Shown here piece by piece: positions 1 through 48,191 of a stretch of 48,191 nucleotides of DNA. The stretch lies in the NCBI GenBank assembly GCA_902812435.1, contig CADDZA010000004.1, forward strand, positions 1 through 48,191, given 5' to 3'. Position numbers and translations under genes: made by a program. Position 1 is the stretch's first letter, and the number at the start of each line of letters is the position of its first letter. Source of the DNA: Clostridia bacterium (GTDB lineage Bacteria > Bacillota > DSM-12270 > Thermacetogeniales > Thermacetogeniaceae). The notes beneath the pieces are model-generated. The model ran no database searches. It was not told where the DNA came from and saw only the letters and a list, made by a program, of their open reading frames with translations.

Positions 1-2
1 TA

Positions 3-55
3 ACTTCCAATATCTCGTTCTTACGTAGTTTTACGCACCCAAAGATATTGGAGGT
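3..55 (+). promoter_or_regulatory. Hairpin covering a Shine-Dalgarno sequence
   Basis: Bases 3-15 (ACTTCCAATATCT) pair with 43-55 (AGATATTGGAGGT), giving 13 pairs with one G-U and a 27-nt loop. The 3' arm contains GGAGG (50-54), the ribosome binding site of the small ORF that starts at 64. When folded, this hairpin would hide the site. No uridine run follows, so it is not a terminator. Upstream sequence is outside the window, so the transcription start is unknown. Confidence 0.5.
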
Positions 56-63
56 GAAACCAA

Positions 64-153
64 ATGATGTGGCTAGAAATATGCTTTAGCCGCAAGCAAG
101 TGGAGTTTCCGAGAAACTACATCTTTTTTTGGAGGGAGATGAGATCTGGATGA
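64..153 (+). CDS. 29-codon leader ORF translationally coupled to manC
   Basis: The ORF begins with two ATG codons (64, 67) seven to ten bases after the strong ribosome site GGAGGTG (50-56). It encodes a 29-residue peptide starting MMWLEICFSRKQ and ends at TGA 151-153. That stop overlaps the manC ATG (150-152) in an ATGA junction, the usual sign of translational coupling. The peptide matches no family I recognise. Its coding region also folds into the three-helix structure described at 66-130, so it may act as a regulatory leader rather than make a functional product. It could be a chance ORF, but the ribosome site and the exact overlap argue for translation. Confidence 0.45.
   Translation: MMWLEICFSRKQVEFPRNYIFFWREMRSG
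66..130 (+). promoter_or_regulatory. Three-helix junction ending in a U-tract (attenuator-like)
   Basis: Three helices can form together: GATGT 66-70 with ACATC 119-123; GGCTA 71-75 with TAGCC 87-91; AGTTTC 104-109 with GAAACT 113-118 around a CGA loop. Seven T residues (124-130) follow directly. This has the layout of an intrinsic terminator or attenuator just upstream of the manC ribosome site (GGAGGG 131-136). It lies inside the leader ORF, so translation would disrupt it. I do not recognise a known riboswitch class. Confidence 0.4.
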
Positions 154-1223
154 CCTACGCTGTAGTCATGGCTGGAGGCCGCGGCCAGAGATTCTGGCCG
201 AAGAGCAGAAATAAACTACCGAAACAGTTCTTGAGCCTGGTTGGAGAAAAAACCATGCTCCAGAGAACAGTTGACAGGCTGAAAGGGTTAGTGACTCCCG
301 ACAGGATCTACATAATCACAACAGCAACCTACACCCAACTGGTTGCTCAACAGGTACCCGAGATTCCGTCTGAAAACATCATCACCGAGCCATGCGGCCG
401 TGATACGGCGGCAGCCGTAGGTCTGGCAGCGATAACGGTTGCGTCCCGGGAACCAGCTGCTGTGATGATTGTGCTTCCGGCCGATCACTATATTGCGGAT
501 GAAGAACATTTCTGCACCGTGTTAAAGGGGGCTGTAGCCGCAGCAGAAAAAGGGGAATACCTGGTCACTCTCGGCATCACACCAAACCGTCCGGAGACTG
601 GATTCGGTTACATAGCAAGAGGCCGCCTGTTTGGTACTTTTGCCGGTATCCCGGCCTACATTGCAGCAGGGTTCACAGAAAAGCCGGACCAGGAACGTGC
701 CCGGCAGTATCTGGCAAGCGGCAATTACTATTGGAACAGTGGAATCTTTATCTGGAGAGCGGATCTAATCGAAAGGATGTTCCGGGAACACATGCCTGAC
801 CTATACACAGGTCTGCAAGAAATTAAAGCGGCCATCGGTTCGGAACAATACCAGAAGGTGCTGATTAGCGTGTACTCCAGTTTACCGCAGATATCGATCG
901 ATTACGGAGTTATGGAAAAAGCGAAAAATGTTCTGGTACTGCCTGGTAATTTCGGGTGGGACGATGTCGGTTCCTGGACAGCCCTGGAGGCCTATAAAGC
1001 AAAAGACAGGCAGGGAAATATCCTCGAAGGAAAAGGAGTTTTGGTGGATACTCAAAACACGCTGGTTCTTTCCTCCGAAAAAGTCGTGGCGACGCTTGGA
1101 GTAAAAGATTTGATAGTTGTAGTGGGAGGAGACAGTGTGCTCGTTTGCCATAAAGGAAAGGCACAGGAAATTAAAAAGGTTATTAATGCTCTTCAGGAGC
1201 AGGGGTATAAGGAGATTTTATGA
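150..1223 (+). CDS. manC: Mannose-1-phosphate guanylyltransferase, nucleotidyltransferase domain only
   Basis: The enzyme makes GDP-mannose from mannose-1-phosphate and GTP in the cytoplasm. The 357-residue product has the sugar-nucleotide signature GGRGQRFWPKSR (residues 9-20), followed by PADHYI, FTEKPD and WNSGIF, which form the substrate pocket of the NTP_transferase family. The ATG at 150 is chosen over the in-frame TTG at 129 because the product then begins MTYAVVMAGG as is usual, although GGAGGG sits a slightly long 13 bases upstream. The protein stops after the catalytic and left-handed helix region. It lacks the C-terminal phosphomannose-isomerase cupin of bifunctional ManC proteins; such a cupin is found fused to the GT4 protein at 6177-7544. 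Its stop overlaps the next start (ATGA), so it is operonic with the mutase. Confidence 0.93.
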   Translation: MTYAVVMAGGRGQRFWPKSRNKLPKQFLSLVGEKTMLQRTVDRLKGLVTPDRIYIITTATYTQLVAQQVPEIPSENIITEPCGRDTAAAVGLAAITVASREPAAVMIVLPADHYIADEEHFCTVLKGAVAAAEKGEYLVTLGITPNRPETGFGYIARGRLFGTFAGIPAYIAAGFTEKPDQERARQYLASGNYYWNSGIFIWRADLIERMFREHMPDLYTGLQEIKAAIGSEQYQKVLISVYSSLPQISIDYGVMEKAKNVLVLPGNFGWDDVGSWTALEAYKAKDRQGNILEGKGVLVDTQNTLVLSSEKVVATLGVKDLIVVVGGDSVLVCHKGKAQEIKKVINALQEQGYKEIL

Positions 1224-2596
1224 TGAATCCATTGATTTTTCGCCAGTACGATATCAGAGGTAACGCGGAGCGGGATCTAACAAATGAAACTGTGCGGCTG
1301 TTAGGCCAGGCTTTTGGGACATACGTCCAGGAGCATGGCTCTCGGGAGGTTCTGGTGGGCCGGGACAACCGCCTCAGTTCCCCCAGGCTGCACCATGCAT
1401 TCATTGACGGACTGGTTACCTCAGGCTGCCTGGTCATAGATCTCGGCCTGATCGTAACGCCGATGCTTTATTACGCAAGGGTATACTTCGATATCGATGG
1501 AGGTGTGATGATTACAGGCAGTCACAATCCACCGGAGGAAAACGGTTTCAAGCTGGCCTGCGGGGATGGTACGATCTACGGGGAGGAAATTCAGTATTTA
1601 AGAGAACTAATCGAAGGTAAAAAGTTTAAATGTGGTGCAGGCCAGATAGTGGAGAGGGACATAGTAGCTCCATACCTGGCCATGCTCAAGGAGAAAATTT
1701 CGTTAGGTTCGCGAAAGCTGAAAGTTGCCGTTGACTGCGGCAATGGCACGGCGTCTCTTTTTGCCGAACGGATTTTGCAGGATTGGGGTTGTGATGTAAT
1801 CCCCCTTTACTGTGAGTCTGACGGGCGTTTCCCCTATCACCACCCGGATCCGGTCAAAACTGCCAACCTGCAAGATTTAAGAAAAGCTGTTGCGGAACAT
1901 GAAGCCGACCTGGGAATAGCCTACGACGGCGATGCCGATCGGATCGGGGTGGTTGATGAAAATGGTGAGGTGATCTGGGGGGATAAGCTAATGTGCCTTT
2001 ACTGGCGGGAGATTTTGAGTGCTCACCCTAACGCTCTGGCGATCATCGAAGTCAAGTGCTCCCAGGCCCTGGTGGACGAAGTTGTCCGTCTCGGCGGAAG
2101 GCCGCTTTTCTATAAAACCGGTCATTCCCTGATCAAGGCCAAGATGAAGGAGACGGGGGCCGTCTTTACCGGTGAAATGTCCGGGCACATGTTTTTTGCG
2201 GATGAATACTATGGTTATGACGATGCCTTTTATGCCACAGGCAGGCTCTTGAGAATTTTGTCAAACACACAAATGAGCCTGGGAGAACTGTTGAAAGACA
2301 TCCCGAAGTATTATGCTACTGCAGAAACCAGAGTGCCCTGCGACGACCAGGTTAAATTCAAGGTCGTTGCCGGTCTCGTGGAAAAATTCCGCAGTGAATA
2401 CGATGTCATTGACGTGGATGGGGCAAGAGTGCTTTTCCCGGACGGTTGGGGACTTGTGCGAGCGTCTAACACTCAGCCTGTTTTGGTGGCAAGGTGTGAG
2501 GCAAAGACACCGGAATCGCTTGAAAGAATCACCGGTATTATGAAAGCGGCCATGGTCAGGTATCCGGAAGTGGGGGATTTTGATTGGGAGTATTAG
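1220..2596 (+). CDS. manB: Phosphomannomutase/phosphoglucomutase
   Basis: This alpha-D-phosphohexomutase interconverts mannose-6-phosphate and mannose-1-phosphate, supplying ManC. All four family motifs are present in order: the phosphoserine loop TGSHNPPEENGFK, the metal loop DGDADR, the sugar-binding GEMSGH, and the phosphate-binding RASNTQP near the C-terminus. Its 458 residues are normal for the family. The start is ATG 1220 or the adjacent ATG 1223 behind AAGGAG. It overlaps manC by 4 bp and its last 13 bases overlap the start of the next gene, so all three are probably co-translated. Activity on glucose phosphates as well cannot be excluded from sequence. Confidence 0.93.
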   Translation: MMNPLIFRQYDIRGNAERDLTNETVRLLGQAFGTYVQEHGSREVLVGRDNRLSSPRLHHAFIDGLVTSGCLVIDLGLIVTPMLYYARVYFDIDGGVMITGSHNPPEENGFKLACGDGTIYGEEIQYLRELIEGKKFKCGAGQIVERDIVAPYLAMLKEKISLGSRKLKVAVDCGNGTASLFAERILQDWGCDVIPLYCESDGRFPYHHPDPVKTANLQDLRKAVAEHEADLGIAYDGDADRIGVVDENGEVIWGDKLMCLYWREILSAHPNALAIIEVKCSQALVDEVVRLGGRPLFYKTGHSLIKAKMKETGAVFTGEMSGHMFFADEYYGYDDAFYATGRLLRILSNTQMSLGELLKDIPKYYATAETRVPCDDQVKFKVVAGLVEKFRSEYDVIDVDGARVLFPDGWGLVRASNTQPVLVARCEAKTPESLERITGIMKAAMVRYPEVGDFDWEY

Positions 2597-5500
2597 ATTC
2601 GGAAGCACTTTTTGAACAGAGCATTGCGGGTGCTGTAAGGCAGGTTCAGGGTCTTGATGAAATCAATTTAGTGATAGGAATTCCCTTCTTTAATGAGAAA
2701 GACACTTTGCCCAAAGTGGTAAAAATAGTGGATAAGGGACTGGTTGAGCTCCAGCTTCTCAACAAGTCCCTGATTGTCTGTGTAGGAGATCCCGGCGGCA
2801 CTGAGGCTCTGGAATCAGTTAAAAAATTGGACCTGCAGTCCAAACACCTGGAATTTCTAATGCTGCCCGGTAGCAACGGCAGGGGGAGCAGCGTACGGGC
2901 TATCCTTGAGATGGCCAATCGGCTGGAAGCGGATGCCATTATACTGGTTGCCGATCTTATCAATGACGACGGGGGTGGGATGCAGCCGGACTGGATCAGG
3001 CGTTTGCTTGAGCTAATCAGACGGGAGTATGACCTGGCACTAACCATTCTGAAAAAGAATCTCCTGGGAGATCTTCTCAATAGTTTTTTCCTTATGCCCC
3101 TGTTCGAGGTATTCTACGGGTATCATATTAGGGGTGCCCTCAGCGGTATTTATGCCATATCGCACGATATTATCGAGGACTGCTGCGCTGAAATTAAATT
3201 TTGGGTAGAAACCACAAAGGGATACGGCATTGATCCCTGGTTGATCACCCGGATCATCCGGTGGAATAAAAAGATCTGCGAAGTTGATCTGGGGAGCAGG
3301 CATAAAACCATATCACTGGAAAAATTGCAGTATCTTTTCAAAGAGTCGGCCAGGGCTTTATTCGAGTCTATAAAAAGGGACGAGGAGTACTGGTTGAACC
3401 GAAGTTTTGCCCTAAGAACACCCGACCTTTACGGGAGCAGTTGCCGGGATGATATCTATTACGAACAGACACCAACCTATTCTACCCCTGACATGCACCA
3501 GTTGTTCAAACGCGGCTTTAACCAGTACAAGAGCCTGTATGATATTGCTTTATCTGACGCCTTCAATGCAGGCTTCACTTGCCATGCTCAGTTAAATAAA
3601 ATTGTGGAAGGCCCGGTTAGGGATTTCAGGTTTGATGGTAAGATGTGGGCAAGCATTGTGTACCGTTTTTTGATCCAGTACTGCTTTAACCCTGGGATTG
3701 GCGGGGACGATGTGCTAAACGCCCTAACAAGCGCTTTCTGCGGCAGGTTAGCCGGTTTTCTCGAGCAGCTTCAATCCCTGCAGGAGGAAATAAAGGGTAT
3801 CAAAAGCGCCAGTCTGTCTGACCTTCTCTCTCATGAGGTTGCCGCAGCAGAATGGGAGCAGAAGAAGGATTTCATGGAGCTCAGGGATGATTTCACCAGG
3901 GCCTGGGAGCAAAAGGCCCTGGAAGCGAAACCATCCCTGATTCCACAGCAATACCTGGAGTTTATTCCGGGTATCCCGATCGCCCTGCCTAAAAAGATTG
4001 AGGGACGGGGGGGAAGGGTGGTCTGGACAGAAGCCCTGTTTAACAAGCTGCAGATCCGCTACCAGGAGGCATTCGACCACTTTATTCACGGCAGCCTCCA
4101 GGTGCCTGAAGGTGCGGAGTCTTCCATTATAGTCCGGTATCTCAAGGAGTTTATGGGTAAGTTGGAAAAGACTCTTGACGAAATACTACCAGGAGACCTG
4201 TATACTGAAGAGGGCACCCAGCAGGTGGTTGAGGGACTCTTTAAACTTATTCCTAATTACGGCATTTTTTCTATCAGAGACGAGATCTTCCGGGAAGCGC
4301 TGCTGCGGTACCCCCCGCTGAATGTCATGATCCCTGCTGGTTGCAATACACCGGGGATCTTGATTGAAAGGATGGATGTCAGGGATGCCATAACCCTCGG
4401 TAACCTTGTTGAAAACCGGGAGTGGTCAGACAGTGTTCTCCTGTGGATACTGGAAAACACTAAGCCTGATGACATGGGCGAGGTGGAGATCAAGCCGATC
4501 GTTTTGGGGGAGAAGATCTTAGGAGGTACTGTCAGGCTGGCAGACATATCCGAACTTAACAAACTTACCACCAGGATCGTGGTAAGGCCTTTAAGCAAGG
4601 GAATGGGTGGGGAATACCCGAAGCTTCGCTACTGCCTTTTCATCGGCCGGCACATCATGATCGCCGAAAACTACTCTTACATTTACAGGACATATGCCCG
4701 CGAGCGGAAAAACTTCGGTCTCAAGATCCGCAATTCCCTGATCGGCCGTTGCGAAATCGGTCCCTTCTCACCGCACAATATCTTTGAAAACTTTCATCAC
4801 CGCGCTCTTGTCCGCCATTTTTGCTCTATAACTGAAAACCTGGCGAAAAAAGGCCTGGTTGAAGAAGCCCGGCTGCTTGGGATGATGTGCGACAGCTACG
4901 GGCTGAGCCAGGTTCTTGCCGATGGGACATTCATCCCATGTTCAGCATGGACCTGGGCCAGCTACAGCTATAAAGGGGGGAGAGGTATACCAACCCCTCT
5001 GTCAAGCCATGTCGAGGAAACGTGGTTCAACCATGAATTCCTGGAGGAAATCTATGCAGAACTGGGATATGATCCTGGTGAAATTATGCGCATGGTGGTT
5101 CAGTTGATCGGTGAAAGGCGGGCGAGCGAAAACCTTCTTGATATACTACTGGGAATAAAACCAGGGGGTATTAATGTGGTGGTGCAGGAGTCTAAGGATT
5201 ATCCTCCGTCTGGTTCCCTGGTTAGGTATCCTGGCAACCCGATCCTGCAGCCGATCAAAGAACACCCCTGGGAAAGCAAGTATGTCCTTAATCCCGCCGC
5301 TTTTCGGGTTGGAGATAAGGTATACCTGCTCTACCGGGCATTTGGGGATGACCAGGTGTCCCGGATTGGGATGGCCGTGACCGACGGCTATCAGGTGCTT
5401 GAAAGGTTTCCGAAACCGGTATTCGTCCCTCAAGGAGACAAGGAAAAGAAGGGAGTCGAGGACCCCCGGGTAGTGATCATCGATGACTGGATTTACATGC

Positions 5501-6180
5501 TTTACACTGCCTATGACGGGGTGATTGCCCAGCCCTCGCTTGCATCCATCTCTGTAGAGGATTTCTTGAATAAAAGGTTTGAAAAATGGGTCAGGAAAGG
5601 GTACGCTTTCCAGGGTATTTGTGACAAGGACCCGATTTTATTTCCGGAGAAAATCGGGGGAAAGTATGTTATCTATCACAGAATTGAGCCCAGTATATGG
5701 GTAACACGCCTGGATAAACTTGAGTTTCCGGCTCCCAGAGAAAAGCATTCTATCATTGCGGGTCCCCGGCCGGGCAGGATGTGGGACTCTTTGAAGATCG
5801 GCGCCGGTGCCCAGCCCATTAAGACGAAATACGGCTGGTTGCTGATCTACCACGGCGTGGATAGGGACCGGGTCTATCGTCTAGGCGTGATACTTGTGGA
5901 TCTTAAGAATCCGGAGCGTGTTCTTTACCGTTCACCCAATCCTGTTTTGTCTCCCGAGACCGATTATGAGATAGGCAGGGAGGGGGAGGTCTGGGTGCCC
6001 CGTGTGGTGTTCACTTGCGGAGCTGTTCCCGTGGAGGATAAGGAAGTGCTGGATGCCGAAGATGAGCTTCTTGTTTACTACGGTGCCGCCGATACATACG
6101 TTTGTCTGGCGACCGGTAAAGTCGGGGATCTCATTCCGGAGCCGGTAAGAAAAGAAATCACGAAAGGCGTGCCGTTCTAG
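2584..6180 (+). CDS. Fusion of GT-A glycosyltransferase, middle region and GH130 phosphorylase
   Basis: The product has 1198 residues. Residues about 20-270 form a GT-A glycosyltransferase-like domain (LVIGIPFFNEKDTLPKVV, then an acidic VADLINDDGG patch in the position of a DxD site), of the kind seen in mannosylglycerate or glucosylphosphoglycerate synthases. Residues about 290-870 match no domain I know. Residues about 880-1190 are a GH130 beta-propeller: RYPGNPIL, VYLLYRAFGDD, GVEDPRV, KIGAGAQPIKT, LIYHGV, YRSPNPVL and VWVPRVVF are typical. GH130 enzymes cleave beta-mannosides with phosphate to give mannose-1-phosphate. The start is a TTG inside the 3' end of manB, behind GTGGGGGAT. There is no signal peptide. 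The last four bases overlap the convergent gene. The inferred role is synthesis and phosphorolysis of an intracellular mannoside. Confidence 0.8.
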   Translation: MGVLDSEALFEQSIAGAVRQVQGLDEINLVIGIPFFNEKDTLPKVVKIVDKGLVELQLLNKSLIVCVGDPGGTEALESVKKLDLQSKHLEFLMLPGSNGRGSSVRAILEMANRLEADAIILVADLINDDGGGMQPDWIRRLLELIRREYDLALTILKKNLLGDLLNSFFLMPLFEVFYGYHIRGALSGIYAISHDIIEDCCAEIKFWVETTKGYGIDPWLITRIIRWNKKICEVDLGSRHKTISLEKLQYLFKESARALFESIKRDEEYWLNRSFALRTPDLYGSSCRDDIYYEQTPTYSTPDMHQLFKRGFNQYKSLYDIALSDAFNAGFTCHAQLNKIVEGPVRDFRFDGKMWASIVYRFLIQYCFNPGIGGDDVLNALTSAFCGRLAGFLEQLQSLQEEIKGIKSASLSDLLSHEVAAAEWEQKKDFMELRDDFTRAWEQKALEAKPSLIPQQYLEFIPGIPIALPKKIEGRGGRVVWTEALFNKLQIRYQEAFDHFIHGSLQVPEGAESSIIVRYLKEFMGKLEKTLDEILPGDLYTEEGTQQVVEGLFKLIPNYGIFSIRDEIFREALLRYPPLNVMIPAGCNTPGILIERMDVRDAITLGNLVENREWSDSVLLWILENTKPDDMGEVEIKPIVLGEKILGGTVRLADISELNKLTTRIVVRPLSKGMGGEYPKLRYCLFIGRHIMIAENYSYIYRTYARERKNFGLKIRNSLIGRCEIGPFSPHNIFENFHHRALVRHFCSITENLAKKGLVEEARLLGMMCDSYGLSQVLADGTFIPCSAWTWASYSYKGGRGIPTPLSSHVEETWFNHEFLEEIYAELGYDPGEIMRMVVQLIGERRASENLLDILLGIKPGGINVVVQESKDYPPSGSLVRYPGNPILQPIKEHPWESKYVLNPAAFRVGDKVYLLYRAFGDDQVSRIGMAVTDGYQVLERFPKPVFVPQGDKEKKGVEDPRVVIIDDWIYMLYTAYDGVIAQPSLASISVEDFLNKRFEKWVRKGYAFQGICDKDPILFPEKIGGKYVIYHRIEPSIWVTRLDKLEFPAPREKHSIIAGPRPGRMWDSLKIGAGAQPIKTKYGWLLIYHGVDRDRVYRLGVILVDLKNPERVLYRSPNPVLSPETDYEIGREGEVWVPRVVFTCGAVPVEDKEVLDAEDELLVYYGAADTYVCLATGKVGDLIPEPVRKEITKGVPF

Positions 6181-7544
6181 CCATGGGCACGCCCGTAGTC
6201 GTCCTCCAAACGGATAATATCGTCTTCGCCCAGATAATCTCCTGTTTGGGTTTCGATAAACACCAGGGGAGCATTACCGGGGTTGGCCACTCGGTGCGCG
6301 GCTTCCCGTGGGATATCTATGGACTGTCCCGCTTTAACCGCGACAGCTTCTCCATTCAGAGTTACCAGGGCCTGACCCGCTACTATGAACCAGTGTTCCA
6401 TTCGCCTTAGATGTTTCTGGTAGCTGAGCCGTTGTCCGGGTTCCACGGTAATTTTTTTCACCTTGGTATTTGGTTCATCGAGGAGGACCTCCCAGCGCCC
6501 CCAGGGCGTGATCGAGCGGTGTGCCCGGGGCGCTTCTCTTTTCAATACTTCTTTGTAGACGGCCATGTAATCCTCAACCATGCGTTCCCTGCTGAATCGT
6601 TCCTCTACCCATTGCCGGCAGTCCTTGCGATTTATCAATGGGATGTTCCTCAGCATCTCAACCGCTTCATCGACACTGACGACCAGGTACCCTGTTTTAC
6701 CGTGTTTTACGATTTCAGGCATGGAACCCCTGGCAAAGGCGACCACCGGTGTTCCACAGGCCATGGCTTCCACCACGCTCAAACCGAAGGGTTCCTCGAA
6801 ATTGATTGGGTGGAGCAGGGCGTAAGCACCGCCCAGCAGTTCGCTTCTTCTATCGGGACCAACCGGGCCAATATATCGTACCATACGGCTGTCCAGCTGA
6901 GGTGCCACTTTTTTCTCAAAATATGACTGATCCTGGATGATTCCGGCGATGATCAGCTTCATCCCGAACTTTCTGGCAATTTCAATAGCCTCCCCAGTGC
7001 CTTTATCATGATGAATGCGACCAAAATACAGGAGGTAATCCCCGGTTTTAGGCTGAAAGGTAAAGGACTCCAGGTCGATGCCGTGGTATACTGTAGCGAT
7101 ATAACTCAATCCTGGGTCTCTATCGGCATTGCTGATGGAGACGTAATAACTCCTGTCGGCGTATTTCCGGTAGACGGGAAGTATTTTCGGCGAAGAAAAG
7201 CCGTGGATGGTGGTGAGCAGCGGGGTGTCTACCAACCTGCTGTAAGTCAATGGCAAAAAATCGTAATGGTTGTGAATCAGATCAAACTCCGCGGCCCGCT
7301 CAAAGAGGTTGGCAATGTGCAGGCATTCCCACACCTTGGGGTCGATGGTTTTATCCTCCTCATAAGGGGCCTTGCAGACGAAGGCAAGTTTACCACTGGT
7401 TTGCGAATCTCCTGTTGCAAACAGGGTGACATCAACCCCTCTTTGCACCAGACCTTCGCAAAGAAGTGAAACTACCCTTTCCCACGGCCCGTAGTGCCTT
7501 GGGGGTGTTCTCCAGGCAATAGGTGATAACAGCGCGATTTTCAT
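6177..7544 (-). CDS. GT4 glycosyltransferase fused to a phosphomannose-isomerase-type cupin
   Basis: Starting at ATG 7544 (ribosome site TTGGAGGA), the 455-residue product begins MKIALLSPIAWRTPPRHYGPW, a GT4 N-terminus. It carries the GT4 donor-site motif EPFGLSVVEAMACGTPVVAF. Residues about 350-455 are a cupin of the type normally fused to ManC (VKKITVEPGQRLSYQKH, EHWFIVAGQALVTLNGE, DIPREAAHRVANPG), the type II mannose-6-phosphate isomerase domain. The neighbouring ManC lacks this domain. The isomerase would turn fructose-6-phosphate into mannose-6-phosphate for the manB-manC route; whether the cupin is active or only regulatory cannot be seen. It is the last gene of the minus-strand operon and its stop overlaps the convergent GT-GH130 stop within the palindrome CTAG. 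Confidence 0.85.
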   Translation of the reverse strand: MKIALLSPIAWRTPPRHYGPWERVVSLLCEGLVQRGVDVTLFATGDSQTSGKLAFVCKAPYEEDKTIDPKVWECLHIANLFERAAEFDLIHNHYDFLPLTYSRLVDTPLLTTIHGFSSPKILPVYRKYADRSYYVSISNADRDPGLSYIATVYHGIDLESFTFQPKTGDYLLYFGRIHHDKGTGEAIEIARKFGMKLIIAGIIQDQSYFEKKVAPQLDSRMVRYIGPVGPDRRSELLGGAYALLHPINFEEPFGLSVVEAMACGTPVVAFARGSMPEIVKHGKTGYLVVSVDEAVEMLRNIPLINRKDCRQWVEERFSRERMVEDYMAVYKEVLKREAPRAHRSITPWGRWEVLLDEPNTKVKKITVEPGQRLSYQKHLRRMEHWFIVAGQALVTLNGEAVAVKAGQSIDIPREAAHRVANPGNAPLVFIETQTGDYLGEDDIIRLEDDYGRAHG

Positions 7545-7599
7545 ACTCTTCCTCCAACAACTTATTGATTTAGAAACCCAACCTGTTCTACCGCATTCT

Positions 7600-8826
7600 C
7601 TATAACGGCCCTTTTTCAATGGATTTTTTAAATTTGTCGTATAGTCTTTTCAATTCATTTAAGGGATTGCGATAAAACTGTTCCCTGTCTTCGTTATCCA
7701 GCCAGGAACCTGTTTGTGTATCAACCTGACGGCGCAAATAGTCGGGTCGACAGGCAAAAGCCCGTATAACACTTACTGCTGGTTTGGGAGAGCCGTCGTA
7801 CCTGAAAAGTCCAAAATGCCTTTCATGCGGGTTATCTTTAAGCGGTGGTTTGTTCCATAAATCCGGGTGGTAATCACCGTAGCACCAAACAAAAGCGCCG
7901 ATCATCCCGCTCAGCCGGAGCAGTTCCAACGCCTGCTCGTAATAGGCCGTGATCAGATTTTCTTGCTCACCGGGGTATGGTTTTTCCGCGACTATTTGAC
8001 TGGAAACTCCGAATTCTTCGAACAGCACCGGTTTGCCTCCCAGCCAGCGGGTGATTTCGCCCAAAAAGGGGAGAACCTGAACATCGAGCTGGTCATCTAC
8101 CCATTCCAAGTAAAACGGGTATCCGTGCATGCATAAAAAATCACAGTAACAGGCCGCATCCTGGGGCCAAAGGTTGCGGTTTTCCTCCAAATCTTCAGCA
8201 TGCATGCCAAGTGTAATCTGACATCCCCCGCTGCTGTGTTTGAGTTCACCTGCCATCATCTCCAACCAGTCCCGTGCACTCTGACGATCTGGAGGAACAA
8301 CGCAATTTGACGATTCGTTGCCCAAGTCGTAGGCCCAAACCGCAGGATGTTGTTTTAGTGCCCCGGCGATCTCCCGGCACTGGAGGCGCTGGGCGCGGAT
8401 GAGGTCACGGTCCGTGTAATAGTTAAGGATCCTGCAGTTGTGAAGCCGTCCGTTGCTCATAACGGGGAAACGTGTTCTGTTTGTCCGGGCCCCCAGCATC
8501 CAACCAGGCATCCAGTTAATGCCACTCATGTGCCCGCAAAAAAGAGTTGGCAGAATTAAGATGCCGCACTTATATGCGGTGTCTGCCACGGAGACCAGGT
8601 CGCGAATAGCCAAGGACGATACCTTGGACGGGGTGGGTTGAAAATCCTCCCATAGCAGGAAAATCCGGACTACTTTTAAGCCGCACTCGCTGATCTTCCG
8701 GAAATCCTCTTCCACCTCGGCAAGATCGAGACATTTCCACCAGTACATGGCCTTATTTATAGGCCAGTAATTGACGCCGAGAATAAACTTCTGAATGTCT
8801 TTTTGTTTAACAGTTTCTTTACCCAT
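7600..8826 (-). CDS. GH5-like (clan GH-A) glycoside hydrolase, cytoplasmic
   Basis: The 408-residue product has the layout of a clan GH-A (TIM barrel) retaining hydrolase. The acid/base candidate is Glu171 in DLGNES and the nucleophile candidate is Glu271 in VLFEEFG. A conserved Trp/Tyr lining follows (AFVWCYGDYHPDLWNKPP). Families of this clan include beta-mannanases and beta-mannosidases, fitting the mannose theme of the locus, but the substrate cannot be read from sequence. There is no signal peptide, so it acts inside the cell. The ATG at 8826 has only a weak CGAGG site. It lies 15 bp after the upstream gene and 55 bp before the GT4-cupin gene in one operon. Confidence 0.8.
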   Translation of the reverse strand: MGKETVKQKDIQKFILGVNYWPINKAMYWWKCLDLAEVEEDFRKISECGLKVVRIFLLWEDFQPTPSKVSSLAIRDLVSVADTAYKCGILILPTLFCGHMSGINWMPGWMLGARTNRTRFPVMSNGRLHNCRILNYYTDRDLIRAQRLQCREIAGALKQHPAVWAYDLGNESSNCVVPPDRQSARDWLEMMAGELKHSSGGCQITLGMHAEDLEENRNLWPQDAACYCDFLCMHGYPFYLEWVDDQLDVQVLPFLGEITRWLGGKPVLFEEFGVSSQIVAEKPYPGEQENLITAYYEQALELLRLSGMIGAFVWCYGDYHPDLWNKPPLKDNPHERHFGLFRYDGSPKPAVSVIRAFACRPDYLRRQVDTQTGSWLDNEDREQFYRNPLNELKRLYDKFKKSIEKGPL

Positions 8827-8841
8827 TGCCTCGGCCTGTTT

Positions 8842-9912
8842 TTAAACAACCTCTTTAAGAGTCCGTTCGTTTGCTGTTTCCATGTTTTTGCTTTCGGTTC
8901 CGGCATCCAGCCCCAGTTTTCGCATCACCTGCTGGGTCAACAGTAAGGAAATTAGTGCCTCTGCCCCCTGGTTTTGGTTTACTCCGTTGGGGATCAGGGC
9001 GTCGTGACATCCTCCTGTTTTATGATTGTACAGGGGAACATTGTTTATATTTTTTCCAAAATACCAGTCGGAAGCCAAACGGGCCAGAGAGGCGTATTCA
9101 TCCTCCCCGGTCGCGACAAAGGCTTCCACGCACGCCAGGGCCGTAGAACAGGCGTCTACGGGCTGCTGATCATAGAATGGTATGTAATTCCCCTTCCGCC
9201 ACCAACCTCTGTTCCCAACAATATTCAAGTATCCCCTGGCGAATAACCTGTCGCTTAGGAAGTTCAATGACTCTCTTCCCACTTCAAGGGCCTTTCTGTC
9301 TGATGTAAGGTTGTAGTAAGCAAAAAGCGCATGAGGAAGCACCCCATTGCAATAGGTAATTCGTTCCTCGAACCAGTACCAGCCGGGGGATTTGTTGTGA
9401 TTATAAAAAGCAAGGAGTTGTTCGCAATACCTTGCCGCAGCTTCCCGCAAGAGATCGTGATACTGGGACAGGTCAAAAATTGTCGTGCCTTTTATGAGCC
9501 CGATCAGGGTATAGGCGATTGCCCTGGGATAATTCAGTTTCAGTACGACCGGCAGGGCTTTGATCGCCATTTCCCGGGTCATCCGGCGAACGTCTTCCAA
9601 ATTGGAGGAAGCCGCAACGCTACAGGCCAGGAATGCCCTTCCCAGGCTGTCTTCCGAATCCAGCTCGGGAGTGAAGCGGCCGTGCACCATCAGGTTGCAC
9701 CAGCTCCCGTCCGCACGTTGAGCGGAATGAAGGAAACCAGCATAGATCCTGGCATAGACCGGGCCTTCTTTTCCGGCCATGTTTAGAGCAACCAGCAGGG
9801 CGCGGGCATTATCGTCAACGGTGTACCCGCTGTTGAAATCGGGGTTGTTTCTCCTGGCAAACTGGACTATACCAGTAGCGTCAGTCATTGTTCTCAGGTG
9901 CCTGTAATCCAT
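8842..9912 (-). CDS. Toroid-type glycoside-processing protein linked to mannoside clusters
   Basis: Starting at ATG 9912 behind AAAGGGG, the product has 356 residues and begins MDYRHLRTMTDATGIVQFARR, followed by a SGYTVDDNARALL motif. Proteins with this TD-TGI and DDNARAL pattern occur beside GT4 transferases and are often annotated as glycosyl hydrolase or transferase. Repeating helical segments with Gly/Trp/Tyr turns (YARIYAGFLHSAQRADGSW, NSPGWYWFEE-like, AYYNLTSD) suggest an (alpha/alpha)6 toroid, the fold of many sugar epimerases and hydrolases. No catalytic residues can be assigned with confidence. It is the second gene of the minus-strand operon, 23 bp after the GT4 gene. The function is inferred only as mannoside processing. 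Confidence 0.65.
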   Translation of the reverse strand: MDYRHLRTMTDATGIVQFARRNNPDFNSGYTVDDNARALLVALNMAGKEGPVYARIYAGFLHSAQRADGSWCNLMVHGRFTPELDSEDSLGRAFLACSVAASSNLEDVRRMTREMAIKALPVVLKLNYPRAIAYTLIGLIKGTTIFDLSQYHDLLREAAARYCEQLLAFYNHNKSPGWYWFEERITYCNGVLPHALFAYYNLTSDRKALEVGRESLNFLSDRLFARGYLNIVGNRGWWRKGNYIPFYDQQPVDACSTALACVEAFVATGEDEYASLARLASDWYFGKNINNVPLYNHKTGGCHDALIPNGVNQNQGAEALISLLLTQQVMRKLGLDAGTESKNMETANERTLKEVV

Positions 9913-9935
9913 TGGTTTTACCCCTTTCAGGCTCT

Positions 9936-11093
9936 TTACGAGACAATACCCGCCATGGATGGTCTCAACACGCTTTTTGCCAGGTTGGCATACTGTTTCG
10001 CAACATGCGGCCAACAAAGGGTCTTCCCAAGCTGGGCGGTTTTCTTTTCAAGTTGTGACTTTAGCTGGGGGTTGCCCAAAACCTTGTCCAGGAGTTCGGC
10101 AATCGCCTCTGGGTTTGTACTCGGGGCGATAAGCCCCCGTTCCCCCTCTGCCAGCATATCAAGGGCATATTCGTACGGGGTCGCAACGATGGCACGTCCG
10201 CAACCGATGGCATAGGACAGTGTTCCGCTTACAGCCTGTTCGAGATTGGGATATGGACTCAGATAGATATCCGTCATGTAGAGGTAGTCCCCAAGCTCCT
10301 CAAGTTCAAGAAAGCGATTGATGAATTTAACGTGATGCTCCAGCCTCATCTCGGTCACCATGTTCGTCAGCATGTCCCGGTAGCTTTCACCCTCTCTTCT
10401 CAACAACATGGGGTGTGTCCTTCCGGCAATAAGGTAAAGCACATCCGGGTATTTATCCGCCAGATACTTTATGGCCAGAATGCCGTTTTCCAGCCCCTTG
10501 CCAGGACCAATTAATCCAAAGGTGGTGATCACCTGACGCCCGGCAAGCCCGTATTTCTGTTTGAGATATCCCCGGCTTTTTCCCTGAAATGCGGGAACGC
10601 CGTGGTAGATTACGCAGATTTTTTCCAGCGGCACCGCATAAACCCTTTCCAGCAAACGTGCCGAACCTTTTGTCATGCAGATGACCCTGGCAGCTTGTTG
10701 AGCAAGTTTCCGGAGAATGAAAAGTTGATTCCTTGAAGGACGCGGCAGGATCGTGTGCACTACCAGCAGGTAAGGCTTGGTGAGGTGAGAGATGAAATTA
10801 AGAATGTACTCCCCGTCCGCACCTCCAAAGATGCCGTACTCATGCTGGATGATAACCAGATCGATCTGTTGTGAGGTGTTGATTGCTTCCGCTACGCTTA
10901 AGTAGTCCTCTTTTACGTCCTGACGGATTTCGTACAGCACCTCAGCGGGATAGGAATATGAGTACTCGGAGTCTGACATTGCCACAATAGGAACCTCGAT
11001 TCCGCATTCGAGAAGGTTATCCCTCAGATCTTTCGAAAAACTAGCTATACCACACTGCTTGGGGGGGTATGTGCCTACGTTTAAAATAACCAT
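9936..11093 (-). CDS. GT4 family glycosyltransferase
   Basis: The start is ATG 11093, seven bases after GAGGAGGT, giving 385 residues beginning MVILNVGTYPPKQCGIASFS. This is a GT-B glycosyltransferase of family GT4: an N-terminal acceptor domain, VIYHGVP, FGLIGPGKGLENGILAIKYL, and a donor site region YLSPYPNLEQAVSGTLSYAIGCGRAIVAT. The usual EX7E motif is modified, with Glu in PNLEQAVSGTLSYA and no second Glu in the normal place. It is the first gene of the minus-strand operon and would transfer mannose (or glucose) from a nucleotide sugar; GDP-mannose is the natural guess from the neighbours. Confidence 0.85.
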   Translation of the reverse strand: MVILNVGTYPPKQCGIASFSKDLRDNLLECGIEVPIVAMSDSEYSYSYPAEVLYEIRQDVKEDYLSVAEAINTSQQIDLVIIQHEYGIFGGADGEYILNFISHLTKPYLLVVHTILPRPSRNQLFILRKLAQQAARVICMTKGSARLLERVYAVPLEKICVIYHGVPAFQGKSRGYLKQKYGLAGRQVITTFGLIGPGKGLENGILAIKYLADKYPDVLYLIAGRTHPMLLRREGESYRDMLTNMVTEMRLEHHVKFINRFLELEELGDYLYMTDIYLSPYPNLEQAVSGTLSYAIGCGRAIVATPYEYALDMLAEGERGLIAPSTNPEAIAELLDKVLGNPQLKSQLEKKTAQLGKTLCWPHVAKQYANLAKSVLRPSMAGIVS

Positions 11094-11163
11094 CTTCAAT
11101 ACCTCCTCTTCAGGATCACATAACGCTTTCCTCATCATGCTATCCTTACATCAGGCTTGTCAG

Positions 11164-11228
11164 ATGGTTAACCATATAGGTTATAAATAGTAGGCGCTTA
11201 TAGGTGAATTGTGATAAGTTGGTTAACC
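11164..11228. repeat. Two GGTTAACC palindromes in a divergent promoter region
   Basis: The 345-bp gap between the GT4 operon (minus) and dnaE (plus) holds two copies of GGTTAACC, at 11166-11173 and 11221-11228, with starts 55 bp apart, close to five helical turns. The first extends to a 12-bp perfect palindrome, ATGGTTAACCAT (11164-11175). They lie upstream of the GT4 gene and could be operator sites for a dimeric regulator. I see no coding sequence in the gap. A minus-strand promoter for the GT4 operon must be here but no convincing box pair stands out. Confidence 0.35.
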
Positions 11229-11400
11229 GAGGATAATTTGGTGAGGCATGAAACTTTTTGATAAAGTGGAAGAGGAAAGAACTGTTCAAATCTATAATAA
11301 ACTATTTCACCAATTTCGCCAAGTACTTTAATTGATTGAGATGCTATTTTTTGAGCGGTAATAAGCGACAAGAAGGCCCCGGGTTTCTATAAGGTAATTT

Positions 11401-11428
11401 TTTAAACGAAATTAACCTATGGTAAAAT
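11401..11428 (+). promoter_or_regulatory. Probable dnaE promoter
   Basis: TTTAAA (11401-11406), a 16-nt spacer and TAAAAT (11423-11428) form a sigma-A-like promoter. Transcription would begin near 11435, shortly before the dnaE start. The -35 box is weak. Confidence 0.45.
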
Positions 11429-11473
11429 AATATTTGGTTGGTTAGCTATCCCAAAGGGAGCATGGTAGGCATT

Positions 11474-14400
11474 ATGAGTAAAGATTTGCTGGATTTTGTC
11501 CACCTTCATGTACACAGTGAATACAGCCTTCTGGACGGGGCATCCCGTTTGAAAGACCTGGTGCGGACCGCCGCCGAACTTGGTATGACATCCCTTGCCA
11601 TTACAGACCACGGCGTCATGTATGGGGTAATTGACTTTTACCGTCTGGCAAAACAGCATGGCATCCATCCGGTGCTGGGCTGCGAGGTCTATGTGGCGCC
11701 GCGCAGCCGTTTTGACAGGTCCCCGCATGTGGACGACTCCCCGCACCACCTGGTCCTGCTGGCCGAAAATGAGAAGGGTTATAAAAACCTGATAGCCCTG
11801 GTCTCTGCCGCATACCTGGAGGGTTTTTATTATAAGCCCAGGGTGGACAAAGATCTCCTCGCGGCACACAGCGAAGGCCTCATTGCCATGAGTGCCTGCC
11901 TCGCTGGGGAAATACCGAAGCACATCCTGGCGGGTGATGACGCTAAAGCCAGGGAAGCCGCCGGTTCGTACCGGGAGATTTTCGGACCTTCCAGTTTCTT
12001 TCTGGAATTGATGGACCACCAGCTCCCCGAACAGCAGCATGTCAACGCAGGCTTGAGGGAAATCGGTCGTCAACTGAAAATACCGTTGGTCGTGACCAAC
12101 GACTCTCACTACATCAGGAAAGAGGATGCCAGGGTCCAGGACGTGCTGCTTTGTATCCAGACCGGTAAAACACTGGAGGAAGAGAACCGCCTGCGTTTTT
12201 CAGGGCAGGAGTTTTACCTGAAATCCGCGGCCGAAATGGCTGCTCTGTTCCCTGATGACCGGGAAGCCCTCATGCGGACCCGGGAGATAGCGGAAAGGTG
12301 TCAGGTGGAATTCGATTTCAACCAGATGCACCTACCCGTTTTTGAGGTTCCGGAGGGGTACGATCTCGATTCTTATTTACAAGAGCTTTGTTACGCCGGT
12401 TTGGCACGGCGTTTCCCCGGAGAAATTCCCGTCGAGGTCCGGGAAAGGGTGGACTACGAGCTGAGTGTCATCCGGCAGATGGGCTTTTCCGGTTACTTCC
12501 TCATAGTCCAGGACTTCATCAACTGGTCCCGTAGAAGGGGTATTCTCGTGGGGCCCGGCCGGGGTTCGGCGGCGGGCTCCCTGGTAGCCTATGCATTAGG
12601 GATTACGAATATCAATCCTCTCAAGTACGGCCTGCTCTTCGAGCGCTTCCTGAACCCGGACCGGATCACCATGCCCGATATTGACATTGATTTTTGTTTC
12701 GAACGGCGTGGCGAAGTTATCGACTACGTGGTGGAGAAGTACGGGGCGGATCATGTCGCCCAGATCATCACTTTTGGAACCATGATGGCCAGGGCTGCCA
12801 TACGTGACGTGGGACGTGTGCTCAACCTTCCCCTTTCCGAAGTGGACCGCATTGCCAAGCTTGTCCCTGAAGAACTCGGGGTCACCATTGACAAGGCCCT
12901 GGAGACTTCACCTGAACTCAAGCAGCTCTATGATGAAGACCCCGATGTCCGCAATTTGCTCGACCTGGCCCGGGCGATTGAGGGCATGCCGCGCCACGCC
13001 TCCACCCATGCAGCCGGTGTCGTTATTTCCAAGGACCCGCTGACCTGTTACGTCCCGCTGCAGCGCACCGGTGACTCGATTGTCACGCAGTTTCCTAAGG
13101 AAACGGTTGAAGAGATCGGGCTGCTCAAAATGGACTTCCTGGGGCTCCGTACCCTTACCGTTATTGGAGATGCATTGAAGATCATCGAGGAGACACAGAA
13201 TATTAAACTTGATCTGGATAAACTCCCCCTCGATGACAAGGCTACTTATGACCTGCTGGGAACGGGTGAGAGCAGAGGAATCTTTCAGTTGGAAAGCGCT
13301 GGAATGCGCCACATCCTGAGGAACATGAAACCCCGGCGGTTTGAGGATTTGATTGCCCTAGTCGCCCTGTACAGGCCTGGACCTATCGGAAGCGGCATGG
13401 TCGACGATTTTATCAGCCGTAAAAACGGGCAGACGGAGGTAAAATACCTCCATCCCGTTCTTGAGCCGATCTTAAAGGAAACCTACGGAGTTATCCTGTA
13501 TCAGGAACAGGTAATGCAGATCTCCTGCGATCTCGCGGGGTTTACCATGGCCCAGGCCGATTCCCTGAGGAGGGCGATGGGCAAGAAGAAACCGGAGGTG
13601 ATCGCAGGGCTGCGGGAAACCTTTATTTCAGGGGCCGCAGAACGTCAAATTGACCCTAAGGTAGCAGGACAGATCTTTGATTTGATGGAGCACTTTGCGG
13701 GCTATGGATTTAATAAAAGCCACTCCGCCGCATACGCCTTGATCGCCTATCAGACCGCTTACCTGAAAACCCACTACCCGGTAGCTTTTATGGCGGCTCT
13801 GCTCACCAGCTTCCGCGGAAACTCAGACAAAGTATCTTATTACATCCAGGAATGTCGCCGCCTGGGGATCGAGATCCTGCCTCCTGACGTAAACGAAAGC
13901 CTGGAGAACTTTACAGTTGTGGGAGATAGCATCAGGTTTGGGCTGGCGGCGGTAAAGAATGTTGGAGAAGAGGCGGTAGAGGCCATCATAGCGGCGCGCC
14001 AGAACGGAGGCCCGTTTCTTTCCCTGGACGACTTCTGCCAGCGTGTTGACCTGCGGCAGGTGAACAAACGGGTGATTGAAAGCCTTATCATGTGCGGTGC
14101 CTTTGATTCCTTGAAGGCTTACCGGTCACAGTTGATCGCAATTCTTGAAGACTGCATCGAAACCGCCCAGGCAAACCGCCGGGATCAGGGTGCCCAGATC
14201 GATGGCCAGGTCTCCCTATTCGACCTGATCGGAGGGCAAGAACGTGTGCAGGTGCAGCGCAACCTCCCTGATATTCCGGAATACTCCCAGCATGAACTCC
14301 TCGCCATGGAAAAAGAGGTCCTGGGTTTCTACGTCAGCGGCCACCCACTCAGCGGCTGCAGTGACCTCCTGGCCGGCCGGGCAACCCCCATAGGAGATCT

Positions 14401-14959
14401 TTCTAAATATAAAGATGGCGAGAGGTTGACACTGGGAGGCATCGTTACGTCCCTGCGTCGCAGGACCTCCAGACGCGGCGAAGGGGTAATCCGCTTTACT
14501 CTGGAGGATTTGGGAGGGAGTGTTGAGATCACCTTTTTCCCCGGCAACAGCCACAGGGATCTCGCCTTTCTTAAAGAAGATGCGATTGTGCTCGTGGACG
14601 GGAGGCTGAGCCTACAGGAAGAGTCGTACCGCTTTTTTGCCGAGGATGTCAGACCGCTCCAGGTCCCATCCGCTCAGCCGGAGCAGGTGCTGTACGTTCG
14701 TATCAATCCCCTGGCGGGAAACCCCGCTGTAATGGAGAGATTGCGGATCCTCCTGATGCAGCAGCACGGCCCTACTCCCGTTTTTCTTTATTTTGTGAAG
14801 CAGAAGGAACTCCTGAAGACCGACCCATCTTTTTGGGTGGACGTCACACCGGATCTCTGCTACCAGGTAGAGGGTCTCTGCGGGCCCGGCTCCTGTTTCG
14901 TGCTCGACTCCAATTCAAAAATAAAAATTGCCGGGTTGACTTTGACAACAACTGCATAG
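11474..14959 (+). CDS. dnaE: DNA polymerase III alpha subunit, DnaE type
   Basis: This is the replicative polymerase subunit of the DnaE class, 1161 residues from ATG 11474. The N-terminal PHP domain begins at once (FVHLHVHSEYSLLDGASR). The palm shows the catalytic acidic cluster PDIDIDF, with RGSAAGSLVAYALG before it and YRPGPIGSGMVDDFI after. HhH and beta-binding regions follow (YGFNKSHSAAYALIAYQTAYLK). An OB-fold lies near residues 980-1060 (LTLGGIVTSLRRR...). In Firmicutes DnaE works beside PolC, which is not in this window. An upstream in-frame ATG at 11462 has AAGGGAG only one base away and is less likely. Confidence 0.96.
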   Translation: MSKDLLDFVHLHVHSEYSLLDGASRLKDLVRTAAELGMTSLAITDHGVMYGVIDFYRLAKQHGIHPVLGCEVYVAPRSRFDRSPHVDDSPHHLVLLAENEKGYKNLIALVSAAYLEGFYYKPRVDKDLLAAHSEGLIAMSACLAGEIPKHILAGDDAKAREAAGSYREIFGPSSFFLELMDHQLPEQQHVNAGLREIGRQLKIPLVVTNDSHYIRKEDARVQDVLLCIQTGKTLEEENRLRFSGQEFYLKSAAEMAALFPDDREALMRTREIAERCQVEFDFNQMHLPVFEVPEGYDLDSYLQELCYAGLARRFPGEIPVEVRERVDYELSVIRQMGFSGYFLIVQDFINWSRRRGILVGPGRGSAAGSLVAYALGITNINPLKYGLLFERFLNPDRITMPDIDIDFCFERRGEVIDYVVEKYGADHVAQIITFGTMMARAAIRDVGRVLNLPLSEVDRIAKLVPEELGVTIDKALETSPELKQLYDEDPDVRNLLDLARAIEGMPRHASTHAAGVVISKDPLTCYVPLQRTGDSIVTQFPKETVEEIGLLKMDFLGLRTLTVIGDALKIIEETQNIKLDLDKLPLDDKATYDLLGTGESRGIFQLESAGMRHILRNMKPRRFEDLIALVALYRPGPIGSGMVDDFISRKNGQTEVKYLHPVLEPILKETYGVILYQEQVMQISCDLAGFTMAQADSLRRAMGKKKPEVIAGLRETFISGAAERQIDPKVAGQIFDLMEHFAGYGFNKSHSAAYALIAYQTAYLKTHYPVAFMAALLTSFRGNSDKVSYYIQECRRLGIEILPPDVNESLENFTVVGDSIRFGLAAVKNVGEEAVEAIIAARQNGGPFLSLDDFCQRVDLRQVNKRVIESLIMCGAFDSLKAYRSQLIAILEDCIETAQANRRDQGAQIDGQVSLFDLIGGQERVQVQRNLPDIPEYSQHELLAMEKEVLGFYVSGHPLSGCSDLLAGRATPIGDLSKYKDGERLTLGGIVTSLRRRTSRRGEGVIRFTLEDLGGSVEITFFPGNSHRDLAFLKEDAIVLVDGRLSLQEESYRFFAEDVRPLQVPSAQPEQVLYVRINPLAGNPAVMERLRILLMQQHGPTPVFLYFVKQKELLKTDPSFWVDVTPDLCYQVEGLCGPGSCFVLDSNSKIKIAGLTLTTTA

Positions 14960-14994
14960 TCTTTATAAAATAATGTAATTCGTGGTATTATTTT
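14942..14994 (+). promoter_or_regulatory. mtrB promoter inside the 3' end of dnaE, with AT-rich inverted repeat
   Basis: A perfect -35 box TTGACA (14942-14947) lies in the last codons of dnaE. A 16-nt spacer leads to TATAAA (14964-14969). Just downstream, AAAATAAT (14967-14974) and ATTATTTT (14987-14994) form an 8-bp inverted repeat over the likely start of transcription. mtrB is thus probably transcribed separately from dnaE. Confidence 0.6.
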
Positions 14995-15018
14995 GATATC
15001 GAAAGGTGGGTGGAATGG

Positions 15019-15246
15019 ATGGCGGATGAAGCAGTTCAAGCTGAATATATAGCGGTCAAGGCTTTAGAAAATGGAGTCACCATTATCGGCCTCACCCGCG
15101 GCCGGGACACAAAGTTTCATCACACCGAGAAGCTGGACAAGGGGGAAGTGATGATTGCCCAGTTCACCGAGCATACCTCGGCGATAAAGATACGCGGTCG
15201 GGCAGAGGTATACACCAAATTTGGAGTTATAACAACCTCTATATAA
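15019..15246 (+). CDS. mtrB: TRAP, tryptophan RNA-binding attenuation protein
   Basis: The 75-residue product matches the Bacillus TRAP protein along its whole length: VIKA-like [23 protein letters not shown], then [32 protein letters not shown] forms an 11-subunit ring that, when loaded with tryptophan, binds a series of GAG/UAG triplets in trp leader RNA and causes termination or hides ribosome sites. The Thr and Gly residues of the tryptophan pocket (LTRGRDT) and the Lys/Arg residues of the RNA face (EKLDKG, IKIRGR) are kept. The start is ATG 15019, eight bases after AAAGGTGGG; the GTG at 15010 is inside that site. No trp genes or GAG/UAG triplet arrays were seen in the window, so its targets lie elsewhere. 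Confidence 0.93.
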
Positions 15247-15346
15247 AATAATTTATAATGAAAATTAAATTTACCAGGAAGGATTCTTTTATCATCTGGT
15301 CGAAATGCTTACCCGCTAGAATTTTGGATAGGAGGGGCCAAAATTC

Positions 15347-15547
15347 ATGTGGACTGTGGTTTATATTGCATCGAATCGCGCCACCGCCGAAACGCTCAAG
15401 AAAATTCTTAACAAAGAGGGACTCCTGGTAATGCTCCGTCCTACCGGCATCCCTCATTTAGGGGACGGGAGCACCGTAGAAGTGTTAGTTCCGGAGTCCG
15501 AAGCCGAAGAAGCGCATGAGATACTCAGCACCACTCCTGCCGTTTAG
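15347..15547 (+). CDS. Small DUF2007-like protein
   Basis: The 66-residue protein (MWTVVYIASNRATAETLKKIL...) resembles the DUF2007/putative signal-transducing family: a ferredoxin-like beta-alpha-beta fold with VVYIASN at strand 1, then GIPHLGDGSTVEVLVPE, and a final helix SEAEEAHEIL. Members bind no known ligand and their role is unclear. The ATG is preceded by GGAGGGG. It sits 120 bp before accD in the same direction and is probably in the fatty-acid/glycolysis transcription unit. The family assignment rests on pattern and size only. Confidence 0.65.
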   Translation: MWTVVYIASNRATAETLKKILNKEGLLVMLRPTGIPHLGDGSTVEVLVPESEAEEAHEILSTTPAV

Positions 15548-15584
15548 GGGGGTAATGTTCACCAGCAAAGTTTCTCCAACGGTA

Positions 15585-15615
15585 ATTTCCTGCAGGGTCT
15601 CGCTCTGCAGGAAAT
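15585..15615 (+). promoter_or_regulatory. Perfect 11-bp stem-loop in the accD leader
   Basis: ATTTCCTGCAG (15585-15595) and CTGCAGGAAAT (15605-15615) form an 11-bp perfect stem with a 9-nt loop. No T-run follows, so it is not a normal terminator. It lies between the DUF2007-like stop and the accD ribosome site (AAGGAG, 15655-15660) and could be an operator or an RNA processing/stability element. Confidence 0.45.
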
Positions 15616-15667
15616 ATTTCATTATGATGCTGGAATAGGACTGGGACTGAAGATAAGGAGTGATCAA

Positions 15668-16525
15668 GTGTTAAAGGACCTATTCCGTAAACAAAAAAGG
15701 TACATCACGGTACAGCCAGGTACTGCGCCTGAACATGAAGAAGAGAAAGAACCCTTATGGATCAAATGCCCCGACTGCGGGGAAATTTTATATGTACGTG
15801 AATTGGAAAAAGGCTTGAAGGTCTGCTCGAAATGCCGTTATCACTTTCGCCTCTCCGCGCCGGAGAGGATTGCTGCCACCGTCGACGACAACACCTTTCA
15901 GGAGTTGGATGGGGATCTGAAAGCTGTAGATCCGCTGTCCTTCCCCGCCTACCGGTCCAAGCTGTCATCGGCTGAACAGGAAACCGGCATGCGCGATGCC
16001 ATTCTCACCGGTCAGGGAGCAATCGAAGGGCGGCCGGTACTGATAGGGGTGCTGGAGCCTAATTTTATTATGGGGAGTATGGGGTGTATTGTCGGTGAAA
16101 AAATTACCAGACTGGTTGAAAGGGCCATCAAGAGCAAGCTTCCGGTTATCCTCTTTTCAGCCTCCGGAGGAGCGCGCATGCAGGAAGGGGTTTTTTCCCT
16201 GATGCAGATGGCCAAGACAAGCGCGGCAATTGCCAGGCTTCACGAGGCCGGGATCTTGTATGTTTCAGTCCTGACAGATCCTACTACGGGGGGCGTCCTG
16301 GCAAGCTTTGCTACCCTCGGGGATATCATTCTTGCGGAACCTGGAGCACTGATCGGTTTTGCCGGTCGTCGGGTAACGGAGCAAACTCTGAAAGAAAAGC
16401 TCCCTCCTGATTTTCAAACCGCGGAGTTCTGCTTTAACCACGGTCTGATCGACCTGATTGTGCCCCGCAACGAAATGCGGCAGATACTGGCGCAGATTCT
16501 TTCTCTCCACAGTGAAAGGGGTTAA
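15668..16525 (+). CDS. accD: Acetyl-CoA carboxylase carboxyltransferase subunit beta
   Basis: AccD pairs with AccA to move the carboxyl group from carboxybiotin to acetyl-CoA, the first step of fatty acid synthesis. The 285-residue protein has the N-terminal four-cysteine zinc ribbon (IKCPDCGEILY and VCSKCRYHF), then the crotonase-like carboxyltransferase core with FSASGGARMQEG and TDPTTGGVLASFA. The start is GTG 15668 behind AAGGAG. accA follows after 4 bp. The biotin carrier and biotin carboxylase genes (accB, accC) are not in the window. Confidence 0.95.
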   Translation: MLKDLFRKQKRYITVQPGTAPEHEEEKEPLWIKCPDCGEILYVRELEKGLKVCSKCRYHFRLSAPERIAATVDDNTFQELDGDLKAVDPLSFPAYRSKLSSAEQETGMRDAILTGQGAIEGRPVLIGVLEPNFIMGSMGCIVGEKITRLVERAIKSKLPVILFSASGGARMQEGVFSLMQMAKTSAAIARLHEAGILYVSVLTDPTTGGVLASFATLGDIILAEPGALIGFAGRRVTEQTLKEKLPPDFQTAEFCFNHGLIDLIVPRNEMRQILAQILSLHSERG

Positions 16526-16529
16526 GCAA

Positions 16530-17480
16530 TTGCCTAATGTGATCCTTGATTTTGAAAAACCGCTTTTAGAATTGGAAAACCGCATTGCCGAACTTAAACA
16601 ATACGCCGGAGATAAGGGGATTGATCTGGCTGCGGAAATCAATATCCTGGAGAATCGGCTCCGCGAATTAAAGAAAGAAATTTATGAAAACCTGACCCCC
16701 TGGCAACGTACCCAGCTGGCGCGCCATCCGGAGCGGCCGAATGCCCTCGATTATTTCAACCTGCTTTTTACGGATTTTCTCCCGCTTTGTGGCGATCGCT
16801 GCTACGGGGATGATCCTGCCCTGGTAGGCGGTATTGCCCGCTTCGAGGGGGTTCCGGTCACCGTAATCGGACACGTGAAGGGGCATAATACGAAGGAGAA
16901 TCTTGCCCGCAATTTCGGTATGCCCAACCCGGAGGGCTTTCGGAAGGCGCTCCGCCTGGTGCAGCAGGCTGAAAAATTTCAACGTCCGGTCATTTCTTTG
17001 GTAGATACCCCCGGGGCATATTCCGGCGCAGGTGCGGAGGAGCGTGGACAGGCCTGGGCGATTGCGAACAACCTGTTCGCTTTTTCCCGCTTAAAGACAC
17101 CCATTATCGTGATCATTACAGGAGAAGGAGGCAGCGGGGGGGCACTGGCCCTCGGTGTGGGTGACGTTTTGCTGATGCTGGAGAACTCGATTTTCTCTGT
17201 TATCTCTCCGGAGGGGTGTGCTACCATACTCTGGAAAGATTCGCAGCGTGCTCCTGAAGCGGCCAGCGCCTTGAAGCTGACGGCATCCGAACTTTTAAGC
17301 CTGGGGCTTATAGATGGCGTGATACCGGAACCATTAGGGGGTGCACACCGCGACCCCAAGGGGACGGCTGATAATATCAGGGCTGAAATAAGACAGAGAT
17401 TGCAGGAATTAAGGCAAATCGACGCCGAACAACTGGTTGCCGCTCGCTGGAGCCGCCTCCGCCGCATATGCGGTTTTTGA
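16530..17480 (+). CDS. accA: Acetyl-CoA carboxylase carboxyltransferase subunit alpha
   Basis: This is the partner of AccD in the carboxyltransferase heterotetramer. From TTG 16530 (nine bases after AAAGGGG) the product has 316 residues, the usual length. Family features are [16 protein letters not shown] at the N-terminus, [39 protein letters not shown] and [17 protein letters not shown], which build the biotin and CoA-facing oxyanion sites. It lies in the accD-accA-pfkA-pyk run. Confidence 0.95.
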
Positions 17481-17520
17481 GGGGGGAAGAATACCTTTTG
17501 AAATTAAGAAGGTGAGATAT

Positions 17521-18489
17521 GTGCGTGCGGTCAACCGTATCGGAGTTTTAACCAGCGGCGGGGATGCGCCCGGCATGAATGCCGCCATCCGGGCTATCGT
17601 CCGCAAGGCCGTTTATCACGGTCTTGAGGTGATCGGGATCGAGCGTGGTTATCTCGGCCTGCTGCACAAAGAATTCAGGCCGCTCTCCCTGGGCTCGGTT
17701 GCCGATATTATTCACAGGGGTGGCACGATACTGCGTACTGCCAGGTGTGAAGATTTTAAAAAGCCCGAATTCCAGGCCCGGGCGATGGAAAACCTCCTGG
17801 AAGCCGGTGTCGAAGGCCTGATCGTGATTGGGGGGGATGGGTCCTTCCGGGGTGCACTGGCCCTTGCCAGGCGCGGGATGCCGGTGATCGGGGTGCCCGG
17901 TACGATTGATAATGACCTGGCCGGCACCGACTTTTCCATCGGGTTTGATACCGCCGTGAATAACGTGGTGGATGCCATCAATAAAATAAGGGACACGGCG
18001 ACTTCACACGAACGGACCTTTGTAATTGAAGTGATGGGGCGGAAATCGGGCCATATTGCCCTTCACGCCGGTCTGGCGGGCGGTGCGGAGTCGATACTTA
18101 TCCCCGAAATCCCCTACGACATTGACGATGTCATTTTTAAACTGGAACGGGGGATCAACAGAGGAAAGCTTCACAGCATCATTGTAGTGGCTGAGGGAGC
18201 GGCCAGCGGTATTGAAATTGGAGAAGAGATCAGGAGACGAACCGGCCTGGAGACGCGAATCACAATACTGGGACATCTGCAGCGGGGTGGCACCCCTACG
18301 GCCCTCGACCGGACACTTGCAAGCCGGATGGGGGCCGAAGCTGTTGATCTCTTGCGCTTGGGGGAGACCAATAAAATGGTCGGTATTGTGGCCGGGAAAA
18401 TCCAGGCGTCGGAACTTTTAAAGGCTATTGAACAGAAAAAAGGCCTTGACCGAGAAATGTGGGAACTGGCGGGGATACTGGCTATATAA
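17521..18489 (+). CDS. pfkA: ATP-dependent 6-phosphofructokinase
   Basis: This enzyme phosphorylates fructose-6-phosphate in glycolysis. From GTG 17521 the product has 322 residues, the normal bacterial PfkA length. It shows the ATP loop [30 protein letters not shown], the catalytic [18 protein letters not shown] and substrate-site [13 protein letters not shown]. The ribosome site is AAGGTGA. The gene starts 40 bp after accA and is followed by pyk, an arrangement common in Clostridia and Bacilli, where glycolytic flux and fatty acid synthesis genes sit together. Confidence 0.95.
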
Positions 18490-18525
18490 CTTTTTGTTGC
18501 GAGCGCTTAGGACAAGGAGGAAATT

Positions 18526-20277
18526 ATGAGAAAGACAAAAATTGTGTGTACAATTGGGCCGGCAAGCGATTCTCTTGAGATAATGAAGGAAATGATCAAG
18601 GCGGGCATGGATGTTGCCAGGTTGAATTTCTCCCACGGCACCCATGAGGAGCACGAGGCGCGTATCGTTAAACTACGCCAGGCTGCAGCCGAATTAGGAA
18701 GCAATCTGGCCATCATGCTCGATACCAAGGGGCCGGAGATCCGTACCGGTCTTCTTGAAGGAGGAAGTGTCAACCTCGTTGAGGGGGCGCGGGTCATTCT
18801 TACCACTGAAGAGATCAAAGGGAATGAACACCGCATTTCTGTTACATATAAAGGGCTGCCGCAGGCCGTGCAGCCAGGAAACACCATTCTGCTAAATGAC
18901 GGATTGCTCAACCTTAAAGTCCTGGAAACAAGGGAAAATGAGGTTGTATGCGAGGTGGTCGTCGGCGGTGAGTTGAAAGATCAGAAGGGGGTGAACCTGC
19001 CCGGTGTTGCGGTCGACCTGCCCTCTCTGACCGACAAGGACATCGCCGATATAAATTTTGGAATTGACCACGAGGTTGACTTTATCGCCGCTTCCTTTAT
19101 TCGCCGTGCCGCGGATGTAATCGCCATCAGGCGCATCCTGGAATCCAGGGACGCCGAGATCCACATCATATCCAAGATAGAGAGCGAAGAAGGAGTTCAC
19201 AATCTCAATGAGATCATTAAAGTGTCAGATGGTATTATGGTGGCGCGCGGAGACCTGGGTGTGGTGATGCCTACCGAGGAGGTTCCCTTAATTCAAAAAA
19301 GGATCATCGAACAGTGCAATCGCGCCGGAAAACCAGTAATCACAGCTACACAGATGCTTGAATCTATGGTACGCAGTCCTCGACCCACCAGAGCAGAAGC
19401 CAGCGATGTAGCCAATGCCATCCTGGACGGCTCGGACGCCATCATGCTTTCAGCCGAATCGGCTGCCGGCAAATACCCGGTGGAAGCGGTACGAATGATG
19501 GCCAGGATAGCAGAACGCACAGAGCAGGCGCTTGATTACGAGCAACTGCTCCAGAAGAGAACCGCCTGCCTGCCGCGGACCATCACCGATGCCATCAGCC
19601 ACGCCACCTGTACAACTGCTCAGGATCTTGGAGCGGCGGCCATCGTCACCTCTACAAAGTCCGGTTTCACGGCCAGGATGGTCTCCAAATACCGGCCGCG
19701 GGCCCCGATCGTGGCTGTGAGCCCGAGCGAAAAGGTCTGCCGGAAACTCTCCCTGGTTTGGGGGGTTCAGCCCCTGGTCGCCCCGAAGTTTGTGAATACC
19801 GATGAAATGATGAAGGAGGCTGTTGATGCCAGCCTGGCCAGGGGTTTGATCAAGTGCGGTGATCTAGTCGTCATCACCGCCGGGGTTCCCGTTGGTGTGC
19901 CGGGGACGACTAACCTCCTGAAGGTGCATATCGTGGGAGAAGTACTGGCGCGGGGCACGGGAGTCGGGAACCGTGCGGTTACCGGAAAAGTCCGGATCTG
20001 CAAAAAACCCGAAGAAGCCCTCGAAAAAGTGAAAACAGGGGATATTCTGGTCGCCCCCAGCACTGACCGCGATTACATTCCCGGTATGCGCAAAGCCGGT
20101 GCCATTATCACTGAAGAAGGGGGTCTGACCTCCCATGCTGCCATCGTCGGTTTAAACCTGGGTATTCCAGTCGTAGTGGGCGTGGAAGGGGTTACTGAAC
20201 TGCTCGAGGATGACGGTACCGTAACCGTTGACAGCATGCGAGGACTTATCTACCGGGGCGTGGCTACTGTGCTCTAA
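18526..20277 (+). CDS. pyk: Pyruvate kinase with extra C-terminal phosphohistidine-type domain
   Basis: This enzyme makes ATP and pyruvate from phosphoenolpyruvate. The 583 residues exceed the usual 470: after the normal core (KIVCTIGPASDS, LDTKGPEIRTG, the K+ and metal site ISKIESEEGVHN, MVARGDLGV) a domain of about 100 residues resembles the PEP-utilising swivelling domain (GDILVAPSTDRDYIPGM, ITEEGGLTSHAAIVG), with His in TSHA at the phosphohistidine position. The same extra domain is known from Bacillus and Geobacillus pyruvate kinases, where it is not needed for catalysis. The ribosome site is AGGAGG. No convincing terminator was seen in the following 155-bp gap. Confidence 0.95.
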   Translation: MRKTKIVCTIGPASDSLEIMKEMIKAGMDVARLNFSHGTHEEHEARIVKLRQAAAELGSNLAIMLDTKGPEIRTGLLEGGSVNLVEGARVILTTEEIKGNEHRISVTYKGLPQAVQPGNTILLNDGLLNLKVLETRENEVVCEVVVGGELKDQKGVNLPGVAVDLPSLTDKDIADINFGIDHEVDFIAASFIRRAADVIAIRRILESRDAEIHIISKIESEEGVHNLNEIIKVSDGIMVARGDLGVVMPTEEVPLIQKRIIEQCNRAGKPVITATQMLESMVRSPRPTRAEASDVANAILDGSDAIMLSAESAAGKYPVEAVRMMARIAERTEQALDYEQLLQKRTACLPRTITDAISHATCTTAQDLGAAAIVTSTKSGFTARMVSKYRPRAPIVAVSPSEKVCRKLSLVWGVQPLVAPKFVNTDEMMKEAVDASLARGLIKCGDLVVITAGVPVGVPGTTNLLKVHIVGEVLARGTGVGNRAVTGKVRICKKPEEALEKVKTGDILVAPSTDRDYIPGMRKAGAIITEEGGLTSHAAIVGLNLGIPVVVGVEGVTELLEDDGTVTVDSMRGLIYRGVATVL

Positions 20278-20432
20278 TAACCGGTTCAAGACAGGGTGTG
20301 GTGGAAAAACAATATCTGGTTCATGTCAGAAAGCGGTTTTTATGATAAGATGTTTATTGAATGCCAAACTAAAAGTTTCATGGGATTGTTTGGCGGATAT
20401 ACTCTACTTTTAATTTTATGGGGGAGGGCTAG

Positions 20433-21194
20433 ATGCTAAGGATAGAAGACCTTCATGTCCAGGTGGGAGACAGGACAATTCTGCAGGGTGTTAATCTGCA
20501 CATCAGACCCGGTGAAACACACGTGCTTTTCGGTCCCAACGGGTCGGGTAAATCGACCCTGCTTGGTGCAATCCTGGGGTTCAGCCGCTATAAGATTACC
20601 AGAGGCAAGATCTATTTCAAGGATGAGGATATAACCCATCTTTCTGTTCACGAAAGGGCGGAACGCGGCATCGGCATCGCCTTCCAACGCCCTCCAGTCT
20701 TAAGGGGAGTAGCTCTGCGGGATCTCCTGCGAATTTCATGTCAGGGCAATGTGACAAATATCGAGGAGTTAGCCGAACCCCTGAATTTGGTCGATTTCCT
20801 GGGGCGTGATGTAAATTACGGTTTTTCCGGAGGGGAGACCAAGCGTTCTGAAATGCTCCAGTTGCTTGTGCAGAACCCGGATCTCGTCCTCCTCGATGAA
20901 CCCGAATCGGGTGTCGACCTTGAAAACATTGCACTGATCGGGCATGCTATCAACCAGTTGCTTCAGAAAGACGGCTTTCTCGGGCAGGAACGCTCGAGGC
21001 GGGAGATGAAGGAGGCCCGCAAAAAGGCCGGCCTGATCATCACACATACCGGTTACATCCTCGATTACGTACCTGCCGATATCGGTCACGTGCTCTACGA
21101 AGGAAAACTGTCTTGCAGCGGGTTAAACCCGCGTGAACTGCTGGGCTGCATTCACAAATTGGGCTACGGGGAATGTACCCGTTGCCTGGCGTAA
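20433..21194 (+). CDS. sufC: SufC-type ABC ATPase (minimal SUF/SMS module)
   Basis: This is the ATPase of an iron-sulfur cluster scaffold complex. Motifs are Walker A GPNGSGKST, signature FSGGETKR, Walker B LVLLDEPESGVD and the switch His in THTG. Compared with Escherichia coli SufC it carries a longer stretch after Walker B (KDGFLGQERSRREMKEARKKAG) and a C-terminal GECTRC cysteine pair. The partner sufB begins 13 bp downstream. There is no sufD, sufS or sufU nearby, so the pair resembles the reduced two-gene modules described for anaerobes (called SMS, smsCB). The assignment to SMS rather than remnant SUF is an inference from gene content. Confidence 0.9.
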   Translation: MLRIEDLHVQVGDRTILQGVNLHIRPGETHVLFGPNGSGKSTLLGAILGFSRYKITRGKIYFKDEDITHLSVHERAERGIGIAFQRPPVLRGVALRDLLRISCQGNVTNIEELAEPLNLVDFLGRDVNYGFSGGETKRSEMLQLLVQNPDLVLLDEPESGVDLENIALIGHAINQLLQKDGFLGQERSRREMKEARKKAGLIITHTGYILDYVPADIGHVLYEGKLSCSGLNPRELLGCIHKLGYGECTRCLA

Positions 21195-21207
21195 GGGGGG
21201 CAAGAGC

Positions 21208-22425
21208 ATGCAGGAGGAGAGACGTTTAAAAGCCCAGAAGGCGCTGGACAAGCAGGCAGCCTACGAAGAGCCTGTTGACTTCGACCGCTTCCATGATGAA
21301 AGTGAAGATCACCCGTATTTGGATAACCTCCAGGAGCTTCCTGAGGCCAAACAAAAAGCGATGCTCCTGGCGGGGGTGGACGTTACAGAGAAGGAGAGGG
21401 CAGGTACTTTTATTCAAGAGGACCATTCGGTCATCCATACCAGCGTGCTCGATGATGGTGTAGAAGTTCTCAGCATTACCGAGGCCCTGGAGAAGTACGA
21501 CTGGCTGGAGAACTATTACTGGCGGGCGGTGGCGGTTGACGCCGACAGGTATACGGCCAGGACGGAACTGCGCGGCAGGAACGGTTATTTCGTCCGTGCG
21601 TTGCCCGGCGTCAAGGCGGTTTATCCCGTTCAGGCCTGTCTTTACATCGGGCAGGAAGGCCTGCTGCAGAGCGTTCACAACATCATCATTGCCGAGGAAG
21701 GATCTGAACTCCATTTGATTACGGGTTGCACCACCGGTCATGACGTGGGGTCCGGGATGCACATCGGTGTATCGGAAATTTTTGTTAAGAAAAACGCCAA
21801 ACTGAGTTTTACTATGGTGCACAGTTGGGCGGAAGAAGTGGTGGTACGGCCCCGCACCACCACTATCGTCGAGGAAGGCGGCGTTTTTCTCTCCAACTAC
21901 ATCTGCATGAAACCGGTCCGGGACATTCAGATGTATCCCACCACCTACCTTGTCGGAAAGAATGGCCTGGCTAGATATCACTCCATCCTGGTAGGACAGC
22001 CCCATTCGCACCTCGATGTCGGTTCCCGCGTGGTGCTGCAGGGGGATGGGAGCCGTGCTGAGATCATTGCCCGGTCACTGACCAAGGGGGGTACCATTAT
22101 CAACCGGGGCCACCTGGTGGGTGAGGTTGCCGGTGTCAAAGGGCACCTGGAATGCCGTGGCTTGATGCTCTCCAAGGAGGGCCTGATCTACGCCGTTCCG
22201 GAACTTGAGGCGCGTGTCGACGGGGTTGACCTCTCCCATGAGGCTGCAGTTGGTAAGATAGCCGAGGAGGAGATCGAATATTTGATGGCCCGCGGGCTTA
22301 CGGAGGAAGAAGCGACCGCAACCATTGTGCGCGGCTTCCTGAATGTTAAGATTATGGGGCTCCCGGCAGACCTGGAGGAGGAAGTGCAGCGGGCAATCGA
22401 GCAGAGCGAACAGTCTTATCTTTAA
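21208..22425 (+). CDS. sufB: SufB/SufD-family scaffold protein (SmsB-like)
   Basis: From ATG 21208 (site AAGGGGGG) the product has 405 residues, shorter than SufB of E. coli (about 495). The C-terminal beta-helix region shows the family pattern GHLECRGLMLSKEG, AVPELEARVDGVDLSHEAAVGKI and EIEYLMARGLTEEEA, including the Cys and the SHEA His/Glu that in SufB-SufD help build the cluster. The N-terminus lacks the long SufB extension. With SufC it would assemble Fe-S clusters on a B2C2-type complex. It forms an operon with sufC, followed at once by the rnpB promoter. Confidence 0.88.
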   Translation: MQEERRLKAQKALDKQAAYEEPVDFDRFHDESEDHPYLDNLQELPEAKQKAMLLAGVDVTEKERAGTFIQEDHSVIHTSVLDDGVEVLSITEALEKYDWLENYYWRAVAVDADRYTARTELRGRNGYFVRALPGVKAVYPVQACLYIGQEGLLQSVHNIIIAEEGSELHLITGCTTGHDVGSGMHIGVSEIFVKKNAKLSFTMVHSWAEEVVVRPRTTTIVEEGGVFLSNYICMKPVRDIQMYPTTYLVGKNGLARYHSILVGQPHSHLDVGSRVVLQGDGSRAEIIARSLTKGGTIINRGHLVGEVAGVKGHLECRGLMLSKEGLIYAVPELEARVDGVDLSHEAAVGKIAEEEIEYLMARGLTEEEATATIVRGFLNVKIMGLPADLEEEVQRAIEQSEQSYL

Positions 22426-22429
22426 GAAT

Positions 22430-22459
22430 TTGCAAAGAATACGGGGCTGGTGTTATAAT
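22430..22459 (+). promoter_or_regulatory. rnpB promoter
   Basis: TTGCAA (22430-22435), an 18-nt spacer and a consensus TATAAT (22454-22459) preceded by TG (extended -10) make a strong sigma-A promoter. It starts 4 bp after the sufB stop and points to a start near 22466, just before the RNase P RNA. Confidence 0.8.
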
Positions 22460-22485
22460 GTTAGAGCAATTGAGGAAAAAATAAG

Positions 22486-22858
22486 GCAAGCAGTCTGGAT
22501 GATCGCGCGTGCAGGCGCCGAAAGGCGGCACGTGAGGAAAGTCCGGGCTCCACAGGGCAGGGTGCTGGGTAACGCCCAGTGGGGGTGACCCCAAGGCAAG
22601 TGCCACAGAAATGCAGACCGCCCGGTGCCGGTGAGGTGTCGGGTAAGGGTGGAACGGTGCGGTAAGAGCGCACCAGCGGTCAGGCGACTGGCCGGCTAGG
22701 TAAACCCCACCTGGAGCAAGACCGAGTAGGGAGGCAATGGAGTGGCCCGCTCCGCCTCCGGGTTGGTTGCTAGAGGCCCCAGGCAACTGGTGGCTCGAGA
22801 GAGATGATCATCACCTTCGGCCACGAAGGTACAGAACCCGGCTTACAGGACTGCTTGC
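22486..22858 (+). ncRNA. rnpB: RNase P RNA, bacterial type A
   Basis: This is the catalytic RNA that trims the 5' leader from tRNA precursors. The universal core is clear: GAGGAAAGTCCGGGCTCC (P4 5' side, about 22533-22550), CACAGAAATGCAGACCG-type sequence, and the 3' core ACAGAACCCGGCTTACAG (22831-22848). The closing helix P1 is GCAAGCAGTC (22486-22495) with GACTGCTTGC (22849-22858). The length of about 373 nt and the layout fit the ancestral A type. The ends may extend by a few bases. Open frames read across it are not genes. Confidence 0.96.
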
Positions 22859-22866
22859 TAAGAATA

Positions 22867-22912
22867 AAAAGGCGTGGGAAGCTGAAGGTACGTTCACCAC
22901 GCCTTTTCTTTT
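22867..22912 (+). terminator. rnpB terminator
   Basis: AAAAGGCGTGG (22867-22877) pairs with CCACGCCTTTT (22897-22907), an 11-bp stem followed by TTTTCTTTT. It ends the RNase P RNA transcript. Confidence 0.85.
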
Positions 22913-23041
22913 GTACTATAACATTCATTTTAGTTCATCAAAATTTTACAAACTAAAGCTTAATTTAAAAACTATAGTTTTGATTTTAGCGGGAGCACTA
23001 TTTGTCCTGCCCGTTTCGACAAAATCTTATAAAAAGATCCG

Positions 23042-23069
23042 TTGACTGTTTTTTTTGTCATAATATTAT
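23042..23069 (+). promoter_or_regulatory. Promoter for the interrupted small ORF and anchored protein
   Basis: TTGACT (23042-23047), a 16-nt spacer and TATTAT (23064-23069) make a good sigma-A promoter in an AT-rich gap. The remaining sequence between the rnpB terminator and this promoter shows no gene. Confidence 0.55.
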
Positions 23070-23119
23070 GGGCTGGATGATAGTGGCAATAACACTAATT
23101 GGAGGTGGTAAGTCATTTT

Positions 23120-23305
23120 ATGACAAATAAGGGAAAATCTAGTAAGCATTTTTTATGAAAAGGTTATGGTACTGATCCGGACAAAGGTTCGGTTGGTGAC
23201 TTAACAGATCAACACAATACAGATAGATACCATTCCATTTGGCATCTCAGGGATTATAATGCTAACTGGCCTACTACAACTATAATGGGAATTGTAATAT
23301 ACTAA
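23120..23305 (+). other. Small ORF of 61 codons interrupted by one in-frame TGA
   Basis: An ATG at 23120, eleven bases after GGAGGTGG, opens MTNKGKSSKHFL, then meets TGA at 23156-23158 (codon 13). The same frame continues for 48 more sense codons (beginning KGYGTDPDKGS, ending TTTIMGIVIY) to TAA 23303-23305, with no start of its own until close to the end. Eighteen bases later the next gene begins. It could be a decayed gene, a sequencing or real nonsense change, a stop-codon readthrough, or a selenocysteine codon. A weak bulged hairpin lies 12 nt after the TGA (ACTGA, CCGGAC against GTTCGG, TTGGT), but its AAAG loop does not fit the usual bacterial SECIS rule of a G in the first loop positions. 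I do not recognise the peptide. Confidence 0.35.
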
Positions 23306-23322
23306 AAGCTAGGAGGTTAATT

Positions 23323-23910
23323 ATGATTAACTTACAAAAAAATTTCAAGTTATTGACGTTAGCCGTTATCCTAGTTTCTATCATTATATTAGGGATGTTT
23401 GGTTTTACTAATAGTTATGAGAAGAGTAAGGATATAGAGGAGATTAAAAAGGTTATAGTACGTGCAAACGAGCTTGAACAAAGGCTGCCTATATTGCCTG
23501 AGCCGTATGCTAAAAGCCTTGACAAGGTTCCAGATGAAGTCAAGGCCAAGCATCTGGAGAAAATTAGAAATGAATTATCTTCGGTCTTTAGCGCTTCTTC
23601 ACCGTTATTAGCGCAAAGGATCGGATTGCTGACGAACGCTGTGGAGGGACAAATAAAAGAGGACTTTCGCGCAGAAGATGGGGGCGTAAAAGCGGCTGAT
23701 TTTAAATCTATTGATATTGATGGTGATGTCGCTACTGTGAGCGTAAACCTTACCATGTGGTCAAAGATCACGGACTACTCAAGTGGGAAAAAACATACTG
23801 CGGCGCCCGAAGGGACTATGCATTTCATTTATACTTTGAGAAAAGAAGACGGCAAATGGAAAATTACCGGGTTAACGGGAGATTTTTTACCCGGCCCAGG
23901 ACATCCATAA
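23323..23910 (+). CDS. N-terminally membrane-anchored extracellular protein, unknown function
   Basis: The 195-residue product has a charged start, then a hydrophobic stretch at residues about 11-29 (LLTLAVILVSIIILGMFGF), which acts as a signal anchor. There is no lipobox cysteine. The outer part begins with a helical region rich in Glu/Lys (DIEEIKKVIVRANELEQRL) and ends in a small alpha+beta domain (ADFKSIDIDGDVATVSVNL, HFIYTLRKEDGKWKITGL), like the NTF2-like folds of many secreted firmicute proteins. The ATG follows AGGAGG. The gene is AT-richer than its neighbours, hinting at separate origin. It probably shares a transcript with the small interrupted ORF upstream. Confidence 0.65.
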   Translation: MINLQKNFKLLTLAVILVSIIILGMFGFTNSYEKSKDIEEIKKVIVRANELEQRLPILPEPYAKSLDKVPDEVKAKHLEKIRNELSSVFSASSPLLAQRIGLLTNAVEGQIKEDFRAEDGGVKAADFKSIDIDGDVATVSVNLTMWSKITDYSSGKKHTAAPEGTMHFIYTLRKEDGKWKITGLTGDFLPGPGHP

Positions 23911-23919
23911 GACAGATTT

Positions 23920-25011
23920 TTAAAGGGTAGTTTTGCTTTGAGAAGGGAGCAGGGATTGAAGGCGGCGGAAGGTATCCAGTTTTTCTTCCCTGCCGAGCTT
24001 GGCCTCTTTGATGGCCTGTTCCAGGATATCGATGGTCTTGTCGTAAACGGGGCGGTTCACGGGATAGGGATACCCGTCCTTGCCCCCGTGGGCGAAACTG
24101 AACTTGGCGGGGTCCTGGTAGCTGGGGCGCGCTCCGTAGGCCAGCTCGGCGATCAGGGAGAGGGCGCGGATGGACTTGGGCCCCACGCCTGGGATGGACA
24201 GGATTGCCTCAAAATCGGCGGGCTGCCGTTCGTAGGTTTTTAAGAGCACCCGCTGCAGACTGGCGGGCTGCAGGTGTTCCATGTATAAGGAATGCCGTGA
24301 CGGCAGCAACAGTTTGGTGTATTCCCGGGTAACCTTTTCCGGGTTCAGGCATCCGAGGGCGGCGATTGTGTTACGGGACTTCTCGCTTGACCCGGCGACC
24401 AGGTTCAACACCTGTTTTTCCTTCCGGTCGCAGCAGATGGCGCTGTGGGGCTCCACCACGAAGTCCGAGACCTTTTCACCAAGCCAGTGGTAGCGGCGGG
24501 CGCGCCTTGCCGTGCCGTTCATTCCCTGCTGGACCACCGCCCATTCCCCTTTGGCGGTAAAGATGAAGGTGTGGTGGTAGAGCTGGTAACCATCCTGAAC
24601 GGCGGTGTTGTCAACCTTGGCGCTCATTTTGCTCGCATAGACGAGCCTTTTCGTGTTGTTGGGCAGGCCGAATTTTTCGGCATATGTGATAATGTCCTGG
24701 GGCGTTTTGCGTGACGTTTTCCCTTTGCCGCCCGCTATAAAAAGGCCGAGTTCCCCCTCACAGCCGCGCAGCCCCTCCTTCAAGGCTCCGCAGACGGTTG
24801 TGGTCAAGCCGGAGGAATGCCAGTCGAAACCCATGACACAGCCCAGTGCCTGGAACCAGAAGGGATCCGCCAGCTTTTTCAGAACGCCTGCGGGTCCCTC
24901 TTCCCGCACCAGGAGCATCAGGATGGCGCGGCCGAGTTTTGTCATCCGCTCAAAGAGCCAGGGAGGACACTGCCCGCCGTGCAGGGGGAGGTCAACACTG
25001 CCTGTGCGCAA
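23920..25011 (-). CDS. DUF763 family protein
   Basis: The product begins RTGSVDLPLHGGQCPPWLFERMTKLGRAI, the signature of DUF763, a family found in archaea and thermophilic bacteria. It contains a helix-hairpin-helix-like motif near residues 270-290 (ILSIPGVGPKSIRALSLIAEL), which often contacts DNA, and SFAHGGKDGYPYPVNRPVYDKTI near the C-terminus, also typical. The start is the TTG at 25011 with a modest GGTGAT site; no better start lies upstream. The biochemical role of the family is unknown; nucleic acid binding is inferred from the HhH motif. It faces the anchored-protein gene convergently, ten bases apart. Confidence 0.85.
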   Translation of the reverse strand: MRTGSVDLPLHGGQCPPWLFERMTKLGRAILMLLVREEGPAGVLKKLADPFWFQALGCVMGFDWHSSGLTTTVCGALKEGLRGCEGELGLFIAGGKGKTSRKTPQDIITYAEKFGLPNNTKRLVYASKMSAKVDNTAVQDGYQLYHHTFIFTAKGEWAVVQQGMNGTARRARRYHWLGEKVSDFVVEPHSAICCDRKEKQVLNLVAGSSEKSRNTIAALGCLNPEKVTREYTKLLLPSRHSLYMEHLQPASLQRVLLKTYERQPADFEAILSIPGVGPKSIRALSLIAELAYGARPSYQDPAKFSFAHGGKDGYPYPVNRPVYDKTIDILEQAIKEAKLGREEKLDTFRRLQSLLPSQSKTTL

Positions 25012-25083
25012 ATCATCATCACCCGTAAATATTCTAGTTGTTATTCAAGGTTGGGGCAACCTTGGCTTCTCAAACGGTTATTT

Positions 25084-25112
25084 TTGTAAAAACAACCCGA
25101 TAAAAATATTTT
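25084..25112 (+). promoter_or_regulatory. Possible cbiM promoter
   Basis: TTGTAA (25084-25089), a 17-nt spacer and TATTTT (25107-25112) could start the cbiM leader. Both boxes are imperfect. Upstream, CAAGGTTG (25046-25053) and CAACCTTG (25057-25064) form an 8-bp hairpin with a GGG loop of unknown purpose. Confidence 0.35.
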
Positions 25113-25156
25113 CAGGGCCTGCAGGAATTTATACATTGCTGTAGAGAAAAACACCT

Positions 25157-25209
25157 GGACCACGGAGGTCCTTATTCCCACAGAAGTGGGAGGGCGGTCG
25201 TGGTTTTTT
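25157..25209 (+). terminator. Attenuator-like terminator in the cbiM leader
   Basis: ACCACG (25159-25164) pairs with CGTGGT (25199-25204), enclosing TCCCAC/GTGGGA (25176-25181/25186-25191), and six T residues follow (25204-25209). An alternative hairpin GGACC (25157-25161) with GGTCC (25167-25171) uses the same ACC bases and would prevent the terminator. That is the layout of a transcription attenuator ending just before the cbiM ribosome site (GGAGGTG 25221-25227). No cobalamin box was found, so the ligand, if any, is unknown; cobalt or nickel is a guess from the gene. Confidence 0.6.
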
Positions 25210-25234
25210 ATTTTCTGATAGGAGGTGTTAGAAG

Positions 25235-25873
25235 GTGCATATTCCCGATGGTTTTCTTGATCCAAAAACGTTCAGTACGGCATGGGTATTGGGTGGTACG
25301 GCGGTAGGCTTTGCGGTAGCAAAGACGAAGAAACATCTCGGGGAGAGGCAGATTCCCTTTATGGGGGTGATGGCGGCATTCATCTTCGCTGCCCAGATGG
25401 TTAACTTCCCGATTGCAGGAGGCACGTCTGGTCATCTTATTGGGGCTGTGCTGGCGGCGGTGATGTTGGGGCCCTGGACGGCAAGCATCATCATGGCCAC
25501 CATTCTTGTTCTGCAGGCCTTTATTTTCTTCGACGGTGGCATTACCGCTCTGGGTGCGAACATCTTAAACATGGCAGTGATTGCTCCCTTTGCAGGGTAC
25601 TGGGCCTACCAGGTGCTTCAACGCTTATTGCCCGGCCGGGCGGGGACCCTGGTGGGGGCCTTTGCCGGTTCATGGATTTCGGTGGTTCTGGCGGCCCTGG
25701 CCTGTGCGGTTGAGCTTGCTTTTTCAGGTATGGCCCCCTGGAGGGTGGTGTTGCCTGCCATGCTGTCATGGCATGTACTGATCGGAATCGGAGAGGGTGT
25801 AATCACAACGGCCATTGTCAGTTATGTGACCCAGGTACGACCGGACCTGGTTTATGAAACAGCGAAGGCGTGA
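25235..25873 (+). CDS. cbiM: Cobalt/nickel ECF transporter substrate-binding membrane protein
   Basis: CbiM/NikM is the S component that captures Co2+ or Ni2+ in an energy-coupling-factor transporter. The 212-residue protein starts MHIPDGFLD; the free N-terminus and His2 are metal ligands in the family. Several membrane helices follow, with the typical MVNFPIAGGTSGHLIGAVLAAVMLGPW and FFDGGITALGANILNMAV. The start is GTG 25235. A PDGLE-domain gene follows, but the T component (CbiQ) and ATPase (CbiO) are not next to it, so they must be shared from elsewhere, or the pair works alone. Confidence 0.95.
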   Translation: MHIPDGFLDPKTFSTAWVLGGTAVGFAVAKTKKHLGERQIPFMGVMAAFIFAAQMVNFPIAGGTSGHLIGAVLAAVMLGPWTASIIMATILVLQAFIFFDGGITALGANILNMAVIAPFAGYWAYQVLQRLLPGRAGTLVGAFAGSWISVVLAALACAVELAFSGMAPWRVVLPAMLSWHVLIGIGEGVITTAIVSYVTQVRPDLVYETAKA

Positions 25874-25883
25874 GGTGATGGGA

Positions 25884-26216
25884 ATGCGCAAGGAAATCTG
25901 GATCTTGTTGATAGTGGCAGTTGCGGTTGCCCTGTTTCTCAGCCCGTTTGCATCCCCATATCCCGACGGCCTGGAGAGGGTGGCGGCCGATAAAGGGTTT
26001 CTTGAAAAGGGGGAGGGGCCCGGTTTAGTCCATTCACCGATTCCGGATTATGCCTTCCCCGGGATTAAAAACGAGAAGGTGGCAACCGCTGTAGCCGGGC
26101 TGGTCGGAACTGTCCTGACCTTTGGGGTCATGTATGGTATTGCCGTACTGATTAAAAGGGGGCAGGTCAACCGGGGCCAGGCAATCCTGGACAGTCGGAA
26201 AAACGGTCAGGGTTAA
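25884..26216 (+). CDS. PDGLE-domain (CbiN/NikN-like) membrane protein
   Basis: The 110-residue protein has two membrane helices (residues about 5-22 and 70-92) flanking an outer loop with SPYPDGLERVAADKGF, the PDGLE motif of CbiN/NikN-type helper subunits of metal ECF transporters. IPDYAFPGIKNEKVATAVAGLVGT is also typical. The start at ATG 25884 is six bases from GAGGTG; ATG 25878 is possible but too close. It follows cbiM by 10 bp and is closed by a strong terminator, so cbiM and this gene form a two-gene unit. Confidence 0.88.
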   Translation: MRKEIWILLIVAVAVALFLSPFASPYPDGLERVAADKGFLEKGEGPGLVHSPIPDYAFPGIKNEKVATAVAGLVGTVLTFGVMYGIAVLIKRGQVNRGQAILDSRKNGQG

Positions 26217-26242
26217 AGAACTAAACGACTGGTTTTTGAGAT

Positions 26243-26294
26243 AAAGACTGTGGTTTGTATGACCGGCAAGAAGCGGTCCACCGCAGTCTTTTTT
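26243..26294 (+). terminator. Terminator of the cbiM unit
   Basis: AAAGACTG (26243-26250) pairs with CAGTCTTT (26284-26291); an inner helix GACCG/CGGTC extends it, and the T-run TTTTTTG follows. From here to yedE (185 bp) I see one further hairpin (CCGGG/CCCGG near 26345-26361) and no gene. Confidence 0.8.
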
Positions 26295-26479
26295 GTTTTC
26301 CGTGTTATATCGTTTCGGGTTGAATCTGCTCCGTTCCTGTCCCCGCCGGGAAAAGAACCCGGGAACAAATGATTTATAAAAGAGAGTTATAGAAACACAA
26401 GAGGAAGCGGGGTAATTTTGGTAGTATTAATTAATGATAGATAAAACAAATAATAACAAAATGTTATGAGGGGGCAAGT

Positions 26480-27550
26480 ATGTTGGAGCGGAGAGACTGG
26501 TTTGTTGTGGGCACAGGTTTGGTAATCGGTATTTTGGCCGCATTGCTTGTCAGGTTCGGGAACCCGGGTAATATGGGCCTGTGTATCGCTTGCTTCGTGC
26601 GTGACATAACGGGAGCGCTGGGGTTTCACCGGGCAGCAACGGTCCAGTATATACGCCCGGAAATTCCAGGTTTGCTGTTGGGGGCGTTCGTGGCATCCGT
26701 ACTGGGTAGGGAATTCCGGGTCAGAGGCGGTTCCGGCAGCTTGGTCAGATTTTTGCTGGGTTTTTTTATGATGGTGGGCGCTCTCGTATTTCTTGGTTGT
26801 CCACTCCGCACCCTTTTACGCCTGGGGGGCGGTGACCTCAACGCGGTGCTGGGTTTGGCCGGTTTTATCGTGGGCGTTCTCGGCGGGGTCGAGTTTATAA
26901 AAAGAGGTTTCAACCTGGGTCGGGCGCAGCGGAGCTCTATGCTTGGAGGTTTGGTGATGCCTCTTATGGGGGTTGTTGTTCTTATTCTGGCAGTTTATCA
27001 CCCGGTATTCGATCCGCAAGGGGGCGGCCCTGTTTTTGCCAGCGCGAAGGGCCCCGGCTCTCTTTCGGCGCCGCTGTTAATCAGCTTGGGAGCGGGACTG
27101 CTGGCCGGGATACTTGCCCAGCGGGCCCGCATGTGCCTGAGCGGAGGGGTTCGCGACTTTATTCTTACCAGGGATACGTATCTCATTAAGGGTTACGGGG
27201 CAATTTTTGCCGGGGTCTTATTGGCCAATCTCTTGCTGGGTCAGTTCCATCTTGGTTTCACCAACCAACCCATTGCCCATACCGACGGGGTCTGGAACTT
27301 CCTGGGCATGTTTTTGGTAGGACTGGCCGCGGTTCTTGCCGGAGGTTGTCCCTTGCGCCAGTTGATCCTGAGCGGTGAGGGTGACACCGACGCCGGTATT
27401 ACGGTACTGGGCATGGTGGCAGGGGCTGCTACGGCGCACAACTTCCTCCTGGCCAGCACCACGGCGGGTCCCACCCTAAACGGTAAAGCGATGGTTTTGG
27501 TGGGGATCCTGGTGACTGTTTTTATCGGACAGTTATGCCGTGAGGGTTAG
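26480..27550 (+). CDS. yedE: YedE-type selenium/sulfur transporter-like membrane protein
   Basis: The 356-residue protein has about nine to ten membrane helices. It carries the YeeE/YedE repeat motifs with cysteines facing the pore: NMGLCIACFVRD, FLGCPLRTLLRLGGGD, RARMCLSGGVRDF and AGGCPLRQLILSGEGD. YeeE relatives import thiosulfate. Versions next to YedF and DUF3343 genes, as here, are assigned to selenium metabolism. The ATG follows AGGGGG. The next gene starts about 20 bp downstream. Transport of a selenium or sulfur species is inferred from family and context. Confidence 0.9.
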   Translation: MLERRDWFVVGTGLVIGILAALLVRFGNPGNMGLCIACFVRDITGALGFHRAATVQYIRPEIPGLLLGAFVASVLGREFRVRGGSGSLVRFLLGFFMMVGALVFLGCPLRTLLRLGGGDLNAVLGLAGFIVGVLGGVEFIKRGFNLGRAQRSSMLGGLVMPLMGVVVLILAVYHPVFDPQGGGPVFASAKGPGSLSAPLLISLGAGLLAGILAQRARMCLSGGVRDFILTRDTYLIKGYGAIFAGVLLANLLLGQFHLGFTNQPIAHTDGVWNFLGMFLVGLAAVLAGGCPLRQLILSGEGDTDAGITVLGMVAGAATAHNFLLASTTAGPTLNGKAMVLVGILVTVFIGQLCREG

Positions 27551-27572
27551 GGTTCACAAGGGGGTGCTCCGG

Positions 27573-27803
27573 TTGGAAATGGTTGTGGACGCGCGTGGTT
27601 TAGGCTGTCCTCTGCCTGTTTTAAGAGTAAAGGCGGTACTGGAAAAAAGGCCTGAAGAGGTTCATGTCCGGGTGGACAGCGGAGCGGCCAGGGAAAATGT
27701 ATCTCGTCTTGGCCAGAGCATGGGCTATTCTGTTGACATAGAAGTATTAACCGGAGGGGAGTGGCTGATTCGGCTTCGCAGGAAAGATTATCTTTCAACA
27801 TGA
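27573..27803 (+). CDS. yedF: YedF/TusA-like sulfur or selenium carrier protein
   Basis: This small protein of the SirA/TusA family, about 76 residues, begins near MVVDARGLGCPLPVLRVKAVL; Cys in GLGCPLP is the conserved carrier cysteine that holds a persulfide or perselenide. A TTG at 27573 is chosen because AAGGGGGTG lies eight bases upstream; the ATG at 27579 is possible. It lacks the long second domain of full YedF proteins. Between yedE and the DUF3343 gene it would receive or pass on sulfur/selenium inside the cell. Confidence 0.85.
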   Translation: MEMVVDARGLGCPLPVLRVKAVLEKRPEEVHVRVDSGAARENVSRLGQSMGYSVDIEVLTGGEWLIRLRRKDYLST

Positions 27804-27852
27804 TAATCCCCGTGCTATGATATTAACAGGATCTGTTTGAGGGGGATACTCG

Positions 27853-28155
27853 ATGGTCAAAAGAAGGACGGAAGGCGAGGCGCTTACATTTACTGTATTT
27901 ACCTTTCCTTCTTCTCACCATGCCCTTCGAGCGGAAAGGATCTGCAAAGAAGCGGCTCTTCCGGCTTTTCTGGTTCCTCTCCCCCGTGAAATCAGTTCGG
28001 ACTGTGGCGTTTCCCTGATCCTTCCCGTTGAGATGGGGCAGAAATGCGATGACTTGCTAAAAAGGTTTGGGGTCCCGGTGGAGGGAAGCTACCCGCTCAC
28101 CAGAGAAGGCCGGCAGGCTCGAATGTGGCAGCATTATCTGACAGGGGCCTGTTGA
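27853..28155 (+). CDS. DUF3343-like putative selenium/sulfur carrier
   Basis: The 100-residue protein (FTVFTFPSSHHALRAERICKEA, PLPREISSDCGVSLIL) matches DUF3343: a small alpha+beta protein with a conserved SSDCG motif whose cysteine is thought to hold sulfur or selenium. DUF3343 genes are commonly found beside yedE and yedF in selenium-using anaerobes. The ATG follows GAGGGGGAT. The assignment rests on the motif and the neighbours. A 20-residue tail (MWQHYLTGAC) ends in an extra cysteine. Confidence 0.8.
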   Translation: MVKRRTEGEALTFTVFTFPSSHHALRAERICKEAALPAFLVPLPREISSDCGVSLILPVEMGQKCDDLLKRFGVPVEGSYPLTREGRQARMWQHYLTGAC

Positions 28156-28203
28156 AGTATTTGATACTCAGAATATCAATAGGGGATCCGGAGGTCTAGA
28201 TCA

Positions 28204-28962
28204 ATGCAGCAGTTCATCAGGGAATTCATTGAAGATGTAGTACACAGGCACAGGGGAAACACCGCTTACCGAAAGCCCCTAGTGGGCTTTGCCCGGGCGG
28301 GTGAGCCGGGGTTTGCTCAGCTTAGAGAGGCAGTTGCGCCCAACCACCTGCTGCCGGGGGATCTGCTCCCCGGGGCACGCAGTGTGGTTGCCTTTTTTGT
28401 GCCATTTACCGGGGAACTGGTGGCTCTCCACCGCCGCCACCCCTTTGTCAGCCGGGAGTGGGCGGAGGCCTATATTGAGACCAACAGTCTGATTGATCGT
28501 ATCTGTCATGTATTGAGCGAGACACTGCACGCCAGGGGAGTGCGGGCAGCCTGGCAGAAACCCACCCATAATTTTGATCCTGTGGCGTTGACTTCTTTCT
28601 GGTCACACAAGCACGTGGCCTACCTTTGCGGCTTGGGGACCTTTGGCGTCCACCAGATGTTGATAACAGAGGCGGGCTGTGCCGGCCGGCTGGGGAGCAT
28701 GGTGATTGACGCGGATCTCCCCGGAACTCCTTTGACTTCCCAGGAATACTGTCTAGAGCGCCGCAGCAAAAACTGCGCCGCCTGTGTCCGGCTATGCCCT
28801 AGTGGAGCCCTCCGCCCGGAGGGACTCGACAAGCAGAGGTGTTACCAGCATCTCCGCGATGTGGACAGGTGCTTCCATGATCTTGGTCTCTGTGACGTTT
28901 GCGGAAAGTGTGCTACAGGTCCTTGTGCCCTGGGTGTTCCCGGAGCAAAGGGCGAGATATGA
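28204..28962 (+). CDS. QueG-like iron-sulfur protein
   Basis: The 252-residue soluble protein resembles the short epoxyqueuosine-reductase-like (COG1600) group. The central region (HNFDPVALTSFWSHKHVAYLCGLGTFG) matches the cobalamin-binding part of QueG. The C-terminus has cysteines for Fe-S clusters: KNCAACVRLCPSG and LCDVCGKCATGPC. The second set lacks normal ferredoxin spacing. True QueG has a following HEAT-repeat part, absent here, so a different substrate is likely. The ATG follows GGAGGT. It may be part of the yedE unit (48 bp gap). Confidence 0.75.
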   Translation: MQQFIREFIEDVVHRHRGNTAYRKPLVGFARAGEPGFAQLREAVAPNHLLPGDLLPGARSVVAFFVPFTGELVALHRRHPFVSREWAEAYIETNSLIDRICHVLSETLHARGVRAAWQKPTHNFDPVALTSFWSHKHVAYLCGLGTFGVHQMLITEAGCAGRLGSMVIDADLPGTPLTSQEYCLERRSKNCAACVRLCPSGALRPEGLDKQRCYQHLRDVDRCFHDLGLCDVCGKCATGPCALGVPGAKGEI

Positions 28963-28994
28963 ATAGTGGATTACGAACGGTTCCCTGTTAATTG

Positions 28995-29021
28995 CCCCGG
29001 CAATAAGAAGCCGGGGATATT
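28995..29021 (+). terminator. Terminator after the QueG-like gene
   Basis: CCCCGGC (28995-29001) pairs with GCCGGGG (29010-29016) around an 8-nt loop, followed by ATATTTT. The U-tract is short, but the stem is strong. Confidence 0.6.
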
Positions 29022-29140
29022 TTCGCAACAGTTGAACTTCACAGGAGTTATCGCAGGAAAAATCTTTCTCTCCTGAGAAATATCTATTTTGGGCAGGATA
29101 AAGGATGTTTCAAGAAGAGATTGCAGGCCAGAGGAGCTGA

Positions 29141-30514
29141 GTGTGTGGCATGTTCTTACCCCTTCCGTTCGAAGTAAAAGAGGCTTGTGAGATCCTGGCA
29201 AGGCATGGGAAGCAGGCCTATGTGGTGGGAGGGGCCATCAGGGACCTGCTGCTCGGGGGTTCACCGCAGGATTGGGATCTGGCCACAGACGCCCGGCCGT
29301 GGGAAGTGGAGCGGATTTTTTCGGGGGCCGGTTATAAGACGGTTCCGACCGGCATAAAGTTTGGAACAGTAACCGTTTTCTTCGAGGACCTCCCCGTAGA
29401 AATCACCACTTTCAGGCAAGAGGATGATTACTCCGATTTTCGGCGACCGGCCCGGGTTCATTTTGTAAAGGAATTGGTTGCGGATCTGGCCCGGCGGGAT
29501 TTCACCGTCAATGCCCTGGCCTACGATCCTGAATTATTCCTGCTCCATGATCCCTTTGGTGGACTCAAAGATCTTCTAAAAGGTGAAATCAGGGGGGTCG
29601 GGGCCCCGGAGGAGCGGATCTCCGAGGACCCTCTTCGTATGATGCGGGGCATCAGGCTGGCTGCCGAACTGGGTTTTAACATTGAGGGGAGAACGTGGCA
29701 TGCCATTCTAAGGAATGCCGAACTTATCGAAAAAGTGTCCGCGGAGCGCATCAGGGATGAACTTAACCGGACATTGCTCTCACCGCATTTTTTGCAGGGT
29801 CTCGAGCTTCTTAAGGAAACAGGTCTTCTCTTTTTAATCGTTCCGGAGTTGAAGGAAGGCTGGCTCTTTGCGCAGTACCATCCGTCCCACCAGTATACGA
29901 TTTTTGACCATACCTTTGAGGCGCTGAGGTATACACCATCGAGCATAAAGGTTCGCCTGGCCGTACTGCTCCACGATGTTGGGAAGCCAAGGTGTTTCAG
30001 GCGGGGCGAGGACGGCCGCGGCCATTTTTACGGTCACAACCATCTGGGAGCCATAATGGCGGAGCGGATTTTGAAGAGATTACGCTATGAAAAACGGATG
30101 ATCCGGAGCATTACCACACTGATCAGGGAGCACATGCTGAATTTAAGCATGGGTCCTGCGGGGATACGGAAACTCATTGTGAGAGTGGGACGCGAACTCA
30201 TACCGGAACTATTGATTGTCCGGCAGGCGGATTTCCTGGCCCATAGCACCTTAATAATTGAGCAGGACCTGGACGATTTTGAGCGGTTTCGGGAGCGGCT
30301 TGAAGCTATTATGAAGGAGGAAACCGCTTTTAAGGTAAAGGACCTGGCCGTTGACGGAATCGATGTTCAAAAGATATTGAACTGCCGCCCCGGCCCGGTG
30401 GTCGGCCGCACCTTGAAACTCCTCTGGAATGAAATTTTGGTCGACCCCCGGAAGAACAACCGCTCCTACCTTTTAGCCCGCATCCGTGAACTGGCCGGTA
30501 AGATAAAGGGATGA
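29141..30514 (+). CDS. cca: CCA tRNA nucleotidyltransferase with HD domain
   Basis: This is a class II enzyme that builds or repairs the CCA end of tRNAs. The head has VVGGAIRDLLLGGSPQDWDLAT, where the DxD (Asp-Trp-Asp) holds the catalytic metals. DLARRDFTVNALAYD, EDPLRMMRGIRLAAELGF and ERIRDEL follow. The second half carries an HD phosphohydrolase-type domain (AVLLHDVGKPRCF, FYGHNHLGAIMAERIL). The 457-residue length suits the HD-containing group. The start is GTG 29141, four bases after GAGGAG; the ATG at 29150 is a fair alternative. A- or CC-only variants cannot be ruled out from sequence alone. Confidence 0.93.
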   Translation: MCGMFLPLPFEVKEACEILARHGKQAYVVGGAIRDLLLGGSPQDWDLATDARPWEVERIFSGAGYKTVPTGIKFGTVTVFFEDLPVEITTFRQEDDYSDFRRPARVHFVKELVADLARRDFTVNALAYDPELFLLHDPFGGLKDLLKGEIRGVGAPEERISEDPLRMMRGIRLAAELGFNIEGRTWHAILRNAELIEKVSAERIRDELNRTLLSPHFLQGLELLKETGLLFLIVPELKEGWLFAQYHPSHQYTIFDHTFEALRYTPSSIKVRLAVLLHDVGKPRCFRRGEDGRGHFYGHNHLGAIMAERILKRLRYEKRMIRSITTLIREHMLNLSMGPAGIRKLIVRVGRELIPELLIVRQADFLAHSTLIIEQDLDDFERFRERLEAIMKEETAFKVKDLAVDGIDVQKILNCRPGPVVGRTLKLLWNEILVDPRKNNRSYLLARIRELAGKIKG

Positions 30515-30567
30515 ACTAGTTTTAACACCTGGGACAAATACAGCGTGGAGATTGTGAGGCGAGGCAA

Positions 30568-31329
30568 ATGACTGAACTGGTTAGCTTTCTCAATGCTGCG
30601 GGGGAACGCCTGGTCGGTGATTTGGATCTGCCGCCCGGACGGAACCCGGAGTTCGTCGTGGTTGTCTGTCACGGTTTCCTGGGAACCCGTAGAGGCGGAG
30701 GGAGGGCGGTTGTGCTTGGAGAAGAGCTGGCCGCCGCCGGGTATGGTGTGCTGCGCTTTGACTTTGCCGGTTCCGGGGAGAGCGAGGGGGACTTTGCCTC
30801 CGCAACCCTGACGAAAAACGCCGCCGATCTCAAAGCGGCACTGGATTTCCTGACCGGGATGGGTTACGGGAAGTTTATCGCGCTTGGCCGCAGTTTCGGC
30901 GGCAATGCCGTCCTGGTTGGGGCGGCACGGGATCGGCGTATACAAGGAGTTTGCCTGTGGAGCACGCCCGTAGATATGGTGGCTGTTATCAGGGCAATTC
31001 TAGGCGAGCAGCTGTATCAGGCTATGCTCCAGGGGAATGATGTAACTTTTAACGACGGTTACCGCACCTATACGAAAAAAGCAGGTTTCCTGCAGGATCT
31101 CGGCAATTACCGGATGCAGGAACTGGCGGCGGCATTATCCCCGCGTCCTGTTTTGATCGTACATGGTGAAGCGGACGAGATGGTGCCTGTCGAGCATGCC
31201 AGACTTTTGTTCCGGGCTGTCGGCGAGCCCAGGGAACTGTTTCTGATACCAGGCGGGAACCATCATTTGAGCGAGCACCAGCACAAGGCCGTGGAAGCAA
31301 CCCTTGGGTGGCTGAGCAGGTATTTTTAG
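30568..31329 (+). CDS. Alpha/beta hydrolase
   Basis: The 253-residue serine hydrolase has HGFLGTRRGGG at the oxyanion loop, the nucleophile Ser in ALGRSFGGNA (GxSxG), the acid in HGEADEMVPVEH and the base in PGGNHHLSEHQ. The pattern fits the peptidase S9/BAAT-like esterases and acyl hydrolases of anaerobic Clostridia. The substrate is unknown. No signal peptide is seen. The stop overlaps the stop of the convergent phosphoesterase gene by four bases. Confidence 0.9.
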   Translation: MTELVSFLNAAGERLVGDLDLPPGRNPEFVVVVCHGFLGTRRGGGRAVVLGEELAAAGYGVLRFDFAGSGESEGDFASATLTKNAADLKAALDFLTGMGYGKFIALGRSFGGNAVLVGAARDRRIQGVCLWSTPVDMVAVIRAILGEQLYQAMLQGNDVTFNDGYRTYTKKAGFLQDLGNYRMQELAAALSPRPVLIVHGEADEMVPVEHARLLFRAVGEPRELFLIPGGNHHLSEHQHKAVEATLGWLSRYF

Positions 31330-32066
31330 ATGCCCAGAACCAGGCGTTCCGCCAGCATCAGGGGGAGGCCGGCGGCAATGACTTTGCGCTGGGTCAAATC
31401 AAGATCGTAGGGAACGTGACGAAACTCCATTTCCCTTCGATCTGTGTCAAACATCAGGTAGGATGCCCCCGGTCTGCCGTCCCTGGCCTGGCCTACGCTC
31501 CCGGGGTTGATCAGGTATATACCGGACTTATCAAGCCTGAATCTGGTCTTTCTTTCAATTTCCTGGATGGAGCCTTCTCTGGTGTAATAAAGCGCCCGCT
31601 GGTGGGTGTGGCCAAAGAAGCAGACATGAATCTTGGCATGGTGCATGCTCAGGTAAGTGAAGGCGCGTGCGGCGCCTCCGGGAGAAAAAATGTAGGCGTA
31701 AGGATGCCACGGGGAACCATGCACTGCGAGGATGTGGTCCTCGACGATAAACTGTTCAGGCAGTTGCCGGATCCACTCCTTGTTTTCCTCTTTGAGGTTT
31801 TCTGCCGTCCATCGGAGAGCGTCCTGGGCTACGGAATTGAAATCCTCGATTCCGCAGCTTCCGACTGCCGCGTCGTCGTGGTTGCCCCTGATACATTGGA
31901 ATCCCTGCTCGCGGCATATTTCCACGCACTCGTTGGGATTTGGGTAATAACCCACAATATCGCCAAGGCAGATAACCTTAGCGACATGCCGGGCAGCCAT
32001 GTCAGCCAGTGTTGCCTGCAAGGCTTCAAGATTGGCGTGGATATCACTTATTATGGCATAACGCAC
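31326..32066 (-). CDS. Calcineurin-like metallophosphoesterase
   Basis: The domain shows the five metal motifs: SDIHANLEAL, GDIVGYYPNP, GNHDDA, AVHGSPW and GHTHQ, so it is a dinuclear-metal phosphoesterase of the YfcE/MJ0936 type. The GTG at 32066 gives a usual start (MRYAIISDIH) behind GGAAGGGAG, making 246 residues. Longer starts at 32126 (ATG) or 32141 (TTG) have no clear ribosome site. The natural substrate (phosphodiester, nucleotide or protein) is not readable. It is convergent with the hydrolase. Confidence 0.88.
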   Translation of the reverse strand: MRYAIISDIHANLEALQATLADMAARHVAKVICLGDIVGYYPNPNECVEICREQGFQCIRGNHDDAAVGSCGIEDFNSVAQDALRWTAENLKEENKEWIRQLPEQFIVEDHILAVHGSPWHPYAYIFSPGGAARAFTYLSMHHAKIHVCFFGHTHQRALYYTREGSIQEIERKTRFRLDKSGIYLINPGSVGQARDGRPGASYLMFDTDRREMEFRHVPYDLDLTQRKVIAAGLPLMLAERLVLGI

Positions 32067-32243
32067 CGGGGCAAGACTCCCTTCCACCCCGTATTTTTTA
32101 GAGTCCTTTTTTATTTTCGGGGACATGGTTAGCTTTGTCAACCCGAGATTATTTTTATGCGTTTTAAGCGGGTAGAAGGTTCAACGGCAGTCTTGAGGTA
32201 AAATTATTACAACATACATTTATGATGAGGAGTTGAAGAAGAA

Positions 32244-33044
32244 TTGAAGCGTGCTCTTTTTGTCTTAACCCCCGCCGAGGCCAAGCGGCTGATCGCTCGG
32301 GGAGTCAGGCGTTTGCCGGAAGTTGAATATGCCCTGCAGAACGGTAAAATTATAATTGCCGGAGGGACGACCAACGCCTTTGTAGCGGAGGAAATAACAG
32401 GACGGGAGATTCCGAAAGAACGCTATACGGCAGGAATCGTAACCGAAGGGAGGCTGTGCATAACGCCCTCAGACATGCGAATTACACCAATTGTTTTAGT
32501 TAATGGAAGTGTGGTGGATGTCAGGTGGGAAGATGTGCTGGATGACTTCGGCCCGGAGGATGTTTTTATCAAGGGTGCTAACGCAATAGATGCTTCCGGT
32601 GTGGCAGGAGTGCTTGTCTCTTCACCTACGGGTGGCACTATCGGGAGGTCCCTGGGAGTGCTGGAGGCCAGGGGTGCCCACCTTGTGATTCCTGTCGGGT
32701 TGGAGAAAATGATACCTTCGGTAAAGGCTGCAGCGAAAAGCTGTGGAACCCGTTTGTTTGATTACAGTCTGGGCAGCCCGGTCGGTCTGATTCCATTGGT
32801 TTATGGAAGGGTTGTTACAGAACTTGTTGCTTTGGAGATTTTGACCGGCGTGGATGCGGTTGCGATTGGGGCAGGCGGGGTGGGTGGCTCCGAGGGTTCT
32901 ATCACAATCGCCGTTGCCGGAGAAGAGGGAAATGTCAACTCAACTTTCGAATTGATCAAAGAAATCAAGGGAGAGCATCCTCTCGCCGGCATCAGGCAGA
33001 AGTGCTCCGGGTGCACAAACCGGTGCAGCTACGCAAAGAAATAG
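32244..33044 (+). CDS. Conserved protein of unknown function with C-terminal cysteine cluster
   Basis: I do not recognise this 266-residue protein. The start is probably TTG 32244 with GAGGAG about 11 bases upstream. It is rich in Gly loops typical of a Rossmann-like or other nucleotide-binding fold (KIIIAGGTTNAFVAEEITG, KGANAIDASGVAGVLVSSPTGGTIG, AVAIGAGGVGGSEGS). The last 17 residues hold KCSGCTNRCSY, a CX2CX3C set that could bind a metal or a cluster. There are no membrane segments and no signal peptide. It lies 47 bp upstream of pflB in the same direction, so it may belong to the same unit. Confidence 0.75.
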   Translation: MKRALFVLTPAEAKRLIARGVRRLPEVEYALQNGKIIIAGGTTNAFVAEEITGREIPKERYTAGIVTEGRLCITPSDMRITPIVLVNGSVVDVRWEDVLDDFGPEDVFIKGANAIDASGVAGVLVSSPTGGTIGRSLGVLEARGAHLVIPVGLEKMIPSVKAAAKSCGTRLFDYSLGSPVGLIPLVYGRVVTELVALEILTGVDAVAIGAGGVGGSEGSITIAVAGEEGNVNSTFELIKEIKGEHPLAGIRQKCSGCTNRCSYAKK

Positions 33045-33056
33045 GTATGGAAATAT

Positions 33057-33098
33057 ATCACCCCGGACATCTTAATGAGGGGTGATTTTTTATGTCCG
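33057..33098 (+). promoter_or_regulatory. Hairpin/pseudoknot covering the pflB start
   Basis: ATCACCCC (33057-33064) pairs with GGGGTGAT (33079-33086), whose 3' arm contains the pflB ribosome site, and a T6 tract (33086-33091) runs right up to the ATG (33092). The hairpin loop GGACAT (33065-33070) is complementary to ATGTCC (33092-33097), the start codon itself, so an H-type pseudoknot is possible. Either form would block translation; the first also looks like a terminator. Confidence 0.55.
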
Positions 33099-35347
33099 TT
33101 GCACTGGAACAGGACAGCTATCGTGGTTTTCGAGGTACGTTGTGGAGAAATGAAATAGATGTCCGGGACTTCATCCTGTCCAATTTTACACCTTATACCG
33201 GGGATGCCTCATTTCTTGCGGGCCCCACCGAAAGAACTCAAAAACTTTGGGAACGCTGCCGGGAACTGCTGGCCGAGGAGCAGAGGAGAGGAGGGGTATA
33301 CAAGATCGACATCCACACCGTTTCGACCATCACCGCATTCAGACCGGGCTACATTGACCGGGACCTGGAGATCATCGTAGGACTTCAAACCGATGAACCC
33401 CTCAAGCGGGCGGTCAATCCCTTTGGGGGGATCCGCATGGCGATCAAAGCCTGCCAGCAGTACGGTGAGGAACTGGATCCCGAAATTGTAAAGATATTTA
33501 CGAAATACAGGGCGACCCACAATGAGGGTGTTTTTAGGGTGTATACCCGGGAAATGCGGCGGCTCCGGCATTTCGGGATCATCACCGGGCTGCCTGATGC
33601 TTACGGACGCGGCCGGATCATGGGAGACTACCGGCGCGTGCCTCTCTACGGCGTTGACCGGTTGATTGCCGCCAAGGAAGCCGACCTGAACAGCCCACCA
33701 CTCCTGCGGATTAAAAGCGAGGAGATCATCAGGCTCCGGGAAGAAGTCCGCCAGCAGATCACCGCCCTGCACGAATTGAAGAAGATGGCCGAAGCCTACG
33801 GTTACGATATCGGCCGTCCCGCGGCGAATGCCAGAGAGGCCATCCAGTGGCTTTACTTTGCCTACCTGGCAGCCATAAAGCAGCAGAACGGTGCGGCCAT
33901 GTCGCTGGGCAGAGTGAGCACTTTTCTGGATATTTACATCGAGCGTGATCTTGGCGAAGGGGTTTTGACAGAGGAGCAGGCCCAGGAGTTGCTCGACGAC
34001 TTTGTAATCAAGCTCCGCATGACCAGGCAACTGCGAACAAGGGAGTACTACGAACTCTTCGCCGGGGACCCCAACTGGGTCACCGAATCGATTGGAGGTA
34101 TCGCCCTGGACGGCAGGCCGCTGGTGACGAAAACCTCATTCCGTATGCTCCAAACCCTCTACAACATGGGGCCTGCCCCCGAGCCGAACCTTACTGTTCT
34201 TTGGGCGCAAGCCCTGCCGCGGGGATTTAAGGAATTCTGTGCCAAAGTCTCCGTGGACACCTGCTCCCTCCAGTACGAAAACGACGACCTGATGCGTCCC
34301 ATCTTTGGGGACGATTATGCCATAGCATGCTGTGTTTCGGCCATGCGTTTGGGAAAGCAGATGCAATTCTTCGGAGCGAGATCCAACCTGGCGAAGTGTC
34401 TCCTGTTGACATTAAACGGCGGAAGGGAAGAATTCAGCGGCGAGCAGGTTGCCCCCAGGGTGTATCAGGCCGGGCCGGGAGTGTTAAGGTTCGAGGAGAT
34501 CTGGCCGGCCTTTCAAAAAATGGTTGCCTGGCTGGCCGAAAAATACGTGGATACCATGAACATCATTCATTATATGCACGACAGGTATTTCTACGAAGAA
34601 CTGGAAATGGCACTCCACGACACCGTAGTCGACCGCCTAATGGCCTTTGGGCTGGCCGGGCTTTCGGTTGTGGCCGACTCCTTGAGCGCCATCAAATACG
34701 CTCAGGTTGAGCCGTTATTCGATGAGAGGGGCATAATCACCGATTTTAAGATTACAGGAGACTATCCGAAATACGGTAACAATGACGACCGTGTCGATAG
34801 TATTGCGGTTGCCGTGGTGAAGCTGTTCGACACAGAACTGAAAAAACATCCTGCCTACAGAGGGGCAAAGCATACCCTTTCAATCCTCACCATCACCAGC
34901 AATGTGGTTTACGGTAAAAAGACCGGCAGCACGCCGGACGGAAGAAGAAGTGGAGAGCCCTTTGCCCCCGGGGCTAACCCCATGCACGGAAGAGACACCA
35001 GGGGGGCCATCGCCGCTCTGAGTTCCGTTGCCAAGATCCCTTACGAACATGCCCTTGATGGTATATCTTATACTTTTTCGATTACCCCGGAGGCCCTGGG
35101 ACGCACCGGGGATGTCATGATCAGCAACCTGATTGCCCTGCTTGACGGTTATTTTGTGAAGGGCGGGCACCACCTCAATGTCAACGTGTTCAACCGGGAG
35201 CTTTTGATTGACGCCATGGAGCATCCGGAAAAATATCCCCAACTGACGATCCGGGTCTCCGGCTATGCCGTAAATTTTGTCAAGCTTACAAGGGAACAGC
35301 AGGAAGAGGTTATCAGGCGGACAATCTTCGCCCGGGGGCTGGCGTAA
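33092..35347 (+). CDS. pflB: Pyruvate formate-lyase
   Basis: This glycyl-radical enzyme splits pyruvate into acetyl-CoA and formate without oxygen. The 751-residue protein is a true PFL: the catalytic pair is Cys413-Cys414 in AIACCVSAM, followed by [15 protein letters not shown], and the radical glycine is Gly724 in RVSGYAV near the C-terminus. Related diol dehydratase-type enzymes lack the double cysteine. The ATG sits directly after a T-run with the ribosome site (GAGGGGTG) inside a hairpin. The activase gene follows 2 bp downstream. Confidence 0.96.
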
Positions 35348-35349
35348 GG

Positions 35350-36072
35350 ATGATCGGATACATCCATTCGATCGAAACTCTCGGCACCGTTGACAACGGA
35401 GGCATTCGTTACGTTCTTTTCCTCCAGGGATGCGCCCTACACTGTCGTTTCTGCCACAACCCCGATACCTGGCTTCAGAAGGGACAACCGGTGACAATTC
35501 AGGAGATCATCGACCAGTTGAAAGAGTACAAACCTTTTTTCGATCTCTCAGGCGGGGGGTTGACCGTTTCCGGGGGTGAACCCCTGCTGCAGCATCTATT
35601 TGTCAAAGAGTTGTATATCGAGGCAGGCAAGTTGGGTATTCACCGTGCCCTTGACACCGCGGGGTACTGCAGACGCGGCAACATGCTTGAAGTGTTGCCC
35701 CACACCGATCTGGTGCTCTTTTCTCTCAAGGTGGTCGACCCTGAAAAGCACCGGAAATTGACAGATACCGGGAATGAAGAGATCTTGAAGAACCTGGCCC
35801 TGACCGCGGCATCCCCGGTGGAACTGGTGATCCGCTACGTTCTTATTCCCACCGTCAATGATACCAATGAGGATATATCAAACCTGATTCGTCTCGTCAA
35901 ATCCTTTCCAAGACCGGTTCCCATTGAGGTTTTGCCGTACCACAAGATGGGTTCTGCAAAATGGGAGCAATTGGGGCTGTGCGATCCCCTCAAAAATATC
36001 CCTCCCGCCAGTACAGAGCAGGTGGTCGCCCTCCGGGACAGACTTAAAAGGAACGGCATCCCCCTTCACTAA
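35350..36072 (+). CDS. pflA: Pyruvate formate-lyase activating enzyme
   Basis: This radical SAM enzyme places the glycyl radical on PflB. The 240-residue protein has the CX3CX2C motif in CALHCRFCHNPDTW for the [4Fe-4S] cluster, the GGEPLLQ region (SGGEP) that contacts SAM, and the usual length of PflA (about 245). It lies 2 bp after pflB and is clearly co-transcribed. No second cluster domain, as in the longer activases of other glycyl-radical enzymes, is present. Confidence 0.95.
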   Translation: MIGYIHSIETLGTVDNGGIRYVLFLQGCALHCRFCHNPDTWLQKGQPVTIQEIIDQLKEYKPFFDLSGGGLTVSGGEPLLQHLFVKELYIEAGKLGIHRALDTAGYCRRGNMLEVLPHTDLVLFSLKVVDPEKHRKLTDTGNEEILKNLALTAASPVELVIRYVLIPTVNDTNEDISNLIRLVKSFPRPVPIEVLPYHKMGSAKWEQLGLCDPLKNIPPASTEQVVALRDRLKRNGIPLH

Positions 36073-36181
36073 ACCTGCAACGCCAGGAACCTGGACAATC
36101 CAAGGAAAGTATTCCCAAAGGTTTTTCCATTACCGTGTGGTACAATGATAACAAAGAAAGATACACACAGGGGATGAGGGG

Positions 36182-37174
36182 TTGTCCAGGAATCGCCTTC
36201 TTCTTCTCGTTACCCTATTTTCACTGGCGATAATCATGTTCTCGCTTCAAGTATTTATCTACTACGGTTTTGACATGGTCAAGGCTGCGATTTTAAATCA
36301 TGTTAGGCCGGTACAATTCGTCAGACAAGTCTCGGCAAATCTCCCCTCCAATATCTCCGGTAATGGCCTTAATCAGGTCGGGGGTAGAAACCATATTACA
36401 GAGCGGCCGGGCCCGAAACCAGCACCAGAACCTGACCCCGAACCAAAACCGAAGCCCGATGTCCGAGCAGCTCAGGAGGTTACTGGCCCGGTCCCGGGCG
36501 TTATCCACAGCATTCCCGGCGCCGGCAGGAAGATAGCGCTCACCTTTGACGACGGTCCTTCTCCGCTGACCCCCGAATACCTGAAGGTGTTCAGTGAACA
36601 GGGTGTCCGTGCCACCTTTTTCATCCTTGGCAATAATATACGGCGCTATCCGGGGATGCTTACCCTAATTGCAAAAGAGGGGCACGAAATCGGGGATCAT
36701 TCCTTCAGCCACCGCAATTTAAAGTTGCTTCCCGTCGACGCGGCTGAACAGGATATTTTAAGCGCCTCGAATCTGATCGAACAGGAGATCCACCAGAAGG
36801 TCCGCTTTTTTCGTCCACCAGGGGGAAACGTGAGCCTGGCCCTGGTTAAAACAATAGAAACGCTGGGCATGAAAACGGTGCTCTGGAGCATTGATCCAAA
36901 AGATTGGAAGCCGGGGACCACCTCCGCCCAGATAGTGAACCGTGTCTTGACTCATCTCAGGTCAGGTTCTATTGTTGTAATGCATGAAGGCAAGCAACAG
37001 ACACTTGGCGCCTTGCCGGTATTGATTCAGGAATTGAAAAAGCGCGGGTGGCAGCTGGTAACCGTATCGGAACTGCTTTCAGATGGCCAGGCTACCGGCA
37101 GCCAGGAGCAGGTGGTCATTGAACCTGAACAATACCCGCGGCAGAACGCTCTCCAAACCATATCGCAGCAGTAA
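36182..37174 (+). CDS. Membrane-anchored polysaccharide deacetylase
   Basis: The 330-residue protein has an N-terminal membrane helix (residues 5-29), a linker with alternating Pro and charged residues (about 75-95), and a NodB deacetylase domain from about residue 115. The catalytic motifs are TFDDGPSPLTPEYL (metal and base Asp), HSFSHRNL (metal His pair), RPPGG and VVMHEG. It would remove acetyl groups from peptidoglycan or another polymer outside the membrane. The start is TTG 36182 after AGGGGATG. A nearby TACAAT (-10-like) suggests its own promoter, but the -35 box is weak. Confidence 0.92.
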   Translation: MSRNRLLLLVTLFSLAIIMFSLQVFIYYGFDMVKAAILNHVRPVQFVRQVSANLPSNISGNGLNQVGGRNHITERPGPKPAPEPDPEPKPKPDVRAAQEVTGPVPGVIHSIPGAGRKIALTFDDGPSPLTPEYLKVFSEQGVRATFFILGNNIRRYPGMLTLIAKEGHEIGDHSFSHRNLKLLPVDAAEQDILSASNLIEQEIHQKVRFFRPPGGNVSLALVKTIETLGMKTVLWSIDPKDWKPGTTSAQIVNRVLTHLRSGSIVVMHEGKQQTLGALPVLIQELKKRGWQLVTVSELLSDGQATGSQEQVVIEPEQYPRQNALQTISQQ

Positions 37175-37186
37175 ACTGTCAGCTAA

Positions 37187-37432
37187 TCAAATTGTATCCC
37201 TTCCCACCGTGCGGGTAACACTTACATCACAGTTGGGGCATTGCAGAAAATGCATACAAGGGTGACGATCCGAATCAGCGCTATCACTTATAATATCTTC
37301 AGTTTTTTCTTCGCATGGACCGTAAGCGTCCCAATAATTTTCGATGTTTCCACAGTCCTCCATAGGCGCGCCGCAGGATGGACAATCTTCCGAAAGCTGT
37401 GTTAATCCTTCACAAACAGGGCATCTATCCAT
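37187..37432 (-). CDS. Small zinc-ribbon protein
   Basis: From ATG 37432 (twelve bases after GGAGG) the product has 81 residues. It begins MDRCPVCEGLTQLSEDCPSCGAPMEDCG, a CX2C...CX2C zinc ribbon, and ends with a second pair in LQCPNCDVSVTRT. Acidic residues fill the middle. The function is unknown; similar small proteins occur in many Clostridia. The gene is convergent with the deacetylase gene. Confidence 0.75.
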   Translation of the reverse strand: MDRCPVCEGLTQLSEDCPSCGAPMEDCGNIENYWDAYGPCEEKTEDIISDSADSDRHPCMHFLQCPNCDVSVTRTVGRDTI

Positions 37433-37538
37433 GCTGCTACCTCCATGAGTTTTTCCCTTATTTTTCGCAGGCATGTAAAAGCTTATTCAACAACCAACAA
37501 AAACTGCACTTGAATAATGAATACATCTGGCCGGACTG

Positions 37539-37567
37539 TTGACTTTCCGCGGATGTTAATTCATAAT
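37539..37567 (+). promoter_or_regulatory. Promoter of the ANTAR regulator leader
   Basis: TTGACT (37539-37544), a 17-nt spacer and CATAAT (37562-37567) point to a start near 37575, about 11 nt before the first hexaloop hairpin. No other gene or element was seen in 37433-37538. Confidence 0.65.
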
Positions 37568-37585
37568 CAAAAACTGAAAGAACAT

Positions 37586-37635
37586 AATCCCAACGGCGGG
37601 ATTTGAAAGAACGAAATTAGGGGCAAGGATGTCCT
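37586..37635 (+). promoter_or_regulatory. Two-hexaloop ANTAR target RNA
   Basis: Hairpin P1: AATCCC (37586-37591), loop AACGGC, GGGATT (37598-37603). Hairpin P2: GGGGC (37620-37624), loop AAGGAT, GTCCT (37631-37635). Both loops have six bases with A at position 1 and G at position 4, the known signature of ANTAR protein binding. P2 uses GTCCT, which is also the 5' strand of the following terminator, so binding would prevent termination. The gene downstream encodes an ANTAR protein. Confidence 0.75.
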
Positions 37636-37669
37636 CAGGATGGATTACTATTCCGTAGAGGACTTTTTT
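37631..37669 (+). terminator. ANTAR-controlled leader terminator
   Basis: GTCCTC (37631-37636) pairs with GAGGAC (37658-37663), with an inner GGA/TCC step, followed by T6 (37664-37669). It lies 35 nt before the regulator start and overlaps ANTAR hairpin P2. Confidence 0.75.
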
Positions 37670-37703
37670 GTTTCCCGAGGGTGGGGGCGGAGAGGGTGGT
37701 AAA

Positions 37704-38300
37704 TTGGAGCAACCACGTGTTCTGGTCGCAATAGCTAAAGAAAATGTAAGAAGCAACGTCAAGCAGTTGTTGATCAGGGGAGGGTATCATGTTGTGGCGG
37801 ATGCCGAAGATGGATTTCAGGCCTTGCGGCAAGCGCGCACCTTGAGCCCGGACCTTGTACTTGCCGAAGCCGATTTACCCGGGATGAACGGTTTTGAGTT
37901 GGGAAGGATCCTTGCCAACGACAAAGTTGCGCCTATTCTACTGATTTCTAAGGAAACCTTTCTCTTCTCGCAGTACGATATGAAAAAGGCAAGGTCGCTC
38001 GAACTACCTATTGGCTACGTCACGCAACCGTTAACTGAGTCCAGTTTATTTCCCGCAATTGAGAGTCTGCTGAATTATAACAGGTATTACCAGATGCTTG
38101 AGTCGGAGATTAAAAATCTACAGGAAAAAATTGAAACAAGAAAAATTGTCGAACGGGCAAAAGGAATCCTGATGGAACAGTTGGGGCTCTCGGAAGCTGA
38201 TGCCTACCGTCGGATCCAGAAACAGAGCATGGATAAATGCCTTCCCATGCGAAAGGTGGCAGAGGCAATTATCCTTACGTATGACTTAAATAAAAAATAA
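37704..38300 (+). CDS. ANTAR antiterminator with degenerate receiver domain
   Basis: From TTG 37704 the product has 198 residues. Residues 1-115 form a response-regulator receiver fold, a coiled region follows (about 125-140), and the C-terminus is an ANTAR RNA-binding domain with KIVERAKGILMEQLGLSEADAYRRIQ and MRKVAEAIILT. ANTAR proteins bind two-hexaloop RNAs and stop termination. In the receiver the phosphorylated Asp is replaced by Glu55 (LVLAEADLPG), the acidic pocket at residues 9-13 reads AIAKE instead of an Asp pair, and the conserved Lys is Gln108 (YVTQPL). Normal phosphorylation is thus unlikely. The gene sits directly before glnA, as ANTAR regulators of nitrogen genes do in Clostridia. 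Confidence 0.92.
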   Translation: MEQPRVLVAIAKENVRSNVKQLLIRGGYHVVADAEDGFQALRQARTLSPDLVLAEADLPGMNGFELGRILANDKVAPILLISKETFLFSQYDMKKARSLELPIGYVTQPLTESSLFPAIESLLNYNRYYQMLESEIKNLQEKIETRKIVERAKGILMEQLGLSEADAYRRIQKQSMDKCLPMRKVAEAIILTYDLNKK

Positions 38301-38308
38301 AATAGTCT

Positions 38309-38337
38309 TTAGCTAGTTGCGCATTTTATCGTATAAT
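38309..38337 (+). promoter_or_regulatory. glnA promoter
   Basis: A consensus TATAAT (38332-38337) has TTAGCT (38309-38314) 17 nt upstream. glnA may therefore also be transcribed apart from the ANTAR gene. Confidence 0.5.
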
Positions 38338-38367
38338 GGCCTAAGAAAAACAAGTAGGAGGAGCGAC

Positions 38368-39699
38368 ATGATTAGGAAGACCAAAGAAGATGTTCTCAGC
38401 CTGGTAGAGGACCGTGGGGTACAGTTTATCAGGCTCCAATTTACGGATATTTTAGGAACACTAAAAAATGTGGCGATCACTGTCGAACAACTGGAGAAAG
38501 CTCTCAACGAAGGAATTATGTTTGACGGTTCATCGATCGAGGGTTTTGTGAGAATCGAAGAATCCGATATGTATCTGGTTCCCGACCCGAATACCTTTGT
38601 GATTTTTCCATGGCGCGGGCGCGAGGGTGCAGTTGGACGACTGATCTGCGATATCTATAACCCGGACGGAACACCTTTTGCCGGCTGCCCGCGTTATGTC
38701 CTCAAACAGGTGTTGTCGGAGGCGGCCGAGTTGGGTTACACCATGAATGTGGGTCCCGAGGCTGAGTTTTTCCTCTTTAACACGGATCAGTCTGGCGGCC
38801 CCACGGTTTCCACCCATGATGACGGGGGATATTTTGACTTGAGTCCCCTCGACCGCGGCGAGGATACCCGTCGCGATATGGTGTTGGCCTTAAAGGAAAT
38901 GGGGTTCGAGGTGGAAGCCTCCCATCACGAGGTGGCTCCTGGACAGCACGAGATAGATTTCAAGTACGATGATGCCTTGACAACTGCCGATAACGTCGTG
39001 ACCTTTAAATATGTGGTACGGGCCATTGCGCAGTTACACGGGCTGCACGCAACCTTCATGCCGAAGCCGGTTTACGGAATTGCAGGTTCCGGCATGCACG
39101 TTAACCAGTCACTCTTTTCCAACGGAGTCAATGCCTTTTATGATCCCGGTCAGCCCCTGCAACTGAGCAAAATCGCCATGCACTATCTTGGAGGCCTGCT
39201 TGCTCATGCCAAGGCCTATACAGCGATTACCAATCCTCTTGTCAATTCATATAAGCGGCTTGTTTCCGGCTATGAGGCCCCGGTTTACATTGCCTGGTCT
39301 CCCAGAAACAGGAGCCCCCTGGTTAGAGTCCCGGCACGCCGGGGAAACGGAACAAGTTTTGAGTTGCGCAGCCCTGATCCATCGTGTAACCCGTACCTGG
39401 CCTTCGCCGTCATCCTCAAGGCCGGGCTTGACGGGATTAAGAAACAGATTGAACCTCCCCCATCAGTAGACCAGAACATTTACGAGATGTCTCCAGAGGA
39501 GCTTTCCAGGCTGGGAATCGGATGTCTTCCGGGCAGCCTCGGAGAAGCGTTGGACGAGCTTCGCAGGGACACCGTAATCCAGGAAGCGCTGGGTCCACAT
39601 ATCTACGAGAAATTCCTGACTGCTAAGACCCTCGAATGGGAGGAATACCGGATCCAGGTACACCCCTGGGAAAGGAAAATGTATTTAACCAGGTACTAA
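38368..39699 (+). CDS. glnA: Glutamine synthetase type I
   Basis: This enzyme joins ammonia to glutamate using ATP. From ATG 38368 (site GGAGGAG) the product has 443 residues, the length of the Bacillus-type GSI-alpha group, which is regulated by feedback and not by adenylylation. Motifs include the N-terminal beta-grasp [15 protein letters not shown] and FDGSSIEGF, the metal Glu in GPEAEFFLF and [27 protein letters not shown], and [14 protein letters not shown]. It is the GS half of the GS-GOGAT pair whose GOGAT genes follow after a terminator. Confidence 0.97.
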
Positions 39700-39716
39700 A
39701 ATTTCTGAATAATGTT

Positions 39717-39744
39717 GCCGCCTTGTTATAAAGGCGGCTTTTTT
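39717..39744 (+). terminator. glnA terminator
   Basis: GCCGCCTT (39717-39724) and AAGGCGGC (39731-39738) form a perfect 8-bp stem with a 6-nt loop, followed by T6. Confidence 0.9.
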
Positions 39745-39796
39745 GTCCTATGCAACGGGTTGGAACATGTATTTTGTATATATTGCGCGATATTGA

Positions 39797-39826
39797 TTGA
39801 TGAATGGGCATCTTATGTGGTATAAT
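39797..39826 (+). promoter_or_regulatory. Upstream promoter of the glutamate synthase operon
   Basis: TTGATG (39797-39802), an 18-nt spacer and consensus TATAAT (39821-39826) place a start near 39833. The transcript would run through the leader hexaloop and terminator at 39850-39906. Confidence 0.6.
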
Positions 39827-39849
39827 CGCGCCCAAGACAAAAAAGCATG

Positions 39850-39906
39850 TGGAGCAATGGCGTTCCATAAAGTTCCTTAAATGGGAGGGGGCGCCTTTGT
39901 TTTTTT
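39850..39906 (+). promoter_or_regulatory. ANTAR-like hexaloop overlapping a terminator
   Basis: TGGAGC (39850-39855), loop AATGGC, GTTCCA (39862-39867) is a hexaloop hairpin with A1 and G4. The terminator uses GGCGTTCC (39859-39866) with GGGGCGCC (39888-39895; two G-U pairs) and is followed by TTTGTTTTTTT. The two folds share the same bases and exclude each other. A second hairpin TTCCTT/GAGGGG (39873-39890) has the loop AAATGG, which does not match at position 4. Confidence 0.6.
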
Positions 39907-39956
39907 ACCGGGCTGTTACGGGCATTTAAATATATTGTATTCATACAGGGAATTCG

Positions 39957-39987
39957 TTGTATGGATTATGGCGCGGTGCTATAATCC
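39957..39987 (+). promoter_or_regulatory. Second operon promoter with an internal inverted repeat
   Basis: TTGTAT (39957-39962), a 17-nt spacer and TATAAT (39980-39985) with a TG one base before give a strong promoter downstream of the leader terminator. GGATTAT (39963-39969) and ATAATCC (39981-39987) are a perfect inverted repeat spanning the spacer and -10 box, placed like an operator. Confidence 0.6.
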
Positions 39988-40031
39988 CACTTAATCAAAG
40001 GGAAGATAAGTTTTCTTGGGGGAGGGTGAGG

Positions 40032-40772
40032 ATGGTAAGGATTGACGGCAAAGGTGTCCATTACCGTGAACTGAACGAGTTGATTAAGACGAAAGCCGAC
40101 GAGGGCGAGACGGAATTTTACCTTGATAATATCAACGGACAGCGCTACATCGGAACAGGCCTGTCCAATCCCGGGATAAAGATATACGTCAATGGTGTGC
40201 CGGGAAACGACCTGGCTACCTTCCTCAACGGCCCTGAAATCGTTGTTTATGACAATGCACAGGACGCTATCTGCAACACCATGAACTCGGGACAGGTAAC
40301 TGTGCACGGTCATGCAGGCGACGTTCTGGGATACGGAATGCGAGGCGGGCGCCTCTTTATTAAGGGTAATGTGGGCTATCGTGTGGGCATTCATATGAAA
40401 GAATACAAGAAACAGGTGCCGGTAATTGTAGCCGGGGGAACGGCAGGAGATTTCCTCGGTGAATATATGGCCGGCGGAATCCTGATCGTCCTGGGACTTG
40501 ACCGGAAACCGGGAGCCCCCCTTACCGGTGATTATCTGGGAACAGGTATGCATGGCGGGGTGATTTACCTGAGGGGCGATGTCGATCCGGCCAACCTGGG
40601 TAGGGAAGTTGCTGTTTTTGATGTTACCGACGAGGATTGGAAGGTTTTGGGCCAGCACCTTCAGGATTTTTGCGCATCCTTTGATTTTGATTACAACGAG
40701 GTCTCTTCGGAAAAGTTTTATAAATTGCTTCCTGTTTCACACCGTCCCTATGGGAGACTTTACGCCTATTAG
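40032..40772 (+). CDS. Glutamate synthase GXGXG-domain subunit
   Basis: The 246-residue protein is the C-terminal beta-helix domain of GltB as a separate subunit, as in archaeal-type split glutamate synthases. The repeated GxxGxxxGxxxxxG pattern is clear: GHAGDVLGYGMRGGRLFIKGNVGYRVGIHM, then GGTAGDFLGEYMAGGILIVLG and GDYLGTGMHGGVIYLRG (each here read as separate short repeats). The start is ATG 40032 after GGGTGAGG. It is first in a six-gene operon with lpd, a lipoyl protein, HdrBC, the amidotransferase and the FMN subunit. Confidence 0.92.
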   Translation: MVRIDGKGVHYRELNELIKTKADEGETEFYLDNINGQRYIGTGLSNPGIKIYVNGVPGNDLATFLNGPEIVVYDNAQDAICNTMNSGQVTVHGHAGDVLGYGMRGGRLFIKGNVGYRVGIHMKEYKKQVPVIVAGGTAGDFLGEYMAGGILIVLGLDRKPGAPLTGDYLGTGMHGGVIYLRGDVDPANLGREVAVFDVTDEDWKVLGQHLQDFCASFDFDYNEVSSEKFYKLLPVSHRPYGRLYAY

Positions 40773-40791
40773 GCCAATGGAGGTCTGATAA

Positions 40792-42165
40792 ATGGATTTT
40801 CAGGTAATAGTAATTGGTGCGGGACCTGGTGGATATCCTGCGGCGCTTGAGGCTGCCCGGCTCGGCGCAAAGGCCTGCCTCATCGAGGCGGACAAGGTAG
40901 GAGGAACGTGTTTAAACCGTGGGTGCATTCCCACCAAGGCCCTCGTGGAGAGCGCCTTCGCCCTGAGGTTCGCCAAAAAAGCACCGGAATTCGGGGTCAA
41001 AACGGGAGAAATCGTTCTCGACTATCGCCGGGCGCGCGCCCGCCAGGAGGAAATAGTCTCTAAAGTTCGGGCAGGTGTTCATTTTCTGCTTGAAAAAAAC
41101 AAAATAACCCTGATTGCGGGGAAAGGCCGTTTAGTAGGTCCGCATCAGGTCGAGGTGGTAAGGAATGGCGGCCAAACCGAAGTCATCACGGGAGAAAAGA
41201 TCATCCTTGCCACGGGGTCGGAGCCGCTTCTGCCCGCGGGTTTGAGCTACGACGGGGATGCGGTGATTTCCAGCACGGACCTGTTGGAAATGGATGAACT
41301 CCCGTTATCCCTGCTCATCGTTGGGGGAGGCGTGATCGGCTGTGAATTTGCCGGGATTTATTCTGAAATGGGGGTCAACGTGACCCTGGTTGAGCCCCAG
41401 CCCACCATACTGCCCAACGTTGATGAGGATTTGGCCAGGAAGCTCCAGAGTCTTTTTAAGCAGAGAGGGGTTAATCTGCGGACGAAGACAAAGATCCGGA
41501 AAGTTAGCAGGACCGGCGGTGTTGTAAAGGTCGAGCTGGAGGACGGGTCAGAAATTGTTGCGGAAAAGGTGCTCCTTGCCGTTGGCCGCAGCCTGAACAC
41601 ATCCGGCCTCGGTTTAGAGGAAACAGGTGTGGCTCTGGGAGGCCGCGGCGAGGTGCTGGTAAATGAGCGGTTGGAGACCTCGGTGCCCGGTGTTTATGCA
41701 GTTGGAGATATAACGGGAAAGGCGTTGCTTGCCCACGTGGCTACCGCCCAGGGGCTTGCCGCCGCTTCCAATGCTTTGGGCCTGTCCAAAGAAGTGGATT
41801 ACAGCGCCGTTCCCAACTGCATCTTCACCTATCCGGAAATCGGAAGCGCCGGCTTGACCACGCGGGAGCTAAAGGCGGAAGGGATAGCTTTTAGAACCGG
41901 GAGATTCCCCTTTACCGCCAACGGGCGTGCCCTTTGTGAGGGGGATGCCGAAGGTTTCGTCAAGGTCCTGGCATCGGAGGAGAGCGGAAAGATTTTGGGG
42001 ATCCACATTATCGGGCCGCATGCAACCGAATTGATTGCGGAGGGGGCATTAGCCGTACGCTGGGGATTTACTTTGGACCAGCTTGAGGAAACCATTCACG
42101 CCCACCCCACACTGGCAGAGGCCCTGGCGGATGCCTGCCGGCTTGCTGACGGCAAGGGTTTTTAG
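40792..42165 (+). CDS. lpdA: Dihydrolipoamide dehydrogenase
   Basis: This FAD disulfide oxidoreductase moves electrons between NAD(H) and dihydrolipoyl groups. The 457-residue protein has the FAD loop VIGAGPGGYPAALEAARLG, the redox disulfide GGTCLNRGCIPTK, the NAD loop VGGGVIGCEFAGIYSEMG, AVGDITGKALLAHVA and the C-terminal His-Glu pair in HAHPTLAEAL. Lpd normally works with 2-oxoacid dehydrogenases or glycine cleavage; none of their genes is here. Instead it is next to a free lipoyl protein and HdrBC inside a glutamate synthase operon. Confidence 0.95.
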   Translation: MDFQVIVIGAGPGGYPAALEAARLGAKACLIEADKVGGTCLNRGCIPTKALVESAFALRFAKKAPEFGVKTGEIVLDYRRARARQEEIVSKVRAGVHFLLEKNKITLIAGKGRLVGPHQVEVVRNGGQTEVITGEKIILATGSEPLLPAGLSYDGDAVISSTDLLEMDELPLSLLIVGGGVIGCEFAGIYSEMGVNVTLVEPQPTILPNVDEDLARKLQSLFKQRGVNLRTKTKIRKVSRTGGVVKVELEDGSEIVAEKVLLAVGRSLNTSGLGLEETGVALGGRGEVLVNERLETSVPGVYAVGDITGKALLAHVATAQGLAAASNALGLSKEVDYSAVPNCIFTYPEIGSAGLTTRELKAEGIAFRTGRFPFTANGRALCEGDAEGFVKVLASEESGKILGIHIIGPHATELIAEGALAVRWGFTLDQLEETIHAHPTLAEALADACRLADGKGF

Positions 42166-42173
42166 AGATGCTT

Positions 42174-42204
42174 CGGCTTATCCTTGTGCCTGCTCCCGGA
42201 CTCC
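42174..42204. repeat. Partial intergenic repeat, copy 1
   Basis: CGGCTTATCCTTGTGCCTGC and the CTCCCGGACTC that follows are about 80 percent identical to 46753-46784, with one or two inserted bases. Both copies follow the end of a glutamate synthase operon gene. Copy 1 contains the left arm of the long stem. Confidence 0.4.
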
Positions 42205-42375
42205 GGTTGAACTCGCTTATAACGCGTCGCAGACGGCAGCCGACCGGCTCCTTTGACGGCATCCATGCCGCAGAGTCGCCTGGCTCGACATCCTGTCTCT
42301 CCCCGGTTGCCGTTAACTGCTCCTCGTCAAAGCGAGGTAACAACCTCCGTAAGGTGCAAGGATAAGTGCAATTTT
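42177..42375 (+). other. Long-range stem enclosing a GC-rich structured intergenic segment
   Basis: The 289-bp gap between lpd and the lipoyl gene holds CTTATCCTTGTGCCT (42177-42191) and AGGTGCAAGGATAAG (42352-42366), a 15-pair stem (two G-U) closing 160 nt. Inside are CGGCA/TGCCG and CCTCG/CGAGG hairpins, the second within GTTA/TAAC. A short T5 follows the stem. This could be a structured leader RNA, an attenuator or a small mobile-element remnant with inverted ends. No known riboswitch class is recognised. No gene is seen. Confidence 0.45.
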
Positions 42376-42454
42376 TCATCCGTCAAATGGTGCTGTATGA
42401 GCGGCATGAAGGTCTATAAAGTAAAGTAATGAAATGTTTAAGGAGGTTTTGAAG

Positions 42455-42688
42455 ATGGAAGTTACCTTGCCGTTTCTTGCGGAAGATGTTGACGAAGCGA
42501 CAGTATCCTACTGGAAGGTTGAAGAGGGGGATCACGTCGCTGAGGAGGATGACCTGGTAGAAATGTCCACGAGCAAGGCGGTTTTCACTATCCCTTCACC
42601 GGTGGCCGGAACCGTCGAAGAGATTCTTGTTCAGGAAGGGGATACCGTCAAGGTAGGCCAGGTGCTCTGTATTATCAAAGAGGACTGA
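42455..42688 (+). CDS. Free-standing lipoyl-domain protein
   Basis: The 77-residue protein is a single biotinyl/lipoyl domain: MEVTLPFLAEDVDEATVSYWKVEEGD, then Lys41 in STSKAVFTIPSPVAGTV, and VQEGDTVKVGQVLCII. The hairpin motif resembles lipoylated domains (ETDKA) more than biotinylated ones (AMKM), so Lys41 should carry lipoate. No E2 core or E3-binding domain is attached. The start is ATG 42455, eight bases after AAGGAGG. Placed between Lpd and HdrBC it resembles the LbpA carriers of sHdr sulfur systems, although this operon is built around glutamate synthase. Confidence 0.88.
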   Translation: MEVTLPFLAEDVDEATVSYWKVEEGDHVAEEDDLVEMSTSKAVFTIPSPVAGTVEEILVQEGDTVKVGQVLCIIKED

Positions 42689-42753
42689 TGGCCGTCAATC
42701 CGTCTTTATACTGAAATTTAATTGAAATTGCCTATAGAAAAGAGGAGAAACTG

Positions 42754-44109
42754 GTGGCCACCAAGTATGCGGTTTTTTGGGGATGTCAGATTCCTTCTCG
42801 TCTTCCTTTTTTCGAAAAATCGATTCGCCTTGTCTTAGAACAGATCGGGATAGAGATCATTGATTTGCCCGGATTTACCTGCTGCCCCGAAAAAACCCTC
42901 GTTAAGAGCTATTCGGAGGATACCTGGTTATTAACGGCAGCCCGCAACCTAGCGGTGGCGGAGGCTTCGGGTTTACCCCTCCTTACCCCCTGTAACGGGT
43001 GCTACAGCACTTTAAAAACTGTTTCGGTAAAGATCAAAGACTCGGTGGATCTAAAGGAAAGGGTGTCATCCCGCTTGCGGGAGATTAACCTCGACTTGAA
43101 AGGCAGCATTGTAGTCAAGCACCTGGTTGAGGTCCTGCATGACGACGTGGGCCCGGCGAAGATCAGTAGGCAGGTAAAACACCCTCTGGTGGGTATGCGG
43201 ATTGCCGTTCACTACGGATGCCACCTGATCCGTCCCAGTGCCCAGTTGCGATTTGATGATCCCATCCACCCGGAAAAGTTGGATACGCTGGTACGCGCGC
43301 TGGGTGCAGAACCCTGCAGCTATGATACTAAGATGCTTTGCTGCGGAAGCGGGCTGGGTTTTGCCGGGGCACAGGAGGATGCGACAATGTTGATGAGGAA
43401 AAAGCTGCTGGACATCAGGGACAGGGCCGATGCTCTCACCCTAGTCTGTCCTGCTTGCTTTATCCAGTATGACCAGAGACAGTTTGTTTTGCAGCGGCAG
43501 GGGGAGCAGTTGGGTATACCGGTTTTCGGGTACCAGGAACTGCTCGGCCTGGCCCTCGGACTGTCCGGGGATGCTTTGGGACTCGGTGAACACCGGGTGA
43601 AAACGGACGACTTTATCCGGTCCTGGCGGGAAAGGATGAGTATCAACAACAGGATTAAGGAACACCTTGATCTGGCTGCATTAAAAAAATGTTACAGCTG
43701 CGGTGCCTGTCTGGATGATTGTCCGGTTGCACAACTGGACGGGAGTTTTCAACCCAGGGAAGTCATCGGGGATTTACTAAAGGGAAATTTGGCCGGCCTT
43801 TTTCAAAATCAAACGATCTGGCAGTGCCTTGAGTGCCATACCTGTTCCGAACTCTGCCCCCAGAAGTTTGGCATGGAGAAGGTCTTTATCGTCTTAAAAG
43901 GCATGGCATCTGAACAGGGTTGCGCACCGTCACCGATTCAGGGGGGAATAAAAACGTTCTTGAAGACTGCCAGACTTGGAGCGGTTGACGACAAGGCGCG
44001 CAAGAAGCTTGGCCTGGAGGCTCTTCCACCCGGGGGAGAGGCTGAACTGCGAAAACTACTGGGCCTAACAGGACAAGAAGATGGGGGAGGATATCATGAG
44101 AGGAACTAA
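42754..44109 (+). CDS. HdrB-HdrC fusion (heterodisulfide reductase-like)
   Basis: The 451-residue protein joins two Hdr parts. Residues about 1-285 are HdrB-like with two CCG-type motifs: GFTCCPEK plus TPCNGCYS, and KMLCCGSGLGF plus VCPACFIQYD, which in methanogens hold noncubane 4Fe-4S clusters. Residues about 300-400 are HdrC-like with two ferredoxin sites, CYSCGACLDDCP and CLECHTCSELCP. HdrBC units pass two electrons to or from disulfides or quinone-like acceptors. The GTG start (42754) follows GAGGAG. The 3' end overlaps the amidotransferase gene by 14 bp. There is no HdrA in the window. Confidence 0.9.
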   Translation: MATKYAVFWGCQIPSRLPFFEKSIRLVLEQIGIEIIDLPGFTCCPEKTLVKSYSEDTWLLTAARNLAVAEASGLPLLTPCNGCYSTLKTVSVKIKDSVDLKERVSSRLREINLDLKGSIVVKHLVEVLHDDVGPAKISRQVKHPLVGMRIAVHYGCHLIRPSAQLRFDDPIHPEKLDTLVRALGAEPCSYDTKMLCCGSGLGFAGAQEDATMLMRKKLLDIRDRADALTLVCPACFIQYDQRQFVLQRQGEQLGIPVFGYQELLGLALGLSGDALGLGEHRVKTDDFIRSWRERMSINNRIKEHLDLAALKKCYSCGACLDDCPVAQLDGSFQPREVIGDLLKGNLAGLFQNQTIWQCLECHTCSELCPQKFGMEKVFIVLKGMASEQGCAPSPIQGGIKTFLKTARLGAVDDKARKKLGLEALPPGGEAELRKLLGLTGQEDGGGYHERN

Positions 44110-45229
44110 ACCACGCATTCCCTCAGGATGTGCCATAGTTGGGATTTTCAACAGGAAAGCAAAACGATTCAGCGGCTCAGATGTGCTGCGTTCCATCAGG
44201 ACAATGCACGATCGATCCAACGGTCTGGGGGGCGGCTTTGCCGGTTATGGCATTTACCCCGAGTACCGGGATCATTACGCCTTTCACCTCCTGTACGAGG
44301 ATAAGGCGAGCCAGCTGGAGACGGAAAGCTTCCTTGAGGAAAATTTCAATATCGACCGGAGTGAGCCGATTCCGACCAGGCCGCATCCGAACATCACCGA
44401 TCCGCCCATCCTCTGGCGTTACTTTTTACGCCTGAAACCTCACCATCAGGAAAGATTGCAAATAGAAAACGGCACCTGTGAACCTGCGATTCGCTCCGGA
44501 CAGGGAGACGAGAGGGATTTCGTGGTTCAACAGGTAATGTACATAAACCGGTACATCGGTGGAGCTTTTGTGGCGTCGAGCGGCAAGAACATGGGAGTTT
44601 TCAAGGGTGTCGGTTTTCCGGAAGACATCGGTGAATTTTTCCGGATTGATGAATACGAGGGGTACATGTGGACGGCCCATGGTCGTTTTCCTACGAACAC
44701 GCCCGGATGGTGGGGCGGTGCCCATCCCTTTACAATTCTAGACTGGTCTGTGGTACATAACGGTGAAATCTCTTCCTACGGAATAAACAAGCGCTATCTC
44801 GAAATGTTTGGCTACCACTGTACCCTTCAGACAGACACAGAAGTTATCGCTTACCTTTTTGATTTGCTGCACAGACGCCACGGACTCCCCCTTGAGGTAA
44901 CATGTATGGCTTTGGCGGCACCCTTCTGGAAGGATGTTGACCGTAATAAGGATGGTAAAGCCGAACTGGCCCGGGGGTTGCGCCAGGTTTACGGGTCGGC
45001 GTTGCTGAACGGCCCATTCAGCGTCCTGGTAGGATATAACGGCGGGATGATCGGGTTGACGGACCGGATCAAGCTAAGACCGCTGGTTTGCGCCGAAAAA
45101 GAGGATTACATGTATCTGGCAAGTGAAGAGAGCGCCATTCGGGAAATCTGCCCGGCACCCGACCGGGTTTGGGCTATCAAAGCCGGGGAACCGGTTATGG
45201 TGCAACTGGACGAGGGGGTGCAGCCATGA
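44096..45229 (+). CDS. Glutamate synthase amidotransferase (class II) subunit
   Basis: This N-terminal nucleophile glutaminase domain frees ammonia from glutamine and passes it to the FMN subunit. From ATG 44096 (GGGAGG) the product has 377 residues; the catalytic Cys is in PSGCAIVGIF, residue 12, implying removal of a short propeptide. WTAHGRFPTNTPGWWGGAHPF and VVHNGEISSYG are the glutamine-binding motifs. It is a separate subunit, as in archaeal GltS and GlxB proteins. Its stop overlaps the FMN subunit start (ATGA). Confidence 0.93.
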   Translation: MRGTKPRIPSGCAIVGIFNRKAKRFSGSDVLRSIRTMHDRSNGLGGGFAGYGIYPEYRDHYAFHLLYEDKASQLETESFLEENFNIDRSEPIPTRPHPNITDPPILWRYFLRLKPHHQERLQIENGTCEPAIRSGQGDERDFVVQQVMYINRYIGGAFVASSGKNMGVFKGVGFPEDIGEFFRIDEYEGYMWTAHGRFPTNTPGWWGGAHPFTILDWSVVHNGEISSYGINKRYLEMFGYHCTLQTDTEVIAYLFDLLHRRHGLPLEVTCMALAAPFWKDVDRNKDGKAELARGLRQVYGSALLNGPFSVLVGYNGGMIGLTDRIKLRPLVCAEKEDYMYLASEESAIREICPAPDRVWAIKAGEPVMVQLDEGVQP

Positions 45230-46728
45230 GGACGTACATTCCACCTGAGTTTATTGTAAAGATCGATCACCTTCGCTGCCGTCGCTGCAAGCGATGCATC
45301 ATGAACTGTGGTTTTGGGACATTAAGCTTCCAGGACCGGGTCGTGGCCGATAACCACAAGTGTGTGGCCTGCCACCGGTGCGTTACATTTTGCCCGGAAG
45401 GGGCCATCACCATTGAAAATAACCCCCTTTCTTTCAAGGCGAACGAACACTGGACACCTGCGGTTATCAAATCCATCTACAAGCAGGCCGAAACAGGCGG
45501 CATGCTCTTTACCGGGATGGGAAACGACCGAAAGTATATCAGCTATTTTGATCAGCTCGCCCTGGATGCCTGTCAGGTGACGAATCCATCCATTGATCCG
45601 CTGCGCGAGCCGATGGAACTACGGACGTACCTGGGAAGCAAGCCGAACTCGCTGCAGGTCGAGATGAAAGACGGGAATTATACCCTGACAACAGAAATGG
45701 GGCCGCAGATCAAGCTGGAAACCCCCATTATCTTCGCCGGGATGTCCTTCGGTTCCATCAGTTTAAATGCTCATAAGGCCCTCGCAAGGGCAGCTTCCAT
45801 CTGCGGAACACTGATGAACACCGGCGAGGGGGGGCTGCACCGGGAGCTTTACCCTTACAGCAGCAACATTATCGTGCAGGTCGCCTCGGGGAGGTTCGGC
45901 GTCAACCAGGAGTACCTCGACCGGGCTGCCGCGGTGGAAATCAAAATCGGGCAGGGAGCAAAACCGGGTATTGGCGGGCACTTACCGGGGGAAAAGATCA
46001 ACCAGGAAGTTTCCCAGACGCGCATGATCCCCGAGGGGACAGACGCCATTTCCCCTGCACCCCACCACGACATTTATTCTATCGAAGACCTGTCCCAGTT
46101 GATCTACGCCTTGAAGGAGGCCACCCGCTATCAAAAGCCTGTCGGCGTGAAGATCGCCGCGGTCCACAACGTGGCCGCGATCGCGAGCGGTATCGCCCGG
46201 GCGGGTGCAGACTTCATTTACATTGACGGTATGAGAGGAGGTACCGGCGCAACTCCTACCGTCATCCGGGATAACATCGGTATTCCCATCGAGATGGCGA
46301 TAGCTGCGGTAGACGACCGTTTGCGGCAGGAAGGGATCCGCAACTGGGTTACCCTCATAGCAGCCGGTGGAATCAGGTCCAGCGGTGATGTAGCCAAGGC
46401 AATTGCCCTGGGCGCCGATGTTGTAGCAATCGGCACGGCAGCCCTGGTGGCCATGGGATGCCGGTTATGCCAGAAATGCTACACCGGCAACTGTTCCTGG
46501 GGTATAGCCACCCAACGTCCTGAACTGGTAAGGCGCCTTGAGCCCGAAGAGGCAACCGAAAGGCTGGTTAACCTGGTGAGAGGATGGTCCCTCGAACTGA
46601 AAGAAATACTTGGTGCCTTGGGTGTCAATGCCATCGAAAGCCTTAGAGGAAGCCGTGAGCGCTTGCGGGGAATCGGTTTGAACAAGACCGAACTAGAGAT
46701 CCTCGGAGTAAAACCTGCCGGCCGCTAA
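45226..46728 (+). CDS. gltB: Glutamate synthase FMN subunit with N-terminal ferredoxin domain
   Basis: The 500-residue protein has two 4Fe-4S sites at the N-terminus (RCRRCKRCIMNCG and KCVACHRCVTFCPEG), then the FMN-binding glutamate synthase barrel: FAGMSFGSISLNAHKAL, MNTGEGGLHRE, QGAKPGIGGHLPG, DFIYIDGMRGGTGATP, AAGGIRSSGDVAKAIALGADVVAIGTA and the 3Fe-4S-type cysteines in CRLCQKCYTGNC. It reduces 2-iminoglutarate to glutamate. The extra ferredoxin domain shows that electrons come from an iron-sulfur donor. No GltD flavoprotein gene is present. Confidence 0.95.
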   Translation: MRTYIPPEFIVKIDHLRCRRCKRCIMNCGFGTLSFQDRVVADNHKCVACHRCVTFCPEGAITIENNPLSFKANEHWTPAVIKSIYKQAETGGMLFTGMGNDRKYISYFDQLALDACQVTNPSIDPLREPMELRTYLGSKPNSLQVEMKDGNYTLTTEMGPQIKLETPIIFAGMSFGSISLNAHKALARAASICGTLMNTGEGGLHRELYPYSSNIIVQVASGRFGVNQEYLDRAAAVEIKIGQGAKPGIGGHLPGEKINQEVSQTRMIPEGTDAISPAPHHDIYSIEDLSQLIYALKEATRYQKPVGVKIAAVHNVAAIASGIARAGADFIYIDGMRGGTGATPTVIRDNIGIPIEMAIAAVDDRLRQEGIRNWVTLIAAGGIRSSGDVAKAIALGADVVAIGTAALVAMGCRLCQKCYTGNCSWGIATQRPELVRRLEPEEATERLVNLVRGWSLELKEILGALGVNAIESLRGSRERLRGIGLNKTELEILGVKPAGR

Positions 46729-46752
46729 GATAAATCTTAACACTGGGTTGTT

Positions 46753-46784
46753 CCGGCTGATCCTTGCGCTTGCTCCCCGGCACT
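46753..46784. repeat. Partial intergenic repeat, copy 2
   Basis: CCGGCTGATCCTTGCGCTTG and the following CTCCCCGGCACTC resemble the copy at 42174-42204. The right arm of the long stem is not preserved here, so this is a partial copy. It lies in the 535-bp gap after gltB. Confidence 0.4.
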
Positions 46785-46880
46785 CAATACGGCTATGCTA
46801 ACTGAGTAAGAGATGGAATAAATCTATGGTTATCAGACCTCCATAAGTTGCTGGTAGATCCGGCGGTTAGATTCTATTAC

Positions 46881-46903
46881 AAGGCCATGTGCGGGCTTTT
46901 TTT
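46881..46903 (+). terminator. Probable terminator of the glutamate synthase operon
   Basis: AAGGCC (46881-46886) against GGGCTT with one G-G mismatch and a 6-nt loop, followed by seven T residues. It is an imperfect but well-placed intrinsic terminator, about 150 bp after the gltB stop. Confidence 0.55.
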
Positions 46904-46997
46904 GTTCTTTATTGGGATAAAAGTCTCAAGATATGGTAGGAATTTCTTAAAATAAAAGAATCACTATTGTACGATTTTCAGCAAAAGGACAGTTCAT

Positions 46998-47066
46998 GTG
47001 AAACGGCTAAAGAAAGAACTGGAAAAGCAGAAAATTGATCAGGAAAGTCGCGGTTTTTTGCGTTAA
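46998..47066 (+). CDS. Possible 22-residue ORF
   Basis: GTG 46998 behind AAAAGGAC opens a short charged peptide (start MKRLKKELEKQK) ending at TAA 47064-47066. It may be noise or a remnant. The rest of the gap to the receptor gene contains GTCGCGG (47047-47053) paired with CCGCGAC (47096-47102), a 7-bp stem around 42 nt, of unknown meaning, and no other gene. Confidence 0.2.
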   Translation: MKRLKKELEKQKIDQESRGFLR

Positions 47067-47263
47067 TCCTTCCGGCGGTGCCGTACGAGCGTAGCCCGCG
47101 ACAAACTTGGTCAAGCACGTACTGGCAATTGCATGATACCGTGGAAGGTTCTGAGACTTTGTGCATAGCTGTAACAATGGATGTAATAAGTTCGTTATGA
47201 AGGAATCTTTAACCATTTGTCGAATTTTTGTCACATATATAATCAAGAGGGGAGATGCTGTTC

Positions 47264-48139
47264 ATGAAGGTAGGGTTGCGTTGGAAATTAATAATTCTTC
47301 TTATGGGTGCGATTATATTATTTGCTGCGGTTGTCGGTATATATTCCGATAGAGCCATGTATGACAATGTAATCAAGGCAGCCCAGGAAAAATTGAAAGG
47401 CGATCTCGCTTTAGGGGCTGCCTATCTTGATCAACGGTACCCTGGCCATTGGGAGATAAGAGATGGAAAGCTATACAAGGGCGGCACGCTGATGAATGGT
47501 AATTTTGATGCCGTAGATAAAATCGGGTCTCTGACGGGAGATAAGGTGACCATATTTCAGGGTGATACACGGGTAGCGACAAACGTTTTGAAGGATGGGA
47601 AACGTGCCGTTGGGACTAAGGTTGCTCCCGAGGTGGCGGAATCTGTTCTGGAGAAGGGAACTACTTATATTGGAAAAGCAAATGTGGCAGGGGTATTGTA
47701 TCAAACGGCCTACCTGCCCATCAGGGACAGTGAAGGGAAGGTCATAGGGATCTGGTACGTTGGTGTTCCCAATGCGGTATGCGCCAACATGAGCATATCG
47801 TATGCCAAAAGCATGACCCTCTTTAGCCTGGCCGGGATCTTGCTGATCGTTTTGATTTCCTGGTTCTTTGCCGGTTATATCTGCCGTCCCATTCAGGTTT
47901 TGGGCGCGGCTATGCAACAGGTAGGAGAAGGTAATTTAACAGTTCATACAAATTTTGAACCCCGCGACGAAATAGGTTTGTTAGGACAGCAGTTTGACCA
48001 TTCGATAGAAATTTTCAACCAAACCATTAAAAAGATTATCGACGCAAGCAGGGAACTTTTTAATCAGAACCCGCGCCCCCAGTATTTACCATCCCTACAT
48101 TTCAACAGCCACAAGGCTTCCAGCTACAGCACCTGGTAA
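47264..48139 (+). CDS. Cache-HAMP receptor lacking its signalling domain (truncated chemoreceptor)
   Basis: From ATG 47264 (site AGAGGGGAG) the 291-residue product has a membrane helix (about 8-28), an outer single Cache domain (AAYLDQRYPGHWEI, VTIFQGDTRVATNVLKDGKRAVGTKV, IGIWYVGVP), a second helix (about 182-205) and a HAMP domain (RPIQVLGAAMQQVGEGNLTVHTNFEPRDEIGLLGQQFD). A methyl-accepting domain of about 250 residues should follow HAMP. Instead the reading turns into 30 residues of unrelated sequence after DASREL and stops; neither other frame gives a receptor-like continuation. The gene is probably a broken chemoreceptor, cut near 48055. Confidence 0.8.
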   Translation: MKVGLRWKLIILLMGAIILFAAVVGIYSDRAMYDNVIKAAQEKLKGDLALGAAYLDQRYPGHWEIRDGKLYKGGTLMNGNFDAVDKIGSLTGDKVTIFQGDTRVATNVLKDGKRAVGTKVAPEVAESVLEKGTTYIGKANVAGVLYQTAYLPIRDSEGKVIGIWYVGVPNAVCANMSISYAKSMTLFSLAGILLIVLISWFFAGYICRPIQVLGAAMQQVGEGNLTVHTNFEPRDEIGLLGQQFDHSIEIFNQTIKKIIDASRELFNQNPRPQYLPSLHFNSHKASSYSTW

Positions 48140-48191
48140 AGAGTGTAAATAACCCCTTTTCCCTAAATTACCTGTTTTTTTTCAGGGAACA

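Follow-up and report, generated by a model that had tools for sequence, protein, structure and literature searches.

The window, meaning the whole stretch of 48,191 nucleotides analysed here, is contig C4 of a 1.95-Mb genome that is 85% complete, so further ANTAR genes or leaders of this genome may be missing. From position 37586 onward it carries a two-loop leader, an ANTAR gene, glnA, a terminator, the region under study and a split glutamate synthase (GOGAT) cluster; all genes, promoters, hairpins and terminators of these two operons lie on the plus strand. The ANTAR gene (37704..38300; PF03861, 82.1 bits; PF00072, 45.3 bits), with a guessed TTG start at 37704, codes for a regulator with a degenerate receiver domain and is the single match in the genome. 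It adjoins the 5′ side of glnA (38368..39699), the gene of a type I glutamine synthetase (GS; PF00120, 466.3 bits), and a TATAAT-like box at 38320-38340, just 5′ of glnA, suggests a second, leader-free glnA start. An intrinsic terminator of 8 pairs followed by T6 (39717..39745) lies behind glnA, between both operons. The first gene of the GOGAT operon encodes the GXGXG-domain subunit (40032..40772; PF01493, 117.8 bits), and the Pfam scan assigned to the rest of the cluster (40792..46728) a pyridine nucleotide-disulphide oxidoreductase, a lipoyl domain protein, a CCG/4Fe-4S protein, a class-II amidotransferase and a glutamate synthase subunit. Judging by gene order and strand, the cluster probably forms one operon. 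The dihydrolipoamide-dehydrogenase-like, lipoyl-domain and CCG/4Fe-4S proteins encoded between the GOGAT subunits (40792-44109) constitute an electron-transfer set unusual for a glutamate synthase cluster. Elsewhere in the window, a bacterial RNase P RNA of class A was found at 22487-22861 (305 bits).

In all, the genome yielded a single ANTAR gene and two leaders judged convincing. One of these precedes the ANTAR-glnA operon (37586..37669) and is a canonical two-hexaloop leader, in which P1 (37586-37603, AATCCC[AACGGC]GGGATT) and P2 (37620-37635, GGGGC[AAGGAT]GTCCT) are followed by a terminator (37631-37663, GTCCTC..GAGGAC) and a T tract, T6. An ANTAR leader had been proposed at 37586 in the initial annotation, and all of its parts could be read in the sequence; it is kept in both congeneric species. 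The regulator is a REC-ANTAR protein, with Rv1626 (1s8n) and EutV (6wsh) as the closest PDB entries, and in the alignment K, R and Y stand where EutV contacts RNA through K143, K147 and Tyr164. The acidic pair of its receiver is replaced (RVLVAIAKEN) and Glu occupies the phospho-acceptor site in each of the three species of the genus, which makes the domain a pseudo-receiver; most other relatives have Asp at the phospho-acceptor position, yet the acidic pair is missing there, too. Control by phosphorylation is therefore unlikely. A binding partner or ligand more likely controls the regulator, by analogy with AmiR and NasT, which are controlled in this way.

Anatomy and conservation of the GOGAT leader

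The proposed ANTAR binding site before GOGAT is P2, an antiterminator hairpin at 39848..39869 that reads TGTGGAGC[AATGGC]GTTCCATA and carries an A1/G4 hexaloop at 39856-39861. It overlaps the intrinsic terminator of the leader (39859..39906), in which GGCGTTCC (39859-39866) pairs with GGGGCGCC (39888-39895) in 8 pairs, two of them G.U, and is followed by TTTG and T7 (39900-39906). The 3′ arm of P2 doubles as the 5′ arm of the terminator, the common stretch being 39862-39866. The loop, the eight-pair terminator and T7 all lie where the initial annotation had put them. P2 alone folds at −8.1 kcal/mol, and the full leader favours the terminator, at −22.7. When the local 331 nt were shuffled 2000 times with dinucleotides preserved, a scan for an A1/G4 hexaloop overlapping a terminator found one in only 3 cases. 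The same scan over 450 kb of relatives' loci gave 36 real matches versus 0-3 per shuffle, an enrichment that describes neighbourhoods of ANTAR and GOGAT genes rather than whole genomes, since the loci had been picked around such genes. The first settings of the scanner missed both leaders of the window and were loosened after both had been inspected; the window therefore cannot serve as an independent test of the scan; the shuffles do, as do model R2 and the fresh genomes (both below). No Rfam element was found at 39797-39906; a lncRNA hit outside this region was put down to chance.

Between glnA and P2, the only promoter found that could start a leader RNA is the distal one at 39797..39826, TTGATG-18 nt-TATAAT with an extended −10 (TGG), which has 10 of 12 consensus positions plus TG and a predicted start near 39833. 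The initial annotation had pointed to another A1/G4 hexaloop upstream. The hairpin GATG[AATGGG]CATC does exist at 39799..39812, 37 nt from P2, but it overlaps the −35 and the spacer of this promoter, and given a start near 39833 it falls outside the RNA. The ~15 nt that remain before P2 have no self-complementarity and thus hold no other P1; the distal −10, itself predicted only, ends 23 nt before 39850, too close for a P1 to fit. For the upstream hairpin to serve as P1, transcription would have to start upstream of 39797 or to read through from glnA. This reading gains from the presence of the hairpin and from its retention in one congener (G001); in the other (G002) it is still present, with the loop altered to AGTGGG and a single G.U pair. 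We nevertheless consider it very improbable. The hairpin sits inside an extended −10 promoter whose hexamers are invariant, a strong terminator parts glnA from the GOGAT region, and nothing was found that points to a transcript start upstream of 39797. Shuffling the same stretch 5000 times produced similar hairpins in 193 cases, or in 51 when G.U pairs were disallowed (1-4%), and the hairpin is absent from the minimum-energy fold of a longer RNA, where GGGC pairs with GCCC instead. The linker of 37 nt is also long compared with the 5-12 nt of eut leaders, in which 14 nt already impaired induction (PMC3369931), and the 2-25 nt allowed for actinobacterial ANTAR targets (PMC8164766); insertion of 20 nt into a linker abolished antitermination (PMC8934654). 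The upstream hexaloop was thus rejected as P1.

P2 shows two features that are classical for ANTAR targets, the A1/G4 hexaloop and the overlap with an intrinsic terminator, and an ANTAR gene is present in the same genome, directly before glnA and 5′ of the GOGAT leader. A P1 a short linker upstream is absent, the sole candidate lying 37 nt away in promoter DNA, and for this reason the GOGAT leader was not filed as a classical two-hexaloop member. With the upstream loop outside the RNA, the GOGAT leader is a one-hexaloop leader.

The two congeners retain the distal promoter, with both hexamers invariant, as well as P2 and the terminator. Of the loops for which conservation had been in question, that of P2 is therefore kept in both, and that of the upstream hairpin only in G001. 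Among the three species, 1 of 20 positions varies in P2, namely the free position 3 of the loop, as against 5 of 21 (24%) in the terminator loop and 10 of 34 in the 5′ UTR. The 3′ arm of the terminator reads GGGGCGCC, GGGACGCC and GGAACGCC, and all three pair with an unchanged GGCGTTCC; every change in the terminator arms swaps a G.U for an A-U, so that pairing is preserved. With three sequences only, the congener comparison by itself provides modest evidence for the leader. Pair covariation was high on alignment A2, but its rows had been chosen for pairing, and it was not counted as support.

A second, proximal promoter, TTGTAT-17-TATAAT with an extended −10, was read 3′ of the terminator at 39957..39985 and would bypass it. 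Its counterparts occur in the congeners and in sister genera (L005, L006, L007, L008 and L009), in which no leader was found before GOGAT. Part of GOGAT transcription would hence escape the switch, and since this promoter past the terminator recurs in leader-less sister genera, the switch would add to GOGAT expression rather than set its level. Taken further, GOGAT could be transcribed from the proximal promoter alone, the leader being a relic or the end of an unrelated short RNA that possibly titrates the ANTAR protein as EutX does. The recurrence of the extended −10 promoter and of a TTGTATTCAT element in leader-less sister genera fits such a scheme. It is at odds with the congeners, which keep the distal hexamers, P2 and the terminator pairing while 21% of the positions in the proximal −35 to −10 stretch vary, mostly in the spacer, and with the leaders that recur before GOGAT in other families. 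We judge expression from the proximal promoter alone to be quite unlikely.

Association of the motif with ANTAR and nitrogen genes

Covariance model R2 was built from the P2-terminator modules of 17 leaders classed as two-loop, taken from other genera and none from that of the window. Its match at 39850-39903 is the best site in its own genome (30.3 bits, E 2.7e-4), and the model also finds the corresponding sites in both congeners. Model R1 was built from 22 one- and two-loop modules, including that of the window, and was used with a cut-off of E ≤ 0.005. R1 was applied to a fresh set of 179 genomes from the phylum, each at least 95% complete. It matched 48 of the 91 that bear an ANTAR gene, versus 5 of the 88 that do not (Fisher p about 8e-13, with no correction for relatedness); the 43 ANTAR-bearing genomes left without a match count against the switch proposed below. 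In the first 81 relatives, with the training genomes removed, the corresponding counts were 14/30 and 1/33. The genes behind 55 fresh matches, which had played no part in choosing the matches, were in at least 46 cases GS type I, GS type III, ammonium transporter (Amt), GOGAT, GDH, P-II, NifH or ANTAR genes. Both tests avoid circularity, because R2 was trained without this genus and the R1 sample was fresh. A possible third target in the congeners (G001, C15:3845; G002, C53:53596) was dismissed as a terminator behind an ABC permease gene, with no leader.

In many related leaders, P2 is preceded at a distance of 55-105 nt by a DNA element, TGTATACAATAT(T); GTATACA/TGTATAC was present in 34 of 116 stretches upstream of P2 versus 2.3 in shuffles. 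A genus variant, TGTATTCAT, precedes both operons, with the variants of the window near 37517-37526 (reverse) and 39935-39945. The element may be the operator of a DNA-binding nitrogen regulator.

The surveys bear on whether the GOGAT terminator answers to an ANTAR protein at all. It could be a genuine terminator or attenuator that works independently of ANTAR, either as a constitutive limit on the distal promoter or under another factor, with an incidental hexaloop. Binding of P2 by ANTAR is a prediction, the proximal promoter could supply all regulated expression, and ordinary terminators can mimic the motif, as that at G001:C15:3845 does. This account would, however, leave to coincidence that a model of ANTAR P2 modules held out from the genus ranks the site first, that the motif class is strongly associated with ANTAR and nitrogen genes, and that the hexaloop and its closing pair are kept where the terminator loop varies at 24%. 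We therefore regard an ANTAR-independent terminator as unlikely.

Recurrence of the one-hexaloop form

For EutV of E. faecalis, induction was lost when P1 was deleted, and antitermination failed when the linker was made longer (PMC3369931, PMC8934654). The working model of EutV takes the first hexaloop as a required recruitment site. Two stem-loops were bound better than one. In the crystal structure, there is one loop per dimer (PMC8934654). Since P1 deletion abolished induction, one loop should not suffice by this precedent. Among 56 fresh matches, a hexaloop hairpin was found no more than 27 nt upstream in 10 and not in 46, the latter being an upper estimate, because a non-canonical P1 may have gone unseen in some leaders that were called one-loop and whose promoter is distant or weak. 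The test detects P1 where it is present, given that an upstream hexaloop was found in 19 of 60 matches from relatives where chance gives about 1. Where the promoter of a fresh match was strong, the distance from the end of the −10 to P2 is 36-79 nt in two-loop leaders, versus 8-33 nt in 18 of 29 one-loop leaders. The firm core consists of 13 fresh one-loop leaders with a strong −10 ending at most 25 nt before P2, which leaves no space for a P1. In four cases (L245, L266, L274 and G071), only 8-9 nt separate the end of a near-perfect TTGACA-17/18-TATAAT from P2, and the hairpin thus stands almost at the 5′ end. The GOGAT leader of the window (23 nt) falls in this close-promoter one-loop group. 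The idea that a longer terminator compensates for the missing P1 was unsupported, as the lengths are alike in one-loop and two-loop leaders (60.4 versus 62.2 nt, p 0.41).

The comparison across genomes speaks for leaders of nitrogen genes in Firmicutes working with one loop. We consider it rather probable that one-hexaloop ANTAR attenuators prevail at nitrogen-assimilation genes across anaerobic Firmicutes; there, a pseudo-receiver ANTAR protein would capture a single hairpin, often few nucleotides from the 5′ end, without an EutV-type recruitment hairpin. In two genomes (G065 and G100; L086:8210-8326 and L294:161-283), tandem one-hexaloop terminator units precede the GOGAT amidotransferase gene, like serial gates.

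Proposed switch and comparison with known systems

We propose, at a probability of roughly 70%, that 39827-40031 is the 5′ leader of GOGAT with a one-hexaloop ANTAR attenuator, at which binding of P2 by the REC-ANTAR protein would cause antitermination, GS and GOGAT rising together. Transcription from 39797-39826 would begin near 39833. With the regulator inactive, 39859-39866 would pair with 39888-39895, and RNA polymerase would stop at the T tract. The active REC-ANTAR protein (37704-38300) would bind the A1/G4 loop and the closing pair of P2 as the hairpin emerges and would keep the arm 39862-39869 out of the terminator, so that GOGAT is transcribed. The same protein would also target the two-loop leader that precedes its own gene and glnA, so that GS and GOGAT rise together, and the promoter at 39957-39985 would yield ungated GOGAT expression. 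That the leader alone folds better as a terminator is to be expected, but it means that the protein must act fast. That the ANTAR protein binds P2, that binding causes antitermination and not repression, and that nitrogen limitation is the signal are predictions, and for the direction of control we infer antitermination from the precedent of EutV, NasR and NitR.

The initial annotation suggested that one regulator coordinates GS and GOGAT through RNA. This is the simplest reading, because the glnA operon, which has a two-loop leader of its own, begins with the only ANTAR gene detected in the genome; an ANTAR-type leader stands before GOGAT, and the NitR precedent (PMC6316151) fits. The part of that proposal that did not hold is the second hexaloop. 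Probably, then, the start of the GOGAT transcript folds into a one-loop RNA switch that is held open by the neighbouring ANTAR protein, which can tune both nitrogen-assimilation operons.

A GS/GOGAT regulon under ANTAR is not new. ANTAR control of GOGAT/GS was predicted in 2012 for the Firmicutes Desulfotomaculum reducens and D. acetoxidans (PMC3369931). NitR of Clostridium saccharobutylicum (Stutz 2007) is described in PMC6316151 as an ANTAR protein that induces GS/GOGAT genes by antitermination under nitrogen limitation; our likening of the two systems follows that description. The one-loop attenuator is new: in the open-licence literature, to which the search was confined (subscription papers lay outside its scope), no description of one was found, and all published ANTAR-target searches that it covered required two hexaloops. 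If one loop suffices, the minimal site of the EutV crystal would be a working switch too, published target catalogues would miss much of the Firmicutes regulon, and a single protein would have a compact route to co-regulate GS and GOGAT.

Like the two-hairpin ANTAR leaders of EutV/eut, NasR/nasF and AmiR/amiE (Ramesh 2012, PMC3369931), the GOGAT leader stands before nitrogen-assimilation genes and uses the 3′ arm of an A1/G4 hexaloop hairpin as the 5′ arm of a terminator. Unlike them, it has the second hairpin only; the first, the recruitment hairpin needed by EutV, is missing and cannot fit. Compared by mechanism only, it resembles the RAT-type antiterminators (BglG/SacY), in which one protein-stabilised hairpin excludes one terminator, but their protein family and RNA motif are unrelated to ANTAR. 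The minimal site of Walshe 2022 (PMC8934654), at which an ANTAR dimer contacts one hexaloop at a time, is alike as well. That study asks whether single-hexaloop sites exist and with what role, a question that, if one loop suffices, short leaders would make directly testable. Single loops were expected there where no transcription clock runs; the GOGAT loop, in contrast, overlaps a terminator, so the clock runs.
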